Positions 1 through 64,000 of a stretch of 64,000 nt of DNA are shown one piece after another. Positions within the stretch are counted from its first letter, which is position 1. Each line of letters starts with the position of its first letter. The position numbers and the translations under genes were made by a program. The notes under the pieces are model-generated. The model saw nothing but the letters and a program-made list of their open reading frames with translations, made no database searches and was not told the DNA's origin. Source of the DNA: Granulicella sp. (GTDB taxonomy: Bacteria > Acidobacteriota > Terriglobia > Terriglobales > Acidobacteriaceae); assembly GCA_025408425.1 (NCBI GenBank), contig JANXYX010000016.1, positions 62,001 to 126,000 of the forward strand, given 5' to 3'.

Positions 1-1179
1 GGTACCTGTGGCAACCGGCTCTTCTATCTCGCCACGGCCCCGGAGTACTTCTCAGACATCATCAACTACCTCGGCGAACACGGTATGGCCAAGCCCGTAG
101 CCTGCACCGACGGCAGTAACAGAAAGCCCTGGGTACGCACCATCATCGAGAAGCCCTTCGGCCACGACCTCGACTCAGCCAAGGCCCTCAACGACGAAGT
201 CAATAAAGTCTTCGACGAAGATCAGATCTTCCGGATCGATCACTACCTCGGTAAGGAAACAGTCCAGAACATCCTCGTCTTCCGCTTCGCCAACGGAATC
301 TTCGAGAACGTCTGGAACCGAAACTACATCGATCACGTCGAGATCACCGCCGCTGAGAGCATCGGCATCGAAGGCCGTGGCCCCTTCTACGAGACCGCCG
401 GAGCTCTCCGCGACGTCGTCCAGAACCACGTCATGGAACTCCTCAGCTTCGTCGCCATGGAGCCGCCCGTCTCCTTTGAGGCCGACTCCGTCCGTGCGGA
501 GAAGGTCAAGGTCTGGCGCGCCATCACCCCCATCCACCCTGCGGACACTGTCCGTGGCCAGTACGGCCCCGGCAACGTAGATGGCAAGCCCGTCGTCGGT
601 TACCGCCAGGAAGATCGCGTCCATCCCCGCTCTCAGACTGAGACCTACGCTGGCCTCCGCCTAGAGATCGAGAACTGGCGCTGGGCTGGCGTTCCTTTCT
701 ACATCCGCGCAGGCAAGCGCCTCGCCAAGCGCGTCACAGAGATCACCATTCAGTTCAAACAACCACCCCTGCTCTTGTTCAAGGATCACGAAGGCAAAGG
801 CGCCGAGGGCATCAAGCCCAACGTCATCTCCATGCGCATCCAGCCCGATGAGGGCATCGCCCTGCGCTTCGGAGCCAAGGTGCCCGGCCCCAACATGGCC
901 ATCAGCCCCGTCACCATGGACTTCAACTACGAGCAGGCCTTCGGCAAGTCCTCCGCCAACGGCTACGAGCGCCTCCTGCTCGACGCCATGCTCGGCGACG
1001 GAACCCTCTTCGCCCACCGCGACGGAGTCGAAGCCACCTGGGCCCTCATGACCCCTATCCTCGAAGCCTGGGCCAAAGACCCCATCAAGGACTTCCCCAA
1101 CTACCCCGCCGGAACCTGGGGCCCACCCACCGCGGACGCCATGCTCAAATCCGACGGCCGCAAGTGGCGCAAACTCTAA
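1..1179 (+). CDS. zwf: Glucose-6-phosphate 1-dehydrogenase, 5' truncated by window edge
   Basis: Oxidises glucose 6-phosphate to 6-phosphogluconolactone with reduction of NADP (or NAD), the first step of the oxidative pentose phosphate and Entner-Doudoroff routes. The reading frame is open from base 1, so the gene enters from outside the window; 392 codons remain and the NAD(P)-binding N-terminus is mostly missing (full enzymes are about 480-510 residues). The frame before the first internal Met reads NRLFYLATAPEYF, which belongs to the family. The substrate/catalytic signature RIDHYLGKE is present near window base 235, and GVPFYIRAGKRL is the family C-domain motif. pgl starts 21 bases downstream and glk follows, which supports the call. 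Identity is very secure; cofactor preference cannot be judged because the Rossmann fingerprint is outside the window. Confidence 0.97.
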   Translation, partial: GTCGNRLFYLATAPEYFSDIINYLGEHGMAKPVACTDGSNRKPWVRTIIEKPFGHDLDSAKALNDEVNKVFDEDQIFRIDHYLGKETVQNILVFRFANGIFENVWNRNYIDHVEITAAESIGIEGRGPFYETAGALRDVVQNHVMELLSFVAMEPPVSFEADSVRAEKVKVWRAITPIHPADTVRGQYGPGNVDGKPVVGYRQEDRVHPRSQTETYAGLRLEIENWRWAGVPFYIRAGKRLAKRVTEITIQFKQPPLLLFKDHEGKGAEGIKPNVISMRIQPDEGIALRFGAKVPGPNMAISPVTMDFNYEQAFGKSSANGYERLLLDAMLGDGTLFAHRDGVEATWALMTPILEAWAKDPIKDFPNYPAGTWGPPTADAMLKSDGRKWRKL

Positions 1180-1200
1180 CCAGATAAGAGGCACTCAGCA

Positions 1201-1998
1201 ATGCCCCGCGCAGTAACCATCCACTACCAGGTCTCACCTACACCCGCAGACGTCGCCCGGTCCGCAGCAAGTCTCTTTGCTGCGACTGCGGCGGCGGCGG
1301 TCAAGGCTCGCGGCCTCGCCCGCATCGCCATCTCCGGCGGCCAAACCCCCAAAGCCATGTTCGAGCTCCTCGCCGACCAGGCACAGCCCTTCCGCAATCA
1401 GGTTCCCTGGGACAAGCTCGATCTCTTCTGGGTCGACGAGCGCTGCGTGCCCCCAAATCACCAGGACTCCAACTACCGCATGACCGACGAGGCCCTGCTC
1501 TCCAGGGTGCCGCTTTCGCCTCAGCGCATTCACCGCATGGAAGGTGAACTCGATCCCGAGGTCGCCGCTGCACGCTACGAGTCAGCAATTCGCAACGCAT
1601 TCAAGCTCGAAGGCGCACAGACTCCAACCTTCGACCTCATCTTCCTCGGTATGGGCGATGACGGCCACGCAGCCTCGCTCTTTCCCCACACCGAAGCCCT
1701 CGATAACCTCTCCAATATCGTCACCGCAAACCACGTCCCCCAGAAGGACACTTGGCGCATCACCCTCACCTGGCCCGTCATCAATCAGGGCAGGGAAGTC
1801 GTCTTCCTCATCGCAGGCGAAGCCAAGGCCGAGGTTCTATATAACGTTTTCCTGGGTCCCTACGACCCTGAGACTCTTCCATCCCAACTCATCCGCCCTG
1901 CCAGTGGCCGACTTAACCTCTTGCTCGACTCGGCGGCAGCAGCTAAGCTGCCTGAACCGGAAGTAGCAACCAGTACCGGGACTCTGGAGCTGAAATAA
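1201..1998 (+). CDS. pgl: 6-phosphogluconolactonase (DevB/SOL type)
   Basis: Hydrolyses 6-phosphogluconolactone, the product of the upstream zwf enzyme. The 265 residues carry the GlcNAc-6-P-isomerase/6-PGL fold signatures: the N-terminal sugar-phosphate loop ISGGQTPKAMFELL, the middle motif LFWVDERCVPP with SNYRM, and LGMGDDGHAASLFP near residue 150. Length is normal for the family. A purine-rich stretch (aagaggc) precedes the ATG. The stop codon abuts the ATG of glk with no intervening base, so the genes are almost certainly co-transcribed and probably translationally coupled. Confidence 0.96.
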   Translation: MPRAVTIHYQVSPTPADVARSAASLFAATAAAAVKARGLARIAISGGQTPKAMFELLADQAQPFRNQVPWDKLDLFWVDERCVPPNHQDSNYRMTDEALLSRVPLSPQRIHRMEGELDPEVAAARYESAIRNAFKLEGAQTPTFDLIFLGMGDDGHAASLFPHTEALDNLSNIVTANHVPQKDTWRITLTWPVINQGREVVFLIAGEAKAEVLYNVFLGPYDPETLPSQLIRPASGRLNLLLDSAAAAKLPEPEVATSTGTLELK

Positions 1999-3033
1999 AT
2001 GATTCTTGCAGGTGATGTCGGCGGTACCAAGGTTCATCTCGCGCTCTACAGCTTCGCCAACGGCCGTCTGCAGCCTGTCCGCGATCAAAAGTTTCCTGCG
2101 CACGAGTTTGCCTCGCTGGATGCCGTGGTCAATCAGTTCCTCTCCCACAACGAGCAGCATCGCTCAGAGATCGTAGCTGCCTGCTTCGGCTGCCCCGGTC
2201 CCGTCCGCGGAGGCCGCATCACGCTCACCAACCTCCCCTGGACCCTCGACACCCGCGAACTGCAGAAGTCGCTCTCGATCCAGCACATCTTCCTCATCAA
2301 CGATCTCGAAGCAAACGGCTACGGCATTCCCGAGCTGGCTCCAGACAAGATCTTCACCCTGCACGCCGGAGATCCGAACGCCGAAGGTCACCGCGGCCTG
2401 ATCGCCGCTGGCACCGGCCTCGGAGAGGCCCTCATGATCTGGGACGGCAAGCGCCACCGCCCCATCCCCTCGGAAGGAGGTCACTGCGACTTCTCCGCCC
2501 GCACCGACCGCGAGATCACCCTCCTCCAATACCTCCACCACACCCTCGCAGGCCGTGTTTCGTGCGAGCGCGTCGTCTCCGGTCTTGGCATCAAAAACGT
2601 CTACGCCTTCCTCCGCGACGTCGAGAAGCTCGATGAGCCACAATGGCTCAGAAACCGCATGGCCAGCGAAGACCCCAACGCCGTCATCAGTCAGTGCGCC
2701 GAGGACGGCTCCAGCTCCATCTGCTTCGAGACTATGAAGATCTTCTCCGCTGCCTACGGCGCCGAAGCCGGCAACATCGCACTCAAGGTCCTCGCCATGG
2801 GCGGCATCTACGTCGGCGGAGGCATCGCCCCCAAGATCCTCAAGACCCTCCAGAACGGCTTCTTCACCCAGGCCTTCCTCGACAAGGGCCGCCTCTCCGT
2901 ACTCCTCCAGGCCATCCCCGTCCGCGTCATCCTCGACGACACCTGCGCCCTCCTCGGGGCCGCCGCCTTCGCCGAAGCCCGCGCCTCGGAACTCTCCGGC
3001 CACTCCGAACGCGCTGCGTCTCTCCAGCTTTGA
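1999..3033 (+). CDS. glk: Glucokinase (Glk family, ROK-unrelated bacterial type)
   Basis: Phosphorylates glucose with ATP to feed the zwf/pgl steps encoded just upstream. The 344-residue protein has the phosphate-1 loop GDVGGTK at residues 5-11, the catalytic Asp in LINDLEANGYG (D102), the adenosine-side motif AAGTGLGEAL at about 136-145, SEGGHCDF at 158-165, and a late VGGGIAPKIL segment. This matches the E. coli-type Glk family (PF02685), not ROK kinases, because the ROK zinc motif CxCGxxGC is absent. Its ATG directly follows the pgl stop. The last codon overlaps a perfect TTGACA hexamer that may be part of the next promoter. Confidence 0.95.
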   Translation: MILAGDVGGTKVHLALYSFANGRLQPVRDQKFPAHEFASLDAVVNQFLSHNEQHRSEIVAACFGCPGPVRGGRITLTNLPWTLDTRELQKSLSIQHIFLINDLEANGYGIPELAPDKIFTLHAGDPNAEGHRGLIAAGTGLGEALMIWDGKRHRPIPSEGGHCDFSARTDREITLLQYLHHTLAGRVSCERVVSGLGIKNVYAFLRDVEKLDEPQWLRNRMASEDPNAVISQCAEDGSSSICFETMKIFSAAYGAEAGNIALKVLAMGGIYVGGGIAPKILKTLQNGFFTQAFLDKGRLSVLLQAIPVRVILDDTCALLGAAAFAEARASELSGHSERAASLQL

Positions 3034-3046
3034 CATCAGAATCATG

Positions 3047-3069
3047 ACTGTACCGTGACGTGGTACAGT
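3047..3069. promoter_or_regulatory. Perfect palindrome upstream of higBA, candidate HigA operator
   Basis: Two exactly complementary 8-base arms, ACTGTACC and GGTACAGT, flank a 7-base spacer, ending 9 bases before the toxin ATG. HigA-type antitoxins repress their own operon through such inverted repeats, so autoregulation is the simplest reading. A consensus TTGACA (3030-3035) lies just upstream over the glk stop codon, though I see no convincing -10 at normal spacing. The palindrome and position are seen directly; the binding protein is inferred. Confidence 0.6.
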
Positions 3070-3078
3070 AGCGCATAG

Positions 3079-3369
3079 ATGATAGCAAGCTGGAAAGATG
3101 CGTGGCTGCGAAACTTCTTCGAGAAGGACGTGCACTCAAAGAAAATACCAGCCGATCTCCGCGACAGGCTCTTTCGGAAGCTGCAAATGATAGATGATGC
3201 GGAAACTGTCGCCGATCTTCGAGTCCCGCCGAGCAACTACTTCGAGCAGTTGGAGGGAAATCTTGCCGGGTGGCACTCCATCCGCGTCAATGCCCAATGG
3301 CGACTGATCTTTCAATGGCAAGAAGGTAAGGCAATAGACATCTATCTAGATAACCACACCTACAGGTAG
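3079..3369 (+). CDS. higB: HigB/RelE-superfamily toxin (graT/higB type)
   Basis: A 96-residue basic protein of the RelE/ParE fold, HigB branch, expected to be a ribosome-dependent mRNA interferase. It begins with the family-like opening SWKDAWLRNFFEKD and includes RLFRKLQMIDDAET, the LRVPPSNYFEQLEGN segment, and the C-terminal strand motif WHSIRVNAQWRLIFQW that marks HigB proteins whose gene precedes the antitoxin. The Xre-type antitoxin starts 7 bases after the stop, the expected toxin-first order. No Shine-Dalgarno is visible; the ATG lies 9 bases after the palindromic element. The pair sits as a small insertion between glk and a peptidase gene, a common chromosomal TA location. Confidence 0.9.
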   Translation: MIASWKDAWLRNFFEKDVHSKKIPADLRDRLFRKLQMIDDAETVADLRVPPSNYFEQLEGNLAGWHSIRVNAQWRLIFQWQEGKAIDIYLDNHTYR

Positions 3370-3376
3370 ACCAACT

Positions 3377-3709
3377 ATGTTGATGACAAAACGAAAGCCC
3401 GCAACCCCCGGAGAGATTCTCGTAGAGGAATTCATGCAGCCTCTTCGTATCAGTCAGACTGATCTTGCTGAAAGAACCGGTCTCCCGCGAAAGCACATCA
3501 ACGAACTCTGCCGCGACCGCAGGGTCATTACTGCGGATACAGCGCTCATTCTCAGTCGCGTCTTTGGCAATACCCCAGACTTTTGGCTCAACACCCAACG
3601 CCGCACAGATCTCTGGGAAGCTCTCAACACCCCGGCACGCCTGCTTCGCATCCAGCGCGCAAAGCCTATTCGGAAAACCCTTGTTCGCCAATGGAAGATA
3701 TCTGCTTGA
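3377..3709 (+). CDS. higA: HigA-type antitoxin, Xre-family HTH
   Basis: A 110-residue antitoxin that should neutralise the upstream HigB and repress the operon. The HigA signature PGEILVEEFMQPL is followed by a helix-turn-helix (SQTDLAERTGLPRKHINELCRDR, split here into the scaffold helix SQTDLAERTGL and recognition helix PRKHINELCRD) and by the HigA core TADTALILSRVFGNTPDFWLN in residues 50-72, of which ALILSRVFGNTPDFW is diagnostic. The ATG at 3377 and one at 3383 are both possible starts. The C-terminal 35 residues are basic. Family assignment is firm; which bases it binds is inferred from the palindrome at 3047-3069. Confidence 0.9.
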   Translation: MLMTKRKPATPGEILVEEFMQPLRISQTDLAERTGLPRKHINELCRDRRVITADTALILSRVFGNTPDFWLNTQRRTDLWEALNTPARLLRIQRAKPIRKTLVRQWKISA

Positions 3710-3860
3710 TATCGAATATCCCCTGTACTAGCTAAGTTTCGCCATTCGCCTTTTACCCAACAATAAAAGGTTGTCGTCCGGCACGACACTACTCACAGCT
3801 TCATCGCGAATCCCGCGGTCAAGCAGGTTCCATGACCCAACCCGAGTATCCTAACAAGAT

Positions 3861-6479
3861 ATGCGCCTGAACTCGGCTCTCCGCCACACCCTCCTCGCTC
3901 TCACCGCGCTCGTCCCAGCGGCGTCCCTCATGGCCCAGCGCCTCCCCGCCAACGCTCACCCCGACCATTACTCGCTAGCTCTCACCCCCGACCTCAAAGC
4001 CGCCACCTTCACCGGCTCCGAAACCATCGACCTCACCCTCGACTCCCCCAGCAGCGCCATCACCCTCAACGCCGCCGAGATCAAATTCCTCTCCGTTACC
4101 GCCGGAACCCAATCCGCCACCGTCTCCTACGACGAAGCCAAAGAGCAAGCCACCCTCACCTTCCCCCAACCGCTCTCCGGCAAAGTTACCCTCGCCATCC
4201 AATACACCGGAATCCTCAACGACAAACTCCGCGGCTTCTACCTCTCCAGGACCACCGCCCGCAACTACGCCGTCACCCAGTTCGAACCCACTGACGCACG
4301 CCGCGCCTTCCCCTCCTTCGACGAGCCAGCCTACAAAGCCACCTTCGACATCGCCCTCACCATCGACGCCGCAGACACCGTCATCTCCAACACAAACCAA
4401 ATCTCAGACACCCCCGCCACCCCCGGCAAGCACACCCTCAAATTCGCCACCACCCCAAAGATGTCCACCTACCTCGTAGCCTTCCTCGTAGGCGATTTCC
4501 AGTGCACCACCGGCAAGTCAGACGGCGTTCCCATCCGCGCCTGCTCCACGCCCGACAAGGTCAAGCTCACCCGCTTCGCCGTCGAGTCTGCCAAATACAT
4601 CCTCCACTACTACGACACCTACTTCGGCATTAAGTACCCCATGCCAAAGCTCGACATGATCGCTCTCCCCGACTTCGAAGCCGGAGCCATGGAGAACTTC
4701 GGCTGCATCACCTACCGCGAGACGGACCTTCTTCTCGACAGCAAAACTGCCACCATCACCGCAAAGAAAAACGTCGCCTCCGTAGTCGCCCACGAGATGG
4801 CCCATCAGTGGTTCGGCGACATGGTCACCATGCAGTGGTGGGACAATATCTGGCTCAACGAGGGCTTCGCCACCTGGATGGAGGCCAAGCCCCTCGCCAA
4901 CTGGCACCCTGAGTGGAACGTCCCTCAGGACGTCGCTCAGGATCTCGACGCCACCCTCAACTACGACGCGATCGCCACCACCCGCACCATCCGCGCCAAC
5001 GCCTCCACCCCCGACGAGATCAACGAGCTATTCGACGGCATCGCCTACGGCAAAGCCGGAGCCGTCCTCGGCATGCTCGAAACCTACCTCGGCCAAGAGA
5101 CCTTCCGTCAGGGAGTCCACAACTATCTCCAGGCCCATCTCTACGCCAACGCCACCGCAGAAGACTTCTGGAACGCCCAGACCGCCATCTCCAACCTTCC
5201 CGTCGACAAGATCATGCAGAGCTTCGTCGATCAACCCGGCGTCCCCCTCCTCACCTTCCGCGACGCCTTCGCCGGCCTTGCTCCTGTAACCCAGCAGCGC
5301 TTCTTCTCCGCTGCACAGGGCAATCCCGCCACCGCCGCCAACCCCCAGCGCTGGACCCTCCCCGTCTGCATCAAGACCAGCTCTACCCCCACCTGCATCG
5401 TCCTCACCCCCCAGGACTCCGCGCTCTCCCTCCCCATCGACATCGGCGTCCCTGTCTTCTATGCCAACGCCACCGGCAAGGGTTACTACCGCACCCAATA
5501 CACTCCCTTCCAATACGCTGCCATCACGGCCAACACCGAAACCGCTCTCCCCCCCGTGGCGCGCATCGGTCTCCTTGGTGATCGCTGGGCACTGGTCAAC
5601 TCAGGCCAGATCAACATCGGCGAATTCCTCGACCTCATCCTCTCCCTCAAACACGACTCCAGCGCTGCAGTCATCGAGACTGTCCTCAACAAGATCAACG
5701 CCATCGAATCCCGCATCGCCAATGCTCAAGATCGCGACCAGATATCCGCAGTGATCCGTCACGAGTTCGGCCCCATCTACGCAGCGCTCGGCCGGCCTGC
5801 AAAGAACGACTCCTTTGATCGCCAGATGCTCCGCGCCAATCTCTTCGAACTCCTCGGCGAAGCAAAGGATCCAGCCGCCATCACCCAGGCCAGTCAAATC
5901 ACCAACCGTGTCTTCGCCCGGCGCACCAAACCCGACAAGACCTTGGACCCCATGCTCTCCGACGTCGCACTCTACATCGCAGCTACTACCGGAGACGCCA
6001 CTCTCTACGACAAAGTCCTCGCTGTCAGTCAGGATCCTCATGACCCCGACCTTCAGTCCGACGCTCTTCGCGCTCTTACCCGCTTCCAGTCGCCAGCTCT
6101 CGTCACCCGCACCCTGGACTACGCCGTCTCCGGACATGTCCGAAATCAGGATAGCTGGATCCTCATGGCTGCTGTCCTCACCGCCCGGGAGACGCGCGAT
6201 CAAGCTTGGGATTACATCCAGCAGCACTGGGACAAAGTACACGCCCAGTTCACCACCAACTCCGGCGTGCGCATCGTAGCCGCTGCCGGCTCCTTCTGCA
6301 CCGCGCAGCAGCGGGATCAAGTCACTACCTTCTTCGCGACTCATCCCGTCGATGCCTCGGAGCGCACCCTCGCCAAATCCATCGACAGCATCAACGCCTG
6401 CATCCAGCTCCGCGCCACCCAGCAGCCCAACCTCCACCACTGGCTCGCCACACAACCCAACTCAGCCCTGTCACAATAG
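3861..6479 (+). CDS. M1-family zinc aminopeptidase, exported
   Basis: Removes N-terminal residues from peptides, probably in the periplasm. An 872-residue protein with an N-terminal signal peptide ending near ASLMAQ. The exopeptidase motif GAMEN is at 275-279. The zinc site HEMAH is at 311-315, with the third ligand Glu at 334 in NEGFA, giving the exact HEXXH-X18-E gluzincin spacing. A C-terminal ERAP1-like helical domain fills residues 540-870. Length and layout match PepN/ERAP-like M1 enzymes rather than leukotriene A4 hydrolases. The MFS gene starts 7 bases downstream. There are no other peptidase genes nearby to define a specific substrate, so its biological target is unknown. Confidence 0.93.
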
Positions 6480-6486
6480 CCCTACC

Positions 6487-7740
6487 GTGCCCAGTACTTT
6501 GACCAGTGCAACCTTCACCGCACCGCGCCCCACCTTGGTCCGCCAATGGGCACCCTGCATCGCGATGATGCTGCTCTCGCTGCTCAGTTACGCTGACCGC
6601 AGCGTCCTCGCCATCCTCAGTCCCACCATACTTGCCGATCTGCACCTCTCGGCGACACAGTACGGCTATGCCGTCTCTGCCTTCAGCATCTGCTACATGC
6701 TCGCCAACCCCATCTGGGGTTATTGGATCGATCGCCGCGGCCTCTGGATCACCATTCTCGTTGCAGTCACCCTCTGGTCCTTCGCCTCCGGCAGCCATGC
6801 CTTCATGCTCGGCCTTACCAGCATGTGCCTCGCTCGCGGACTCCTCGGCTTCGGCGAAGGTGCCACCTTTCCCGCTGGTCTCGCCGCCATCGCCGAAACT
6901 CTGCCCCTTGAGCGCCGCTCCTTCGGCCTCGGCCTCGCCTACAGCGGAGGATCCCTCGGAGCCGCCCTCACTCCGCTTCTCATCACCCCCATCGCGATTC
7001 GCTACGGCTGGCGCTCAACCTTCCTTCTCACAGCAGTACTCGGTCTCGTCTGGATACTGCTCTGGTTCTTCCTGCGAGCCAGCGGAATCTATCGCTCACA
7101 CACACCAGCAGAGGCCTCGAAATCAGCCGTCCCTGCTCATCGCTGGAACCGCAACCTCATCGCCACTGCCGCCATCTACGGCCTCGGAGCCGCACCCCTC
7201 GCCTTCGGTCTCTATGCCGCTCCGCTCTATCTCTCCCGCGTCCTCCATGTCAGTCAGGCCTCACTCGGCCATCTCCTCTGGATCCCGCCCGCTGGCTGGG
7301 AGGCTGGCTACCTCTTCTGGGGACGCGTCGCCGATCGCCGGCAACTCCGCAAAGCAGCACGTCCCTCCAGCCTCTTCGTGGCCTTCTGCGTTCTTGGCTT
7401 CCTCATCACGCTTGCTCCGCTGGCAGCGATCAGCCCGCATCCCATCCTCGCCACCATGCTGCTCTTCTTCTTCCAGATGTTCATCGCCGGTGGTTTCGTT
7501 GTCCTCACTCTCTCCGACGGAATGAACGCCCAGCCCCGTCAAAGCTCTGGCTTCCTCGCCGGTGTCGCCATCTCTTCCTGGGCGGGAGTCACCGGGCTAC
7601 TCACCCCCGTCCTCGGCCACTTCTTTGACCACGGCCAATACACCCGTGGCTTCTGGCTCATCGCCTGCCTCCCAATCCTTGGCACCCTCCTGTGGAAGCT
7701 TCTCAGTACCCCGCCACCGCTGTCGCAACACTCCCTCTAG
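6487..7740 (+). CDS. MFS transporter, spectinomycin/anion-cation (Spns/ExuT-like) type
   Basis: A 417-residue major facilitator with about 12 hydrophobic segments. I chose the GTG at 6487 because it lies 8 bases after the peptidase stop in frame; an ATG further upstream (6352) would overlap the peptidase for over 120 bases, and another ATG at 6565 falls inside TM1. The opening SYADRSVLAILSP and the motif-A-like WGYWIDRRGLW between TM2 and TM3, and the repeat GRVADRR after TM7, are MFS hallmarks. RGLLGFGEGATFPAGLAAI is typical of the hexuronate/phosphate/anion-cation symporter branch. Substrate unknown. Coupled to the aminopeptidase gene, it could import products of extracellular degradation, but that is inference. 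Confidence 0.85.
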   Translation: MPSTLTSATFTAPRPTLVRQWAPCIAMMLLSLLSYADRSVLAILSPTILADLHLSATQYGYAVSAFSICYMLANPIWGYWIDRRGLWITILVAVTLWSFASGSHAFMLGLTSMCLARGLLGFGEGATFPAGLAAIAETLPLERRSFGLGLAYSGGSLGAALTPLLITPIAIRYGWRSTFLLTAVLGLVWILLWFFLRASGIYRSHTPAEASKSAVPAHRWNRNLIATAAIYGLGAAPLAFGLYAAPLYLSRVLHVSQASLGHLLWIPPAGWEAGYLFWGRVADRRQLRKAARPSSLFVAFCVLGFLITLAPLAAISPHPILATMLLFFFQMFIAGGFVVLTLSDGMNAQPRQSSGFLAGVAISSWAGVTGLLTPVLGHFFDHGQYTRGFWLIACLPILGTLLWKLLSTPPPLSQHSL

Positions 7741-8040
7741 CCCATCGGTACTCTCCAGCGCCACCCAAGAACCTGAATAGTTACCCGGCATCAACATCCT
7801 CAACCTATTCACCCGAGTTGCATCCACACCATGCAACGATTCGCGTCACGTTCGTTGTAAACCAGCCTTGTACAGCTAAATGGCTTACACTCCGTCGCAG
7901 CATCGCAGCATTACGGCCTTGCAATCACCCGTCTTTGCTTAAGTCACTACAACTAATTAGCCAGATTACAACCTGTAAAAACGCCTCTTGTTCGTTGACT
8001 TTCGATATTGCGGTAAGTAACGTTTGACCTGAGGACACTC
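7741..8040. other. 300-base intergenic stretch upstream of the exosortase locus
   Basis: No reading frame with coding character spans this interval. It is AT-richer than its surroundings in the last 150 bases, as expected of a promoter region. A TTGACT hexamer lies at 7995-8000 without a good -10 at 17 bases. A GAGG ribosome-binding site is at 8031-8034, six bases before the ATG of the small protein. I found no hairpin terminator for the MFS gene here and no sigma-54 site. Confidence 0.5.
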
Positions 8041-8232
8041 ATGAAGAAAACATCGCTTTCACTCATCGGTTTCGCACTACTCTTATCCGTTGCCCTCCCT
8101 CTCCATGCCCAGGGCGGCTGCGTCAATTCACCAGAAAACCCCACCGCGCTTCTCGCCGTCGTTGGCTCCGTCGGAGCGTTTGTCGTCTCGGCTCGCGCAC
8201 GCATCAAGGCACGCCGTAGTTCGTCGAAGTAA
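8041..8232 (+). CDS. Small TM-motif-TM protein with PENPTA motif, exosortase-associated
   Basis: A 63-residue protein: an N-terminal signal-like helix (residues 5-23), the short motif GGCVNSPENPTALL at 25-38, a second hydrophobic stretch to about residue 50, and a basic tail RARIKARR. This hydrophobic-motif-hydrophobic-basic layout is what I recall NCBI calling an XrtJ-associated TM-motif-TM protein, always encoded next to exosortase J in acidobacteria. The PENP core followed by a TM and Arg cluster is a miniature exosortase sorting signal, so the protein may be a substrate, a decoy or an accessory subunit. A GAGG ribosome-binding site precedes the ATG. The exosortase gene starts 51 bases downstream. 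Confidence 0.75.
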   Translation: MKKTSLSLIGFALLLSVALPLHAQGGCVNSPENPTALLAVVGSVGAFVVSARARIKARRSSSK

Positions 8233-8283
8233 TCTGCGCCGACACTCTCGCTGCTTCCAGCGAGTTGGTAGTATCGGATACGT

Positions 8284-9942
8284 ATGGCATCTCTCCCCGT
8301 TGCTGAAGTACGCCCGATTGTTCCCGGTCGGCTCGCTAACCTCTCGCCCCAGCAGGCTGCGGGTTTGGCGTCAGTCCTCGCGGTACTCGGTCTTTCCACA
8401 ATCTGGTCAACTGTCCTGTTCCTCTGGGGCCTGTGGACCACGGATGCCCTCAAATCGATCGGAATGTTCATCCCGATCGTCAGCTTCATCCTGATCCTCC
8501 GCGTCTGGCGATCCCGTAACTGGGAGATGGATGGCAGCTGGTGGGGACTCCTCATTCTCCTCATCACCATCGCAGCAGTCCGGCTTCGCGATCAGTCTGT
8601 TCTCGTCTTCATGGTTTCGCCGCAGTGGTCCGTCTACGTTCCGCCCCATTCGTTGGTGGCTTTCGCTTATGTCGCGGGCGTAGTGCTCCTCTTCGGCGGA
8701 ACTGCCCTCTTCCGCGCCGCGCTCTTCCCCATCCTCCTTAGCTGGTTCGTCAATCCCATCCCTCACATCTTCAACGTCTTCGTTGACCTGCCCTTGCAGC
8801 GCGCCTCCGCTCACGTTGCTCGCGCCTTCGCCATGGCTCTCGGCCAGCCGCTCAGCCCTGACAAACTACGCCTCATGTTCACGCCGGAGTTCGGCATGTT
8901 CATTGCCCCGGGTTGCAACGGAATTCGCGGCGCCGTCACCATGGGCTTCATCGCTCTTATTGCTGGCTATCTCTATCGCTTTCGCTGGTACGCTCACGCC
9001 GCCGTGGTGCTCGGTGCCGTGCTCCTGGGATACGTCTTCAACTTCGTCCGGCTCTGCACGCTGGTCCTCTACTACCTCGTAGCCCTGCGCTTCACCTGGC
9101 TCCAGGACAGAGCGGAGATGGGCGATTACATCATCGGTGCCTGCCTCTTCTTGTTTGGCACCTTCCTCCTCTTCTATGTAATTCGTCGACTAGGCGAATC
9201 TCCCAGCCAGACCAAGCCCCTGATCGACGCTCCTCAACTTCCTGCTCAACCAGCTCCGCGCTCGGTGTATTTGCGCTTCGCCATCATGGCGTTGGTCACC
9301 GTCTTCGGTTGCGTCGGAGTCGCTCGCGCCATCGCTCACAATCACGCCTCTGCGGTTGTAGCTGACGCTAAGGCCGACCAGACCGCCCTCGGCAAATTCC
9401 CCGCCACCATTGGTAACTACTCCCTCGTCCGATCCTGGAATGAGAATCTCGTCACCGGCACTCTGCTCTTCCATTGGGCGGAGTACGCTCCTCCCGCTGG
9501 TGGAACCCACATCTCTATCGGAGTCTCACCCGTCCTCGGCTCGCACGACACCCTCATCTGCCACTCAGCCCGTGGCGAGGACCCCCTCTGGCACGATCAA
9601 CTCAACTTGCCCACCGCTGGCGACACCCCCGTAAGCTTCAGTGCCGCGTTCTTCAATGACGGCGCAACCCAATTCTTTGAGGCCACCACTCTCTGCAACG
9701 GTGCTTCCTGTGGCGAGTACGCCACTGACCGGACTCACTTCGGCTTCGTCTACAGCCGCCCCGATCCCCAATCCATCTTCGTGCAGGATCCCGTCCGCCC
9801 CATCCCCATTCTCATCCGTGCCGAAACCATCGACACCACCCTCCCCGTTGATCAGGCACGGGTGCAGATGTCCGCTGCGATCCGCAGCTTCGTTGCTGGC
9901 GTCAACCTCAACAATCTCACCCAGCCGTACCGCCGCAGTTAG
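8284..9942 (+). CDS. xrtJ: Exosortase, probably XrtJ, fused to an EpsI-like domain
   Basis: Membrane transpeptidase-like enzyme expected to cleave and transfer proteins with PEP-CTERM-like tails. The 552 residues comprise a polytopic exosortase core (about residues 20-300, some eight TMs) and a periplasmic EpsI-like domain (about 345-552) after a further TM near 325. The active-site Cys lies in APGCNGIRG (C211) and the conserved Arg in NFVRLC (R256). At the third catalytic position the usual HxxxG is DYIIG, with D281 in place of His. The fused EpsI domain and the neighbouring PENPTA gene fit exosortase J, a name given from memory of TIGRFAMs. No Shine-Dalgarno is visible, so coupling to the upstream small gene is possible. 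Confidence 0.85.
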   Translation: MASLPVAEVRPIVPGRLANLSPQQAAGLASVLAVLGLSTIWSTVLFLWGLWTTDALKSIGMFIPIVSFILILRVWRSRNWEMDGSWWGLLILLITIAAVRLRDQSVLVFMVSPQWSVYVPPHSLVAFAYVAGVVLLFGGTALFRAALFPILLSWFVNPIPHIFNVFVDLPLQRASAHVARAFAMALGQPLSPDKLRLMFTPEFGMFIAPGCNGIRGAVTMGFIALIAGYLYRFRWYAHAAVVLGAVLLGYVFNFVRLCTLVLYYLVALRFTWLQDRAEMGDYIIGACLFLFGTFLLFYVIRRLGESPSQTKPLIDAPQLPAQPAPRSVYLRFAIMALVTVFGCVGVARAIAHNHASAVVADAKADQTALGKFPATIGNYSLVRSWNENLVTGTLLFHWAEYAPPAGGTHISIGVSPVLGSHDTLICHSARGEDPLWHDQLNLPTAGDTPVSFSAAFFNDGATQFFEATTLCNGASCGEYATDRTHFGFVYSRPDPQSIFVQDPVRPIPILIRAETIDTTLPVDQARVQMSAAIRSFVAGVNLNNLTQPYRRS

Positions 9943-9978
9943 TCCCGCTCGGTATCAGCTCAGGTATCCTGACCCACT

Positions 9979-11883
9979 GTGAAGCTCACCTCCCCGCACC
10001 TCCGTATCCTTCTCTTTGCCGTTTTAATCGGCACCACGCTCGCGCCTCTGCTCGGTTGCGGCAGCGGCGGCACCTTATCAACCCCCACGAACCCCACCCC
10101 CACTCCCACGCCTACCCCAACCCCCACTCCCACAGCCGGAGCCACATTCAACGGAAAAGTCTTCGCAGGCACCCTGCCCATCGTTGGAGCATCCGTGCAG
10201 ATCTATGCTGCCGGAGCTGCGGGCCCCACCTCCGCCCCTACCGCTCTCCTCTCATCCCCGCTCACCACGGACGCTAATGGAGCCTTTACCATTCCTGCCG
10301 GCTATCCTTGCCCCGCAGCCACCTCGCAACTCTACGTCATCGCCCGTGGCGGCAAGATCGCGGCAGGCTCCACCAACTCCAGCATCGCCCTCTTCACTGC
10401 CATCGGCGCTTGCAGCCAGCTCACAGCCTCCAGCCAGTTCGTCATCAATGAGGTCACCACCGCCGCAGCAGCATGGGCCCTCTCGCAGTTCATCTCGACG
10501 GGAGGCCAGATACGCGCCAGTGCCACCAACGCCATTGGGCTGGCCAACGCCATCGCCACCTTCGGCAGCCTCGCCAACCTCTCCACCGGCACCTCTCCCG
10601 GAGCGGCTTTCCCCTCCATCGGCTCCAGCCCCGCTGCCCGCATCAATAGCCTGGCCAACCTCCTCAACGCCTGCACCACTTCCACCAGCGGCTCCGGTGC
10701 CGCAACCCCCTGCGGACAGCTCTTTACCGCGACCACCGTCAGCGGCTCCTCTGCCCCCACCGACACCCTCGACGCCGTTATCAATCTCGTCCATCATCCC
10801 GCCGCCAGTGTCGCAGCCCTCTACGCGCAGTCCACCGCCAGCACGGCCTTCACCCCCGTTCTCGCCAGGACTCCATCCGACTGGACCCTCTTCGTCACCT
10901 TCAAAGACGGCGTCATGAACTACCCCAGTGCGCTTGGCGTCGACAGCACCGGCAGCGTCTGGGTGGCCAGCTACTTCAAAGCCGCTTCCAAGTTCTCTCC
11001 TACCGGCCAGCCCATCTTTCCCAATGGCATCACCGGTAACAACCTCAGCGACTCCTACGGTCTCGCCATCGACGCGAAAGACAACGTGTGGATCACCAAT
11101 GAGCCAGAACCACCAGTAGCCGGAAACAGTGTCACCGTCCTCAACTCCAACGGCCAGTCCATCGCCGGCACCACCGGCTTCACCCAGGGAGGCCTCAACT
11201 TCCCCGTCGGCATCGCCATCGATCCAGCCGGATCCACCTGGGTCGTCGACTACGGCAACGCCCACGTCACCGTCCTCTCCAGCACCGGTACCCCACTCTC
11301 CGGAACCGCCGGATACACCGCCCCGTCCCTCGCCTTCCCCGTTGCCGTCGCCATCGATGGCAATCACAATGCCTGGATCGGCGATCAAAACGACGGTGTC
11401 GTCACCCGCCTCTCAGCCGACGGCAAAAGCTCCCTGGCCATCTCCTGCTGCAATGGTCCCAACGGCCTCGCCATCGACCAGTTAGGAAACGTCTGGGTCG
11501 CCAACTTCTTCGCCGACAACGTCAGCGAGCTTCGCAGTGACGGCTCCATAATCTCCGCCGGCGGATACACCAGCAACGGCGCGATCAATCATCCCCAGGC
11601 CGTCGCCGTCGACGGCTCAGGCAACATCTGGATCGGCAACTACCGCGCTGCATACCTCACCGAACTCGCCGGAGCCGCATCCACCTCACCCGCACCCGGC
11701 CAGCCGCTCTCACCATCTCCAGGATGGGCTCCAGACGCCAAACTCTTCGGAGCCTTCGCCATCGCCATCGACGCCAGCGGCAATATCTGGGTCACCAACT
11801 CCAACAGCAACTCCCTCACGGAGTTCATAGGTCTGGCCACTCCGGTCAAAACACCGCTGCTCGGCCTTCCCCAGGCTCCCTGA
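9979..11883 (+). CDS. NHL/Vgb-type beta-propeller lipoprotein
   Basis: A 634-residue secreted lipoprotein starting at GTG. The lipobox LLGC places the acylated Cys at residue 27. A Pro-Thr linker of repeated TP units follows (about residues 36-50), then a carboxypeptidase-regulatory/Ig-like segment, then from about residue 300 six or so NHL-like blades marked by IDAKDNVWITN, IDPAGSTWVVDYGNAHV, IDGNHNAWIGD, IDQLGNVWVANFF, VDGSGNIWIGNY and IDASGNIWVTN. Such propellers bind proteins or carbohydrates. It lies 36 bases after the exosortase gene in the same direction, suggesting an exosortase-linked envelope role; there is no PEP-CTERM tail on it. A strong terminator hairpin follows. Confidence 0.82.
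   Translation: MKLTSPHLRILLFAVLIGTTLAPLLGCGSGGTLSTPTNPTPTPTPTPTPTPTAGATFNGKVFAGTLPIVGASVQIYAAGAAGPTSAPTALLSSPLTTDANGAFTIPAGYPCPAATSQLYVIARGGKIAAGSTNSSIALFTAIGACSQLTASSQFVINEVTTAAAAWALSQFISTGGQIRASATNAIGLANAIATFGSLANLSTGTSPGAAFPSIGSSPAARINSLANLLNACTTSTSGSGAATPCGQLFTATTVSGSSAPTDTLDAVINLVHHPAASVAALYAQSTASTAFTPVLARTPSDWTLFVTFKDGVMNYPSALGVDSTGSVWVASYFKAASKFSPTGQPIFPNGITGNNLSDSYGLAIDAKDNVWITNEPEPPVAGNSVTVLNSNGQSIAGTTGFTQGGLNFPVGIAIDPAGSTWVVDYGNAHVTVLSSTGTPLSGTAGYTAPSLAFPVAVAIDGNHNAWIGDQNDGVVTRLSADGKSSLAISCCNGPNGLAIDQLGNVWVANFFADNVSELRSDGSIISAGGYTSNGAINHPQAVAVDGSGNIWIGNYRAAYLTELAGAASTSPAPGQPLSPSPGWAPDAKLFGAFAIAIDASGNIWVTNSNSNSLTEFIGLATPVKTPLLGLPQAP
10082..10134 (+). repeat. Pro-Thr codon microsatellite in lipoprotein linker
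   Basis: Runs of CCNAC(N)CC hexamer-like units encode an alternating Thr-Pro linker just after the lipobox. Short hexanucleotide repeats of this sort can vary in length between strains by slippage; each unit is two codons, so the frame would be kept. Confidence 0.7.
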
Positions 11884-11900
11884 ACCCCGCTCCTACAAAC

Positions 11901-11932
11901 AGAACAGCCGCCTGAATCCAGGCGGCTGTTCT
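11901..11932. terminator. Bidirectional terminator hairpin between convergent genes
   Basis: Two exactly complementary 14-base arms, AGAACAGCCGCCTG and its complement, enclose the loop AATC. It sits 17 bases after the lipoprotein stop and 25 bases before the end of the alpha-galactosidase gene on the other strand. U-runs on both sides are weak, so termination may lean on the very stable stem. Confidence 0.85.
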
Positions 11933-11957
11933 GTCTTAATGCAAGAAACTACGGCAA

Positions 11958-13154
11958 CTAAGGTTTCACCGTCACCATCACCACCCCATGGCTGGGCACT
12001 TCAGCCGAGTAGCTCCCCGACTTCCGTCCCACATCCTTCTTCGCCCACAGGTCCCGTACCGCCGCACTCACCGTCGTCGGATAGCCAATGTCGGTCCAGT
12101 CAGCAGAGATAGTCGCCGCCTTGTCGCTTCGATTCAGCAACGCCACCGCCCGTCCGCCATCCGCCAACTGCTTCGACCAAACCTCCAGATCGCCCATCTT
12201 TTTCACCCGCCGGCCCTGCAGACCCATCACATCCTGATCAACAGCAATCACTTCCTTATTCAGCAGAATCTCTCTCGTATCCGCCGACATATTTGCCAGA
12301 TCATTACCCGCCAGCAGCGGTGCCGATAGCAGCGCCCACATGCTGAAGTGTGCTCGATTTTCTTCCTTGTTCATCCCGCCGTTGCCCACCTCCAGCATGT
12401 CCGGATCGTTCCAGTGCCCCGGCCCGGCATAGCTCTCAATCCCATTCAACTGATCCAGAATCTGGACCACGCCATTTCCACCCCAGGCCTTCTTGCAATC
12501 CCAGCAATCCTGAATGTCCCCTGTCGAACGCCACATATTCCCAATCGATCCCGCCCACAGCCAGGGCTTTGTCGATCCCCACTCGCAGATGCTGAACACA
12601 ATCGGACGGCCTGTTGCCTTCAGCGCCTCTCGCATCAGCGTGTAGGACGATTCGCTGCTCTGCCCAGGCAGAGTATTGCACCAGTCTTCCTTCAGATAAT
12701 CCACGCCCCAGTTCGCATACTGCTGCGCGTCCTGGTACTCATGCCCAATGCTCCCTGGACGCTTCGCGCACGTCATCGTCCCCGCATCCGTATAGATCCC
12801 GAACTTCAAACCCTTGCTGTGAACATAATCTGCCAGCGCCTTGATCCCGGAAGGGAAGCGCTCCACATCCGCAACGATATTCCCCTGCGCATCCCGTCCC
12901 GTCTGCCAGCAATCATCGATCACCACAAACTCATATCCCGCGTCTTTCATCCCATTCGACGCCATTTGGTCCGCCGTCTCGCGTACCACCTTCTCGTTGA
13001 TCCCTTTGCACGCAAACTTGTTCCAGCTATTCCACCCCATTGGCGGAGTCCTGGCCACGCCATTGTCCAGCCCAAACGCTCGCGACCCTGTCGTCCCCGA
13101 CAGCACCACCATCAATCCCATGAAACCGGTTACAACCATGCTCCTGATTCGCAT
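11958..13154 (-). CDS. GH27 alpha-galactosidase (melibiase-like), exported
   Basis: Hydrolyses terminal alpha-galactosyl (or alpha-N-acetylgalactosaminyl) groups from oligosaccharides such as raffinose or galactomannan. A 398-residue protein with signal peptide (cut near SRAFG), then the GH27 opening RTPPMGWNSWN, VVIDDCWQ at 77-84, the nucleophile D157 in DYLKEDWCN, and the acid/base D213 in RSTGDIQD. A C-terminal beta-sandwich ends the protein. Start: GGAGG lies 10 bases before this ATG and 7 before an overlapping GTG at 13157, so either could be used. Single-gene unit with its own terminator; no sugar-uptake genes beside it. Confidence 0.92.
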   Translation of the reverse strand: MRIRSMVVTGFMGLMVVLSGTTGSRAFGLDNGVARTPPMGWNSWNKFACKGINEKVVRETADQMASNGMKDAGYEFVVIDDCWQTGRDAQGNIVADVERFPSGIKALADYVHSKGLKFGIYTDAGTMTCAKRPGSIGHEYQDAQQYANWGVDYLKEDWCNTLPGQSSESSYTLMREALKATGRPIVFSICEWGSTKPWLWAGSIGNMWRSTGDIQDCWDCKKAWGGNGVVQILDQLNGIESYAGPGHWNDPDMLEVGNGGMNKEENRAHFSMWALLSAPLLAGNDLANMSADTREILLNKEVIAVDQDVMGLQGRRVKKMGDLEVWSKQLADGGRAVALLNRSDKAATISADWTDIGYPTTVSAAVRDLWAKKDVGRKSGSYSAEVPSHGVVMVTVKP

Positions 13155-13237
13155 CACACATCATCCTCCACTTCTAAATTTTCAAATCATCCGAGCCGCT
13201 CATCCCAGCTCGGCAAACATCATACCCGTCTCAGCCC

Positions 13238-13504
13238 TCACTCGGCTTCAAACATCAACTCATCCTCGTAGCACCAGTACCAGTCCTCACCCGGCTCGGC
13301 AGACCGCACAATCGGGTGCGTCGTCACATGGAAGTGCTTCGTCGCATGCTTCCCAATCGATGAATCGCAGCACCCCATATGCCCGCACTCCGTGCACAGC
13401 CGCAGATGAACCCACCGCTGCCCGATCGCCAGACACTCCTCACATCCACGCGTATGCGGATGCACCTTCTTGATCGACCCCAGATGTGTACAACCAGCGC
13501 TCAT
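13238..13504 (-). CDS. UBP-type zinc-finger domain protein
   Basis: An 88-residue protein that is almost wholly a UBP (ZnF-UBP) zinc finger, the fold that in eukaryotes binds ubiquitin C-termini and occurs in bacteria as short stand-alone proteins of unknown role. Metal-ligand pattern seen: C5, H7, CEEC at 21-24, CTECGHMGCC at 37-46, HATKHFHVTTHP at 53-64, and a Trp-rich end EDWYWCYEDE. The ATG at 13502-13504 is chosen because it begins the domain; the frame upstream is not protein-like. It follows the alpha-galactosidase promoter region, on the same strand. Confidence 0.8.
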   Translation of the reverse strand: MSAGCTHLGSIKKVHPHTRGCEECLAIGQRWVHLRLCTECGHMGCCDSSIGKHATKHFHVTTHPIVRSAEPGEDWYWCYEDELMFEAE

Positions 13505-13829
13505 GCGAAATAGTCTACTCCCACCGTCGCGTCCAATCTCATCACCCTGCAGCCAATTTGTTGATATCCCGGTTCTCCAGCAAAACCTTTCACCGTAGCA
13601 CCTGCTCCCCCTCCAAACACAGAAAAGCTGGTAAGCCAGATCTCGTAAGTAGATCCAGCCTGCCAGCTGCAGAAAAGCAACCCGCATTGTTACAAACCGA
13701 AAATCCGAGCTGCCGTCTGCCTGGCAGCAACTCGTTAACTCCCTCTCCGGCGTACAAAATTCAGAAGAGCCATATGCGGTTCTTCAGTAGCTACTTTACC
13801 TTTTCCGCAGTCTGCGTCTGTGACGCAAG
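13505..13829. other. 325-base intergenic stretch, no convincing gene
   Basis: No open frame here looks protein-like on either strand. Its only structure I can point to is an imperfect hairpin at 13763-13786. The rest should include the promoter of the zinc-finger gene (minus strand). Confidence 0.45.
13763..13786 (-). terminator. Possible terminator of the 91-residue gene
   Basis: GAAGAGCC and GGTTCTTC pair with one G-T wobble around the loop ATATGC. Read on the minus strand it is followed by a short T-rich tract (ATTTTG) and lies about 45 bases beyond the stop of the gene at 13830. Confidence 0.35.
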
Positions 13830-14105
13830 TCACATGATTCTGAACCGTTCCCGCATCAGCCGTTGAAACCGCGGCTTCCATATCAGGTCGTACGCCAGCT
13901 CTTTCCCCGGAAACATCGCCAGCGCAGCGGCCCTGCTGTCGGCAATCATCTGCGCTGCATCGTCAATGCTCAGCGATCCATCCTGCGCGATCACCTGCAT
14001 CACCATGTTCATCATCATTTGAAGCCGGCGAATCAGCTTCTGTTCTTCCGCCACTTCCTCAGCGGTCATCGGTGCAGTTTTTTCACCCGTCTCGTTCAGT
14101 TCCAT
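13830..14105 (-). CDS. Hypothetical 91-residue helical protein
   Basis: Not recognised. Acidic N-terminus (ELNETGEK), a Met-rich helix LQMMMNMVMQVIAQDG at about 29-44, an EF-like segment DGSLSIDDAAQMIADSR, and a basic end. Predicted cytosolic and all-helical. A strong AGGGGG ribosome-binding site precedes the ATG, which supports expression. It lies between the PEP-CTERM gene and the zinc-finger gene, all on the minus strand, but with gaps that argue against one operon. Confidence 0.6.
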   Translation of the reverse strand: MELNETGEKTAPMTAEEVAEEQKLIRRLQMMMNMVMQVIAQDGSLSIDDAAQMIADSRAAALAMFPGKELAYDLIWKPRFQRLMRERFRIM

Positions 14106-14202
14106 GCATACCCCCTAAACCTCAGGCATTGCCACGATTCTGATATCGGTCGCGCGTTTTGTCACTCGAAAACAGACAGCAGGGAATCTTCCGGAACGCG
14201 GC

Positions 14203-14829
14203 CTATTTTCTTCCTTTGCGAAAATACTGGAACAATGGCAATCCAACCACGCCCACAGCCATCAGAAAAATCGAATCTGGCTCGGGCACAGGACTCATGA
14301 AGACATTTAGATTCTGAATCCCGCCATTCGTTGCGAACTGCGTATCATTCGCCCATCCTGCAATCTCATAGACGCCTGTACCGGCAGTCGCAGTCGCCCC
14401 AAGATACACCGGCGGCAGTGTCACCTGCCCCCCATGGGCACCCGTAGTCGCCGTCGAGCAGCTTCCCACCGTCGGACATAGAATCACCTTCTCTGAAAAT
14501 GCGAAGCCCCAGTCGCTGTCCTTCCCTGGAGCGCCAAAGTCTACGAAGTTCGACAGAAATAGATTGTCGATCGTCCAGCCCGGTGCCAGGTCATACGTGA
14601 AAGAAACAATGTAGTCGAAGTAGAGATTCTGCCCAATACCGTTGATGTTGATACCAGATCCCAGCAGTGGCGCAATGTAGATTCCGCTGCCCAGCGAAAT
14701 AGGCGATGTCGCTCCATCCGTCCCAAACGGAGAGTTATTCCCAAACGCCAGCGGCCCCATCGTATCCGCCTTGCACGTCCCCATCGTCCCAAGCATTACA
14801 GCAATCAACAGTGCGACCCGGTTCAGCAT
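14203..14829 (-). CDS. PEP-CTERM sorting-domain protein
   Basis: A 208-residue secreted protein: signal peptide (residues 1-20, cut near CKADT), a Gly/Ser-rich beta domain with Cys pair CPTVGSC, and a classic C-terminal tail VPEPDSIF, TM helix, then FRKGRK. This tripartite tail is the exosortase substrate signal, and the exosortase encoded at 8284-9942 is the obvious partner. Start: the ATG at 14827-14829 follows AAGGAG with ideal spacing; an upstream in-frame Met at 14904 lacks one. Function beyond cell-surface or exopolysaccharide association is unknown. Confidence 0.88.
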   Translation of the reverse strand: MLNRVALLIAVMLGTMGTCKADTMGPLAFGNNSPFGTDGATSPISLGSGIYIAPLLGSGININGIGQNLYFDYIVSFTYDLAPGWTIDNLFLSNFVDFGAPGKDSDWGFAFSEKVILCPTVGSCSTATTGAHGGQVTLPPVYLGATATAGTGVYEIAGWANDTQFATNGGIQNLNVFMSPVPEPDSIFLMAVGVVGLPLFQYFRKGRK

Positions 14830-14959
14830 TAAGACTCCTTCGGCATACTCGATGCCCTGAGCTACAAAGGTTATCGGTCGACTACCTCCCCGTACACGAC
14901 CCATTTGGGGATGCCGTTACAACTTTCGACAGCTCCATATCCACAAAAGTTGCAAGCCA

Positions 14960-17776
14960 TCAGCGCCCAAATCCCCACCCCGCCTCATTCGCCCCCACCA
15001 CTGCGCGAATCCCGCCATCCCGCCCCAGCATAAACCTCGTCAATCCAAACTCATCCGTCCGGTAAAGCCTCGTCCCACCCTCCGCAAGCCGTCCAACCAC
15101 CTCACCCCGGGGATGACCAAACGTATTCCCTTTGCCCACAGATACCACCGCATCCCGTGGCGCAGCCGCATCGTAAAACTCCTGCGTCGTCGAGGTCTTG
15201 CTCCCATGATGTCCCACCTTCAGCAACGTCACCGGAGCCACCAAACCACTCGCCAGCATCGCCCGCTCGCTCGGCGTCTCAGCATCGCCCTCCAGCAGCA
15301 CAGAAGCCTTCCCATACTCCATCCGCAGCACCAGCGAATCATCGTTCTTCGGGTCCGACGCATTCACGTAACTCGCCGCCGGAGACAGCACCTTCACCGC
15401 TACGCCGCCCCAATCAAACCCATCGCCAGCCCGATAATGCCGCACCACCACTCCAGCCTCAGCAGCCTCTGCAATCAACGCCCGGTACGCCACTGAGTCA
15501 GGGTCGCTCCCCACCCACAACTCTCTCGGTCGAAAACTCCGCATCACCGCCGCCATCCCTCCCATGTGGTCGCTGTGTGCATGGCTCAGCACCATCACAT
15601 CCAGCCGTCGAATCCGCCGCGACCACAGATACGGCGACACCACCTCTTCCCCCACATCAAACGCACTCTGCGCCTCGGCAGCCTCCTTCACGCCTCCCAC
15701 CGGCCCACCAGCATCCACCAGCAGCGTGCGTCCCTCCGGGCTCACCACCAGCAGGGAATCGCCCTGCCCCACATCAATCGCCGTTACCTCCATCACACCC
15801 GGCACCACCACCGCCTGCTCCGGCCACAACACCATCACCGCAAACCCAGGCAGCATCAGCACCGCAACCCACGCCGCACCACGCGACCTCCGTACCGCCC
15901 AGCAAATCACCGCCCACCCCAACACCGCAATCACCATCACCCACCAAACCGGTGCTGGAACTCGCACATCCGCCACCCGCACCTTACTCATCTGCCCAAC
16001 GCTCCACGTCACCCCATGCAGCAGCAGTCCTGTGCAAGCCCCCGGCAGCATCGCCAGCCACGGACTCACCAGCCCCGCACAAAACGTCATCACTCCCATC
16101 GGAGCCAGCACCGCCACCATCGGCACACTCAACATGTTCGCTGGCAGCGCAAACGGCGTAGCTCGATGGAAGTACACCGCCATCGGCAGCACCATCACCA
16201 TCTCCACCACCAACCCCAGCAGCACCAATTCACCCGTCCAAAGCACCCATCGCATCACCGCCGCCGGAACCCCAAACCCCCACCGCCCCACCACTCCAGC
16301 AAAGGCATCGCTCCAAACCCGCAGCATCACTCGAAACTGCGCCACTCTCGGCACCAGCCCCACATCCTCCCACTCATCCCGCAGATGCCGCGACGCCCGC
16401 GCATAAGGCACCAGGCTCCACTCCCCCAGCGGCCCCGCTATCCCGCCAATCGCCACCACCGCCAGAAACGTCATCTGGAAGCTCGCCTCGAACAAGCTCC
16501 CCGGCGACCACACCAGCACCCCCAGTGCCGCCGCTCCCAGTCCATTCAGAACATTCCTGTCTCGCGACAACAACCGCGCCAACAGAAAAATCGCCGTCAT
16601 CCATAGCGCCCGCTGCACCGGAGCGCCAAACCCCGTCACCACCGCATATCCCGCCGTTAACCCCAGCGTCAGCAGCGTCGCCAGCCACTCCCGCAACCGG
16701 AGCCGCCGCGCCATCCAGAACACCCCCCCCGCCAGCAGCGCCACATGCATCCCCGAAACCACAAACAGATGAAACGACCCAGTCCGCTGAAACCCAACGC
16801 GCTGCGTCCGTGTCAGCCCCGCTCGGTCTCCAAACAGCATCGCCTTCAGCATCCCTGCATCGTCGCCACTCAGCCGCATCACCCGCGGCAACCACCCGTT
16901 CGCATGCGAGCGCACATACCCATCCATCCGCCTCGATGCCCAGCTCTGCGCCGCATAAATCTCGCACTGCACGTTCGCCCCGCCATCGCTGATCTTCCTC
17001 AGCTTCCCAGCCCGCAAGCTCGCATGCGCCCCAATACCCTGAGCCAGTAGATAGTCCGCATACTGCCACGCCCCCGGATCGCGATATCGCTCCGGCACCT
17101 TCAGCCGCATCGGAGCCTCCACCACATCGCCGCACTTCAACTCTGGCAGCCCTGATTGCCCCACGGCGAATGGACCCGTCCGGCCCAAAATAGCTCCGTC
17201 CGCACGCACACTCGCCCTCACCCCACCCTCCACTGGAGCCATCCATGCCACATCCGGTGTCACCTCTTCCACCGCTGTCACATCCAGATCCACTGACATC
17301 GCTTCCGCAGCCTCCGCCTCATGCCACTGCGTCCCATCCGAGTCCCCATCCACTCCCTCCACCCGCGCCGGCAGCACCGTCACCCTCACCACGCGTCCCC
17401 GCACCGCCCGGCTCAACCCATCTGCGTAGCCCATCAGCTGCGCCTGCGACGGAGCCACCGGCTGCACCTCCACGCACCACATCCCTACCACCATCCAGAC
17501 CCCGGCCAGCGGAACCAGTGCCACCCGCGACGCTCCTTGCAAAGCCGCCACCGCCATCCCGGACATCACCACCACCGCAACCAGCAGCACCACCGCAGGC
17601 TGCCAGCTCCGAGCCATCACCTCACCCAAAGCGAAAAACACAGCCGCCGCCAGCAGCGGAGCACGCCGAAAAGCAAGCGCCTCCACCCGAACACTGCGCG
17701 GCCAAAACTTCGGATTAGGTCCATCAAACTTCTCGGTCGTCAAAGCTCTACCTGCGGACCGTACTTGCCACGTCAT
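14960..17776 (-). CDS. comEC: ComEC/Rec2 DNA-uptake channel protein
   Basis: Inner-membrane channel and nuclease for single-stranded DNA entry during natural transformation. 938 residues: N-terminal membrane part with OB-like DUF4131 region, the Competence domain (about 290-600) containing FGDRAGLTRTQRVGFQRTG and the SFHLFVVSGMHVALL signature, several more TMs, and a C-terminal metallo-beta-lactamase domain (about 670-938) with the metal motif SHAHSDHMGG and later KVGHHGSKTST. All three parts expected for full-length ComEC are present. Upstream rlmD-like gene reads the same way 21 bases before it. Other com genes are not in the window. Confidence 0.93.
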   Translation of the reverse strand: MTWQVRSAGRALTTEKFDGPNPKFWPRSVRVEALAFRRAPLLAAAVFFALGEVMARSWQPAVVLLVAVVVMSGMAVAALQGASRVALVPLAGVWMVVGMWCVEVQPVAPSQAQLMGYADGLSRAVRGRVVRVTVLPARVEGVDGDSDGTQWHEAEAAEAMSVDLDVTAVEEVTPDVAWMAPVEGGVRASVRADGAILGRTGPFAVGQSGLPELKCGDVVEAPMRLKVPERYRDPGAWQYADYLLAQGIGAHASLRAGKLRKISDGGANVQCEIYAAQSWASRRMDGYVRSHANGWLPRVMRLSGDDAGMLKAMLFGDRAGLTRTQRVGFQRTGSFHLFVVSGMHVALLAGGVFWMARRLRLREWLATLLTLGLTAGYAVVTGFGAPVQRALWMTAIFLLARLLSRDRNVLNGLGAAALGVLVWSPGSLFEASFQMTFLAVVAIGGIAGPLGEWSLVPYARASRHLRDEWEDVGLVPRVAQFRVMLRVWSDAFAGVVGRWGFGVPAAVMRWVLWTGELVLLGLVVEMVMVLPMAVYFHRATPFALPANMLSVPMVAVLAPMGVMTFCAGLVSPWLAMLPGACTGLLLHGVTWSVGQMSKVRVADVRVPAPVWWVMVIAVLGWAVICWAVRRSRGAAWVAVLMLPGFAVMVLWPEQAVVVPGVMEVTAIDVGQGDSLLVVSPEGRTLLVDAGGPVGGVKEAAEAQSAFDVGEEVVSPYLWSRRIRRLDVMVLSHAHSDHMGGMAAVMRSFRPRELWVGSDPDSVAYRALIAEAAEAGVVVRHYRAGDGFDWGGVAVKVLSPAASYVNASDPKNDDSLVLRMEYGKASVLLEGDAETPSERAMLASGLVAPVTLLKVGHHGSKTSTTQEFYDAAAPRDAVVSVGKGNTFGHPRGEVVGRLAEGGTRLYRTDEFGLTRFMLGRDGGIRAVVGANEAGWGFGR

Positions 17777-17797
17777 TCACCACAACTTGCACAACAA

Positions 17798-19117
17798 TTA
17801 CCGCGACAAAACTGCAATCGATTCCACGTGAAACGTCTGCGGAAACATATCCACCATGTGTAACTCACTGATTCGATAGCCCGAATCCACCAGCAACTTC
17901 AAATCCCGCGCCAAAGTCACCGGATCACAAGAAACATAAACCATCTCCCTCGCACAAACCATTGATAACAAATCACATACCTCACGACCCACACCTGCCC
18001 GCGGAGGATCCATCACCACCAACTCCGGTCTCTCCCGCTGCACCACCGCCCCCCGCAAAAACTCCGCAGTGCTTGCGCCCACCGCCCGCATCCCCTTTGC
18101 TTTGAAGCTCTTGGCCAAATCTCCCGCCGCAACCGGCCCGCCCTCTACCGCCACCACCTGCTCAAATCCCTCCGCCAACGCCCGCGCAAATAGCCCCACG
18201 CCAGCATACAAGTCCCATGCAATCAATCCCTTACGCCCAGCCGTCACTATCCGAACCATCTCATCGACCAAAAAACGATTAACCTGAAAAAATCCACCCC
18301 GACTAACCCAATATTCCCGTCCCGTTGCTCCATACATCAACCCCGCCGCACCCCAACCAGCTTCCACCTTCGGCCTCTCCATCCGCCGCCCTCCTTGCGC
18401 CGTTTCTGCTCCCAGCAAAGCAACGCCCGCGCCAACTAATTCCGGCACCAGCCTCTTCAGCCCGTCACAAACTGCAGCAAATCCAACCTTCAACTCCTTC
18501 CGCACAAAGACCGTCATCTGCAACCGGCTCTCATCCGCACTCGAAAAAAACTCTACCTCTACCGCCGAACTCAGCCACCGCCCCGCAGCCGCGTCCATCT
18601 CAGCCAGTTGCAACAACGCCATCGCCGCCCGCCACAACACCGGCGCAGCAATCGGACACTCCTCAATCGGAAGAAACTCATCGCCACCCCGCCGACTATA
18701 TCCCACCCGCAGCGCTCCACTCACCTTAGCAACCCGCACCCGAATCCGGTTTCGATACCCCCACGTCTCGCCCGCATGGACCTGTATCTCCGGCAACTCC
18801 ACAACTCCCGCACGCTCCAGCGTCTCCCGCAGAATTCCAGTCTTGATCCTCAACTGCGCTGCATACGCTGCATGCTGATACTGGCACCCCCCGCAAGCCC
18901 CAAAATGCGCGCACCCAGCCTCCACCCGATCAAGCGAAGCCTCGATAACCTGCAACAGCACAGCATCCCCATGCCCGCTCGTCTCGTCCAGGCGCGCCTC
19001 GACGATCTCCCCCGGCAGCGTAAACGGCACAAACACCGCCTTGCCCTCGCCCTCGCTATCTGCCCGGCGGCCCAGACCGCCCCCCCCGTACACCATCTTT
19101 TCTATTTGTAACTTCAT
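17798..19117 (-). CDS. 23S rRNA (uracil-C5) methyltransferase, RlmD/RumA family
   Basis: SAM-dependent RNA m5U methyltransferase, 439 residues. An N-terminal TRAM-like domain (MKLQIEKMVYGGGGLGR) precedes the iron-sulfur cysteines CAHFGACGGCQYQH near residue 68. The SAM-binding motif DLYAGVGLFARAL lies at about 300. DPPRAGVG and the catalytic SCDPVTLARDL lie near the end. The family (RlmC, RlmD, TrmA) is certain; the exact uridine cannot be told by eye, though TRAM plus 4Fe-4S cysteines favours RlmD over TrmA. Its ATG overlaps the stop of the upstream 241-residue gene by four bases. Confidence 0.88.
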   Translation of the reverse strand: MKLQIEKMVYGGGGLGRRADSEGEGKAVFVPFTLPGEIVEARLDETSGHGDAVLLQVIEASLDRVEAGCAHFGACGGCQYQHAAYAAQLRIKTGILRETLERAGVVELPEIQVHAGETWGYRNRIRVRVAKVSGALRVGYSRRGGDEFLPIEECPIAAPVLWRAAMALLQLAEMDAAAGRWLSSAVEVEFFSSADESRLQMTVFVRKELKVGFAAVCDGLKRLVPELVGAGVALLGAETAQGGRRMERPKVEAGWGAAGLMYGATGREYWVSRGGFFQVNRFLVDEMVRIVTAGRKGLIAWDLYAGVGLFARALAEGFEQVVAVEGGPVAAGDLAKSFKAKGMRAVGASTAEFLRGAVVQRERPELVVMDPPRAGVGREVCDLLSMVCAREMVYVSCDPVTLARDLKLLVDSGYRISELHMVDMFPQTFHVESIAVLSR

Positions 19118-19839
19118 TCGTGGCTCATATAGAAAAGGCTTAGCCGTGGCAATTTCCGGGCTTCCAGCAATCGCTTCTGCAGAAACTGCTGTTGCACCTG
19201 TTTGATCTGCACCGACTGCATCTTCCCGCGATACGGTGCCAGCTCCCGAGCAGCTTGTTCGCGCAGAGTTACAAGTTTCTCTTCAGTCGCTCCAGTCAGC
19301 AACGCCGCGAATAGCTTCTCTTCCAGCACGCTCAGCGTTCGGTCTAAATCCTCTAGAGACATCGCACCAGCAGCGCCCTCAATCCTAATCCCGTCCGCCA
19401 GCCCACGCAGCCGCGCAGCAATCTCCGTAGCCACGCCATCCGCAGGCGGAGCCAATGCAGCGGCTCCAATCTTCGCTGCAGTCTCTTCCAGATAACGCCC
19501 TACCCGATCCGCTTCGAACCCGCTCTCAACCGGCTCCTTGCTATCCACCGGAGCCGCCCCGATCGCCGCTTCCTTCGCTTGCTCCACGGCCTCCATTACA
19601 CTCTGCGCGCACCATGCCAGCCCGTTCACTTTCCGGGTCTTGCCTTTCGCACGCAGCGCCTTCGCATCATGTTTATCAAACGCATCATCGATTCCCCGTA
19701 GTACTGCTTCCAGCGGAACCCCTGCTTCGCGCCACGTCTCAATCAGCGCCCAGTCCAGCGTCGACAGCATCAGCAGCGACCCCCTCCGCTGCTGAAACCG
19801 CTCCTCGATCTCCGTAAAGTAATTGAAGTAGTTCTGCAT
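19114..19839 (-). CDS. Hypothetical 241-residue helical protein
   Basis: Not recognised as a named family. The protein is helical and charged: it opens YFNYFTEIEERFQQRRG, continues with STLDWALIETWREAGVPL and RGIDDAFDKHDAK, and has a long Ala/Glu-rich C-terminal half that looks coiled. No signal peptide or membrane segment. It is translationally coupled (ATGA-type overlap) to the downstream rRNA methyltransferase and lies 17 bases before the coaX stop, within a housekeeping operon, so a conserved cellular role linked to RNA modification or translation is plausible but unproven. Confidence 0.75.
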   Translation of the reverse strand: MQNYFNYFTEIEERFQQRRGSLLMLSTLDWALIETWREAGVPLEAVLRGIDDAFDKHDAKALRAKGKTRKVNGLAWCAQSVMEAVEQAKEAAIGAAPVDSKEPVESGFEADRVGRYLEETAAKIGAAALAPPADGVATEIAARLRGLADGIRIEGAAGAMSLEDLDRTLSVLEEKLFAALLTGATEEKLVTLREQAARELAPYRGKMQSVQIKQVQQQFLQKRLLEARKLPRLSLFYMSHE

Positions 19840-19856
19840 CCGTCGAGCCTTAGGCT

Positions 19857-20663
19857 CTATGCCCCGCGCTTTCTGGTTCGCTCTTGATTGCGTTCATAGA
19901 TAATCCGTAATCCCGTCAATGTCAGCATGTCATCTACGGCGCCAATGTACTTTGATCCGCCTGCAATCAGCTTCGCCAACCCACCTGTCGCGACCGTCTT
20001 TGTCTCCGGACCCAACTCCGCGATCATCCGTTCTAGAATCCCATCCACCAGCCCGATATACCCGTAGTACAAACCGATCTGGATGTTATCCACCGTGCCC
20101 GTGCCAATCACCTTCGTCGGCTTCTTCACGTCGATCCGTGGCAGCCGCGCGGCTCTCGCGAACAGGGCATCCGCAGAGATGCGTAGCCCAGGTGCGATCG
20201 CTCCGCCAATAAATTCGCCCTTCTTCGAGATCACATCAAACGTCGTCGCTGTGCCCATGTCGACCACAATCGTCGGCCCGCCAAACCGTTCAAACGCCGC
20301 CACGCAGTTCACAATCCGGTCAGCACCAACCTCTGCCGGATTATCAGTCAGTACCGGCAAACCCGTCCTCACCCCTGGCTCGATAAATAGCGGCTTCAAG
20401 TGAAAGTAAAGCTGGCATACATGCCGTAGCATGGAGTCCAGCGGCGGCACCACCGAAGAAATCGCAACCCCATCGACTACGCCGATCTCCAGTCCACGCA
20501 AAGCAAACAAATTCCGCAGCAGGACACCGAACTCATCCGTCGTCTGTTTCGCTGGTGTCGTAAATCGCCAGCTCGCCACCATCTCCGTCGCTTGGCCTTC
20601 ACTCGCCAGCCGGTACAGGCCCATCACCGTATTCGTATTGCCTACATCGAGTGCCAGTAGCAT
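19857..20663 (-). CDS. coaX: Type III pantothenate kinase
   Basis: Phosphorylates pantothenate, first step of coenzyme A synthesis. 268 residues of the ASKHA fold with phosphate-1 motif LALDVGNTNT at the N-terminus, GADRIVNCVAAF in the middle, VVDMGTATTFDVI for the phosphate-2 region, and GGAIAPGL. Start: I use the ATG at 20661-20663, which begins the domain and lies 22 bases after the birA stop; a longer frame from 20774 would overlap birA. Typical bacterial pairing with birA (coaX-birA), seen widely. Confidence 0.95.
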   Translation of the reverse strand: MLLALDVGNTNTVMGLYRLASEGQATEMVASWRFTTPAKQTTDEFGVLLRNLFALRGLEIGVVDGVAISSVVPPLDSMLRHVCQLYFHLKPLFIEPGVRTGLPVLTDNPAEVGADRIVNCVAAFERFGGPTIVVDMGTATTFDVISKKGEFIGGAIAPGLRISADALFARAARLPRIDVKKPTKVIGTGTVDNIQIGLYYGYIGLVDGILERMIAELGPETKTVATGGLAKLIAGGSKYIGAVDDMLTLTGLRIIYERNQERTRKRGA

Positions 20664-20685
20664 CGTCGCCTTCCCGCCTCGCCTT

Positions 20686-21486
20686 TCAAATCGCCCGAAC
20701 ACCGCCAGAAAGCACCGTGCGCAGAACGCCATCGTCACCAGCCACACGCAGAAACCCACGCGCATCCAGCCCATCCGTCAGGCCAGTATAGCCGCCGCCC
20801 TCTTCCACACGGACACGCTTTCCCCATACCCAACTTGAAGCCGCTCCAAAGCGCTCCAGCAGACCCGCACCGGCCAGTTCTCCACCTAGCTCCGCACGCA
20901 GCACGTCCATCTCCGCGTCCAGTGCCAGCAGCAGTTCTACCAGGACGCGCTCCCGCTCGTGCTGCCTGCCACTCTCCCGTCGCAATGAAGTCGCAATCTC
21001 CTCAATCTCTGCAGGAAACCCCTCATGATTCACATTGATCCCCACGCCGATCACCGCATATCGCAGCGCCCCTGCAGTAACCGACGTCTCCACCAGTACC
21101 CCGCCGCACTTCTTCTTTCCGATCAGCAGATCATTCGGCCAGCGGATATCCGCTTTCAGCCCGGTCGCGGCAGCGATTGCGGTCTGCGCCGCCAGCCCCG
21201 TAGCCAGGGACATCCAGAGTGCATCCGCAATTGCCATCTTCGGACGGAGCAGAACACTCACATAAAGCCCATTGTCTGCGGAAGAATGCCACTCATGCTG
21301 GCCACGGCCTCGTCCAGCAGATTGTTCATCCGCAACATAGACGCAGCCGTCAGCCGCTCCAGCCTGCGCGGCATCCAGTGCAATCGCATTGGTCGATCCG
21401 ACCGTAGCAAAATGCTCTACGCGCCCTGAGAATCGCGTTCCCCGCAGCGCTGCCTCTACAGTAGCCAAGTCGAACAATTCAGCCAC
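20686..21486 (-). CDS. birA: Biotin--acetyl-CoA-carboxylase ligase
   Basis: Attaches biotin to the biotin carboxyl carrier protein via biotinyl-AMP. 266 residues with the ligase signatures: STNAIALDAAQ near 30, the biotinyl-5'-AMP loop GRGRGQHEWHS near 78-88, LYVSVLLRP, KWPNDLL-equivalent IRWPNDLLIGKKKCGGVL at about 117-134, and the VIGVGINVNHEGFP segment. It lacks an N-terminal winged helix, so it is a monofunctional class I enzyme and not a repressor. A small C-terminal SH3-like domain is present (GKRVRVEEGGGYTG). Between nadC and coaX with tiny gaps, so co-transcribed. Confidence 0.95.
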   Translation of the reverse strand: MAELFDLATVEAALRGTRFSGRVEHFATVGSTNAIALDAAQAGAADGCVYVADEQSAGRGRGQHEWHSSADNGLYVSVLLRPKMAIADALWMSLATGLAAQTAIAAATGLKADIRWPNDLLIGKKKCGGVLVETSVTAGALRYAVIGVGINVNHEGFPAEIEEIATSLRRESGRQHERERVLVELLLALDAEMDVLRAELGGELAGAGLLERFGAASSWVWGKRVRVEEGGGYTGLTDGLDARGFLRVAGDDGVLRTVLSGGVRAI

Positions 21487-21492
21487 AATACC

Positions 21493-22377
21493 TCAGTACA
21501 CATCCGCAGTAATTCGCATCGCCAAATCAACCGCCACCGCAGAGTGCGTCAGCGCACCGACTGAAACAAAATCTACGCCAGACAGAGCATATGATCGAAC
21601 CGTCTTCAGATTGATGTTGCCTGAGGCCTCAATCGGCACCTTTGGCAGCGTCGACCGAATCAGCTTCACGGCCTTCTTTACCGCGGCCGGCGTCATATTA
21701 TCCAGCAGTATCGAATCGGCTCCGCCCGCAATCGCCTGCTCCAACTCAGTTTGCGTGCGCACTTCCACCTGCACAATCTGTCCGGCCTTTCTTCCCGCCA
21801 GCGCATGCTTCAGGGCCGTCGGCAAACCACCCCCCAGAGAGATGTGGTTGTTCTTGATCAGAATCCCATCCTGCAGATCCAGTCTGTGGTTTACACCGCC
21901 GCCGCAGCTCACCGCATACTTGTCCAGCACCCGCAGCCCGGGAATCGTCTTCCTCGTGTCCAACACCTTCGTCTTTGTTCCCGCCACGGCCTTCACAAAC
22001 TCATTCGTCAGCGTTGCAATTCCGCACATCCGCTGCATCAGGTTCAAAATCACTCGTTCGCACGAAAGTATTGCCGCAGCATTATGCCGGATCACCGCCA
22101 GCGTTTGGCCCTTCTTCACCCTCACCCCATCGAAGATCTCCGGATGGCTCACCACCTCAAATCGTCCCATCGGCGTGCTGCTCAACTTCGCAAATGTCTC
22201 AAGGAAAATGGGGATGCAGCCTAGGCCCGACACAACACACGCTTCTTTGGCAAGAATCGTGCCGGACGCTCGCAGCTTCGGGTCGATCGTCAACGCCGTC
22301 GTCACATCGTTCGCCGCCTTGTCTTCCGCCAGCGCCGCCTCAAGAATTGCTCGTATTCGCTTACTCTTCCAATCCAT
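21493..22377 (-). CDS. nadC: Nicotinate-nucleotide pyrophosphorylase (quinolinate PRTase)
   Basis: Makes nicotinate mononucleotide from quinolinate and PRPP in NAD synthesis. 294 residues, normal length. Family motifs: EDKAANDVTT near residue 18-27, SCERVILNLMQRMCGIAT (about 128-145), DTRKTIPGLR followed by DKYAVSCGGGVNHR, the KNNH motif, and the C-terminal ISVGALTHS-equivalent FVSVGALTHSA. These include the catalytic Arg/Lys cluster of the family. birA starts 6 bases downstream and valS ends upstream. No nadA/nadB in the window. Confidence 0.95.
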   Translation of the reverse strand: MDWKSKRIRAILEAALAEDKAANDVTTALTIDPKLRASGTILAKEACVVSGLGCIPIFLETFAKLSSTPMGRFEVVSHPEIFDGVRVKKGQTLAVIRHNAAAILSCERVILNLMQRMCGIATLTNEFVKAVAGTKTKVLDTRKTIPGLRVLDKYAVSCGGGVNHRLDLQDGILIKNNHISLGGGLPTALKHALAGRKAGQIVQVEVRTQTELEQAIAGGADSILLDNMTPAAVKKAVKLIRSTLPKVPIEASGNINLKTVRSYALSGVDFVSVGALTHSAVAVDLAMRITADVY

Positions 22378-22412
22378 CTCGTAATCCTAACTCCTGCCAT
22401 CCCCTCGCTGTA

Positions 22413-25184
22413 CTAGGTTGTTGGCAATGCTTCCAAAGCAGACTTCGCCTTATCGTGCAACATCTTGGTCTCCGCCGCCTGCTTCCGCAATCCGTCCACA
22501 ATGTGCGCCGGAGCCTTTGCCATAAACCCATCATTGCCCAACTGCCGTTCTGCCGCTGTCAGACCCTTCTCGTACTTGGCCAGATCCTTCGTCAGCCGCT
22601 CCCTTTCCGCTACCACGTCGATCTGCCGCTCGTACACTACAGCAACATCAAAGTCCGCCGTACTACGTGTGCCATCGCCCGTCAGTGCTACGTGCTCGAA
22701 CTTCACCTCGCTCACCCGAGCCAGTCGGCGCAGCAGGTCCGCGTTCGCATCAGCCAGTGCCACAACACGGTTGTCCGCAAAGACGCGAATAGGCGCAGCC
22801 TCCTTCTCCGGAACGCTCATCTCCTTGCGCAAACCCCGCACCGTCACGATCATCTGCTGCAGCACCTCCATTGCAGAGACACTGCTCGCATCGGCATCCA
22901 TATCCTCCGCCCGCGGAAACCGCGTCAGCGCAATCGACTTCTCCGGAACCGCATCATCCCCATTCAGAGACCAGAAAGCGTGCCAGATCTCTTCCGTGAT
23001 AAATGGCATAAACGGACTCAGCAGTCGCAGCGCCGCCTCAAATACCGCCAGCAGCGTCGTCAGCGCAGCACCCGAAGCGGCAAGGTCGGCCCCCTCGCCA
23101 AACTCCAGCCTCAACTTCACAATCTCGATATACCAGTCGCAGAAGTCACCCCAATAAAACTGGTATACCGCACTCGCTGCCTCGTCGAACCGGTACTGTC
23201 CCAGGGCTGCATCCACCGCAGTACAAGTCCCACTCAGCTTAGCCAGAATCCAACGCGTCTCCAGCGGAGCATGGTCGACATTCTTCAACGCCGATTCCAG
23301 CTTTGTCAGATCGATCACAACTCCGGCCTCACGCGCCCGCTCCACGTTCATGAACAGGAACCGTGCCGCATTCCAGATCTTGTTCGCAAAAGCCCGGTAC
23401 CCATCCGTTCGCTCTTCGCTAAACGCAATATCTGTTCCCGGCGAAGCCATGCTCGCCAGCGTAAACCGCACCGCATCCGTCCCGAACTTGTTGATGATGT
23501 CGATCGGGTCGATCACATTGCCTTTCGTCTTCGACATCTTCTGCCGGTCCGCATCCCGCACCAACGCGTGGATATAAACCTCGCGGAAAGGCACAGCCTC
23601 AGCCAGGGTACGCGCCGAACCATCCGGCATCGGCACATCCAGCATGAAGTGGCATCCCAGCATAATCATCCGGGCCACCCAGAAGAACAAGATATCGAAC
23701 CCCGTCACCAGCACCTGCGTCGGATAGAACGCCGCCAGATCCGGAGTATTCTCCGGCCAGCCAAACACGGTGAAGGGAAGCAGCCCCGACGAGAACCACG
23801 TATCCAGTACGTCGGTCTCCTGCACAATCTCTGCCGAATTACACTCCCCGCACGCCCCCGGAGTCTCCCGCGAAACTGTAATCTCCCCGCACGTCCCACA
23901 ATGCCACGCCGGAATCCGATGTCCCCACCAGAGCTGCCGCGAGATGCACCAGTCATGGATATTGTTCATCCACTCATCGTACGTCTTGCGATATTGGTCC
24001 GGCGTGAACTTGATATAGCCCTTGTCCACCGCTTCAATCGCCTTCTCCGCCAGCGGCTGAATCTTTACAAACCACTGCTTCGAAAGGCGCGGCTCAATAA
24101 CCACACCACTCCTCTGGCTCAGTCCGATCGCCAGCGTGTGGTCCTTCACCTCTACCAGCAGCCCCAACTCCTGCAGGTCTTCGACAATCTTCTCTCGCGC
24201 CGCATACCGATCCAGCCCGTGATACTTCGATCCCGGTAGCAACACATGCGCCGTCTCATCCAGAATCGTCAGATTCGGCAGGTCGTGTCTTTGCCCAATC
24301 GCGAAGTCATTCGGATCATGCGCCGGCGTCACCTTCACCGCACCCGTCCCAAACTCAGGCTTCGCCCAGTCGTCCGCCAGTATCGGAATCTCCCGGTCCG
24401 CCCCGCCATTCACTCCGCTCAACGGCAGCCGTACCATCTTGCCCTGCACTGCCAGATACCGCTCGTCGGTCGGATTCACCGCCACCGCCGTATCACCCAG
24501 CATCGTCTCGGGTCGCGTCGTCGCGATCACGATCGAACCCGTTCCGTCCGCCAGCGGATAGCGGATGTGATAAATCTTGCCAACCCGCTCTTCGTGCACC
24601 ACCTCCAGGTCCGACACCGCAGTCTGCGCGCTCGGGTCCCAGTTCACGATGTACGCACCGCGATAGATCAGTCCCTGGTCGTACAGCCGCACGAACGCCT
24701 CTTTCACCGCAACGCTCAATCGCTCGTCCATGGTGAAGTACTCGCGGCTCCAGTCCACGCTCGCGCCCAACCGCTTCATCTGGTCCAGAATCGCGCCGCC
24801 GTAGACCTCCTTCCACTCCCACACTCTCTCGACAAATGCCACGCGCCCTAACTCTTCGCGCTTCTTGCCTTCGCCTGCAAGCTGCCGCTCCACCATCATC
24901 TGCGTCGCAATTCCGGCATGGTCCGTCCCCGGAACCCACATCGCGACTTCACCTGACATCCGGTGCCAGCGCGTCAGAATATCCATCTCCGTCTGGTTCA
25001 GCATGTGGCCCATGTGCAACCGGCCCGTGACATTCGGAGGTGGGAGCAGTTGGGTGAACTTTCTTGACGTACCCTGCGTATCTGCAGGCGTGGCAACATC
25101 AAACAGGCGTTTCTGGACCCAGTACTTGGCCCAGCGCTCTTCTATAACGGACGGATCGTATGCTTTTGGAAGTTCGTGGCTCAT
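22413..25184 (-). CDS. valS: Valyl-tRNA synthetase
   Basis: Charges tRNA-Val. 923 residues with class Ia features: HMGH at 57-60 in PPPNVTGRLHMGHML, the CP1 editing domain with TTRPETMLGDTAV, the KMSKT loop (KMSKTKGNVIDP), the anticodon-binding domain, and a C-terminal coiled-coil arm rich in Lys/Glu ending near residue 920. A CGTCG-and-ECN cysteine pair in the CP region is present (CGTCGEITVSRETPGACGEC, two CxxC sets). Start: I take ATG at 25182-25184 since SHELPKAYDP begins the family domain; a GTG at 25208 is also open. Neither has a strong ribosome-binding site. Confidence 0.95.
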   Translation of the reverse strand: MSHELPKAYDPSVIEERWAKYWVQKRLFDVATPADTQGTSRKFTQLLPPPNVTGRLHMGHMLNQTEMDILTRWHRMSGEVAMWVPGTDHAGIATQMMVERQLAGEGKKREELGRVAFVERVWEWKEVYGGAILDQMKRLGASVDWSREYFTMDERLSVAVKEAFVRLYDQGLIYRGAYIVNWDPSAQTAVSDLEVVHEERVGKIYHIRYPLADGTGSIVIATTRPETMLGDTAVAVNPTDERYLAVQGKMVRLPLSGVNGGADREIPILADDWAKPEFGTGAVKVTPAHDPNDFAIGQRHDLPNLTILDETAHVLLPGSKYHGLDRYAAREKIVEDLQELGLLVEVKDHTLAIGLSQRSGVVIEPRLSKQWFVKIQPLAEKAIEAVDKGYIKFTPDQYRKTYDEWMNNIHDWCISRQLWWGHRIPAWHCGTCGEITVSRETPGACGECNSAEIVQETDVLDTWFSSGLLPFTVFGWPENTPDLAAFYPTQVLVTGFDILFFWVARMIMLGCHFMLDVPMPDGSARTLAEAVPFREVYIHALVRDADRQKMSKTKGNVIDPIDIINKFGTDAVRFTLASMASPGTDIAFSEERTDGYRAFANKIWNAARFLFMNVERAREAGVVIDLTKLESALKNVDHAPLETRWILAKLSGTCTAVDAALGQYRFDEAASAVYQFYWGDFCDWYIEIVKLRLEFGEGADLAASGAALTTLLAVFEAALRLLSPFMPFITEEIWHAFWSLNGDDAVPEKSIALTRFPRAEDMDADASSVSAMEVLQQMIVTVRGLRKEMSVPEKEAAPIRVFADNRVVALADANADLLRRLARVSEVKFEHVALTGDGTRSTADFDVAVVYERQIDVVAERERLTKDLAKYEKGLTAAERQLGNDGFMAKAPAHIVDGLRKQAAETKMLHDKAKSALEALPTT

Positions 25185-25321
25185 CGGTGTTTTAAGGTTA
25201 GCACCCACAGCCCGAACTCATTCATTATTGCCACTCCCACGCACCTCAAAACCGGGCCCGGATCACACAACACAGGCTTTATCCTGAGCTATAGTAATCA
25301 CCAAGAGGCAACCTGATACTC

Positions 25322-25816
25322 ATGACGCCTATCGCCCTTATGCTGCGTAGACCTCTCCTTGCCACCGTTCTGGCCCTTTTCGCCGCTACCCCTGCCTTCG
25401 CCAGGTCGGCGGATGACCACGTCGGCGTCGGCCAGGACATCTCCGTCTCCGCAGATGAAAACGCAGGCGACATCGTGTGCGCCTTCTGCTCCGTTCACAT
25501 CCACGGCGATGTTAGCGGAGACGTCGCCATCCTCTTCGGCTCCGTCTCTGTTGATGCAGATCACTCCGTACACGGCGATGTCGCAATCCTGGGAGGCGAC
25601 CTCAATCTCGCAGCAGACTCGCATGTCGGTGGCGACGTCGCCATCGCGGCAGGAGATCTCAATGCCAGTCCCGATGCCACCATCCGTGGTAACCGAGCGG
25701 TCTTTCCTGGACGCTTCTGGCTATTGGTCCCCCTCGCCCCACTCCTCATCATCATCGGAATCATCTGGTTGATCATCTATCTCGTCCGTCGCAATCGTTA
25801 CCGGGTCCCCACTTAA
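25322..25816 (+). CDS. Secreted beta-repeat (bactofilin-like) membrane protein
   Basis: A 164-residue protein with a signal peptide (cut near AFARS), then about six short repeats of the type GDVSGDVAILFGSV, HGDVAILGGDLNL, GGDVAIAAGDLNA, and a C-terminal TM (LLVPLAPLLIIIGIIWLII) with a basic tail RRNRYR. The hydrophobic-Gly-Asp periodicity suggests a small right-handed beta-helix like bactofilins or the polymer-forming cytoskeletal family, here exported and anchored. Function unknown. A possible -10 TATAGT lies at 25290 and an AAGAGG box upstream of the ATG. A terminator follows. Confidence 0.7.
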   Translation: MTPIALMLRRPLLATVLALFAATPAFARSADDHVGVGQDISVSADENAGDIVCAFCSVHIHGDVSGDVAILFGSVSVDADHSVHGDVAILGGDLNLAADSHVGGDVAIAAGDLNASPDATIRGNRAVFPGRFWLLVPLAPLLIIIGIIWLIIYLVRRNRYRVPT

Positions 25817-25885
25817 CCCAACGGGCGCGGCTTTAATCCTGGCCCGTGAACCAATAGATCGCAGACAAACAAAGCAAACCAACAA

Positions 25886-25915
25886 AAAAGGTGCAGCCTT
25901 GTGGCTGCACCTTTT
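25886..25915. terminator. Bidirectional rho-independent terminator
   Basis: A 13-base perfect stem (AAAAGGTGCAGCC with its complement) around TTGT. T-runs on both strands: CTTTT on plus, TTTTTTG on minus. It separates the convergent beta-repeat and BamD-like genes. Confidence 0.92.
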
Positions 25916-25937
25916 CACATCTGATCAAACCTTCCAC

Positions 25938-27665
25938 CTAGAACGGATTCAGCTTGTCCAGACCCTTCTTCTTCTTGTGCTTGCTGGATGACTCGTCGCC
26001 CTTGTCGAACTCCGGCTTGGCCTTCTTGCCGTTAGCGGCTGGTGTTTGCGCGGCTGGCTGCGTTCCAGGTGCGATGTCATTCACCTGATCGGGCGCTCCC
26101 GCAGCCTTTTCAACTGCCGGAAGCGGAGTGGAATTCTCCGGTCCAACTGCCTTCAGGCCGCTGTTATCGCCGCTCGTCGCCGCTGGGTGCGTAACGATCT
26201 CCACACCCATCGAGGTTGTAGCCGCGCCACCCGTCGTTGCTGCCGGTGTCATTGTCACTGCTGAACCGTTGGCAGTACTATCACCCGCCGTCGGCACGTC
26301 CTGCAGTTGAAGCGGTGCCACTGCGACAGGTGCCCCTTCTGCAGGAGCCGCCGCACTTGTATTCTCAGACGCTGCAGTCTTGTCGACCGCAGGAGCCGCT
26401 ACCGCATTCGGATTCATAGCCCCATTGAAATCGGCAACGATTTGCTTCGTTACTTGAGGGGCAAAAGTTGCCTTCGGATCCGCAATCGTCGGTTCCCCGG
26501 CGGTCGCAGCCTGCACCACGTCTGGCTTATGCAGGATCAGCAAGCCCAACCGGTCTTGAATCCGGTACTGCCGCCGGCTGTTCTCTAGTGCAGCGCTGGC
26601 AGCCATCTGCTCCGGTGTTGGCGTCGGAATCGGAAGATTCATCGCAGCCAGACGGTCACGTGCATCCTCAACGTGTGGGGATGCCGAATGCTCCAGTACA
26701 ACCTTGCGATACGCCGCGGCGGCTTGATCGTCGTAAGTCCGCTCCAGCCGCGCCTTGCCGGCTTCCGGCAGCTTCAGCGTCCGGACGTAGCGCGCTTCAG
26801 CCTCATACGCATCGCCCAGTCCTACCAGCACGTCGTCCATGTGGCTGTACTGCGGATAGGTATCAACCACCGTCTGATACCGTGCGATCGTCGCTGGCCA
26901 GTTCGAATGGGTCGAATAGAAAGCGCCAATCTCGCTCTCGCGCGTCGCCAGAACCTCCTGCACCTCGCGCAACCGCTGCTTCGCATCCGGCACCAGAACC
27001 GACTCCGGATAGTCCGTCAACATGCGCCGGTACTCTTCCTCGGCGTGGGTCGCCTTCGCGTAATCGCGGTCCGGCTTATCCATCTGACGGAAGTAAATGT
27101 CGCCGATACGCATCTGCGCCTCGGCAGCTTCCGGAGCGTTCGGGAAGAACACGCGGAAGTCCGCATACTCGCTCTCCGCCTGCGTCAACGCCGCCGTACC
27201 ACCCTCTTTGTACCAGCTATCTGCAATCGCCAGCTTCGCCCTCATCTGGTACTGCGAGTCAGGGTAAGTATTCAGCAAAGTCTGCAGATCCAGCCGCGCT
27301 ACGTCGAAGTGTCCGCGCCGCGTTGCCTCCGTCGCCTTGTCATACAACTGCTTGTCCGGCAGCTTCGAGTCCACGCCCGCCAAAGGGTCAGTCTTCTTCG
27401 TCTTCTTCAGCTCGCGCTTCGTGTCCTTGGACTGGACGACCTTGGCTTCCTTCTCGGTCTTCTCAGTCTTGTCTTTGCTCTTCTTGCCCATCGTCGGAGC
27501 TGACAAAGTCACAGGCTGCTGCTGGCCATTGGCGTCAGTGGTCGTCTGCGAACTGCCAGCCACCTGCCCAACCGCACTCATCGAGATCATCAGCAGACTG
27601 GCCACGGCCAATCCCGCCACCACGCTTGCCTTAAGAATAGGAAAAAAGGAACGTTCACTCATCAA
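25938..27665 (-). CDS. BamD-like outer-membrane-assembly TPR protein
   Basis: A 575-residue exported protein. Signal-like N-terminus (to about MSAVGQVAGS), a Lys-rich low-complexity stretch (KKSKDKTEKTEKEAK), then TPR repeats at about 100-330 with the BamD/YfiO signature LYDKATEATRRGHFDVA, LLNTYPDSQYQMRAKLAIADSWYKEG and AEEEYRRMLTDYPES. BamD is the lipoprotein partner of BamA in beta-barrel insertion. No Cys lipobox is visible here, and there is a long Ala/Pro/Thr C-terminal tail ending KHKKKKG that standard BamD lacks. It is twice the usual length. Named BamD-like for the TPR core only; rpe lies upstream on the same strand. Confidence 0.75.
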   Translation of the reverse strand: MMSERSFFPILKASVVAGLAVASLLMISMSAVGQVAGSSQTTTDANGQQQPVTLSAPTMGKKSKDKTEKTEKEAKVVQSKDTKRELKKTKKTDPLAGVDSKLPDKQLYDKATEATRRGHFDVARLDLQTLLNTYPDSQYQMRAKLAIADSWYKEGGTAALTQAESEYADFRVFFPNAPEAAEAQMRIGDIYFRQMDKPDRDYAKATHAEEEYRRMLTDYPESVLVPDAKQRLREVQEVLATRESEIGAFYSTHSNWPATIARYQTVVDTYPQYSHMDDVLVGLGDAYEAEARYVRTLKLPEAGKARLERTYDDQAAAAYRKVVLEHSASPHVEDARDRLAAMNLPIPTPTPEQMAASAALENSRRQYRIQDRLGLLILHKPDVVQAATAGEPTIADPKATFAPQVTKQIVADFNGAMNPNAVAAPAVDKTAASENTSAAAPAEGAPVAVAPLQLQDVPTAGDSTANGSAVTMTPAATTGGAATTSMGVEIVTHPAATSGDNSGLKAVGPENSTPLPAVEKAAGAPDQVNDIAPGTQPAAQTPAANGKKAKPEFDKGDESSSKHKKKKGLDKLNPF

Positions 27666-27761
27666 ATCGAAACCCCATCTGTCCCGCGCATCAACGCGGA
27701 GACTGCACTCTATTCTAAACTTCCTGCGAGACTCGTGCTCACTCGCGCCTGATCCAGCCTG

Positions 27762-28469
27762 CTATTCCTGCTCAATAAATTCTTGTTTCGCAGCCTCTTC
27801 GGCCGCACGAGCCAGCTTCAGAAACTCGACCGCGTTCTGCTCAGTCTTGCCCGGGCTGAAGATCGCCGACCCGGCCACCAGCATGTCCGCTCCTGATTCG
27901 ACCACCAGACCCACCGTATCGTGAGCAACCCCACCATCCACTTCAATCCGGAAGTTCAGCCCCATCTCATGCCGAATCTCCTTCAGGTACGCAATCTTCT
28001 CCAGCGCCAGCGGCAGAAACTTCTGCCCGCCATACCCCGGATTCACGCTCATGATCAGCACATGATGAACCATTGGAAGGACTTCTATCAAAGTATCCAC
28101 CGGCGTCGCCGGATTAATCACCACCGCCGGCAGCATCCCATGTCGTTCAATCTGTTGCAGCGTCCGGTGCAAATGCCGGCAAACTTCCTGATGCACGCTG
28201 ATCATGTTCGCGCCAGCCGCAGCCAGGTCCGCAATCAGAGCATCCGGATTGTCAACCATCAGATGGCAGTCCAATGGCAGCTTCGTCGCTGCCCGCAGTG
28301 ACTTCACCACAGGTGGCCCAAAGCTGATGGTAGGCACAAAATGCCCATCCATTACATCCACATGCACAATCGTCCCGCCGCCACGCTCCGCTGTCGCAAC
28401 CTCATCCGCCAGGTGCGCAAAGTCCGCCGCCAATATCGAAAATGCCAGCTCAACCACAGTTATCTCCAC
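27762..28469 (-). CDS. rpe: Ribulose-phosphate 3-epimerase
   Basis: Interconverts ribulose 5-phosphate and xylulose 5-phosphate. 235 residues, a TIM barrel with the family motifs SILAADFAHL near the N-terminus, HVDVMDGHFVPTISFGP (metal His and catalytic Asp region), CHLMVDNPD, MSVNPGYGGQKF, and EVDGGV with the second catalytic Asp. All metal and catalytic residues seem to be present. The pathway partner of the zwf/pgl genes at the start of the window, but separately located. Confidence 0.96.
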   Translation of the reverse strand: MEITVVELAFSILAADFAHLADEVATAERGGGTIVHVDVMDGHFVPTISFGPPVVKSLRAATKLPLDCHLMVDNPDALIADLAAAGANMISVHQEVCRHLHRTLQQIERHGMLPAVVINPATPVDTLIEVLPMVHHVLIMSVNPGYGGQKFLPLALEKIAYLKEIRHEMGLNFRIEVDGGVAHDTVGLVVESGADMLVAGSAIFSPGKTEQNAVEFLKLARAAEEAAKQEFIEQE

Positions 28470-28539
28470 CAGAAATCGATAGCCCCAGTCTACCAGTCGC
28501 TTCCCGCCCCTCTACTTTCGGCGATCCATCATGCCGGGT

Positions 28540-28596
28540 GCCCCATCTTCGCGGCAGTTTTATCGCCGCTAAGGTGGGCATCGCGCAAAGCGCGAC
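28540..28596. repeat. Imperfect inverted repeat and small hairpin between rpe and uvrC-like gene
   Basis: TGCCCCATCTTCGCGGC (28540-28556) pairs imperfectly with GCCGCTAAGGTGGGCA (28566-28581), and TCGCGC-aaa-GCGCGA (28582-28596) forms a second hairpin right after. The position between two minus-strand genes suggests an intergenic REP-like element or a terminator. No further copy was seen in this window. Confidence 0.4.
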
Positions 28597-28621
28597 CCAT
28601 CCTGCCAACGCAGAATCGGTC

Positions 28622-30049
28622 TCAGCTCTGAGAGGAATCCGACGCCTGCTCGCCCTCAATCTCATCGGCTTCCTTGACTAGCCGCCCAGCGTCCCCCGAA
28701 ACGACAGGCTCCACCCCCTCCCGCACTTCCTCCAGAATCCGCACCTTCTCCCCCTTAGCTGCCTCCCGCTGCGTCTCAGCCATTACTGCGGGCTCACCCA
28801 GCACCATCCGCGCCGCGCCCCGCAGAATCCGTCGCACCGGCCAACTCCCATCCTCCCGCGGCAGAAAAACCTCACCCACCCGCTGCTTCTCAGGCCTGTA
28901 GTACCACCGCCGCAGCAGCGACAGATGATCGCTCAGCATCGCCAGATCATTCGTACTCCCCACCCGCTCCTTCAACGCCGCAAGCACCTGCGCAGCCCGT
29001 TCCTCCGGCGAATCCTTCACCACACCTTCCACCCCAATCTCCCCATCCAGCGGAACCGCCTGCAGCATCAGTGGCTGTGCAAACAAGCTGCTTCCCACGC
29101 TCGTCTGCTCCTTCACCGCCCTTACCCCCAGCGTCGACAATCGCTCCGGCCCCGCCAGGCACCCACCCTCCAGCATGAAAATTGCCGCTTCATCATCCCG
29201 CTCACCTGTCTTCGCCGCCGCCTGCACCACCACCGCCTTCAGCTTCGGCACTGGCCTCACCATCTCATCCGCCAGCGCAATCGCCGCCTTCACCTTGTGC
29301 CACTGAGCATGCAGCGCCGCAGCCTTCTCAAACTCCATCGCCGCCGAAGCCTCTTCCCGCTCCAGCCCAATCGCGATCACCATGCTCTCGCCCCGCGTAT
29401 CGAAAAACGCCTTCACCGCCCTCGCCTCCGCCCCATACTCCTCCGCCGTACAAGCCATCTTGCAGGGCTCCAGACACTTCTTCATCTCCCCATACACACA
29501 CCCCGGATGCTCCGGATACGGATGCAACTCCTCATGGCACCGCCGCAGCTTGAACAGGTCCAGCACCGCATCGCAGTACCGCTCCGCCGCCGCCCGCGAA
29601 GGAAACGGCCCATACATCGTCCCCAGCGCCCGCTTGCTCAACCGGTTCGTCACATATACCCGCGGAAAATCATTCTCCATCGTCATTCTTAGGAAGTAAG
29701 GCGTATGCAGCTTCAACCGCCTCCGCGCCTCCGCATACCCAAAGATCGCCGCCGCCGCGTGATACAGCACCACCGAAGACTCAAACTCCGACCCCGTGGA
29801 GCAGTACTCGATCCGCGCCACCTTCTCCCGCAGATTCAGCCGCTTCGACTGCTCCTCCGGCGGGTCCAGTAAGCGCCGCATCCTCCGCCGCATATCCGCC
29901 GTCCGCGTCAGATAAGGCTCATCCCCCACCCGCGCCCCACACAGCGCAAACACCCCCGGACCCGCCGGAACCGAGCGCAAGATCTCCTCCGCCCGCCCCG
30001 CCTCAAACCCAACCAGCACATCGAAATGAAAGTGAGCCGCCACCGCCAC
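28622..30049 (-). CDS. Shortened UvrC-like protein, GIY-YIG plus UVR domain, no RNase H-like nuclease
   Basis: 475 residues that line up with the N-terminal two-thirds of UvrC. The GIY-YIG region is altered: GVF at 32-34 and YLT at 46-48 in place of GxY and YxG. UvrC-type cysteines follow in CHEELHPYPEHPGCVYG and MKKCLEPCKMAC (the four-Cys iron-sulfur type pattern), then a UVR motif LEREEASAAMEFEKAAAL at about residue 225. The C-terminal RNase H-like endonuclease and HhH domains of true UvrC are missing. So this is a UvrC paralogue or Cho-like protein rather than the excinuclease subunit; Cho has only the GIY-YIG half too. Role in repair is inferred. Confidence 0.75.
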   Translation of the reverse strand: MAVAAHFHFDVLVGFEAGRAEEILRSVPAGPGVFALCGARVGDEPYLTRTADMRRRMRRLLDPPEEQSKRLNLREKVARIEYCSTGSEFESSVVLYHAAAAIFGYAEARRRLKLHTPYFLRMTMENDFPRVYVTNRLSKRALGTMYGPFPSRAAAERYCDAVLDLFKLRRCHEELHPYPEHPGCVYGEMKKCLEPCKMACTAEEYGAEARAVKAFFDTRGESMVIAIGLEREEASAAMEFEKAAALHAQWHKVKAAIALADEMVRPVPKLKAVVVQAAAKTGERDDEAAIFMLEGGCLAGPERLSTLGVRAVKEQTSVGSSLFAQPLMLQAVPLDGEIGVEGVVKDSPEERAAQVLAALKERVGSTNDLAMLSDHLSLLRRWYYRPEKQRVGEVFLPREDGSWPVRRILRGAARMVLGEPAVMAETQREAAKGEKVRILEEVREGVEPVVSGDAGRLVKEADEIEGEQASDSSQS

Positions 30050-30103
30050 ATTCTACTTGGCCGAAGCGCGCACCATAGACGGGGTAGGATTATCGTCACG
30101 ACT

Positions 30104-30433
30104 ATGTTCACGATTCAAGCTGCTCGCAAACTGATATCGTTCACCGCCCTAGCCTTCGTGTGCGGCTTGCCAGCGCGTAGTCAACAGAGCCGGAACAGTC
30201 AGCATTCTGTAGCGAATGTGAGATCGTGCACCCTATCGCTGCTCCATTCACTTCGTCGGAAACCACTATATTCAGTTCAAGCAGCAACGTGGCAATTTGT
30301 AGCCATCACGACCCCGCGATCATCATCCCCTCAACCCGAATCGTCGGCGCAGCACTCGCCCCACGAAACACCAGATCGTTCCCAATCGCCACAATATTTT
30401 TGTACATGTCCTTCAAGTTCCCAGCGATCGTAA
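30104..30433 (+). other. Possible small secreted ORF or remnant overlapping tldE end
   Basis: A 109-codon frame on the plus strand starts with a signal-peptide-like segment (KLISFTALAFVCGLPARS) then becomes Ser/His-rich and runs antisense over the last 130 bases of tldE. I see no family match or good ribosome-binding site. It could be a chance frame, or the 5' end of a decayed secreted-protein gene. Confidence 0.15.
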
Positions 30434-31721
30434 TCTCCTCCACCGGATACGCGATCTCGCCGTTCTCAATCCACATCCCACTCGCCCCCTGCGAGTAGTC
30501 GCCCGTCACCAGGTTCACCCCGAACCCCATCACCTCTGTCACGTACAAGCCGCTCTGCACGTCCAAAATGATCTCTTCCGGCGTCTCCGTCCCCGGCTCC
30601 AGATAAAAATTGTGCGCCCCAATCCCAGGATTCCCAGCCAGCCCTCGCGAAGCGTTTCCCGTCGATCGCAGCCCCAGCTTCCGCGCCGTATAAGTATTCA
30701 TCACATAGTTCGTCAGGATGCCGCGCTCCACCAGCACCGTCCGCCGCGTCGGCAGTCCCTCGCCATCGAATGGCGAAGTCCCAAACCCGCCAATCCCATC
30801 CAGCACCATCGTCCCGTCGTCCACCACGGTAATGTTGTGCCCCGCCACTTGCTCGCCCAGCATCCCCGCAAAGAAAGATGCATTCCGATAGATCGCATCT
30901 CCTTCTGCCGCACTGAAGATATTGCCCATGATCGACTTTGAAATCTCAGGAGAAAACACCACCGGAGCCTTCTGCGTCTTCACCCGCCGGGCCCCCAGCC
31001 GTCTCAGCGTCCTCCGTGCCGCCTCCTCGCCCACCTCTTCAGGAGACTCCAGTTTCTTCGTCGTCCGCGAGCTCGAATACCAGTAGTTCCGCTGCATCCC
31101 ACCCTTCTCGTCCACCGCAATCGGCGAAACCGAGAACCCGCAATAACTCCGCCGATACTCACCCCAGAACCCCCGGGAGTTCATCAGTATCTTATGGGAG
31201 GTCGCCGTCTCAAACTCCGAACCCCCAGAGTTTTGAATCCGCGTGTCATACGCCATCGCCGCAGCCTCGCACCGCCGCGCTACCTCGATCCGCTCGGCCG
31301 GCGGCTGCTCGTTCACATCATCAAAGTACAACTTCAGATCGCCCCCGTCGGGAGCACAGGTCTGCCCGAACTCATGAGCCTCCGGCAGCCCGGCGAACGG
31401 GTCTTCACTGGTAATCTTCGCCAGCGTCACCGCCCCATCCACCAGCCGGGCAATGCTCTCGTCCGAGAAGTCCGACGACGAAGTACTCGCCACACGCTGC
31501 CCGATAAACACCCGCAGGCCCACCGCCCGCGAGCCAGACTCTTTCAGCGTCTCCACCTGCCCCAGCCGCACCAGTGCAGAGAACTCATCGCCCTCATACA
31601 CCACGGCCTCAGCATCCGTAGCCCCAGCCTTCAACGCTCGGGCCAGAACATCCGCAGCAAGCTGCTTCATATCAGAAGAGACAACTGGGGAGGAGACATT
31701 CGCCGACGCAGACTGTGACAC
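30306..31721 (-). CDS. tldE: TldE/PmbA-family metalloprotease subunit
   Basis: The non-catalytic partner of the TldD/TldE peptidase, which in E. coli trims the microcin B17 precursor and degrades CcdA. 471 residues of the PmbA family: the N-terminal region AEAVVYEGDEFSALVRLGQVE, GSRAVGLRVFIGQRVAST, GTSPFDGEGLPTRRTV and the C-terminal LVTGDYSQGASGMWIENGE, NLKDMYKNIVAIGNDL. It lacks the HExxxH motif, as expected for TldE. Start: the GTG at 31719-31721 follows GAGGTG with good spacing, 8 bases after the upstream small gene. Encoded in one unit with tldD and two small CCHC genes. Confidence 0.92.
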   Translation of the reverse strand: MSQSASANVSSPVVSSDMKQLAADVLARALKAGATDAEAVVYEGDEFSALVRLGQVETLKESGSRAVGLRVFIGQRVASTSSSDFSDESIARLVDGAVTLAKITSEDPFAGLPEAHEFGQTCAPDGGDLKLYFDDVNEQPPAERIEVARRCEAAAMAYDTRIQNSGGSEFETATSHKILMNSRGFWGEYRRSYCGFSVSPIAVDEKGGMQRNYWYSSSRTTKKLESPEEVGEEAARRTLRRLGARRVKTQKAPVVFSPEISKSIMGNIFSAAEGDAIYRNASFFAGMLGEQVAGHNITVVDDGTMVLDGIGGFGTSPFDGEGLPTRRTVLVERGILTNYVMNTYTARKLGLRSTGNASRGLAGNPGIGAHNFYLEPGTETPEEIILDVQSGLYVTEVMGFGVNLVTGDYSQGASGMWIENGEIAYPVEEITIAGNLKDMYKNIVAIGNDLVFRGASAAPTIRVEGMMIAGS

Positions 31722-31729
31722 GATTCACC

Positions 31730-32038
31730 TCAACGAACAGGGGTTTGAGACATCCGCGGCAAACGGCCATCGGTCGACTTCAGAAAGTGAATGCCAGCCG
31801 AGCAATACTCCGAGTCGCTCTTCAGCTTGTGCTCAATATGCGGTGGCGGAGCATTCTCAACATGCCGCCGAAAAAGCTTCACCGCGCCGCCGCAATCCTT
31901 GCAACGGAACTCCGTATCGCTGTCGATCAGTGCCTCGGAGATCAGCTTCACCTTCCAGAACGGCTCATATCCACCGGTGGCGCGTACTCGCCGACGCTTC
32001 ACTTCACACTCATAAAACTTCTCGCGTTCGACTGCCAT
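31730..32038 (-). CDS. Small CCHC protein A, embedded in tldD-tldE operon
   Basis: A 102-residue protein not recognised as a named family. Conserved with its neighbour at 32132-32440: opening MAVEREKxYECEVKRRRV, GGYEPFWKVK at 22-31, DSDTEFRCKDCxGAVKL at 39-54, EHKL at 69-72, DSEYC at 75-79, TDGR at 89-92. Cys11, C46-x2-C49, H70 and C79 are kept in both, a CxxC...H...C arrangement like a zinc ribbon or knuckle. Start: ATG at 32036-32038 gives the MAVEREK opening; an adjacent ATG sits at 32041, and GAGGTGA lies just upstream. tldE starts 8 bases after its stop. Possible zinc-binding adaptor or TldD/E client. Confidence 0.75.
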   Translation of the reverse strand: MAVEREKFYECEVKRRRVRATGGYEPFWKVKLISEALIDSDTEFRCKDCGGAVKLFRRHVENAPPPHIEHKLKSDSEYCSAGIHFLKSTDGRLPRMSQTPVR

Positions 32039-32131
32039 CATTCACCTCGGGAATCTTGGTTATCTTTCGTTGTTTCGAACTTTCAGATGTGCCGCACGCA
32101 AGTCAATCGTTCTGCGCTGCTGCAAAAATCG

Positions 32132-32440
32132 TTATTCGACAGGATGCGCCGAGTGCTTCGCTTCGCGCCCATCGGTCGCCTTCTTAAACAGCATCCCGCC
32201 GGCGCAATACTCTGAGTCCGCAGGCAGCTTGTGTTCAACATAAGGGATCGTTCCTGCCTTGCCATTCCGGCCCATCAATTTCACTGCACCAAGGCAATCC
32301 TTGCAACGGAACTCCGTATCGCTGTCGGCCAGTGCAACTGCTACCGTCTTCACCTTCCAGAAAGGTTCGTAACCGCCGCCAACTTTCACACGCCGCCGTT
32401 TTACTTCACACTCGTAGATCTTCTCGCGTTCAACGGCCAT
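32132..32440 (-). CDS. Small CCHC protein B, paralogue of A, coupled to tldD
   Basis: A 102-residue protein. By hand alignment without gaps I count about 66 of 102 residues identical to protein A, with every Cys and His ligand kept (C11, C46, C49, H70, C79). Differences cluster in 55-68 (GRNGKAGTIP versus RRHVENAPPP) and the last ten residues. The ATG immediately follows the tldD TAA (32441-32443) with no spacer, and an AGGA box lies in the end of tldD, so translation is coupled to TldD. A 90-base gap separates it from protein A. It appears to be a tandem duplication kept intact. Function unknown. Confidence 0.78.
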   Translation of the reverse strand: MAVEREKIYECEVKRRRVKVGGGYEPFWKVKTVAVALADSDTEFRCKDCLGAVKLMGRNGKAGTIPYVEHKLPADSEYCAGGMLFKKATDGREAKHSAHPVE

Positions 32441-33886
32441 TTATTGTCCTGTTCCTCCGACCGTCATGCGGTCGAGCTTCACTGTTGGCATCCCTACGCC
32501 TACCGGCACGCTCTGCCCGGCCTTGCCGCAGGTGCCTATTCCTTCATCCAGCGCCAAATCGTTCCCAACCATCGAAACGTACTTCAACGCCTCTGGCCCG
32601 TTTCCAATCAACGTCGCGCCCTTCACCGGGCGAGTCACCTTACCGTCTTCAATCAGGTAAGCCTCACTGGCCGAGAACACAAACTTGCCGTTCGTAATAT
32701 CCACCTGCCCACCACCAAAGTTCACCGCGTACAACCCGCGCTTCACGCTCTTGATGATGTCTTCCGGCATATCCTCACCGTTCAGCATGTACGTATTCGT
32801 CATGCGCGGCATCGGGATATGGTGGTAGCTCTCCCGCCGCCCACTCCCCGTATTCGGCATTCCCATCAGCCGGGAGTTCAGCTTGTCCGAGAGAAATCCC
32901 TTCAGAATCCCGTTCTCAATCAGCACCGTCTCCTGGGTCGGATTCCCCTCGTCATCGATGTTGATCGATCCGCGCCGGTTCGGCATAAGTCCGTTGTCCA
33001 CCACCGTCACCTTGCTGCTTGCCACTTGCTGACCAATCAATCCCGCAAACGCCGAAGTCTTCTTGCGGTTGAAGTCCGCCTCCAGCCCATGACCGACAGC
33101 CTCGTGCAGCAGCACGCCTGGCCAACCCGGTCCCAGTACCACTTCCATCTCGCCTGCCGGAGCATCCACCGCCCCAAGCTGCAGAATCGCCGTACGCGCC
33201 GCCTCCCGCGCATAGTGCTCCGGGCTCTTGTCGCCTTCAAAGAAATCCAGTGTCACCCGACCACCGCCGCCGCTCGTTCCCCGCGCCGTGCTCGTCGCAT
33301 CCTTTGCGATCACGAAAACGTTCAGTCGCGCCAGTGGCTGCGTATCGCTCGCAAACGTTCCATCGCTCGCCGCCACCAGAATCCGTCTTAACTCGTCGTT
33401 AAAGCCCGCTCGAACCTGTGTAATCCGCGGATCGTAATCCCGCGCAGCCTTGTCCGCCCGCTGAATCAGCTTCAGCTTCGCCGCAATCTCTGCATCGCTC
33501 GTCGCCCCCGCCACTGGGTAAAGTGACTTCGGCGTCTCCGCATGGCGAAACCCGCTCATCAATTCCTTCGCAGGGCCACTCGCAATCAACGCTGCCGTCC
33601 GAGCCGCCCGCAGAAGCCGTTCGCTCGATAGATCATCCGTATACGCATACCCGGTGCGCTCACCGGACACCACACGAATCCCGCAACCAACACTGATTCC
33701 CTGGCTCGCCGACTTCACCAGCGACTCATCCACTCCCAGTGACGTAGACGTAACTGACTCAAAATAAAGGTCTGCATAATCCCCGCCAGCCGATAGTGCC
33801 TCCCCCAGGCAGCGTTCCATCAGGCGTTCCGATAAACCAAGCTTCTCAATGAAGTAGCGTTTATGGTCGGGTGCAGGTATTGTCAT
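32441..33886 (-). CDS. tldD: TldD metalloprotease subunit
   Basis: Catalytic subunit of the TldD/TldE peptidase that cleaves small flexible peptides. 481 residues with the zinc motif HEAVGH at 261-266 and downstream Glu 269 in GLEADF, which is the TldD HExxxH signature. FGGGQVDITNGKFVFSASE and the C-terminal GQSVPVGVGMPTVKLDRMTVGG are also typical. Length is normal for E. coli TldD. It heads a four-gene unit: tldD, small protein B, small protein A, tldE. Confidence 0.95.
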   Translation of the reverse strand: MTIPAPDHKRYFIEKLGLSERLMERCLGEALSAGGDYADLYFESVTSTSLGVDESLVKSASQGISVGCGIRVVSGERTGYAYTDDLSSERLLRAARTAALIASGPAKELMSGFRHAETPKSLYPVAGATSDAEIAAKLKLIQRADKAARDYDPRITQVRAGFNDELRRILVAASDGTFASDTQPLARLNVFVIAKDATSTARGTSGGGGRVTLDFFEGDKSPEHYAREAARTAILQLGAVDAPAGEMEVVLGPGWPGVLLHEAVGHGLEADFNRKKTSAFAGLIGQQVASSKVTVVDNGLMPNRRGSINIDDEGNPTQETVLIENGILKGFLSDKLNSRLMGMPNTGSGRRESYHHIPMPRMTNTYMLNGEDMPEDIIKSVKRGLYAVNFGGGQVDITNGKFVFSASEAYLIEDGKVTRPVKGATLIGNGPEALKYVSMVGNDLALDEGIGTCGKAGQSVPVGVGMPTVKLDRMTVGGTGQ

Positions 33887-33948
33887 CTATTCAATTCTAG
33901 GCTTCGCAGCCACGCGCGGCAAATGACCTCCCTCGCACCGTCGCTCAA

Positions 33949-34800
33949 TCAGCGTCCGTGCGACGGATCAGCCGACTCCGCAACGCTCAAATCCAGATGC
34001 ACTCCCGCCAGTTCCGGAGCGTAGCAGTTCCCATCCGCCGCATAGGTCTTCGCACACGCCGCCGTAATCTCCGGCCGCCGCGGAGACTGCGCATACTGCC
34101 AAACTGTAGCCTCCGGAGTCCCACTCGCCTCCAGCTTTGGTGCCTGCATCCTGCACCCATTCGAGGGCGGACACGCATCCTGATACACCCACACCGCAAT
34201 CTTCCCGCGGAAATACCCGCGAGTCTCTCGCTCCCGAATGTCCTGCGCCGTCGTAATCGTCTTGCCCCCGCCCTCGCTCACCGGTTGGCCGCTGCAATAT
34301 AGTCCAGGCTGGTACCCTCCGTCCGCCACCCGCTCCATCCAGCCCTTGATGTACCCGGCCTGATCCTCCGTCAACCGGCCACCCTCCTCCTGGTCCAGAA
34401 ACACAATCGTTCGAGCCGGAAAGCCTTCGCGCCGGGCGGCAGCGACGGCGTCCGTACCATCTTTCTGCCCCAGCGCCACCGCCGTCCCATGCATCGAGGC
34501 CCGTGTCGCCTTAATATCCGCCTCCTCTCTACCATTCGCCAGCACCGCAAACCCAAATCCATGCCGTATCAAGATCTCGCGCTTGCCGCTCCATGTGTTC
34601 GTCTTCTCCCCCGGCGGATTTGTCAGCCAATATCCAGCAAACGAGAACTCCTTACGCAGTACATCCAGCGCCATATCCCCCGGATAGTCGTTCCGGTCAA
34701 ACCCCACAAATCCGCGCCTCTGCTGAGCAACACTCACCAGGCTCAAAGCAAGTACTGCCACACCGCTAACCCACCACCGCGCAGATATTTTCCAATTCAT
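33949..34800 (-). CDS. DUF1906 (Rv2525c-like) glycoside-hydrolase-like protein, exported
   Basis: A 283-residue secreted protein. Signal peptide (cut near VSVAQQ). The core begins GFVGFDRNDYPGD, then FAGYWLTNPPGEKTNTW, FVLANGREEAD-type segments, FLDQEEGGRL at about 145, and the barrel end PGLYCSGQPV. These are features of the Rv2525c-like, glycoside-hydrolase-like TIM barrel (DUF1906) found in secreted proteins of actinobacteria and others. Acidic FDRND and DQEE positions are candidate catalytic residues. Start: ATG at 34800; a GTG at 34809 is open too. Single gene, on the minus strand, divergent from the DinB-like gene. Confidence 0.75.
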   Translation of the reverse strand: MNWKISARWWVSGVAVLALSLVSVAQQRRGFVGFDRNDYPGDMALDVLRKEFSFAGYWLTNPPGEKTNTWSGKREILIRHGFGFAVLANGREEADIKATRASMHGTAVALGQKDGTDAVAAARREGFPARTIVFLDQEEGGRLTEDQAGYIKGWMERVADGGYQPGLYCSGQPVSEGGGKTITTAQDIRERETRGYFRGKIAVWVYQDACPPSNGCRMQAPKLEASGTPEATVWQYAQSPRRPEITAACAKTYAADGNCYAPELAGVHLDLSVAESADPSHGR

Positions 34801-34868
34801 CCAGTGCACCTTATAACCTGATGCTAATTCCTGTGCTAACTTTGCTTTCCAGAGTCTAAAGGAACGAC

Positions 34869-35402
34869 ATGCCGCCCTCTGCTATCGACCCGCGTTACCC
34901 AATCGGCAAATTTGCCAGGCCTGAAGCCATCTCCACGGACGATCGGCTTGGCGCCATCGCCACCTTGGCCGACCTTCCCAGCGAACTCCGCAACGCCATC
35001 AAGGGCCTGGCCTACGCTCAGCTCAACACACCCTATCGCGACGGCGGCTGGACTCTCCGCCAGGTCGTCCACCACCTCGCCGACAGCCACATGAACGCCT
35101 TCATCCGCGTCCGCCTCGCCCTCACCGAGGACTGGCCAACCATCAAGCCCTACAACGAGGCCGCCTGGGCCACCCTCCACGACTGCACCTCCCCCGTAGA
35201 GTGGTCCCTCGAAATTCTCGAAAGCCTCCACGCTCGTTGGGTCATCTTGCTCCAGTCCCTCGACGACACCCAGTGGCAGCGCGGTTTCCGCCACCCCGAA
35301 AATGGCCCCCAGACCGTCGAACTTGCCACACTCATTTACGCTTGGCACTCCCGCCACCACGTCGCCCACATCACCCACCTCCGCGCCAAACAGCACTGGT
35401 AG
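34869..35402 (+). CDS. YfiT/BstA-like DinB-superfamily protein (thiol transferase-like)
   Basis: A 177-residue four-helix metalloenzyme-like protein. The opening DPRYPIGKF and PYRDGGWTLRQVVHHLADSHMN (the latter spanning H68/H69 and H74) with the closing AWHSRHHVAHITHLR are the marks of the YfiT family, whose members are bacillithiol-S-transferases (BstA) in Bacillus. Three His ligands for a divalent metal are visible. Whether this organism makes bacillithiol is not known, so the thiol substrate is open. A good ribosome-binding site is hard to see. Four bases separate its stop from the next gene, with which it is probably co-transcribed. Confidence 0.85.
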   Translation: MPPSAIDPRYPIGKFARPEAISTDDRLGAIATLADLPSELRNAIKGLAYAQLNTPYRDGGWTLRQVVHHLADSHMNAFIRVRLALTEDWPTIKPYNEAAWATLHDCTSPVEWSLEILESLHARWVILLQSLDDTQWQRGFRHPENGPQTVELATLIYAWHSRHHVAHITHLRAKQHW

Positions 35403-35406
35403 CTTA

Positions 35407-37032
35407 ATGAGCCTTTCCCCTCCGCCCCGAGCGTCTTCCGCGGAAACCCCACCACTCCCCGAAGCAATCGCCACCGCACTCGAAGCCTTCCTGGCCGAGA
35501 ACCCTCGCGCCCTCCTCCTCGAAGACGGCAAACCCCTCTTCGACCTCCGTACCGCCAAATACTCCCTCGCCACCGAGCACGGCCGCTGCACCCTCCACCT
35601 CTGGTCTGAAGACCGCAACCTCGTCCGCCGCATCACCGCCACCACCCTCCGCGCCGGAGTCCTCCGCCTCACCACCCTCCGCTTCGGCCAGACCAAACCT
35701 CAAACCCTCGAACTCACCCCCGATCAGGACCGCCGAACCCCCTCCACCCGCGAAGCCACCCGCACCAAATACCTCCGCATCCTCGATCGTGTCCTCCAGC
35801 GAGAGTTCCCCGACTGGAAGCCCGAAGCCTTCCGCACCGCCATGGACCTTGAAAAATCCTTCGGCCCCGCTTACGCCCGAGGCTCCCTCGTCCAGGGTCA
35901 AAAAGCCTGGGCTGTTATCGCCGTCAACGACGAAGAATCCCCCTCCATCATCGACGGCATCCTTACCCTCGGCATCCTCTGGCTCCACCACTGCCGCGAA
36001 TCCGGCAACGGCCGTCGTCTCTATCAGGGCCTCAAAATCATCGTCCCCCGCGGCACTGCCACCCTCACCCTATCCCGCCTCGCATGGCTCAACCCCGCCG
36101 CCGCCAAGTGGGAACTCTATGAACTCAACCAATCCACCGAAGAACTCGAGCAGCGTGAAGCCGCAGACCATGGCAACCTCACCACCCGCCTCATCCACGC
36201 CCCCAATCAAAGATCCGCTCAAGAACGCTTCGCCGAAGCCACCGCCCGCGTCCTCGCACTCGTCCCCGCTGCCGCACTCGATCAAGTCGAACAAAAGCTC
36301 CGCTCCGGCGCCGAACTAGCCTTCCTCCTCCACGGCCTGGAGTTCGCCCGTATCCGAACCGGCTTCTCTGGCAACTCCTTCAACCACTCTCTCGAAATCA
36401 CCTTCGGCGCCGGAGCCAACGAAACCCCGCTCACCGACGACAACGCCTCCGACCTCCGCGAACTCGTCTCTCGCCTCTTCAGCCGCCGCACCGCCACCGG
36501 AGACAAACGCGACCCCCTCTACCGCACCCAGCCCGAGCGCTGGCTCGAATCCCTCCTCCGCCGCCACATCCAGTCCATCGATCCCCACCTCGACCCCGCC
36601 CACGTCTACACCCAGGTCCCCGCCTTCGCCGCCGCCGACCGCGGCATGCTCGACCTCCTCGCCATCACCTCCGACGGCCGCCTCGCCGTCATCGAGCTCA
36701 AGGCCGAAGAAGACCTCCACCTCGCCCTCCAAGGCCTCGACTACTGGATCCGCGTCCGCCACCACCACCTCGAGACCGCCGACTCCGCCACCGGCCCCAC
36801 CTTCGGCCTCAACGAGTTCCAACGCCACGGCTACTTCCCAGCCACACGCCTCTCCCCCGACCCACCCCGCCTCTACCTCGCCGCCCCCGCCCTCCGCATC
36901 CACCCCGCCACCGAAACCATCCTCCGCTACCTCTCCCCCCGCGTCGACTGGACCCTCCTGGCCCTCGACGAACGCTGGCGCAAACAAGTCAAAGTAGTAT
37001 GGCGAAAACGATCCCGAGAACAGAATCCTTAG
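35407..37032 (+). CDS. Hypothetical protein with C-terminal PD-(D/E)XK-like nuclease fold
   Basis: A 541-residue protein. The N-terminal half has no clear family signature, but has the look of a conserved bacterial hypothetical. The C-terminal part (about 385-470) has RGMLDLLAITSDGRLAVIELKAE, in which D416 and E430-L431-K432 match the D...(D/E)xK arrangement of PD-(D/E)XK enzymes; the following helix DLHLALQGLDYWIRVRHHH is typical too. Start: ATG at 35407, four bases after the previous stop. Could be a nuclease involved in repair or defence; no partner genes support either. Confidence 0.65.
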   Translation: MSLSPPPRASSAETPPLPEAIATALEAFLAENPRALLLEDGKPLFDLRTAKYSLATEHGRCTLHLWSEDRNLVRRITATTLRAGVLRLTTLRFGQTKPQTLELTPDQDRRTPSTREATRTKYLRILDRVLQREFPDWKPEAFRTAMDLEKSFGPAYARGSLVQGQKAWAVIAVNDEESPSIIDGILTLGILWLHHCRESGNGRRLYQGLKIIVPRGTATLTLSRLAWLNPAAAKWELYELNQSTEELEQREAADHGNLTTRLIHAPNQRSAQERFAEATARVLALVPAAALDQVEQKLRSGAELAFLLHGLEFARIRTGFSGNSFNHSLEITFGAGANETPLTDDNASDLRELVSRLFSRRTATGDKRDPLYRTQPERWLESLLRRHIQSIDPHLDPAHVYTQVPAFAAADRGMLDLLAITSDGRLAVIELKAEEDLHLALQGLDYWIRVRHHHLETADSATGPTFGLNEFQRHGYFPATRLSPDPPRLYLAAPALRIHPATETILRYLSPRVDWTLLALDERWRKQVKVVWRKRSREQNP

Positions 37033-37042
37033 CCTCGCGCAG

Positions 37043-37693
37043 TTATTTCTTGCCCTCTCCAAGAGCCTCGCGCATCGCATTCATGCTCGTGTCCACGTTG
37101 AACCACAGCTCCTGATCTTTGCCCTCCCGATCTTTAATCTTCAAGAGGTCGAACGAGTGACCGTCGACGTTCATCAGCGACTGTGAGGAAGGAAGCCCTA
37201 TACCCAGCACTACGTTGAGTAGGAAATATTCCTCACCTTCGTCCACCACAAAGTAGGCGGTCTTGCTGGACTTTCCATCGCCAGATGTGAGGATGGATTG
37301 AACAAAGGCGTCCACGACCTTACGCTCAAACGCCGCATCTTGAGGTCTCCCCATCTTCTGCAATGCAATCATTGCCAGCAGGTGTCCTTCGGGCTCTGCC
37401 ATATTGTGGTTTTTGATCTGATCGGCGCTTTTGAGCGCCGCTTGAACGTCGCCATCCTTCATCTGCTGCATGAAACGATTGCGAACGGGATGCCAATCGA
37501 AGTCGCCAGCAGCACCGCAGGACACAGCCGCGAGGCGATATTCTTTCCAGTCAAAGAGAAGATCTCCGCTCCGGACTTTCTTCGTGTCCTCATCGAAGAT
37601 CTTGCGCGCTGCGCCGTTGTCCAGCGCAAAGGCGGTTGTCGCCATTCCTAACCACACTGCCAAGCCAAACAAAAGACGCATCGGTTGCTCCAT
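37043..37693 (-). CDS. DUF4919-like exported protein
   Basis: A 216-residue protein with a signal peptide (LLFGLAVWLGMATTAFA). The core SGDLLFDWKEYRLA, RNRFMQQMKDGDVQAALKSADQIKNHN, MAEPEGHLLAMIALQKMG and LTSGDGKSSKTAYFVVDEGEEYFLLNVVLG fits my memory of DUF4919, a secreted protein family of unknown role found in Bacteroidetes and acidobacteria. No catalytic motif is evident. It ends 11 bases from the convergent PD-(D/E)XK gene. Confidence 0.65.
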   Translation of the reverse strand: MEQPMRLLFGLAVWLGMATTAFALDNGAARKIFDEDTKKVRSGDLLFDWKEYRLAAVSCGAAGDFDWHPVRNRFMQQMKDGDVQAALKSADQIKNHNMAEPEGHLLAMIALQKMGRPQDAAFERKVVDAFVQSILTSGDGKSSKTAYFVVDEGEEYFLLNVVLGIGLPSSQSLMNVDGHSFDLLKIKDREGKDQELWFNVDTSMNAMREALGEGKK

Positions 37694-37760
37694 GAACTAA
37701 GGATGCGACATGTTTGCAGACGCAGTGCTGTGAGTCAACAGATGCGACTGATCACTGATC

Positions 37761-39032
37761 TTAGTAGCAACCCAGAGGCTCGAGGCTCTCAAGCGGATCT
37801 GCCGGCTCGCCCTCGATGCGTTCTGCCTTCTCCGCAAAGAACCCCTCCACCGCATCCAGCACCAGCCCGCCATTCTTGGCCTCGAAGATCTGCTTCCGCA
37901 GCCCCCCGCCCCCTGGAACGCCATGCGTAAACCAGCTTGCAAACTGCTTCATCTTCCCCACGCAATCCCGGTTCCTGGCCTCCCGCGCCAACTGCCCCGC
38001 CGCCGTCAACGCCGCAGCCCTCGCAGCCTCCGCCGCTTCCTCCAGCGCAATCTCATCCACCAGCATCTCGAAGTAAGTCTTGATCATCCGGTACCGGTCC
38101 TGATCGGTAGGCAGGTCATACACCCCAACACCAGTGGCCTCCTTCGAAGCCGTGTACTGCGCAATCTGCCGAAAGATCCAAGGATTACTCGGTGCCGCTC
38201 GCCCAATCATCACCGCATCGCAGTGCGTCGCATCCACCATCGCGGCAGCGTCCTCAGGCGTGCGAATGTCGCCGTTCCCAATCACCGGAATCCCGACCGC
38301 ATCCTTCACCGCGGCAATGTACTCCCACCGAGCCTGTCCCGTGTACCCATCCTCGCGAGTCCGCGCATGCAACGCCACCGCGTTCAGCCCGCAGTCCTCG
38401 GCCATCTTCGCCAACTCGACACAAACAATGTTCGAGTCGTTCCAACCCATCCTGAACTTCACGGTGAAGGGAATCGACACCGCCGCCCGCACCGACTTGA
38501 AGATCGTCTCAATCAGCGGCAGATCCCGCAGCAATCCAGAGCCGCCATTGCACGCAACCACCCGCTTCGCAGGACAACCGAGGTTCAAGTCCACGAGGTC
38601 AAAACCCGCATCCTCCACTATCCGAGCCGAATCAGCCAGCGTCTCCGGATTCGATCCAAACAGCTGCGCCGAGATCGGATGCTCGTCGTCGTAGTACGTC
38701 AGATACCGCTTCCGCTTCGTCTCCCGCATCCGCGACAGCCCATCCGCCGAAGTGAACTCCGTCATAATCAGCCCGCAACCCGACTGCTGATTCGAAGTAG
38801 CCTGCTCCACATCGCCTTCCGCATTCGCCCCCGCAGCAGAAAACTGGCTTGCATTCTTGATGAACCGTCGAAACACGGTATCCGTCACTCCCGCCATCGG
38901 CGCCAGCACCGTCGCCGGAGCAATCCGCACGTTGCCGATCGTGAACTCCGCCGGCACCCGCGTATGCTCAGGCATCGCATGGTCCACCGGGTCGTCCCAG
39001 CGCTTCTGTTCGAGGGTGTATCGCTTCTTCAT
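37761..39032 (-). CDS. tRNA-dihydrouridine synthase
   Basis: Reduces specific uridines in tRNA to dihydrouridine with FMN and NADPH. 423 residues with a normal Dus core: the opening LAPMAGVTDTVFRR at about 43-56, MTEFTSADGL, AQLFGSNPE, DLNLGCPAKRVVACNGGSGLLRD (Dus signature with GCP Cys, here at about residue 155), and GNGDIRTPEDAAA. Slightly long, with an N-terminal extension and an insertion. Start: ATG at 39032, or 38973. Which of DusA/B/C it resembles is not settled; DusB-like by the pattern. Confidence 0.88.
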   Translation of the reverse strand: MKKRYTLEQKRWDDPVDHAMPEHTRVPAEFTIGNVRIAPATVLAPMAGVTDTVFRRFIKNASQFSAAGANAEGDVEQATSNQQSGCGLIMTEFTSADGLSRMRETKRKRYLTYYDDEHPISAQLFGSNPETLADSARIVEDAGFDLVDLNLGCPAKRVVACNGGSGLLRDLPLIETIFKSVRAAVSIPFTVKFRMGWNDSNIVCVELAKMAEDCGLNAVALHARTREDGYTGQARWEYIAAVKDAVGIPVIGNGDIRTPEDAAAMVDATHCDAVMIGRAAPSNPWIFRQIAQYTASKEATGVGVYDLPTDQDRYRMIKTYFEMLVDEIALEEAAEAARAAALTAAGQLAREARNRDCVGKMKQFASWFTHGVPGGGGLRKQIFEAKNGGLVLDAVEGFFAEKAERIEGEPADPLESLEPLGCY

Positions 39033-39086
39033 AAAGAAAAATAAACAAAAAATTTCTAGTTTTTCGCGCCTTCAGCCCTTGCACAA

Positions 39087-39113
39087 AAGGCCCCCGCACT
39101 GGCGGAGGCCCTT
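39087..39113 (-). terminator. Terminator of rpmE
   Basis: On the minus strand GGCCTCCGC and GCGGGGGCC pair with one U-G wobble around CAGT, followed by TTTTG. It lies 27 bases past the rpmE stop, before the dus gene. Confidence 0.8.
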
Positions 39114-39139
39114 CGAGTAGTGGTTTGGGTTCCGCTTGA

Positions 39140-39391
39140 TTAGTTGACGGTCTCGGTCTTGGCTGCAGTCTCTGCTTTGCCGGCGTCCGACTTGGCAAAC
39201 TTGCGGCGGAAGCGCTCGACGCGGCCTGCCGTGTCGATCAACTTCTGCTTGCCAGTAAAGAACGGGTGGCAGGAAGCGCAGATTTCGAGCAAAATGTCGC
39301 CCTTATGGGTGGAATGCGTCGAAAAATTCGTGCCGCACGCGCACTTCACCATAATGTCGTTGTACTGGGGGTGAATACCTTCTTTTGGCAT
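39140..39391 (-). CDS. rpmE: Ribosomal protein bL31, zinc (C+) type
   Basis: Protein of the large ribosomal subunit. 83 residues with the opening [11 protein letters not shown] and the zinc ligands C17, C19, C38 and C41 (CACG and CASC). The C-terminal 15 residues ([15 protein letters not shown]) are an extension beyond the usual 70. The zinc-containing form is known to serve as a zinc store when a C-minus paralogue exists. A terminator follows. Divergent from the DnaC-like ATPase. Confidence 0.95.
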
Positions 39392-39625
39392 CTAAAATAT
39401 CCTTATCTAACTGAAGCAAATAGTGTTAATGCCCTCGTTGGCTCGCGGATCGCTTGCAACGGTTCAACTCACGTCACATCGAATTACCTATCGCGCCGCC
39501 GGTCGTGCTCCGGGTCAGGAAGCATTGAGGCACTTTCCTCAGTTTAGCTTGGATTCCCACACAGGGCAATTGGATTCATCTCCTGCCATACTGAATAGCA
39601 ACCGAAACTAGGAATCAGGAACGTA

Positions 39626-40420
39626 ATGCAAGAGACTTGCCCCATATGCGGAGGCTCAGGTCTGCGGATCGTCGAGCAGCCCAGCCAGGATGGTTTGACC
39701 CAGCGCTTCGCCCAGCCCTGCGTCTGCCGCGTAGAACGCCGCGCAGCCCGGATGCTGGATCAAGCTCGCATCCCGCGCCGCTACGAACTCTGCTCTCTCG
39801 ATAGCTACGAGACGGTGCACAAAACCGCCAACCCAAGCATCGCCAAAGCCCTGCGCATGTCCCGCAAATTCGCCGAAGGCTACCCAGTCGAAACCGCAGG
39901 CAAGGGACTACTCTTTACCGGGTCCAGCGGCCTCGGCAAGACCCACCTCTCCGTCAGCATCCTCAAAACCCTCATCGCGGAGCGTGGAGCGACAGGCGTC
40001 TTCTGGGAGCACAAAGAACTCCTCGACGAACTCCGCTCTATCTACAGCCTCCGCACTGCGGGCGCCGAGGGCCGACTCCTCAAGTCCGTCATCACCTGCG
40101 ACATACTCGTCCTCGACGACCTTGGCGACATAACCCCCAGCGACTGGTCCTGGGACACCACATCCTACATCCTCAACAGCCGCTACAACGAGAACCTGTC
40201 CACCATCATCACCACCAACCTCGCTAATGAGACCCGAGCGTCGTCGACTTCCGGAGAGCCCTTCGACAAATTCGCCGAGGCCCGCCGCGCCGTAACTCGA
40301 GAAACCCTCGGTGACCGCATCGGCGAACGCATGCGCTCCCGCCTTCAGGAAATGTGTGTCGTAGTCGAAATGCAGGGGGAAGACTTCCGCCAGCGCGTCA
40401 AACGAGCCAGCTTCGCTTAG
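39626..40420 (+). CDS. DnaC/IstB-like AAA+ ATPase with N-terminal zinc cysteines
   Basis: A 264-residue ATPase of the DnaC/DnaI helicase-loader and IstB family. N-terminal CPICGGSG and CVC cysteines (residues 5-8 and around 35) form a putative zinc site. Walker A LFTGSSGLGKTHL is at about 94-106, Walker B ILVLDDLGD at about 150-158, and the sensor-like STIITTNL at about 185. The C-terminus has GDRIGERMRSRLQEM, the AAA+ arginine-finger region. No transposase lies next to it, so it is more likely a helicase loader (DnaC/DnaI-like) than IstB. A weak AGGAA/CAGGAA site precedes the ATG. Confidence 0.8.
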   Translation: MQETCPICGGSGLRIVEQPSQDGLTQRFAQPCVCRVERRAARMLDQARIPRRYELCSLDSYETVHKTANPSIAKALRMSRKFAEGYPVETAGKGLLFTGSSGLGKTHLSVSILKTLIAERGATGVFWEHKELLDELRSIYSLRTAGAEGRLLKSVITCDILVLDDLGDITPSDWSWDTTSYILNSRYNENLSTIITTNLANETRASSTSGEPFDKFAEARRAVTRETLGDRIGERMRSRLQEMCVVVEMQGEDFRQRVKRASFA

Positions 40421-40451
40421 AAGCGCGAGTGCCTTGGCTCAGCCGGCCTGC

Positions 40452-40610
40452 CTAAACCACCGTAGCCAGCAGGAAGATGACTGCCGTCATCGTGGCGATA
40501 CGGTAGACCACTTCAGCAGTAGTCGGGTGCCCTGCAGCGCACGTCTCGTTGCCCGCCACATTACCTTGGATCATCGAGGCTGCCGTCCCGTTATGTCTTT
40601 GGCTCATCAT
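40452..40610 (-). CDS. Unlisted 52-residue single-TM peptide
   Basis: A 52-codon frame on the minus strand. It starts with two ATGs (40608-40610 is the first), preceded by AGGAG eight bases upstream. The peptide is hydrophilic at first (SQRHNGTAAS, GNVAGNETCAAG) and ends with a hydrophobic stretch YRIATMTAVIFLLATVV as a TM. Its end is 31 bases from the convergent ATPase stop. I see no family match. The ribosome-binding site plus TM make it a plausible small membrane protein. Confidence 0.5.
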   Translation of the reverse strand: MMSQRHNGTAASMIQGNVAGNETCAAGHPTTAEVVYRIATMTAVIFLLATVV

Positions 40611-40808
40611 GATGATCTCCTGCGGCTGAAAATTCTTCCTACACCTGTGTTAACGGCATCATGACTCAATTGGTTCTGTTCGTTTGTGAATTTAACTTAA
40701 GTTTTTGCTCGGAATCAGAGCGGGTTCACAGTGTGTGATGCTTAAGTCCGCTCGGCGGTTACGAGCGCAGCAGAAAACAGTTCGATCCGAGGTATAAAAT
40801 CCCGAGTA

Positions 40809-41372
40809 ATGAGCGATCCAACACAGTCCGGGGATACCCCCCAACAACACCCAACCGACGAAGTTGCCCTCTTCGCCCCTGCGCCGCCTGATCGCGGTAG
40901 CTCGCCCGTCGCCGTCTGGGTTGTCGCTGGCTTGGTTGTTCTCGCGATCGTCGCTGGTCTTATCGTTGCCGGTCGCAAAGGGACGACTGCGCCCCTCAAC
41001 AGCATCCAGCCACTCGCGCCTTACTCTGCAACGTTGCCCCTCTCGAAACTTGCCATGAGCGAGTCCACCAGCCTCTCCGGAGGCAAGTCCACCTTTATCG
41101 ATGGCCACGTTCAGAACACCGGCTCCCAGACCGTCACCGGTGTCACAGTCCAAGTACTCTTTCGCAACGACGTCGAGATGCCGCCCCAGGTCGAAACCTT
41201 GCCACTCACCCTCATCCGCACCCGGGAGCCCTATATCGACACTCAACCCATCAGCGCGACTCCCCTCAAGCCAGGCGATGAGCGGGAGTTCCGCCTGATC
41301 TTCGAAACCCTACCCACTAACTGGAATATGCAGATGCCAGAGATCCATGTCATTCACGTTGAGACAAGGTAA
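40809..41372 (+). CDS. DUF2393/FxLYD-like single-TM protein
   Basis: A 187-residue protein with a disordered N-terminus rich in Pro/Gln, a TM helix at about 33-53 (VAVWVVAGLVVLAIVAGLIV), and a periplasmic beta domain: SLSGGKSTFIDGHVQNTGSQ, VTGVTVQVLFRND and ISATPLKPGDEREFRLIFE. The NTGSQTVTGVTV pattern recalls FxLYD/DUF2393 Ig-like folds. Function unknown. Single plus-strand gene between the ATPase region and the OmpA-like gene. Confidence 0.6.
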   Translation: MSDPTQSGDTPQQHPTDEVALFAPAPPDRGSSPVAVWVVAGLVVLAIVAGLIVAGRKGTTAPLNSIQPLAPYSATLPLSKLAMSESTSLSGGKSTFIDGHVQNTGSQTVTGVTVQVLFRNDVEMPPQVETLPLTLIRTREPYIDTQPISATPLKPGDEREFRLIFETLPTNWNMQMPEIHVIHVETR

Positions 41373-41517
41373 CTCGATCATTTTCAATGGTATCGGCAAA
41401 TGTTACGCGGTCGCTAGTAGAAATTTCTTAGCTTGCTGCTACAGTTGCCTTCGGAAATACCCCCGGCGATCTTGCTAACCTAATCATTACAGGCAACTTA
41501 TAATCATGCTTTGAGTT

Positions 41518-41533
41518 TGGCACGTGGCTTGCA
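41518..41533 (+). promoter_or_regulatory. Consensus sigma-54 (-24/-12) promoter of the OmpA-like gene
   Basis: TGGCACG (41518-41524), then four bases, then TTGCA (41529-41533) exactly match the RpoN consensus TGGCACG-N4-TTGCA/T, including the GG/GC at -24/-12. A start site would lie about 10-12 bases beyond, near 41543, and the ATG of the OmpA-like gene at 41599 is properly downstream. The whole match is seen in the sequence; use by RpoN is inferred. An AT-rich stretch upstream may hold the activator sites. Confidence 0.85.
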
Positions 41534-41598
41534 GTAGTCATAGCGTGTGAAGTTATGCACGAACCGGCAAAGTGTCCAGTTCAGGAGCTAAAACAATC

Positions 41599-42510
41599 AT
41601 GTCTAAGTCAAAAAATGCACTTGGTCTTTCCGTATTTCTTCTGGGTAGCGCAATGGGCGTCTCCGCGCTAGCTCAGTCGAGTGCTTCTGCCAGCCAGCCC
41701 ACACAGACATCTGATTCAGCCGCTGCAGCAAGCTCAGTGAGCCAGCAAGATAAAGGCGGCGTCTATGCCACCGGTAAGCCTCTTGAGATGCAGTCCAAAG
41801 AAGGCTTCTGGGGACACGTAAATCCCCTCGCCCGCAAGAAGTGGGTAAAGAGGCAGATCGATCCGATCAAGGATCGCACCAACGAGCTCGATCAGCTCCA
41901 GGCGAAGAATGCCAACGATATCCGCGACGTAGACTCCCGTGCGCAGGCTGGCATCAACCATGCAATGACAGCAGCCCAATTGGCGGACCAGCATGCGTTG
42001 GATGCAGCGAATCGCGCCAACTCTGCTCAGACTCTGGCCGGGACAGCAAGCACCCGCACCGACGCACTTAACGGCACTGTTAGCAACCTCGACCAGTATC
42101 AGGCCGTAACCTCCACCTCGGTGCCATTCGCCGCAGGGCACACAGCACTTGGCAAAGCAGGCAAGTCCGATCTGGATGATGTCGCCGCCAAGCTCGCAGG
42201 CGAAAAGGGCTACATCATCGAAGTACAGGGTTACAGCCGCGCAGGTGTCCAAACCTCGCAGGCGATGGCAGACGCGGTTGTTCGCTACCTCGTAACTGAG
42301 CACCAGGTTCCTGTCTATCGCATCTACCGCACCGGTCTCGGCAAGAACACCGCCAAAACGGAGGATGGTGAGAAGGCCCTCGTCAACGGAGTCCGCGTAA
42401 CCCTCCTTCACAACAGCTTGGCGTCGATGAGCACGACCGCTTCGAATAGCGGTTCATACACGCCCGCAACTTCCGGTCCCACCGGAGTAAGTGCACCACC
42501 GGCTAACTAG
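41599..42510 (+). CDS. OmpA-family outer-membrane protein with coiled-coil
   Basis: A 303-residue exported protein. Signal peptide (cut near VSALAQS), a coiled-coil of about 70-150 (LQAKNANDIRDVDSRAQAG, AANRANSAQTLAGTAS), and a C-terminal OmpA-like domain (160-270) with KSDLDDVAAKLAGEKGYIIEVQGYS, SQAMADAVVRYLV and VYRIYRTGLGKN, which binds peptidoglycan. A low-complexity tail ends the protein. Start: ATG at 41599, with CAGGAG 11 bases upstream; an in-frame GTG at 41572 is less likely. Driven by a consensus sigma-54 promoter and ended by a clear terminator, so a monocistronic gene under dedicated control. Confidence 0.82.
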   Translation: MSKSKNALGLSVFLLGSAMGVSALAQSSASASQPTQTSDSAAAASSVSQQDKGGVYATGKPLEMQSKEGFWGHVNPLARKKWVKRQIDPIKDRTNELDQLQAKNANDIRDVDSRAQAGINHAMTAAQLADQHALDAANRANSAQTLAGTASTRTDALNGTVSNLDQYQAVTSTSVPFAAGHTALGKAGKSDLDDVAAKLAGEKGYIIEVQGYSRAGVQTSQAMADAVVRYLVTEHQVPVYRIYRTGLGKNTAKTEDGEKALVNGVRVTLLHNSLASMSTTASNSGSYTPATSGPTGVSAPPAN

Positions 42511-42641
42511 TAGCCCTCCCCCAGGGCGGCATAGCCTGAAGCGAAGTTTGCTTCCCCTCTGCCGCCCGCAAGTTTGCCGAGATAGCGACCAAGAGCGCAC
42601 TCGCAAAACCCTCTCCTAACCAGAGAGAACCAAGGCAGATT

Positions 42642-42668
42642 GGCCCCTCAATGAGGGGCCGTTTTTTT
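42642..42668 (+). terminator. Rho-independent terminator of the OmpA-like gene
   Basis: Arms GGCCCCT and AGGGGCC with loop CAATG, followed by G and seven Ts. About 130 bases after the stop. Confidence 0.93.
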
Positions 42669-42696
42669 AACCTGTCATCTGGATCAGAACCGAAAT

Positions 42697-43515
42697 CTAG
42701 CTAACTGCTGCATGCACCGCCAGGAGCTGCTCAAGAACACCCTGCAACTTGTTCAAGTGCAATGCATTTGCTCCGTCGGATTTCGCCTGCGACGGATTGT
42801 CATGTACTTCCAGAAACACGCCATCGACGCCCGCAGCCACCGCGGCACGTGTTAGCACCGGAATAAACTCCGGCTGGCCGCCACTCACACCATTTCCAGC
42901 AGATGGCGTCTGCACCGAGTGCGTGCCATCAAACACCACTGGAGCAAATCCTCGCATGATCGGCAACGATCGCATGTCGACCACCAGATTGTTGTATCCA
43001 AAACTCGCCCCCCGCTCGCAAAGCGACACTCGCTCATTGCCGCTCTCGCGAATCTTCTCCACCGCATGCTTCATGTCCCACGGCGAGACAAACTGACCCT
43101 TCTTCACATTGATCGCCCGTCCCGTCTCGGCCGCAGCGATCAGTAGGTCCGTCTGGCGACACAGAAACGCCGGAATCTGCAGTACATCCACCGCCTCTGC
43201 GACCGCCGCACAATCCACCGCTGTATGCACGTCCGTCAACACCGGCAGACCCGTGCTCTCACCGATAGTCCGCAGAATTCGGCAGCCCTCCACCAGACCC
43301 GGCCCGCGGAAGCTCTTGATCGAGGTGCGATTCGCCTTGTCGTAGCTCGCTTTGAATATGTAAGGAACGCCCAGATCAGAGGTGATCCGCTGAATGGAAT
43401 CGGCCAGCATACGCGCATGGCTCTCAGACTCCAGAACACAAGGCCCGGCAATCAAAAAAAGCTTGCCGCGCCCAACTGCCACATTGCCAACTTCGAAATC
43501 AAAAGAATTCATCAC
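42697..43515 (-). CDS. kdsA: 3-deoxy-D-manno-octulosonate 8-phosphate synthase, metal-dependent type
   Basis: Condenses PEP and arabinose 5-phosphate to give KDO-8-phosphate for lipopolysaccharide. 272 residues. Family motifs: AGPCVLESESHAR at about 20-32, FKASYDKANRTSI, GLPVLTDVHT, IPAFLCRQTDL, VKKGQFVSPWDM, and a C-terminal EVHDNPSQAKSDGANAL. The Cys in AGPC is the metal ligand of class II (Aquifex-type) KdsA, where the E. coli enzyme has Asn, so this enzyme is predicted metal-dependent. It points to a KDO-containing LPS and a Gram-negative envelope. Confidence 0.95.
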   Translation of the reverse strand: MMNSFDFEVGNVAVGRGKLFLIAGPCVLESESHARMLADSIQRITSDLGVPYIFKASYDKANRTSIKSFRGPGLVEGCRILRTIGESTGLPVLTDVHTAVDCAAVAEAVDVLQIPAFLCRQTDLLIAAAETGRAINVKKGQFVSPWDMKHAVEKIRESGNERVSLCERGASFGYNNLVVDMRSLPIMRGFAPVVFDGTHSVQTPSAGNGVSGGQPEFIPVLTRAAVAAGVDGVFLEVHDNPSQAKSDGANALHLNKLQGVLEQLLAVHAAVS

Positions 43516-43570
43516 AGCCCTATTTGACCATAGCGTCCCTGCTTAAGGGCCGGATAGCTGGTGCAACCTG

Positions 43571-44029
43571 CTAGCGCTTCATCGACCGTCCCAGCCCTGC
43601 CAGCAGCATCGTCACAAACGATAGCCCTCGGCGGCTATCCTCGCTGGTCGTCCGCCTCGCGATCTGCCACAGGCTCGGCGGCTCTTCTTCGCGCCTATGC
43701 TCTTCCGACGCACTCACGATTACCTTCGAGAGCTGATCCAGTACTTCAGGGTCCAGCGCAGTCACAATCTTCGCAGCGGCCAGCAGGTTGCGAATGCCGG
43801 TGATCCCTTCCGGCTGCTTGGCATACTCGGCAATCTTTCCGGTGATGGCGTCCTTCGCGCCAATCAGCCCATGCAGCGCGTCCAGTAGACCCTGGTCGTG
43901 CGCGGCCTGCAGCACATCCCAGGCCACCAGCAGGGCCTCGGCATGCTCTATGGGGGCGGCATCCAGTCGGCGCTGCAACTCAGTCTTCGGATCGACCGGA
44001 AGCGGTTTGAATACGAGCGGATCAGCCAT
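43571..44029 (-). CDS. DUF1641 protein, formate-dehydrogenase partner (YrhD-like)
   Basis: A 152-residue helical protein of the DUF1641 family, adjacent to and downstream of a formate-dehydrogenase alpha gene, as in Bacillus yrhE-yrhD. Helices ALLVAWDVLQAAHDQGLLDALHGLIG and GITGIRNLLAAAKIVTALDPEVLDQL are typical. DUF1641 is thought to associate with the oxidoreductase. Start: ATG at 44027-44029 with GGAG; an upstream frame from 44050 is less likely. The gap of 61 bases to the fdh gene is compatible with an operon. Confidence 0.85.
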   Translation of the reverse strand: MADPLVFKPLPVDPKTELQRRLDAAPIEHAEALLVAWDVLQAAHDQGLLDALHGLIGAKDAITGKIAEYAKQPEGITGIRNLLAAAKIVTALDPEVLDQLSKVIVSASEEHRREEEPPSLWQIARRTTSEDSRRGLSFVTMLLAGLGRSMKR

Positions 44030-44090
44030 AACAACTCCTCGGAAATACAACTAACTTCAACTGTGTGACTTCACCCATGCGCCGACTTCA

Positions 44091-47000
44091 CTAGACCGTC
44101 GTCGAGGTGATCTGTACCAACTTGTCTGAAGCTGCAGTGCCAGGCACGTGATAGTCGGAGCGGGCCCATTTTCGTTCCACCTCAACCCCCGCCTGTGGTG
44201 TGCGGGTACCGTAGCGGAAGTTCTTACGCGGCAGCGGATTCTTACCCTGCTCCGGCAGCAGAGTCATGCTCACCGCTATCTCCTTGAAGGCCGGTGTATG
44301 CGTCTGCCGATCCGTATGGCTACTGGTCAACCTGTTCACCGGCTCTTCCACCGAGTTCAGCGACATATACAGTTGCTTCCCCTGCACACGATCCGTCACC
44401 AGCACTCGTACCTTCACTCGGCCATAAGGAGATGTGATCTGAACATACCGTCCACTCGTCACTCCCCGCTCGGCAGCAAGCTCTGGAGAAACCTCAATAA
44501 ATCCATTCGGCGTAATCTCCATGATTCCCGGGGACCGATACGTCATGCTGCCTTGTTCAAAGTGCTCCAGCAGTCGGCCATTGTTCAGGTGCAGATCGTA
44601 CACCGCACTCGTCTCTTCAGAAGAGGCGATGTACTCAATCGGGAAGAACCGCGCTTTGCCATCCGGGAAAGGAAACTTCTCCGTAAAAAGCAGCGGTGAA
44701 TCAGTACCATCCGCCGCCACCGGCCATTGCAGGCTGTTGAAGCCTTCCAGCCGCTCGTAGCTTACGCCCGCAAACAACGGCGTTACCCGTGCCGCTTCAT
44801 CCATTACCTCGGACGGATGCTTATACTTCCACTTCCCACCCATCCTATTGGCGATCAACTGGATGATCTCCCAATCTGCCTTCGAGTCCCCAACCGGCTC
44901 CAGTGCCTTGTAGATCCGCTGGATTCGCCGTTCCGTGCTGGTAAACGTGCCATCCTTCTCCAGCGAAGCCGCCGCCGGCAAAACCACATCCGCATACCGC
45001 GCCGTCTCTGAGAAATTGATATCCTGCACAACCAAAAACTCCACCTTGCGCAGCGCATCTCCGACATGGTTAGCATTCGAATCGGACGTAATCGTATCCT
45101 CTCCCTTGATATACATGGCCTTCAGCGAGCCCTCAAGGATCGCGTCGATCATCTGGTGGTTATCCTTGCCCGTGTTGGTCGGCAGCGTCACCCCCCACTC
45201 CGCCTCAAACTTCGCCCGCACTGCCGCGTCATCTACCTTCTGGTAGCCGGAGAGCACATTCGGCATCGATCCAAAGTCACTCGCGCCCTGCACATTATTG
45301 TGGCCGCGCAACGGATACGCCCCCGCTCCCGGCCGCATGTAATTACCCGTCAGCAGTAGCAAATTCGAGAGCGCAGTCGCCGTATCAGACCCTCCGCAGT
45401 GTTGCGTCACTCCCATTGCAAACAGAATGCAAACCCCATCCGCTGCCGCAATTTCATGCGCCACCGCAGTCAACGTACTCACCGGAACCCCGGTGATCTT
45501 CTCCGCATACTCCAGCGTGAACGGCTCCAGCGATTTCTTGTACTCGTCAAAGTGATTCACCCACTTTTCAACGAAGTCCATCTTCGCCAGCCCGCTATCC
45601 AGAATGTACTTCGCCACCGCCGAGAACCACACTGCATCGGTCGATGGGTTGGGACGGAAGAAGATATCGGCACGCTCAGCCATCTCATGCTTCCGCAAGT
45701 CCGCGACGATCAACCGTTGCCCACGGTGCTTGTGCGACCGTTTCACTCGCGTCGCCAGCACCGGATGGTTCTCTGCCGGATTCGCACCCACAATCAGCAC
45801 CAGCCCAGCCTGCTCGATATCCGAAATAGATCCTGAGTCGCCACCATAGCCCACCGTTCGCTGCAGTCCCATCGTCGCCGGGTTCTGGCAGTATCGGGCG
45901 CAGTTGTCCACGTTGTTAGTCCCAATCACCGCACGCGACAGCTTCTGCATCAAAAAACTCTCTTCATTGGTGCACTTCGAAGACGCAATAAAAGCCAGCG
46001 CATCCGGCCCATGCTCTTGCTTGATGCTTTTGAATCGCTGCTCAATCACATCCAGCGCCTCATCCCACGTCACCTCGCGGAACGTATCCCCGTCGCGCAA
46101 CAGCGGCTTCGTCAGTCGATCATCGGAGTTGATGTGCCCCCACGCAAACTTGCCCTTGATACAGGTCGAAATCCCATTCGCCGGTCCATGCGTCGGTTCG
46201 ATCTTCAGGATGTGCCGGTCCCGCGTCCACACCTCGAAGCTGCATCCCACCGCGCAGTACGTGCATACCGTCTTCGTTCGCTTCACCCGCGCATTGCGCA
46301 TCTCCGCTTCAATCTCGGAGAGCGCTAGGATCGGCCCATAACCAATCGGCGGCTCAATTCCTTTCACCACCTCAATCATGTCGTCGAGAACCTTCGCCGG
46401 AGTATTCGTCAAATATCCCGCATGGCCCAGCATCGACTTCTCCATCAGCGCGTTGCATGGGCAAACCGTTATGCAGTGTCCGCATGACACGCAACTCGAT
46501 CCTTCAATCGTCTCACCACCATCCCATAGCACCCGCGGATGCTCACTCTCCCAGTTGATCGTCAGGGTCTCATTCACCTGCACGTTCTGGCACGCCTCCA
46601 CGCAGCGGCCGCACAAAATACACTGGTCCGGATCATATCGATAAAAGGGGTTCGACATGTCCTTCTCATAAGGCTTCGGCGTGTAAGGCCGCGCCTGATG
46701 CTTCACCTCCAACTCCGCAGTCGTGTTGTGGACCGTGCAGTTCTGGTTGTTGTTATCGCACACCGTGCAGTACAGCATGTGGTTCTTCAGTATCCGGTCG
46801 AACGCTTCGCGCTGTGCAATATCGACGGCTTCACCCTCCGTCAGCACAGACATTCCACCAGCAACAGCAGTAGCGCAAGCCCGCACCAGCTTTCCATCCA
46901 CCTGCACCATACATGTATCGCAAGTCTCAATCGGCCCCATCTGCGCCACGTAGCATACCTGCGGCACCGGCTTCTCCTGCGTCGCCTTGGCATGCCGGTT

Positions 47001-47117
47001 CAACGCATCGATCAGCAGTTCGCCATCATGTGCAGAAATAAGCAGTCCATTCACATTAATCTGCGTGTCCGGAGTAGCGTCTGTCGGCGTGTTCAAGAAT
47101 GATTTAGTCGGTGCCAT
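44091..47117 (-). CDS. Formate dehydrogenase alpha subunit-like molybdoenzyme, YrhE type
   Basis: A 1008-residue molybdopterin oxidoreductase. N-terminal 2Fe-2S domain (C55, C66, C69, C81), a His-Cys3 cluster (HMLYCTVCDNNNQNC), two 4Fe-4S ferredoxin motifs (CILCGRCVEAC and CVSCGHCITVCPC), then the 4Fe-4S/Mo-bisPGD domain (CTYCAVGCSF). The metal-ligand Cys is C410 in NCARYCQNP; the next residue is Gln 411 where canonical formate dehydrogenases have His. The same CQ pair occurs, from memory, in Bacillus YrhE/YjgC and staphylococcal FdhA. No beta or gamma subunits are adjacent. So it is a self-contained oxidoreductase, with formate as the likely but unproven substrate. Start: ATG at 47117; 47141 also possible. 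Confidence 0.87.
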   Translation of the reverse strand: MAPTKSFLNTPTDATPDTQINVNGLLISAHDGELLIDALNRHAKATQEKPVPQVCYVAQMGPIETCDTCMVQVDGKLVRACATAVAGGMSVLTEGEAVDIAQREAFDRILKNHMLYCTVCDNNNQNCTVHNTTAELEVKHQARPYTPKPYEKDMSNPFYRYDPDQCILCGRCVEACQNVQVNETLTINWESEHPRVLWDGGETIEGSSCVSCGHCITVCPCNALMEKSMLGHAGYLTNTPAKVLDDMIEVVKGIEPPIGYGPILALSEIEAEMRNARVKRTKTVCTYCAVGCSFEVWTRDRHILKIEPTHGPANGISTCIKGKFAWGHINSDDRLTKPLLRDGDTFREVTWDEALDVIEQRFKSIKQEHGPDALAFIASSKCTNEESFLMQKLSRAVIGTNNVDNCARYCQNPATMGLQRTVGYGGDSGSISDIEQAGLVLIVGANPAENHPVLATRVKRSHKHRGQRLIVADLRKHEMAERADIFFRPNPSTDAVWFSAVAKYILDSGLAKMDFVEKWVNHFDEYKKSLEPFTLEYAEKITGVPVSTLTAVAHEIAAADGVCILFAMGVTQHCGGSDTATALSNLLLLTGNYMRPGAGAYPLRGHNNVQGASDFGSMPNVLSGYQKVDDAAVRAKFEAEWGVTLPTNTGKDNHQMIDAILEGSLKAMYIKGEDTITSDSNANHVGDALRKVEFLVVQDINFSETARYADVVLPAAASLEKDGTFTSTERRIQRIYKALEPVGDSKADWEIIQLIANRMGGKWKYKHPSEVMDEAARVTPLFAGVSYERLEGFNSLQWPVAADGTDSPLLFTEKFPFPDGKARFFPIEYIASSEETSAVYDLHLNNGRLLEHFEQGSMTYRSPGIMEITPNGFIEVSPELAAERGVTSGRYVQITSPYGRVKVRVLVTDRVQGKQLYMSLNSVEEPVNRLTSSHTDRQTHTPAFKEIAVSMTLLPEQGKNPLPRKNFRYGTRTPQAGVEVERKWARSDYHVPGTAASDKLVQITSTTV

Positions 47118-47264
47118 AAGCCCTCTGATGCCACGAAGCATACCAGACGTTTCCCAGCACTGGTATCAACCTCGATCAATGCTCATTCGGATGCATCAAT
47201 TTTCCGCCTGGCCAAAATTCCCCTCAGCGAACCTTGCCGCAACCAGCACTTACTCCCGCACATG

Positions 47265-48737
47265 TCAGACGCCGAACCGCTCCTGCACCAGGCTCAATGC
47301 CTCTGCGGATGTCGCTACTGCTCCCTCCAGTTGCGCATCTTCAGCCGCTTCCAGCATCGCCTTGAACCGTGGCCCCGGCCGATATCCCGCAGCGATCAAA
47401 TCCCTTCCCGTCAGCAGCAGCTTGGGCCGCATCTCCTCCACCGGAACGTTTTCAAACCGTTGCCTGGCATACTCATAGAGCCGCAGGTCCCCATGACACG
47501 AACTTGCGTCCAGCCAATGCAGTGCAAGGTGCTCCTCAAACTTCGGCAGCCGCAAAAAACGCTTCAGCGTCGACTCTCGCATCTCCATCACATCGCCAAA
47601 ACGCATGTGATTCTTCACCAGCGCCAAAATCTGTGCCGTATCTTCGTTTGAGAACCGCAGCCGTCCCAGAATCTCCTCTGAGACCCTCACCCCCACCTCA
47701 ACATGCCCATTGAACCGAATCCGATCTCCCGGAACCCTCGGATCAGGCGCTCGAAACGTAGCCGGCTTCCCAATGTCGTGCAGCAGCGCCCCCCACGCCA
47801 GCGTCGCCGAGCAGCCCGGCCGCAGCTTCTCCAGCAGCAGCATCGTATGCACCCACACATCCCCCTCCGGATGAAACTGCGGCGGCTGCTCCACCCCGCG
47901 CAGCTTCAACGCCTCCGGCAACACCTCCAGCAGCAGTCCGCTCTCCCGCAGCAGCTCAAACCCCCGCGCCGCTCCACCCTCCGTCAGAATCCGCGTCAGC
48001 TCATCCCGAATCCGTTCGCAGCTCACCTGCCCAATCTCGCCCGCCAGCTCCTGCATCGCCGCCATCGTCGCGTCGTCAATCGCAAACCCCAGCCGCGCCG
48101 CAAACCGCACCGCCCGCAGCATCCGCAGCTTGTCCTCCGCAAACCGCTCCGCCGCCACCCCAATCGCCCGCACTACCTTGTTGCTCAGGTCCGCCCGGCC
48201 ACCCACAAAGTCCAGCAGCGCCGCCCCAGCGTCCCCAGTCTCCTCCAGCTTCACCGGATCAAGCAGCATCCCGTTGATCGTAAAGTCCCGCCGCACCACA
48301 TCCTCGCGCGCATCCACTGAGAACCGCACCGCATCCGGCCGCCGCCCATCGCTGTAAGCCCCGTCATGCCGAAACGTCGCCACCTCCGTAGCAATCTCCA
48401 CCCCATCCACCCCGTCCAGGCAAACCAGCACCACCCCAAAGTGCGCTCCCACCGCCATCGTCTTCGCAAACATCCCCAACACCACATCCGGCGTAGCACT
48501 CGTAGCCACGTCGTAGTCCTTCGGAGCCACTCCCAGCAGCAAATCCCTCACACACCCACCCGCAAAATAAGCCTGATGCCCAGCCGCCCGCAGCACACCC
48601 GCAATCGCCCGAGCCGCCTCGTACCTCGCATCGTCCTTCAATCGCACAGCCACACCCCTCTGTCTCCCACCTCTCACCTCCCGAATCGCTCCCCACAAGC
48701 CGACTTCACGGGAGCGATCCGGTTGCGCTGAGAACAT
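47265..48737 (-). CDS. CCA-adding tRNA nucleotidyltransferase with HD domain
   Basis: Adds or repairs the 3' CCA of tRNAs; 490 residues. The nucleotidyltransferase head has GGCVRDLLLGVAPKDYDVAT at about 61-80, with the DxD metal pair in DYDVAT, and DFTINGMLLDP plus RVRFAARLGF-like FAARLGFAIDD follow. A C-terminal HD phosphohydrolase domain has LLHDIGKP at about 340. That fusion is seen in class II CCA enzymes of many bacteria; poly(A) polymerase cannot be fully ruled out. Start: GTG or ATG; ATG at 48737 used, a GTG near 48653 is possible. Confidence 0.85.
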   Translation of the reverse strand: MFSAQPDRSREVGLWGAIREVRGGRQRGVAVRLKDDARYEAARAIAGVLRAAGHQAYFAGGCVRDLLLGVAPKDYDVATSATPDVVLGMFAKTMAVGAHFGVVLVCLDGVDGVEIATEVATFRHDGAYSDGRRPDAVRFSVDAREDVVRRDFTINGMLLDPVKLEETGDAGAALLDFVGGRADLSNKVVRAIGVAAERFAEDKLRMLRAVRFAARLGFAIDDATMAAMQELAGEIGQVSCERIRDELTRILTEGGAARGFELLRESGLLLEVLPEALKLRGVEQPPQFHPEGDVWVHTMLLLEKLRPGCSATLAWGALLHDIGKPATFRAPDPRVPGDRIRFNGHVEVGVRVSEEILGRLRFSNEDTAQILALVKNHMRFGDVMEMRESTLKRFLRLPKFEEHLALHWLDASSCHGDLRLYEYARQRFENVPVEEMRPKLLLTGRDLIAAGYRPGPRFKAMLEAAEDAQLEGAVATSAEALSLVQERFGV

Positions 48738-48807
48738 GGTCTGCTAACCCGTTCATAGAACTTTCGAGGCTTGGTCTTACTCTCAAGCTTCCACACCGGA
48801 TAGCCAG

Positions 48808-49203
48808 TTAGGATCGATGTGCGAATGCGGCAGACGGACCAGCGATAGAATCGGCCTCATTTCCAAGGTCCATGGCTGCGATGAGACCGCTGTTCACGGT
48901 GAATACGTGGAGAACCTCGCTATCCGAAAGAACATCCCCTTGAAGGCTCTTGACGAGTTGGTGCACCCTGACGCGGGTCTTGCCTCCATCTTCCTCGGTC
49001 ATCGCAAGCGGTTCGACATACGGATCGAACTCACCCCATTGTCGAGTCCAGTAGGCGCGGATCTCTTCCTTTCCGACGACCTTGCCACCCTCCGAAGCCT
49101 TGGGCCAGCTCACGTCCTGCGTCATCAGTGCTAATGCACCGTCGATGTCCCGCTTGTTGAATGCGGAGTACGCCTGCTCAATAAGGGTCTTAGTGTCTGC
49201 CAT
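48808..49203 (-). CDS. SnoaL-like / NTF2-fold small protein
   Basis: A 131-residue cone-shaped alpha+beta protein of the NTF2/SnoaL family. The opening LIEQAYSAFNKRDIDGALALM, the middle YWTRQWGEF and the strand SEVLHVFTVNSGLIAAMDLG are typical of the family, whose members are polyketide cyclases, steroid isomerases or binding proteins. No substrate context. An ATG start with TCCTAC upstream on the other strand. Confidence 0.7.
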   Translation of the reverse strand: MADTKTLIEQAYSAFNKRDIDGALALMTQDVSWPKASEGGKVVGKEEIRAYWTRQWGEFDPYVEPLAMTEEDGGKTRVRVHQLVKSLQGDVLSDSEVLHVFTVNSGLIAAMDLGNEADSIAGPSAAFAHRS

Positions 49204-49462
49204 TCATCCTCCTACAACGCTTGCCATGCACACGGTTCTCGTTATCCGGCCAGCCCACATTATCGCTGACGAGTTTCAGCAAAAGGAAGGGCGAAGCGGC
49301 ACCGTGTTCATCCTATTTCTGCCCTTCGACCACAAGCCAATTTGTGAGGACTGATCCAAATTGAGGGTAACTTCCGGTTTGCCGACAACGCGCCCGGACC
49401 TGCCAACGAACGCATTGGCCTGTAAGCATCCACTCAGCCGGTTAATGCCAATACACGAGTCC

Positions 49463-50716
49463 TTAATGCTTTACTTCTTGCGTCTTCGTTGACGATGACT
49501 CAGTCTCCACTTGCTTGGTCACTTCAAGCACAGTAATCGACGTCTCCTGGTTGCTCGGGACAAGCTCCAGCCCCAGAGTCCCTTTGAGGACGGCATTCAG
49601 GCTATCAACGTCTCCCCTGCCAACTTCGAATCGTGCATCATACGTGCCGTCGATGCCTGTCTCGTTCAATACGGGGTTCTCCAGCCCGGTAGCCAACACA
49701 TAGCTCAGATCGTCCATCGTTCCGTTCATCAGAATGAATTTGCCATGCCAGTAGCCTCGCTTCACCGCATGTGTCGAAGCCGATGGACTTAGTAATTTCT
49801 TACTCGCATCGGTGGCCCGGAGAACATACGCAGGTTTGGTCAGGGTCCTTGGCTGGATCTGCACATGCAAAGCAGCGAGGACGGCTTGCTGGACAACCGA
49901 ATCGATCACAGCTTGGCGTACATCAACCGAATTCACGCGGACATCGTAGCGTCCTTCTGGCAGCGGGTCCTTCAGAACATAGCGATCTCCAAATACGTTG
50001 AAAACGTCCGTCATAAGGCTATCGGCGTCCTCTCCCAGCAAGTCCGTTCCGGTTGGCGGATGTTTGGCCAGAACCGGCTTCGCATTGGGCGAAGCTTTTC
50101 TGACCGACACAGCAAACAGAGGGCGTTCGGCACTCGGCGTCGGTGGAACGCTCACTTCTGTAATCTCCGACAACGGCTTGAATGCTACGTTTTTTCCTTC
50201 TGACACTGCCTGCAGATCGGCGGCGCTCACCGAATCAATCTCTGTGACCGCGACAATCTTTCCGTTACCACCGACAATGACGGTGGTCGGCCTTGATTCA
50301 ACTCCATACAGACCAAAGACGCCGCCTGAAGCATCGACGCCAACCCAACCAGACATCTTCTTCTTGGTCAAAAAAGTTTGCACGGCCTTCAGGTCCTCAT
50401 CATCGATGGAGATGAACTGGAATTTCGCCGGATCGAGCGACTCCACAAGCTGATTGAGATGCGGAAGGCTCGCCACACACGGAGAACACCACGTGGCCCA
50501 GAACTCCAGAACCACAACCTTACCCTTGAGACTTGCCCAGTCTGCTCTGGCTCCTAAAGGGGCTTGCAGCAATTTCAGGGTATCCAAAGGAGGGGCAGGC
50601 GTGCCCTTTTGTGGATGCGCCCATAACGGAGCCGTTCCAAGCAAGACCAGAGCAAGAGTGATCAGCCTACCTCGCAAAGCTATGCCAATGTGCATGCGCT
50701 CAAATATCCGCTGCAT
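49463..50716 (-). CDS. TlpA-like thioredoxin fused to TIGR03435/DUF3738 domain, exported
   Basis: A 417-residue protein. Signal peptide (cut near LWAHPQ), then a TlpA/ResA-type thioredoxin with WCSPC (C77, C80), then a C-terminal segment (about 210-405) with the soil-associated TIGR03435 pattern: YGVEVR-like KPAYVLRATD, ILMNGTMDDLSYVLATGLENPVL, ETGIDGTYDARFEV and LKGTLGLELVPSNQETSITVLEV. This domain is expanded in Acidobacteria and Planctomycetes; its role is unknown. Start: ATG at 50714-50716 with a perfect GGAGGAG; an earlier in-frame Met lies at 50791 without one. Thiol-redox activity is expected. Confidence 0.88.
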   Translation of the reverse strand: MQRIFERMHIGIALRGRLITLALVLLGTAPLWAHPQKGTPAPPLDTLKLLQAPLGARADWASLKGKVVVLEFWATWCSPCVASLPHLNQLVESLDPAKFQFISIDDEDLKAVQTFLTKKKMSGWVGVDASGGVFGLYGVESRPTTVIVGGNGKIVAVTEIDSVSAADLQAVSEGKNVAFKPLSEITEVSVPPTPSAERPLFAVSVRKASPNAKPVLAKHPPTGTDLLGEDADSLMTDVFNVFGDRYVLKDPLPEGRYDVRVNSVDVRQAVIDSVVQQAVLAALHVQIQPRTLTKPAYVLRATDASKKLLSPSASTHAVKRGYWHGKFILMNGTMDDLSYVLATGLENPVLNETGIDGTYDARFEVGRGDVDSLNAVLKGTLGLELVPSNQETSITVLEVTKQVETESSSTKTQEVKH

Positions 50717-51097
50717 CTCTACTCCTCCAAACGAATTGCACAACCGCGTAGCATCAGAATCAGCAACAGGAAAGCCACAAGCGCAAGACATCCGGCGCGG
50801 GACGTTTCTCTGGCGTTACCTAGCGTAGCATTCGTCATAGGAGGCGTTAAGTGTTTTTGAACATAGGAACTCTTCCCTATCTACGCGCCTTATTCCGAGT
50901 CTGCAACAACGCGGAAGCAGTTCGATCAAGACCGCCGCACCTTGACACGCCTGATAAAATTAAAGCCAAGCAATGAGTGTGAGTCCGGCCACCGCGCCGG
51001 ACTTTTGACGTTAAAACAGAGCCGGTTAGTCCAGACCTAAAGTCTCTCGATAGAAGACTTTGACACATAAACGGGGGAGGGAGGGGGTACCCCAGGC
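50717..51097. other. 381-base divergent region between TlpA fusion and tsaD
   Basis: Between the TlpA start (minus) and the tsaD start (plus). Besides promoters for both genes, it contains a hairpin with T-run at 50982-51006 and a TTGACA at 50942-50947 followed seven bases on by TAAAAT. No convincing protein-coding frame. Candidate leader or small RNA, see findings. Confidence 0.5.
50982..51006 (+). terminator. Terminator-like hairpin upstream of tsaD
   Basis: Perfect eight-base arms AGTCCGGC and GCCGGACT with loop CACCGC, followed by TTTTG on the plus strand. It lies about 95 bases before the tsaD ATG with no plus-strand gene upstream, so it would terminate a leader or small RNA rather than an mRNA. 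Confidence 0.6.
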
Positions 51098-52333
51098 ATG
51101 ATCGAAAACAGCCTCATCCTCGGCATCGAATCCTCCTGCGACGAGACCGCCGCCGCCGTCGTCCGCGCCGGCAGCCACCCGCTCTCCAACGTCGTCGCCT
51201 CCCAAATGGCCCTCCACGCCAACTACGGCGGAGTAGTCCCCGAACTCGCCTCCCGCGAGCACCTCCGCAATATCGTCCTCGTCGTCCGCGAAGCCCTCAC
51301 CCGCGCCAGCGCCGCAGCCGGACATCCAGTCACATTCGCCGACCTCGACGCCATCGCCGTCACCGAAGGTCCCGGCCTCGCAGGAGCGCTCCTCGTCGGC
51401 ATCACCTACGCCAAAGCCCTCGCCTACGGCCTCGATAAGCCCCTCATCGCTGTCAACCACCTCGAAGGCCATATCCACGCCGTCCTCATGGAAGCACGCG
51501 AAGCCTCCGCAACCCCCATGGAACTCCCCCTCCTCGCCCTAGTAGTCTCCGGCGGCCATACCCATCTCTATCTCGCCCAGCACCCACACCAGCAGCAGGG
51601 AAGCGCCCTCCCCGATCAAACCGCAGCCCCCTGGCGCTACCGCAACGTAGGCCGTACCGTAGACGACGCCGCCGGCGAAGCCTACGACAAAGTCGCCAAG
51701 CTCCTCGGCCTCGGCTACCCCGGAGGCCCTTGGATCGACGTCCTCGCCCCCCACGGCAACCCTCGCGCCGTACCCTTCAACTTCGCCCAGATCAAGCCCC
51801 GTCCCCACCGCGAAGGCATCTCCCTCCCCAACAAAAAATCCCCCACCGAACCCCGGGAAGGGAACACCACCTTTGACTTCTCCTTCAGCGGCATCAAGAC
51901 CGCTGTCCTCCGCTACACCCAGACCCACCAAATGGCCGAAGCCATCGAAGCCCGCCGCCGAGCCTTCGCCGCCAACCCCACCCTCAAGCCCTCGTCCCCC
52001 GAGTCCGTCGCCCTCTGCGATCCCCAGACCCTCGATCTCATCGCTTCCTTCCAGTACGCCGTCGTCGGCAACCTCCTCCGCCAGACCTTCGCTGCAGCCG
52101 AAGCCTTCGGAGCCCACGGCCTCGTAGTCTCCGGCGGAGTCTCCGCCAACTCCGAACTCCGCCGCCGCTTCCAGGCCGAAGCCGACCGCCGCGGCCTTCC
52201 GGTAGCCTTCCCATCCCTTGCCCTCTCCACCGACAACGCCGCCATGATCGCTGCCGCCGCCTGGCCCAAGTTCCTCTCCCGCTCCTTCGCCCCCGAAGAC
52301 CTCAGCGCCACCCCCCAACTCCGCCTCGGCTAA
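51098..52333 (+). CDS. tsaD: tRNA threonylcarbamoyladenosine synthase subunit TsaD
   Basis: With TsaB/TsaE, makes the t6A37 modification on ANN-decoding tRNAs. 411 residues of the Kae1/YgjD ASKHA family: [14 protein letters not shown] at the N-terminus, [13 protein letters not shown], the [10 protein letters not shown] metal-His motif, [12 protein letters not shown] and [10 protein letters not shown]. Longer than usual (about 340-360) because of two loops: after THLYLA ([15 protein letters not shown]) and around residue 240-260 ([16 protein letters not shown]). All metal and nucleotide motifs are intact. cysS follows on the same strand. Confidence 0.95.
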
Positions 52334-52425
52334 CTTCCTCGCACATCAGCTAAAATCACTAAAGGAAATCAAGTGAGAGCGTCTGCACCGCGCCACGCGC
52401 CCGGCTGCGGCAGGGATACAACGCA

Positions 52426-53907
52426 GTGGCAACGATGGAACTCTTCAACACCCTCAGCGGCAAAATTGAGACGCTCGCCCCCATTGGCGCACCCGAACTC
52501 CGCATGTACTGCTGCGGCCCCACCGTCTACGACTACGGCCACATCGGCAACTTCCGCACCTTCCTCCACGTCGACGTCCTCCGCCGCTTCCTGCTCCAGC
52601 TAGGCATGCCCGTCAATCACGTCATGAACATCACCGACGTTGATGACAAGATCATCCGCAACGCTACTGCCGCCCAGGTTCCCATCGGCGAATACACCGC
52701 CAAGTTCGAAACGGCATTCTTCGAGGACCTCACCGCCCTCAGCATCCAGCTTCCAGAGAACATCGCCCACGCCACCGACTGCATCCCCGAGATGGTCTCG
52801 CTCATCCAGCAACTCGCCGCCAAAGACATCGCCTACCAGACCGAGGACGGCAGCTGGTACTTCCGCCTCGCCCGCGACCCCGACTACGGCAAGCTCTCCA
52901 AGAAAGACCTCGAAAACATCGAGGACGGCGCCCGCGTCGACGTCGATGAGTACGAGAAGGACGCCGCCCGCGACTTCGCCCTCTGGAAGGCCGTTAAGCC
53001 CGGCGAAACCTCCTGGGAGACCCCACTCGGCACCGGCCGCCCCGGCTGGCACATCGAGTGCTCCGCCATGGCCACCAAGTTCCTCGGCAACTCCTTCGAC
53101 CTCCACGCCGGCGGCGAAGACCTCATGTTCCCCCATCACGAGAATGAGATCGCCCAGTCCGAGTGCGCCTCCGGAAAGACCTTCGCACGCCATTGGATGC
53201 ACGTCCGTTTCCTCCTCGTCGAAGGCAAAAAAATGTCCAAGTCCGAGGGCAACTTCTACACCCTCCGCGACCTTCTCCTCAAGGGCTACCGCGCCTCCGC
53301 TATCCGCTTCCTGCTCATCTCCGTGCCCTACCGCAACCAGATGAACTTCACCATCGACAGCCTCACCGAATCCACCAACGCCGTCGATCGTCTCCGCACA
53401 TTCGCCAAGCGCATTAAGACCACTGCCTTCCCCGAAGGTTTGGACGAAACCATCGCCGCGGCCACCACCAAGGCCGAACACGACTACACCGCAGCCCTCG
53501 CCAACGACCTCAACACCGCCGAGGCCCGCGCCGCCATCTTCGACCTCGTCCGCGCCGCCAACGCCGCCGCAGACCACGGCACCCTCCGCACCGAAAATGC
53601 CTCCCATATCCTCCGCGTCCTCTCGCTCTTCGATGGAGTCTTCGCCGTCCTCGAAGACAACGACGCCGCCATCACCCGCACCGCTCTCGCCTGGGCCGAG
53701 CAAGTAGGCCGCCTCAACGAAGCCTCCCCCGAACTCCTCGCCACCCTCGCCCTCTCCGACGCCGACATCGATGCCCTCGTAGCCGAGCGCACCCAGGCCA
53801 AGAAAACCCGCAACTTCGCCCGCGCCGACGCCATCCGCAACGACCTCCTCGCAAAAGGCATCCTCATCGAAGACAGCAAAGACGGAGTCAGTTGGAAGCG
53901 TAAGTAG
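52426..53907 (+). CDS. cysS: Cysteinyl-tRNA synthetase
   Basis: Charges tRNA-Cys; class Ia, 493 residues. C30 in MYCCGPTVYDYGHIG is the zinc/substrate ligand, HIGN is at 39-42 in place of HIGH, KMSKS appears in EGKKMSKSEGN at about 270, and the HIECSAMA and HHENEIAQSE segments provide further zinc ligands. Start: GTG at 52426, with AGGGA 9 bases upstream; an ATG at 52435 lacks a site. Between tsaD and a secreted hypothetical gene. Length is normal. Confidence 0.96.
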   Translation: MATMELFNTLSGKIETLAPIGAPELRMYCCGPTVYDYGHIGNFRTFLHVDVLRRFLLQLGMPVNHVMNITDVDDKIIRNATAAQVPIGEYTAKFETAFFEDLTALSIQLPENIAHATDCIPEMVSLIQQLAAKDIAYQTEDGSWYFRLARDPDYGKLSKKDLENIEDGARVDVDEYEKDAARDFALWKAVKPGETSWETPLGTGRPGWHIECSAMATKFLGNSFDLHAGGEDLMFPHHENEIAQSECASGKTFARHWMHVRFLLVEGKKMSKSEGNFYTLRDLLLKGYRASAIRFLLISVPYRNQMNFTIDSLTESTNAVDRLRTFAKRIKTTAFPEGLDETIAAATTKAEHDYTAALANDLNTAEARAAIFDLVRAANAAADHGTLRTENASHILRVLSLFDGVFAVLEDNDAAITRTALAWAEQVGRLNEASPELLATLALSDADIDALVAERTQAKKTRNFARADAIRNDLLAKGILIEDSKDGVSWKRK

Positions 53908-53933
53908 ACTCGCCGTTGGTTTAGTATTACCGG

Positions 53934-54707
53934 ATGACCCGAGCCACTGGCTTCATCTGGACTGTCGTCGTAACCTCTATTTCGCTCTTCTCGATGCAGG
54001 CCCAAGAGGTGCCGCCCTACTCTCCGCCAGTCGAAGCGAACATGATGACTAGTTACGTAAACTCGGAACTAGGATTCACAATTCGTTTTCCTGTTGAATT
54101 CAAGGTAGGCACATCACAGGATTTGCATACCGTTATGGATCTTGGTCACCGCGAGGGAAGAGGTACAGCTCCAGAGAGTGACCAGGAACACGCGCAAGCA
54201 GTAAGGTGCATGCATTCGCTTCTCTATGCCACTTCCGAGGCGTCAAAATCGAGTGGTAGCGCAACCGAGAAGAGTGCTGATGCTCCAGACACAATTCTAG
54301 TAGTAGACTTCGACCGCTCTTGCGCGACGAAGAAGGTAAAAGGCGACAAGGCTCTGACACAACTTGCTGGAACTGTACTCAACCTCCCAGGTATGGCTCA
54401 GGTGGTGCCACAAACATGGTTTGTCGCCGGGGGAAGCCGCCGTATTCACAGTGGTATGGCGGGAGGCATCATATCAATTCCCGCAAGCGGGACAACTGGC
54501 GGAACATTGTCGTCTCGGCAGGTACCTACATACGTTCTCGCCGCTGCTTTCGAACAGAAAGACCACTGGATTCTTGTGGCGTACCTCAGCGGCACCAACG
54601 CCGATGCGAAGCATGAATCCTTTCCGTTTACGGCGGCCAGCTTTGAGGACGGTCAGCCCATCTTGTTGTTTCCGTTCCTGCTCGGCAAGATGAATGTGAT
54701 CAAGTGA
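53934..54707 (+). CDS. Hypothetical exported protein
   Basis: 257 residues with a signal peptide (FIWTVVVTSISLFSMQAQ). Not recognised. Region MTSYVNSELGFTIRFPVEFKVG is like the opening of PsbP/DcrB-type lipoprotein domains; a Cys at about 94 and another near 131 may pair. The rest is a beta-rich domain with FVAGGSRRIHSGMAGG and YVLAAAFEQKDHWILVAYLSG. It may belong to the DcrB/PsbP superfamily, tentatively. It starts 26 bases after the cysS stop. Confidence 0.55.
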   Translation: MTRATGFIWTVVVTSISLFSMQAQEVPPYSPPVEANMMTSYVNSELGFTIRFPVEFKVGTSQDLHTVMDLGHREGRGTAPESDQEHAQAVRCMHSLLYATSEASKSSGSATEKSADAPDTILVVDFDRSCATKKVKGDKALTQLAGTVLNLPGMAQVVPQTWFVAGGSRRIHSGMAGGIISIPASGTTGGTLSSRQVPTYVLAAAFEQKDHWILVAYLSGTNADAKHESFPFTAASFEDGQPILLFPFLLGKMNVIK

Positions 54708-54746
54708 CGAGCGTATAACCTACTGGTAGTCCAGAGATTACAAGTC

Positions 54747-55355
54747 CTACTTCACCCAATTCGGTCCAATCATCTCACGTAGAAACTCCGGTGTAGCCCA
54801 CCCCGCACTTCCCGCCCACTCCTTCACCCACGCCGCGCCCTCACCAATCCTCACCCGGTCTGGCGTAAACTCCGGCGAAAGCGTATTCGCCATCAGCGCA
54901 TACCCCGCACCCTCATGCAGCTTCAGTGCCTTCCAGCAACCACCCGGCACCGCCACAATCGGCCTCTGCCCCGCCGCCAGATCCATCCCCAGCGTCACCT
55001 TCATCGCTGCCTTCCCTCTCTTCCCATTAGCCGGACAGAAGATGAAGTAGTCCACCGGCCCACCCTCAATCAAAATATGCGTATCGTCCGGCGCCAGCCA
55101 ATGCAGATAGTTCACCGGCAGCTCCCGTGTCAGCATGTAGTAGTTCTGGCTCTGCGCCGCCAGCGAGCGTCCACCCGCATCCACCCTCTGCGCCGAAGCC
55201 CCCACAATCCCCAGATACCCCGACTCCTTCGGCAGCACCGTCAGCTTCAACTCCCGAATCAACGCTTGCGCCCGATCATCCTTCGCAACCGGAGTCGCCG
55301 CATAAAGCGGGCTCAGCGCAACAACTCCCATCACCCCAACCAGAAGATGCCTCAT
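54747..55355 (-). CDS. DUF985 cupin protein with signal peptide
   Basis: 202 residues: signal peptide (LVGVMGVVALSPLYA), then a DUF985-like cupin: ALIRELKLTVLPKESGYLGIV, NYYMLTRELPVNYLHWLAPDDTHILIEGGPVDYFIF, GMDLAAGQRPIVAVPGGCWKALKLHEGAGYALMANTLSPEFTPDRVRIGEGA, of which LAAGQRPIVAVPGGCWKA and YALMANTLSPEF match the family. Most DUF985 proteins are cytosolic, so the signal peptide is notable. Substrate unknown. Ends convergently with the upstream gene. Confidence 0.75.
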   Translation of the reverse strand: MRHLLVGVMGVVALSPLYAATPVAKDDRAQALIRELKLTVLPKESGYLGIVGASAQRVDAGGRSLAAQSQNYYMLTRELPVNYLHWLAPDDTHILIEGGPVDYFIFCPANGKRGKAAMKVTLGMDLAAGQRPIVAVPGGCWKALKLHEGAGYALMANTLSPEFTPDRVRIGEGAAWVKEWAGSAGWATPEFLREMIGPNWVK

Positions 55356-55391
55356 GCCCGTCAGATTAGCAGACGCGCTGCAACTACTCGC

Positions 55392-56366
55392 CTAAGCTAA
55401 TTCCTCGGTGGCTCCGCATTCCACCTCAGCCATGGCTGTCCCGCTCTTCAGCTTCGAACTCGTCACCAGCCACACCGCCGCCAGGATCGCAGCCATTCCC
55501 ACATACTCAATCCCCACCATCCGCTCATGCAGCAGCAGCGCACCTAGCCCCACCGCGACAATCGGATTGATGTACGCATACGTCGACACCTTTGCCACTG
55601 GCACGTTATCCAGCAGATAGATATAAGCCGTATAACCCACCAGCGACCCAAATGTAACCAGATAGAGCACAGAAGACCACGCCTGTACGCCCCAGCGCAC
55701 CTCCTGCCAGTTCCCCATCGCCAGCATCACCGTGCCGTTTACCAGCCCTGCAATCAGCATCTGCCATCCTGCCGAAGCAAAAGGACTTACCCCCATCTTC
55801 GATCTCCGCGCCAGAATCGACCCAGCCGACCAGCTCAGCGCGCAAACCAGCGCCGACACTCCGCCGATTAGTTGTCCCGTGTCACCATGCCGCCCCTGTT
55901 TCAGCCCCGGCGATAGCAGCACCAGCAAGCCCGCAAACCCAATGGCAATCCCCACCCAGCCCTTCGCCCTCAGGCCCTCACTCCGCGGAGCAACCGCCTC
56001 GAACAGCGCAATATAGAGCGGAATTACCGCAATAATCAGTGACGATAGCCCACTCGCCAGTGTCCTCTCCGCATACATCAGGCCGACGTTTCCACCCGTC
56101 AGCATCAACACGCCAATCGCCGCCTGTGTCCACGCTTCGCGCCCCGTCAGCCTCAACCGGATGCCGCGTACCATGCAGAACGCCAGCATTAGCAGCCCAG
56201 CCAGCGTGTAACGCAACGTCCCCAGCACAAACGGAGGCATCACTGCCACCCCAAACTTTATCGCGATGAACGTCGATCCCCAGAAAAAGTACACACATCC
56301 AAACGCAATCCAGATCCGGGTTCGCAGCTTTGCTTCGGGAGTTTTCGTAACTTGAGAGGTAGACAC
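55392..56366 (-). CDS. EamA/DMT-superfamily transporter
   Basis: 324 residues and about ten TM helices in two EamA repeats. The opening VYFFWGSTFIAIKFGV and PPFVLGTLRYTLAGLLML are EamA (DMT superfamily, YdcZ/RarD-like) signatures; the second repeat has SLVGYTAYIYLLDNVPVAKVSTYAYINPIVAVGLGALLL. Substrate unknown; members export amino acids, purines or metabolites. Start: ATG at 56366. Confidence 0.85.
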   Translation of the reverse strand: MSTSQVTKTPEAKLRTRIWIAFGCVYFFWGSTFIAIKFGVAVMPPFVLGTLRYTLAGLLMLAFCMVRGIRLRLTGREAWTQAAIGVLMLTGGNVGLMYAERTLASGLSSLIIAVIPLYIALFEAVAPRSEGLRAKGWVGIAIGFAGLLVLLSPGLKQGRHGDTGQLIGGVSALVCALSWSAGSILARRSKMGVSPFASAGWQMLIAGLVNGTVMLAMGNWQEVRWGVQAWSSVLYLVTFGSLVGYTAYIYLLDNVPVAKVSTYAYINPIVAVGLGALLLHERMVGIEYVGMAAILAAVWLVTSSKLKSGTAMAEVECGATEELA

Positions 56367-56411
56367 ATCTCCTATCTTAAATGCCCTTGCTGGTCATAGT
56401 GCATACCCACA

Positions 56412-56450
56412 TAAAAAACGGGCGCAGACGACCTTCCGTCTACGCCCGCA
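56412..56450 (-). terminator. Rho-independent terminator of the TonB-receptor gene
   Basis: On the minus strand GGGCGTAGACG pairs with CGTCTGCGCCC (one mismatch) around GAAGGT and is followed by GTTTTTTAT, 14 bases after the receptor stop. Confidence 0.9.
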
Positions 56451-56463
56451 AAGTCTATCTGTC

Positions 56464-59073
56464 TCAGAAGTTCAAAGTCATCTGCACACTCAAGGTCCGT
56501 GGCGAAACGTAGTGTGTTCCGCTGAACGTAGAAAGGAAGTTATACAGTGCGACCTTGTTCGTCAGGTTCGTCGCGGTCACACTCAAGTTGGTCTTCACCC
56601 GGTCTTTCGGCATCAACCGGTGCAGCACGTTGTCCCAGCCAAGCGATGCATCCAGTAGGCTCCGTCCCGCGATCCGTGCCGGATTCTTGTCCGGATCGAA
56701 GGTCCCTGGCGACGGTATGTTCAGCAGTCGCGCGCCCTGCTGTGGGCTGCTGCAACTCCGGATCGGGTTTGCCAACGTCGCCACTTGAGTCCCACAATAC
56801 AGTTGAATCTGTGCCTGCTGGTCTGGAGTAAACCCCAGCGCAGTCTGGTAGTCCGGCACAGCTCCAGCCACCGCACCCGAGTCATATCGCCACGTGAACG
56901 CCATCCATGGCGCCGTCTGCTTGGGCTGATACTGCACATGCGTCGTCTGCTCAAAGGCCTGATCGTGATCGATGCGGAACGCCCCGGTATTCAACGGCGA
57001 GTTGAAGATCAGCCCACCCGTCTCCGGTCCAAAGAACCGCGCTCGCGTATGCCCCAACACCACATATCCTTCCAGCCCATGCTGTTGCGGAAACGTCAGT
57101 CGCGCATCGAAGCCATCGATCTTCGACTTGGCCCACTGAATCGGAAACGTCAGCGGCGTGTTGAACAGCACATCGAAGTCGAAATCGCGGTCCGTGTACT
57201 TCCAGAAGTAGTCCGCGCTCAGCACTACATATTTGCTGATACCCTGCTCGATCCCGGCGTTGTACTGGTTGCGCTTGCCAGGCTTCAATGCCTGTTGCCC
57301 ATACGCTCCTCCGCTCGCTGCCAGTCCGCCTGATCCCGTTGCGCTCGAAAGAATCAGGTTCTCGTTATACGGTGTCGGAAACAGTTTGCTGTAGCCCACT
57401 CGCAACACAGTCGCCGTAGGCTTGTAGGTGTAGGTCACTCCTAACCGCGGCTGCAGCATCGATCGCGAACTCAGCCCGTTATAGTTGTCCGCGCGCCCGC
57501 CAATCAGGAAGTTCCACTGTCGCCATGTAATGTTGTCTTCCAGGTACGCCGCCTCCTGCTTGATGTCGGTGCGTCCGCGAAAGTGAAACAGGCTGCCACC
57601 GCGTGTCAGATCATACGGAGCCAGCCCCGCCTGGTAGTTCTCATTCACGTCGTACCCTGCCGCCGCGCATTGGCCAGTGCTGCGCAACGCCGCATCAGGA
57701 ACCGGTGATCCATTCGCATCCACGCACGGCGAGTTGTAACCCGGGTCAGTCAGTCCGGTAGTAAACGCCTCGGACAAGAACGTGTGATAGAAGTTCACCC
57801 CACCCTTCAGCGAATGGATCCCCCGCACGTAGCTCAGGTCAGCTTTGATCCCGGCATTCGTCAGCCGGCGGCTTTGGCTCAGTGTTGCGGGAGTATCGTC
57901 GAACGGGTTTGAGCTTGGGTAGTATCCAATTCGGTCCTGCCGCACGTAGGCGTTCACGTTCAGCACTGTGCGTTCGTTCAAAATATGCGTCCACATCGGC
58001 GACACATTGAAGCTCTTATTCTGCTGCCGCTGGTCCTGCGTTGGCTGGTCGTACTGGTTCGGCTGCTGGAACCAGCTCCGCGCCGCAGACAGATTCAGCT
58101 GGAAGCTGTCCGCCGCTCGCGGTCGCCAATCGCTGCGATCAAATACGCTTTCGGAGTTGCCTCGGTCATGTATCGGCCGGTACTCCGGCGAGTCGAGAAA
58201 GCGTCCGCTGCGAATAGCATCCACCGCCAGAAAATTCCCTAAGGTCTTGCCTCCATCGGACAGCGTCATTCCAATCGACGGCGAACCGAAGCTGCCATAT
58301 CCGCCACTCAACGATCCATGCACCCCATTCGAATTCAGGCCCGATTTCGTCGTCGTCTTTGCCACCAGGCTCGCCTTGTCCCCAAACTCCGCCGGAATCA
58401 CGCCATTTAGAACCTCCACCGACGCAATCGCGCTCATCCCCAGCTGATTGGAGAAAGTCTTGCTCTGTTGATCGCTCACCGGCTGGCCATCGATCGAGAA
58501 CGTCGTGTCCGAGTGCTCGCCCAACGGATGAAACATCCCATTCGAATCAGCGGCAACGCCCGGGCTGGCCAGCGTAATCAGCGTACTCAGCCCTGTGGAA
58601 CTCTGCGGCACAGGCATCCGGTCAATCATTTGAGCGTCAATGTCCGTATGAGAGCTCGGGTCCGGCTCAACGATATTCGACGTGTTCGCATCCACATTCA
58701 CCGTCTCGGTAATCCCGCCGATTGCAAGCTTCAGGTCCACCGTTACAGCCATGCCCACGTGAATGACAACAGTCTGATTGGCGGTCGAGAATCCCTCAGC
58801 GGTCACGGTTAGCCGGTAACTATGTTCGGGAACGTTGTTGAAGACATAATGACCCAGCGCATCGCTGGTCACGGTCTGTTCCACGTGTCCGGCGGAACTT
58901 GCCAGTCGCACTGTTGCACCTGCAACTGCCGCCCCAGAGGGGTCAGTCAACGTCCCGCTCAAACTTCCCGTCGCTGACTGCATCGCTGCGGCGTAGGACG
59001 GTGCAGCCCACACAGCGGTCAGCAGTGCAAAACTTGTAATAAGTGCGCGAAAAAGAGCGCGAGATGAAAACAT
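56464..59073 (-). CDS. TonB-dependent outer-membrane receptor with carboxypeptidase-regulatory N-domain
   Basis: 869 residues. Signal peptide, then a CarboxypepD-reg/DUF4382-like Ig domain (GTLTDPSGAAVAGATVRLAS, TSDALGHYVFNNVPEHSYRLTVTAEGF), a plug (TLASPGVAADSN, FSIDGQPVSD, SVEVLNGVIPAEFGD), and a 22-strand barrel ending in SVQMTLNF with terminal Phe. Acidobacteria have many such receptors. Start: ATG at 59071-59073 with AGGAG spaced 7 bases; an earlier Met at 59184 lacks it. Substrate unknown; the next upstream gene on the same strand encodes a Cys/His protein that hints at a metal such as copper (inference). Confidence 0.88.
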   Translation of the reverse strand: MFSSRALFRALITSFALLTAVWAAPSYAAAMQSATGSLSGTLTDPSGAAVAGATVRLASSAGHVEQTVTSDALGHYVFNNVPEHSYRLTVTAEGFSTANQTVVIHVGMAVTVDLKLAIGGITETVNVDANTSNIVEPDPSSHTDIDAQMIDRMPVPQSSTGLSTLITLASPGVAADSNGMFHPLGEHSDTTFSIDGQPVSDQQSKTFSNQLGMSAIASVEVLNGVIPAEFGDKASLVAKTTTKSGLNSNGVHGSLSGGYGSFGSPSIGMTLSDGGKTLGNFLAVDAIRSGRFLDSPEYRPIHDRGNSESVFDRSDWRPRAADSFQLNLSAARSWFQQPNQYDQPTQDQRQQNKSFNVSPMWTHILNERTVLNVNAYVRQDRIGYYPSSNPFDDTPATLSQSRRLTNAGIKADLSYVRGIHSLKGGVNFYHTFLSEAFTTGLTDPGYNSPCVDANGSPVPDAALRSTGQCAAAGYDVNENYQAGLAPYDLTRGGSLFHFRGRTDIKQEAAYLEDNITWRQWNFLIGGRADNYNGLSSRSMLQPRLGVTYTYKPTATVLRVGYSKLFPTPYNENLILSSATGSGGLAASGGAYGQQALKPGKRNQYNAGIEQGISKYVVLSADYFWKYTDRDFDFDVLFNTPLTFPIQWAKSKIDGFDARLTFPQQHGLEGYVVLGHTRARFFGPETGGLIFNSPLNTGAFRIDHDQAFEQTTHVQYQPKQTAPWMAFTWRYDSGAVAGAVPDYQTALGFTPDQQAQIQLYCGTQVATLANPIRSCSSPQQGARLLNIPSPGTFDPDKNPARIAGRSLLDASLGWDNVLHRLMPKDRVKTNLSVTATNLTNKVALYNFLSTFSGTHYVSPRTLSVQMTLNF

Positions 59074-59201
59074 CAGAAACTCCTGAAAAGTAGAACCACC
59101 AGCCGCATTAGCAGCAGCGCGGCAACAATTATTTCTAAAGTGGGGTGCGGTTCGATGCCTGCGAGAACAGATCCATGACCGCAATAGAAACAGGAGGGGC
59201 G

Positions 59202-59537
59202 CTAAGCCGCGGGAGGAGGCCGTGTCTGTAGCTCAAAGACCCGAATGGTACCGAGTCGTTCCACCATCGGGGGCATAGTCACATGCTCCGCAACCTCTGC
59301 CGTACCATGCGCCGTTTGCGCCGCCGTCGGCATCGCAGAGTGCATCGCAACGCACAACTGACAATGGTCCGATATCGGAACACTCTGGCGCGAATCCTTA
59401 GTCGTTGGCGAGAGGTCACTATGGCTGTGGCACGCCTGCGCGGTGCTCACAATGCAGATCAAGAACAGACACAACACGGCCAGCAGCCATCGGAACTTCG
59501 GCTGGGCGGTCACCCCGGTCTGGAATCGTATCTGCAT
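59202..59537 (-). CDS. Small exported Cys/His protein, DUF2946-like
   Basis: A 111-residue protein: signal-like hydrophobic segment (WLLAVLCLFLICIVSTAQA), then CHSHSDL, HCQLCVAMHSAM and further His/Met residues. The signal, HxxC/CxxC-like and His-rich pattern resembles DUF2946, whose members are near copper TonB receptors and copper-handling genes. It lies 128 bases upstream of the receptor start on the same strand, so possibly one unit. Metal role is inferred. Confidence 0.65.
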   Translation of the reverse strand: MQIRFQTGVTAQPKFRWLLAVLCLFLICIVSTAQACHSHSDLSPTTKDSRQSVPISDHCQLCVAMHSAMPTAAQTAHGTAEVAEHVTMPPMVERLGTIRVFELQTRPPPAA

Positions 59538-59649
59538 CGTTTTCGTTGCTCTTACCTGTTTAGCACACTTGACTTAGCATAGCGATAACACGGCCCGGAC
59601 TTCCTTGCGTCTAAACTAATCAGTCAGCCCTATCCATAGGACGAATCTA

Positions 59650-60705
59650 ATGCGAACAAAGTTTGCCGCCGGTCTCTTAATCTTCGCCGGACTTTCCCCT
59701 GCAGCTCATTCGTCCCCCCCTCCCCCCCAGCAAAAGCAGCTACCTGCGGATACCTCCTCCGCGACTCCCCACCGCACCCGCCTGATTCTCAAAGACGGCA
59801 GCTATCAGCTCATCATGAGCTACCGTGTCGTCGGCAACGTCGTCCGCTACGTCAGCGCAGAGCGTGGCGGTGCCGTGGAGGAGATCCCCGTCGCCCTCGT
59901 GGACTTCGACGCCACCCGCCGCTGGGAGGCGCGTCACGCCCCGTCCTCTGAAGATGGCTCAGAAGCCAATCAAGCTCCCATCCTCGACCCTGAACTTCTG
60001 AAGGAGGAGGCAGACCGTGCCGCCCGCACTCCCGAAGTCGCGCCCGATCTCCGCCTCCCATCCGAAAGCAGCGTCCTCGCCCTCGACACCTTTCAGGGCA
60101 CCCCAGAACTCGTTCCACTCATTCAGTCCGATGGCGATCTCAACCGCAACACAGCCCACAATACCCTCCGCGCCACCGTCAACCCCTTGGCCAGCGCCCA
60201 TCAGATCGTCCAGCTCAAAGGCGAACGAGCACCCATCCAGCTCCATATCGACACCCCGGTCCTCTATCTCCGTGTCGGAGACGATAACGCTCCTCCCACC
60301 GGCGGCGCTCCCCTTACGGTGGATACACACGGAGCCTCAGGGCAGGCCCCCACCGCTCCATCTGGCGGCTCTCCCAATAGCCGGTACGTCGTCGTTCGTA
60401 CCGACGTCCGCACCGGCGCACGCGTCATCGCCAGCTTTCGCATCAGCCTGCTCGGCAGCGTGCATCAGCAGGAGGATGTCGTTGAAACCACCACCCAAAT
60501 CCTCCCCGGCAATCACTGGATGAAGATCACCCCACGGCAGCCTCTCAGCTTTGGCGAATACGCCCTCATGGAGGTCATCTCAGACAAAGAGGTCAATCTA
60601 GGCGTGTGGGACTTCGGCATTCATCCCGTAGCCCCTGAGAACCGCGACGTCATCAAGCCCGAGCCACGCCGCCCCGTCAGTCTCGAGCGCCGCCGCCCAA
60701 ACTAG
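59650..60705 (+). CDS. Hypothetical exported protein
   Basis: 351 residues with a signal peptide (LIFAGLSPAAHS) and a Pro-rich linker. Not recognised. N-terminal part has TRLILKDGSYQLIMSYRVVGNVVRYVSAERG, reminiscent of a small SH3-like or TonB-box segment common in acidobacterial secreted proteins. A C-terminal beta domain (IQLHIDTPVLYLRVGD, FGEYALMEVISDKEVNLGVWDFGIHP) follows. Orientation opposite to the TonB-receptor unit. No clear function. Confidence 0.5.
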   Translation: MRTKFAAGLLIFAGLSPAAHSSPPPPQQKQLPADTSSATPHRTRLILKDGSYQLIMSYRVVGNVVRYVSAERGGAVEEIPVALVDFDATRRWEARHAPSSEDGSEANQAPILDPELLKEEADRAARTPEVAPDLRLPSESSVLALDTFQGTPELVPLIQSDGDLNRNTAHNTLRATVNPLASAHQIVQLKGERAPIQLHIDTPVLYLRVGDDNAPPTGGAPLTVDTHGASGQAPTAPSGGSPNSRYVVVRTDVRTGARVIASFRISLLGSVHQQEDVVETTTQILPGNHWMKITPRQPLSFGEYALMEVISDKEVNLGVWDFGIHPVAPENRDVIKPEPRRPVSLERRRPN

Positions 60706-60756
60706 CTCACACTCGCGAATGGAAGGCCTCATCTCCACGCGCCTCCATAACTGCGG

Positions 60757-61872
60757 TTAGCTCTTGCGCCCCACCCGCGCCGCGCCACCCGCCCGGTCCA
60801 ACTCCAGCATCAAGCCCACCCCGGCCACCGCCACATTGTCCCGCGTCGCATTTTTTGCCTCATACATCATCGTGTCTGCCGACCGCAGAATCGTCGGTAC
60901 CGTCTCGCCATCTTCAGGAAACGTCGCCATCCCAAAACTCCCGGAGATGCTCAGCGACAATCCCGCCCCCTCCAGAAACCGAGCGGCCCGCAGATCATCC
61001 CGCAGCTTCATCGTGGCTTCCATGCCCTTTTCCTTGCAGGTCCCGGGCATCAGTGCCACAAACTCATCGCCGCCATATCGGAAAGACGCCACGTTCGGTC
61101 CCAGCGAGCGCTTCATCAGCCCGCCTACTTCAGCCAGCAATCGGCTCCCCACCAGGTGCCCATGCGTATCGTTCACTGACTTGAAGTGATCCAGGTCTAC
61201 AAACAACAGCGTAAACTCTTCCTCCAGCTTCACCTGCTCATCCAGCATCGTGTACAGGTGCCGCGCATTGAACAGCCCGGTGCAGTCGTCCGTAATCGTC
61301 AAATCATGGATCAGCGTCATCGACCGGGCATTCTGAATCGCAATCGCAGCGTAGTCACACAGAATTCGCAGAAACGAAATCGAATACTCCGACATCAGAT
61401 CCAACTTGCTGTTTAGCAGCTGAATCACTCCCAGCGTCCGGTTTGAAGATCGCACCGGTACGCACGCAATCGATTGAATATGTAACTCTGGAAACTTCTT
61501 CGCAAACGCCGCCCAGTGAGGATCCAGCGACACATCTGGCACTACCAGCGGATTACCCGTGGCCGCCACCCACCCAGCGACACCTTCGCCCATCGGAACC
61601 CGCAACCCCTTCAGCCTCTCAGCATTCTCCCCCACAGCGATCGCGTAATACAACTCGCCCGACGCCTCGTCCACCATCAGCAACGACCATCGCTCCGGCC
61701 CGAAGAACTGTGCCATCTTCTCCATGATGGCGCTCAGTATCTCTTCCAGCTCCAGCGACGAAGTCAACGCCCGCGCCACTTCGTGGAACACGCGAAGGTG
61801 GTCCATCTGGCGGCTTTCAATCACTTCAAACTGGCGCTTGTCCCTCAACGGTCTACCCCGGGAAAACTGCAA
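60757..61872 (-). CDS. GAF-GGDEF diguanylate cyclase
   Basis: 371 residues: a GAF sensor (about 25-190: RVFHEVARALTSSLELEEIL, MGEGVAGWVAATGNPLVV, LGVIQLLNSK) and a GGDEF catalytic domain (about 195-350) with the intact motif YGGDEF, DHFKSVNDTHGH, and SFGMATFPEDGET. The product c-di-GMP governs biofilm and motility. The RxxD product-inhibition site five residues before GGDEF is not visible, so feedback inhibition through that site is unlikely. No TM; cytosolic. Confidence 0.92.
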   Translation of the reverse strand: MQFSRGRPLRDKRQFEVIESRQMDHLRVFHEVARALTSSLELEEILSAIMEKMAQFFGPERWSLLMVDEASGELYYAIAVGENAERLKGLRVPMGEGVAGWVAATGNPLVVPDVSLDPHWAAFAKKFPELHIQSIACVPVRSSNRTLGVIQLLNSKLDLMSEYSISFLRILCDYAAIAIQNARSMTLIHDLTITDDCTGLFNARHLYTMLDEQVKLEEEFTLLFVDLDHFKSVNDTHGHLVGSRLLAEVGGLMKRSLGPNVASFRYGGDEFVALMPGTCKEKGMEATMKLRDDLRAARFLEGAGLSLSISGSFGMATFPEDGETVPTILRSADTMMYEAKNATRDNVAVAGVGLMLELDRAGGAARVGRKS

Positions 61873-61951
61873 TGCATCAAGAACTTCCTAAACCAGAAAT
61901 ATAGGGCTGCAATTAATAGTGCGAAAAGCCAACGCCAAATTCAATCCCCCA

Positions 61952-63055
61952 TTAGCCCCCAATGTGGACCATGCTGCGGGACGGCTTCTCGAACCCAGGC
62001 TCGCCAATATGATGACGGGCCTCCTTCTGCATCACAACACGACGGATATACGCGTCCAGATCGTCATCGGTTCCCCCGCGCATCATCACGCCCTGCAAAT
62101 CGTGATCGCTCTGCGAGAACAGACACGTCCGAATCTTTCCATCCGAAGTCAGCCGAACCCGGCTGCAATGTCCGCAAAAAGGACGCGACACCGGGGCAAT
62201 AATTCCAATCTCGCCCACCCCATCATCGAACGTAAAGCGCTTTGCCGTCTCACTTGCGGCATTGGGCGCCAACTCCACCAACGGGCGATACGCATTCAAT
62301 CGCCCCACAATCTCATCCATCGGAATCACCGTCTCCGGCTTCCAGGTACGATCCTCTTCCAGCGGCATAAACTCTATAAACCGCACAATCACATCTTCGT
62401 TGCGCGAAAATTCGGCAAATTGCTCAATCTGTCCATCATTGAATCCCCGCAGCAGAACGCAGTTCACCTTCACCGGCCCCAACCCTGCCTCGCGCGCCTT
62501 CCGAAGCCCAGCCAGCACCTTCTCGAAGCTCCGTGGCACCCTCGTAATCGCCGCAAAAGTATCCCCATCCACCGCATCCATGCTCACCGTGACGCGATTC
62601 AAGCCGGCATCTTTCAGTGGCTCAGCCAGTCCCTCCAGCAGATGTCCGTTCGTCGTCAGCGCAATATCCAGCGGCTGTCCATCAACCGTTGCTGTGCCAT
62701 CCGGTAGATACGCTGTTCGCATCGTCGCCAGCTCGCGAACCATCTCCAGCAGCCCCGACCGCAGCAGTGGCTCCCCACCCGTCAGCCGGATCTTCTCCAC
62801 CCCCAGCGCGACAAATCGCCGCACCATCCTTAGATAATCAGCAATTGGAAGCTCTGTATATTGCGCCCCTTCGTTACCTGTTCTGCAATAAACGCAGCGA
62901 TAATTGCAGCGATCCGTTACCGAAACTCGCAAATCGGTGATCGCTCTTCCAAACTTGTCGCGCAGTCGTCCACTCGTGCCCGGCTGTTGCTCAACATGGT
63001 CCCGCACCATCGTTCCCGCAGCTTCAATCGTTCTGTAAGATACCGTTTCAGACAT
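61952..63055 (-). CDS. moaA: GTP 3',8-cyclase MoaA (molybdenum cofactor)
   Basis: Radical-SAM enzyme of Moco synthesis, 367 residues. The SAM cluster cysteines are C50, C54 and C57 (CNYRCVYC). The second 4Fe-4S site is in the C-terminal CGHCSRVRLTSDGKIRTCLF. RLTGGEPLLR, SMDAVDGDTF, and the terminal Gly-Gly (HIGG) are all family marks. An N-terminal extension of about 28 residues precedes the barrel. Fits the need for Moco by the formate-dehydrogenase-like enzyme encoded at 44091-47117, though they are far apart. Confidence 0.95.
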   Translation of the reverse strand: MSETVSYRTIEAAGTMVRDHVEQQPGTSGRLRDKFGRAITDLRVSVTDRCNYRCVYCRTGNEGAQYTELPIADYLRMVRRFVALGVEKIRLTGGEPLLRSGLLEMVRELATMRTAYLPDGTATVDGQPLDIALTTNGHLLEGLAEPLKDAGLNRVTVSMDAVDGDTFAAITRVPRSFEKVLAGLRKAREAGLGPVKVNCVLLRGFNDGQIEQFAEFSRNEDVIVRFIEFMPLEEDRTWKPETVIPMDEIVGRLNAYRPLVELAPNAASETAKRFTFDDGVGEIGIIAPVSRPFCGHCSRVRLTSDGKIRTCLFSQSDHDLQGVMMRGGTDDDLDAYIRRVVMQKEARHHIGEPGFEKPSRSMVHIGG

Positions 63056-63216
63056 GGGAACCCGTTAGTTTAGATGCAAGCGACAGAAACCAGGGAGCAG
63101 GTCGCGGATATCCCAAGTATAACCAGCAGTTTCTTTTTCAATTTGAATTCAACGGGCCCGTTCCACCGGAAACAATAAACTCACAAAGAAATTAAGCATT
63201 CGATGGGGTTTTCTCT

Positions 63217-63696
63217 ATGTTTTGGTCTGATCGTGTCCTGCCCTGGATCAGCGAACACTCTCTTTCGCTTATCCTCACCCTCTGCCTTATCGTTCTCGCT
63301 ATCGTGCTCTTTTCGCTCGCCTTTCAGCGCCGTCTCTCCTCCGCCTTGCTCAACCCACGCGCTGTCTCGTTCACCCCCGGCCCTTCTGTCACCACGCAGC
63401 AGCCAGCCACACAGAATCCCGCTGCAGCCAATCTCAATCCAGAAATCACCTACACCACCAACCGCTATCTTCAGGAAAAGAAGAACGTCGGCCTCTCCGT
63501 CCCTCCCACAGCCCGCCTCGTCGACGACATCGGAATGACTCCGGACGACCTCACCACTGCCATTCACGATCTACTTGCCGCCACCCGAAGAGGATATAAC
63601 TCTCATTCCCCCAACACTTCTCTCACCACCGTCGGAGATCTCATCCTCTACGTTCAGAACGCACCGATACTAGGCGAAGAATCTCGGCCGAACTAG
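63217..63696 (+). CDS. Hypothetical single-TM protein
   Basis: 159 residues with one TM (LSLILTLCLIVLAIVLFSLAF), a Pro/Gln-rich linker, and a C-terminal domain (about 95-155) with IGMTPDDLTTAIHDLLAA and SLTTVGDLILYVQ, which hints at a small helical (acyl-carrier-like) fold but without a clear Ser attachment motif. Not recognised. Convergent with etfA. Confidence 0.55.
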   Translation: MFWSDRVLPWISEHSLSLILTLCLIVLAIVLFSLAFQRRLSSALLNPRAVSFTPGPSVTTQQPATQNPAAANLNPEITYTTNRYLQEKKNVGLSVPPTARLVDDIGMTPDDLTTAIHDLLAATRRGYNSHSPNTSLTTVGDLILYVQNAPILGEESRPN

Positions 63697-63733
63697 CGCA
63701 TCGAACCGACTCTCCGCCTGCATCGTCTCCGCT

Positions 63734-64000
63734 TTACTGCTTCGCCGCAAGAACCGCCTTGGTCAGCGCCGGCACCACCTCAAACAAATCGCCCACCACC
63801 CCATAGTCGGCAACTTCGAAGATCGGCGCATGCTCGTCCTTGTTGATCGCAATCACCGCCTTCGACCCCTTCATCCCCACCAGGTGTTGAATCGCTCCCG
63901 AAATCCCCACCGCCAGGTACAGCTTCGGCGACACCGTCTGTCCCGAACTCCCCACCTGACGCTCCATCGGCAGCCAGCCGTTGTCGCAGATCGGTCGGCT
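63734..64000 (-). CDS. etfA: Electron-transfer flavoprotein alpha subunit, C-terminal end only
   Basis: The final 88 residues of EtfA, open to the end of the window and so truncated at its 5' end. Signatures: [32 protein letters not shown] and [20 protein letters not shown], followed by [13 protein letters not shown]. These are the FAD-binding motifs of the alpha subunit. It works with EtfB (outside the window) to pass electrons from acyl-CoA dehydrogenases to the quinone pool. Confidence 0.97.

Follow-up and report, generated by a model that had tools for sequence, protein, structure and literature searches.

Putative zinc-finger proteins encoded between tldD and tldE in Acidobacteriaceae-like bacteria: probable helpers or regulators of the TldD/TldE protease

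TldD/TldE and related systems

The natural substrates recognized for the TldD/TldE protease are microcin B17, CcdA and a few RiPPs, and in the case of CcdA the enzyme degrades an antitoxin. According to passages of PMC5810440, TldD/E cleaves unfolded N-termini that reach a narrow channel, without sequence preference, and its specificity is set by access to this channel; the N-terminus is estimated to need 15 or more unfolded residues. The question of how TldD/E is selective is framed in the same source. The titles and abstract openings of 28 TldD/TldE papers name no zinc-finger partner of the kind discussed below. The enzyme is widespread, occurring in bacteria and archaea, and its first domain is present in 10 of 14 control genomes. 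Another point of comparison is CoiA, a predicted nuclease that a passage of PMC1189080 implicates in DNA uptake.

Here we describe a recurrent tldD-(zinc finger)-tldE unit of Acidobacteriaceae-like soil bacteria in which the zinc-finger gene is present in one or two copies. The consistent recurrence of this arrangement within some groups makes it probable that the small proteins assist or regulate TldD/TldE.

Organization of the locus

The window, that is, the whole stretch of DNA that was analyzed, comprises 64,000 nucleotides from Granulicella sp. and carries the following features.

33894..33922, minus strand: sigma-70-like promoter match, weak, ending 7 bases ahead of the tldD ATG
32441..33886, minus strand: tldD (catalytic subunit), three Pfam PmbA/TldD domains, NCBIfam TldD score 578.9 bits (cut-off 513)
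32132..32440, minus strand: B, putative zinc-finger protein of 102 aa, type 1, first paralogue; its ATG abuts the tldD stop
32204..32305, minus strand: codons 46-79 of B, with the invariant putative zinc ligands C46, C49, H70 and C79
31730..32041, minus strand: A, putative zinc-finger protein of 103 aa, type 1, second paralogue, with an SD-like GAGGTG ahead of its start
31802..31903, minus strand: codons 47-80 of A, with the same four putative zinc ligands as B
30306..31721, minus strand: tldE (pmbA), GTG start, SD-like GAGGTGA

The coordinates bear out the layout given in a preliminary description of this DNA: tldD, B, A and tldE follow one another in this order on one strand, the TAA of tldD is followed immediately by the ATG of B, and the GTG of tldE lies 8 bases past A. 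A GGAGG sits within the 3′ end of tldD, and 90 bases separate B from A. The hand-counted identity of about 65% between A and B also holds on alignment (66 of 101 residues, 65%, E 2e-49); A has an extra Met, and its residue numbers are therefore those of B plus one. The promoter match is regarded as weak because three sigma-70-like sites were found in the 5 kb scanned, against 1.7 expected by chance.

All three Pfam domains (PF01523, PF19290 and PF19289) are found over cut-off in both TldD and TldE, and the TldD translation carries a HEAVGH motif and the cysteine of a GTCGK motif (GTCGKAG). The NCBIfam PmbA score of TldE, 355.3 bits, is under the cut-off of 438; TldE is named on the basis of its Pfam domains, a PmbA score that beats its TldD score, and its position. 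With paired PmbA/TldD subunits and HExxxH plus Cys in TldD, the two proteins of the window qualify, as judged from their sequences, as a TldD/TldE metalloprotease.

Motif and predicted fold of A and B

The preliminary description had A and B keeping C11, C46/C49, H70 and C79. This stands for the last four, which together with D75 are among the invariant columns of alignment A1 (33 members), and not for C11, which merely belongs to the columns conserved in at least 90% of A1 and is replaced by V in L037. In alignment A3, whose 22 members are mostly very divergent, only the equivalents of C46, C49, H70 and C79 remain invariant. Four invariant potential zinc ligands (CCHC) are thus found in all 33 members of A1 and all 22 of A3, and A and B probably bind zinc. 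One relative, L010, is a member that lacks the second half of the motif.

Five AlphaFold models of B have pLDDT values from 88.3 down to 73.6, and statements on the fold refer to the best of them (pLDDT 88, pTM 0.74), which is compact. In this model the first strand begins at about residue 8-10 and no residue falls below pLDDT 50. Nei-Gojobori dN/dS ratios against L013 are about 0.06 for B, about 0.07 for A, 0.02 for tldD and 0.11 for tldE, with three further comparisons per gene that are partly saturated; these ratios indicate purifying selection on both A and B. Both proteins are basic (calculated pI 8.9-9.2).

It had been proposed that A and B might be clients of TldD/E, which elsewhere trims RiPP precursors and antitoxins, or else zinc adaptors or regulators. 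The predicted folded domain, the conserved CCHC site and the short N-terminus make them a poor fit for a RiPP-like client. A RiPP precursor would have an unstructured leader and core and modifying enzymes nearby; the model (pLDDT 88, none below 50) predicts a folded protein, and a Pfam scan of four neighbouring proteins revealed no RiPP modification enzyme and no toxin. The RiPP precursor reading is argued against by the predicted fold in combination with purifying selection.

Under a client model, the zinc finger would itself be a TldD/E substrate, folded and safe when loaded with zinc, while the apo form would unfold and be fed N-terminus first to the protease, creating a zinc-responsive switch comparable to the degradation of the antitoxin CcdA by TldD/E. 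The gene is coupled to the protease, and TldD/E accepts unfolded N-termini (passages of PMC5810440). Moreover, the N-terminus of the small proteins is variable, with several extra residues ahead of the conserved core in some members. The estimate of at least 15 unfolded residues is, however, difficult to reconcile with a first strand that begins at about residue 8-10 and with a model in which every residue has a pLDDT of 50 or more, and neither toxin nor RiPP enzyme was detected among the four domain-searched neighbours. We consider this model unlikely.

Relation to known families

Searches of PADLOC and NCBIfam gave no match for A or B, and a PDB sequence search gave none for B. PHROG matches were at E 0.038 or worse. 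With the predicted model, Foldseek against PDB and BFVD returned nothing at E 0.001 or better and VIA-align nothing at Z 2 or more, a comparison from which nothing about the fold follows. No relative of B was found in viral contigs. Plasmid records contained none for B and none for the L233 protein, which also had none in phages; one type-3 protein had six plasmid records. L009 and L011 were dropped as members, being ABC-transporter-like ORFs with a profile E near 0.1, and regular-expression CCHC matches in L136, L160 and L165, which look like out-of-frame noise and had no profile support, were left uncounted.

More distant similarity points to the CoiA_N (PF25164), DUF7830 (PF25169) and DUF7828 (PF25165) models. 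At E 0.1 or better, 8 of the 22 members of A3 match DUF7830, 5 CoiA_N and 4 DUF7828, and among the 48 type-1 members 17 match DUF7830, 16 DUF7828 and one CoiA_N (E 0.04). A and B themselves match none of these three models (for CoiA_N, none at E 10 or better). The best relative reaches E 0.00058 with CoiA_N, and scores among the matches listed are at most 19.5 bits, below the CoiA_N cut-off of 26.3. Membership in DUF7830 likewise fails for A and B; the distant unlinked relative L115 passes (28.0 against 27.5). DUF7561 (PF24442) was considered and rejected: B matches it over residues 10-52 (E 0.00018) and scores 21.8 bits, short of the cut-off (27), A has no match, and hits at E 0.1 or better are seen for 24 of the 48 type-1 members. 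The wider CoiA_N/DUF7830-like superfamily sits away from tldD/tldE.

These similarities bear on the possibility that A and B are nucleic-acid-binding regulators, basic zinc fingers that would control their own operon or client mRNAs much like the CoiA_N domains, linked to nucleic acids, that they resemble. The basic N-terminal hairpin, KRRRVK, would suit such a role, as would the weak similarity of relatives to CoiA_N and DUF7830; CoiA is predicted to be a nuclease and has been implicated in the uptake of DNA (PMC1189080). However, CoiA_N is matched by a single type-1 member and by neither A nor B, and no nuclease domain is fused to A or B. Such a regulatory function seems quite improbable.

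Linkage to tldD and tldE across genomes

The preliminary description held that tldD and tldE are normally encoded alone or apart. This fails in the family: in 59 of 79 census genomes the two genes are adjacent, no more than 700 bases apart, without the zinc-finger gene. The census genomes are family genomes chosen because no small gene was known at their tldD, and the small gene is absent there in all 79.

The expectation that linkage of the small genes to tldD/tldE would be conserved across genera is borne out. Of 43 related public loci, 42 adjoin tldD and/or tldE; some of the underlying genomes recur in a set of 62 genomes of the genus, in which 49 have the small gene directly 3′ of tldD; of the other 13, all but one lack any match, and the exception has a distant unlinked relative alone. 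In a profile search of 200 family genomes, 31 matched, and in 22 of these the small gene lies in the tldD-tldE region, members with about 30% identity included; in the other 9 it is elsewhere or unplaced. Genetic linkage, as expected of an accessory protein, thus extends beyond one genus. Copy number in the 49 linked genus genomes is two in 39, one in 9 and three in one, and, counted from where the TldD match ends, the median offset is 6 bases (29 or less in 38). For the 40 public loci in which tldD precedes the small gene, the start codon and the tldD stop share one base (TAATG) in 18; the start lies no more than 30 bases past the stop in 13 and further away in 9. The one-base overlap is the commonest layout in relatives; in the window the two codons abut.

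In L100, L123, L125 and L126 the tldD-zinc finger-tldE arrangement is kept, and tblastn finds no other neighbour from the window. The zinc-finger gene of L121 is about 70 bases from tldE with tldD 4.2 kb off, and that of L047 is beside tldD with tldE absent from the stretch. L006 has no tldD within 9 kb of its contig, nor was one found in that genome. A phylum-wide draw of 396 genomes gave 25 with a match, of which the eight outside the genus show no tldD/tldE in the stretches examined, some of just 2-3 kb. Deeper relatives (in another acidobacterial family, the "type 3" genes and those on alphaproteobacterial plasmids) have no tldD beside them in the stretches examined. Homologues lying mostly away from tldD/tldE had been named as evidence against a partnership; this is the case for the deeper relatives and not for the close ones. 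The linkage is real but restricted.

Two lineages in one slot

Inheritance of one ancestral small gene together with tldD was rejected by AU tests. The small proteins of TldD clade-1 genomes do not group together (p-AU 0.0008), and a single clade of all linked rows is rejected with p 0.026, or 0.010 with the long rows (four) taken out; leaving L006 free in the linked-clade test gave the same result. These values are softer than they look because the groups were named after an earlier quick tree had been viewed. That tree omitted 6 of 103 rows that were short or odd; the AU trees used 40 of the 103, picked for spread, plus two more. L030 contains both lineages. The trees thus place two lineages of the small-protein family in the tldD-tldE slot, and on the TldD tree the starred branches force at least 10 gains or losses of the small gene. 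In 12 of the 13 genus genomes lacking a linked gene (the 12 examined), its absence coincides with tldD and tldE being apart, or with tldE not found nearby; these 12 form one TldD clade, so the loss counts as one event.

Such patchiness raises the possibility that the 3′ end of tldD is an insertion hot spot, where a mobile CoiA_N-like gene landed more than once and was kept by descent or for an unrelated function. The numerous gains or losses fit this idea, as does the confinement of the 12 examined genus genomes without the gene to one TldD clade; relatives occur on plasmids and elsewhere, and the tldD-tldE interval also takes unrelated genes. Yet those other insertions fall after the zinc-finger gene (before it in L048 and L121), and a start at or near the tldD stop is usual both in the genus and in the public loci. 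That one superfamily should have entered a single slot time and again is hard to attribute to chance, and dN/dS is low. We consider the passenger explanation unlikely. If it holds, the slot would still show how a single superfamily of small genes can be drawn repeatedly into the same position of an operon.

A possible accessory role

A functional tie of A and B to TldD/E is likely, and there is a good probability that they share a pathway with it. We infer that A and B each bind one zinc, and that they would be produced along with TldD and TldE and cooperate with them. In the most likely form, they would be zinc-stabilized accessory proteins docking either to the shell of TldD/TldE or to its client proteins. 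Since TldD/E is blind to sequence and acts on N-termini that reach its channel, as passages of PMC5810440 have it, selection must come from access, and it would be provided by an adaptor or gatekeeper. Through the duplication into A and B there would be either a pair of adaptors or a heterodimer. We put forward the adaptor or gatekeeper role tentatively, as possible and short of even chances. More tentative still is the full proposal that Acidobacteriaceae TldD/TldE has a dedicated zinc-finger partner, recruited at least twice, duplicated into A and B, and gating or feeding the proteolytic chamber.

Several points run counter to an accessory role. A gene caught between two others that function together might be kept passively, and much of the family does without the zinc-finger gene, as do the 12 genus genomes with no match. 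The 9 family genomes with the gene elsewhere or unplaced and the eight phylum-wide matches outside the genus also weigh against it, as do the unrelated genes in the tldD-tldE interval and the structure searches, which found no relative. Should A and B be partners of TldD/TldE, they would represent an accessory subunit, one of which we found no description, for a widespread protease. A family tied genetically to both subunits also provides a handle on TldD/TldE, and its partners may reveal clients.

Comparison with described systems

The clients of TldD/E, such as the microcin B17 precursor and CcdA, resemble A and B in being small and either encoded next to TldD/E or processed by it; they differ in that A and B are predicted to be folded from near the N-terminus. 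With CoiA_N, A and B share the CxxC...H...C spacing with a hydrophobic element ahead of it. Unlike CoiA_N, DUF7830 and DUF7828 proteins, A and B stand alone at about 100 aa without a nuclease domain. Compared with TldD/TldE (PmbA) itself, the window has both subunits and the TldD zinc motif, and it differs in the zinc-finger insert of one or two copies, two here, between the subunit genes.

The tldD-B-A-tldE unit

The TldD/TldE peptidase genes of the window enclose two small genes for putative zinc-finger (ZF) paralogues; all four are on the minus strand, in the order tldD, B, A, tldE:

32441-33886, minus: tldD; all three PmbA/TldD Pfam domains; scores above the NCBIfam equivalog cut-off
32132-32440, minus: B; small ZF gene whose start abuts the tldD stop
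31730-32041, minus: A; small ZF gene between B and tldE
30306-31721, minus: tldE; all three PmbA/TldD Pfam domains, below the NCBIfam PmbA cut-off

This order and spacing agree with the preliminary description, in which B abuts the tldD stop and a gap of 8 bases lies between A and tldE; the A/B identity, put there at about 65%, is likewise borne out (66 of 101 residues). A GGAGG lies within the tldD end ahead of the abutting B start codon, and GAGGTG-like sequences precede the starts of A and tldE. The tldD/B junction reads TAAATG, unlike the TAATG of many relatives. In a search of the genome, the first TldD domain occurs in two copies only (tldD and tldE here), as does the small protein (A and B). 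An Rv2525c-like glycoside hydrolase (33949-34809) often precedes tldD and a UvrC-like protein (28622-30049; UVR motif below cut-off) often lies 3′ of tldE; many relatives share these two neighbours.

The A and B proteins

Neither NCBIfam nor PADLOC gave a match for A or B, PHROG matches were weak only (E 0.038 or worse), and a PDB sequence search with B gave no match. In Pfam, B has a single below-cut-off match, DUF7561, and A has none. Among the residues previously listed as kept, C46, C49, H70 and C79 are invariant in an alignment of 33 relatives (A1), as are D75 and some further residues; C11 varies. The same four are the only fully invariant columns, C-x2-C, H and C (a CCHC pattern), in a second alignment, A3, whose 22 members (A and B among them) are mostly very divergent (mean column identity 37%). 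Relatives match CoiA_N, DUF7830 and DUF7828 weakly (one exceeds the DUF7830 cut-off), and we therefore regard the domain as CoiA_N-like, short of membership.

With 48 aligned sequences, the best of five AlphaFold2 models (pLDDT 88.3, pTM 0.74; worst pLDDT 73.6) has predicted strands at 10-18, 24-32, 52-56 and 67-70 plus short helices, and comparison with structure libraries gave no fold match. That A and B are nucleic-acid-binding regulators is distinctly improbable in our judgment. A and B are real genes under constraint: relative to locus L013, dN/dS (Nei-Gojobori) is ~0.057 (B) and ~0.068 (A), values that lie between those of tldD (0.02) and tldE (0.11); against L014 and L016, synonymous sites are saturated or nearly so.

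Linkage to tldD and tldE

Linkage to tldD/tldE, noted initially in one window, holds across genera, at 42 of 43 public loci, in 49 of 62 Granulicella genomes and for 22 of 31 family matches, counts that are not independent, since the sets overlap partly and share descent. The public loci, from a genome_contigs scan, are labelled mostly Granulicella, Edaphobacter, Terriglobus or Acidobacteriaceae; tldD lies upstream in 40 and tldE downstream in 37, and the 42 linked loci have one or both of them. The sole unlinked locus, L032, shares a contig (strain M8US30) with L018, itself at tldD. Relative to the tldD stop, the small-gene start overlaps by one base (TAATG) in 18 of the 40 loci, lies within 30 bases in 13 and further in 9, to a maximum of 879 bases. 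The overlap (tldD 3′ ends of L012-L039) suggests translational coupling. Four loci (L100, L123, L125, L126) retain tldD-ZF-tldE, and DinB, the hydrolase, the UvrC-like gene and rpe, other neighbours in the window, were not found in their stretches. L035, L037 and L038 are titled Rhodanobacteraceae and L040 Verrucomicrobia, with local gene order as in the window; TldD of L037, L038 and L040 is 85-89% identical to that of the window, and TldE of L035 77%. These four are probably mis-named or mis-binned acidobacterial genomes.

All 62 Granulicella genomes carry tldD, and 50 a superfamily member, placed 3′ of tldD in 49. The ZF offset from the TldD match end has a median of 6 and a minimum of 3, a one-base overlap, in 17 genomes; two copies occupy the slot in 39 genomes and a single copy in 9, one genome has three, and 13 have none. 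The A1 profile matched 31 of 200 Acidobacteriaceae genomes, including linked proteins ~30% identical to B and found independently of tldD:

In the tldD-tldE region (22): G000, G098, G150, G168, G182, G196, G023, G090, G163, G178, G193, G183, G102, G141, G197, G070, G142, G181, G119, G158, G174, G188
Elsewhere or unplaceable (9): G006, G064, G081, G099, G100, G106, G110, G166, G176

In 79 further family tldD regions, not a random sample because chosen for nearly complete genomes and no linked ZF known beforehand, searching with the A3 profile up to 1.5 kb 3′ of tldD and up to 400 bases from tldE revealed no ZF, and scanning the tldD-tldE interval with a CCHC regular expression gave three matches, all noise. 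There, tldD and tldE lie within 700 bases in 59, further apart or with tldE outside the stretch in 19, and one is undecided. Twelve of the 13 ZF-less Granulicella genomes were examined: in seven, tldE is on the same strand at a distance of 1.6-8.5 kb; in another it is on the opposite strand, and in the other four it was not in the fetched stretch. These (L134, L135, L259-L268) form a single clade of the TldD tree and therefore represent one event. Of 396 genomes drawn across the phylum, 25 had a match; for the eight of these outside the genus, the stretches examined contained neither tldD nor tldE. Because of these regions and unlinked matches, the ZF gene is dispensable across the wider family and the superfamily is not generally tied to tldD. 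The preliminary description took homologues occurring mostly away from tldD/tldE as weakening a partnership; deeper relatives were indeed away from tldD in the stretches examined, and close relatives are mostly linked.

Apart from additional copies (L032 and L270, for example), one close member is untied: the type-1 (A/B lineage) relative L124:1923-2249 (G081), in whose genome (84% complete) no tldD was found. Other relatives lie on Sphingobium and Methylobacterium plasmids (L274, L275), whose gene table shows no gene there. In another acidobacterial family (L117:5381-7300), an ATPase-like gene, OLD/AAA-resembling on reading its sequence, starts ~100 bases past a relative. The ZF of L237, inside a 410-aa stop-to-stop frame with extra sequence C-terminal of it, is a possible fusion.

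Evolutionary history of the slot

The TldD tree, with 149 rows (some sharing a genome), requires 15 changes to account for ZF presence; starred branches carry at least 10 of these. The ZF tree has two tldD-linked lineages. Type 1 (A, B and relatives) has 25 rows and forms a group with support of 96/88, L006 among them, for which no tldD linkage was seen; the tree neighbours of type 1 are genes of another acidobacterial family, away from tldD in the fetched stretches. A clade of type 2 (RCPEC...GCSLGDCFDG-like) is not rejected (p 0.52). Rejected were all linked rows as one clade (p-AU 0.026; 0.010 without long rows) and a grouping of five rows from TldD clade 1 genomes (p-AU 0.0008), one of which, G090, was assigned by genus and not by its own TldD. 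Since these groupings fail and both types share one interval in L030, either one superfamily filled the slot at least twice or ancient paralogues were differentially lost. B rows group together (SH-aLRT 98), as do A rows (SH-aLRT 80-90), so the A/B split seems to predate most of the genus.

Between B and tldE, L030:5357-5994 holds a short ORF, nucleotidyltransferase-like on reading, and the type-2 gene. In L020, an ORF (5877-6248) whose motif looks like that of a HicB-type antitoxin is inserted past A, ahead of tldE, and the interval seems to tolerate insertions. That the ZF gene is merely lodged at an insertion site 3′ of tldD is, in our view, rather unlikely.

Comparison with known TldD/TldE systems

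According to excerpts of PMC5810440, the two subunits of E. coli TldD/E form a hollow heterodimer, which cleaves N-termini that are unfolded and shows no preference for sequence; its specificity is thought to be set by channel access, and a substrate is estimated to need at least about 15 unfolded residues. Because A and B are predicted by AlphaFold2 to be folded from about residue 8-10, their zinc-bound forms look like poor substrates. That they are clients cut by TldD/E is unlikely. We infer instead, as the best explanation, that A and B would be accessory proteins governing access to TldD/E, or regulators, because they are encoded between the subunits with starts at or near neighbouring stops. 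In the portions surveyed of the open-licence PubMed Central literature on TldD/TldE/PmbA, acidobacteria, adaptors and zinc fingers, this arrangement was not found described. The TldD/TldE protease itself is already known; what was not found described is the ZF as an extra operon component.
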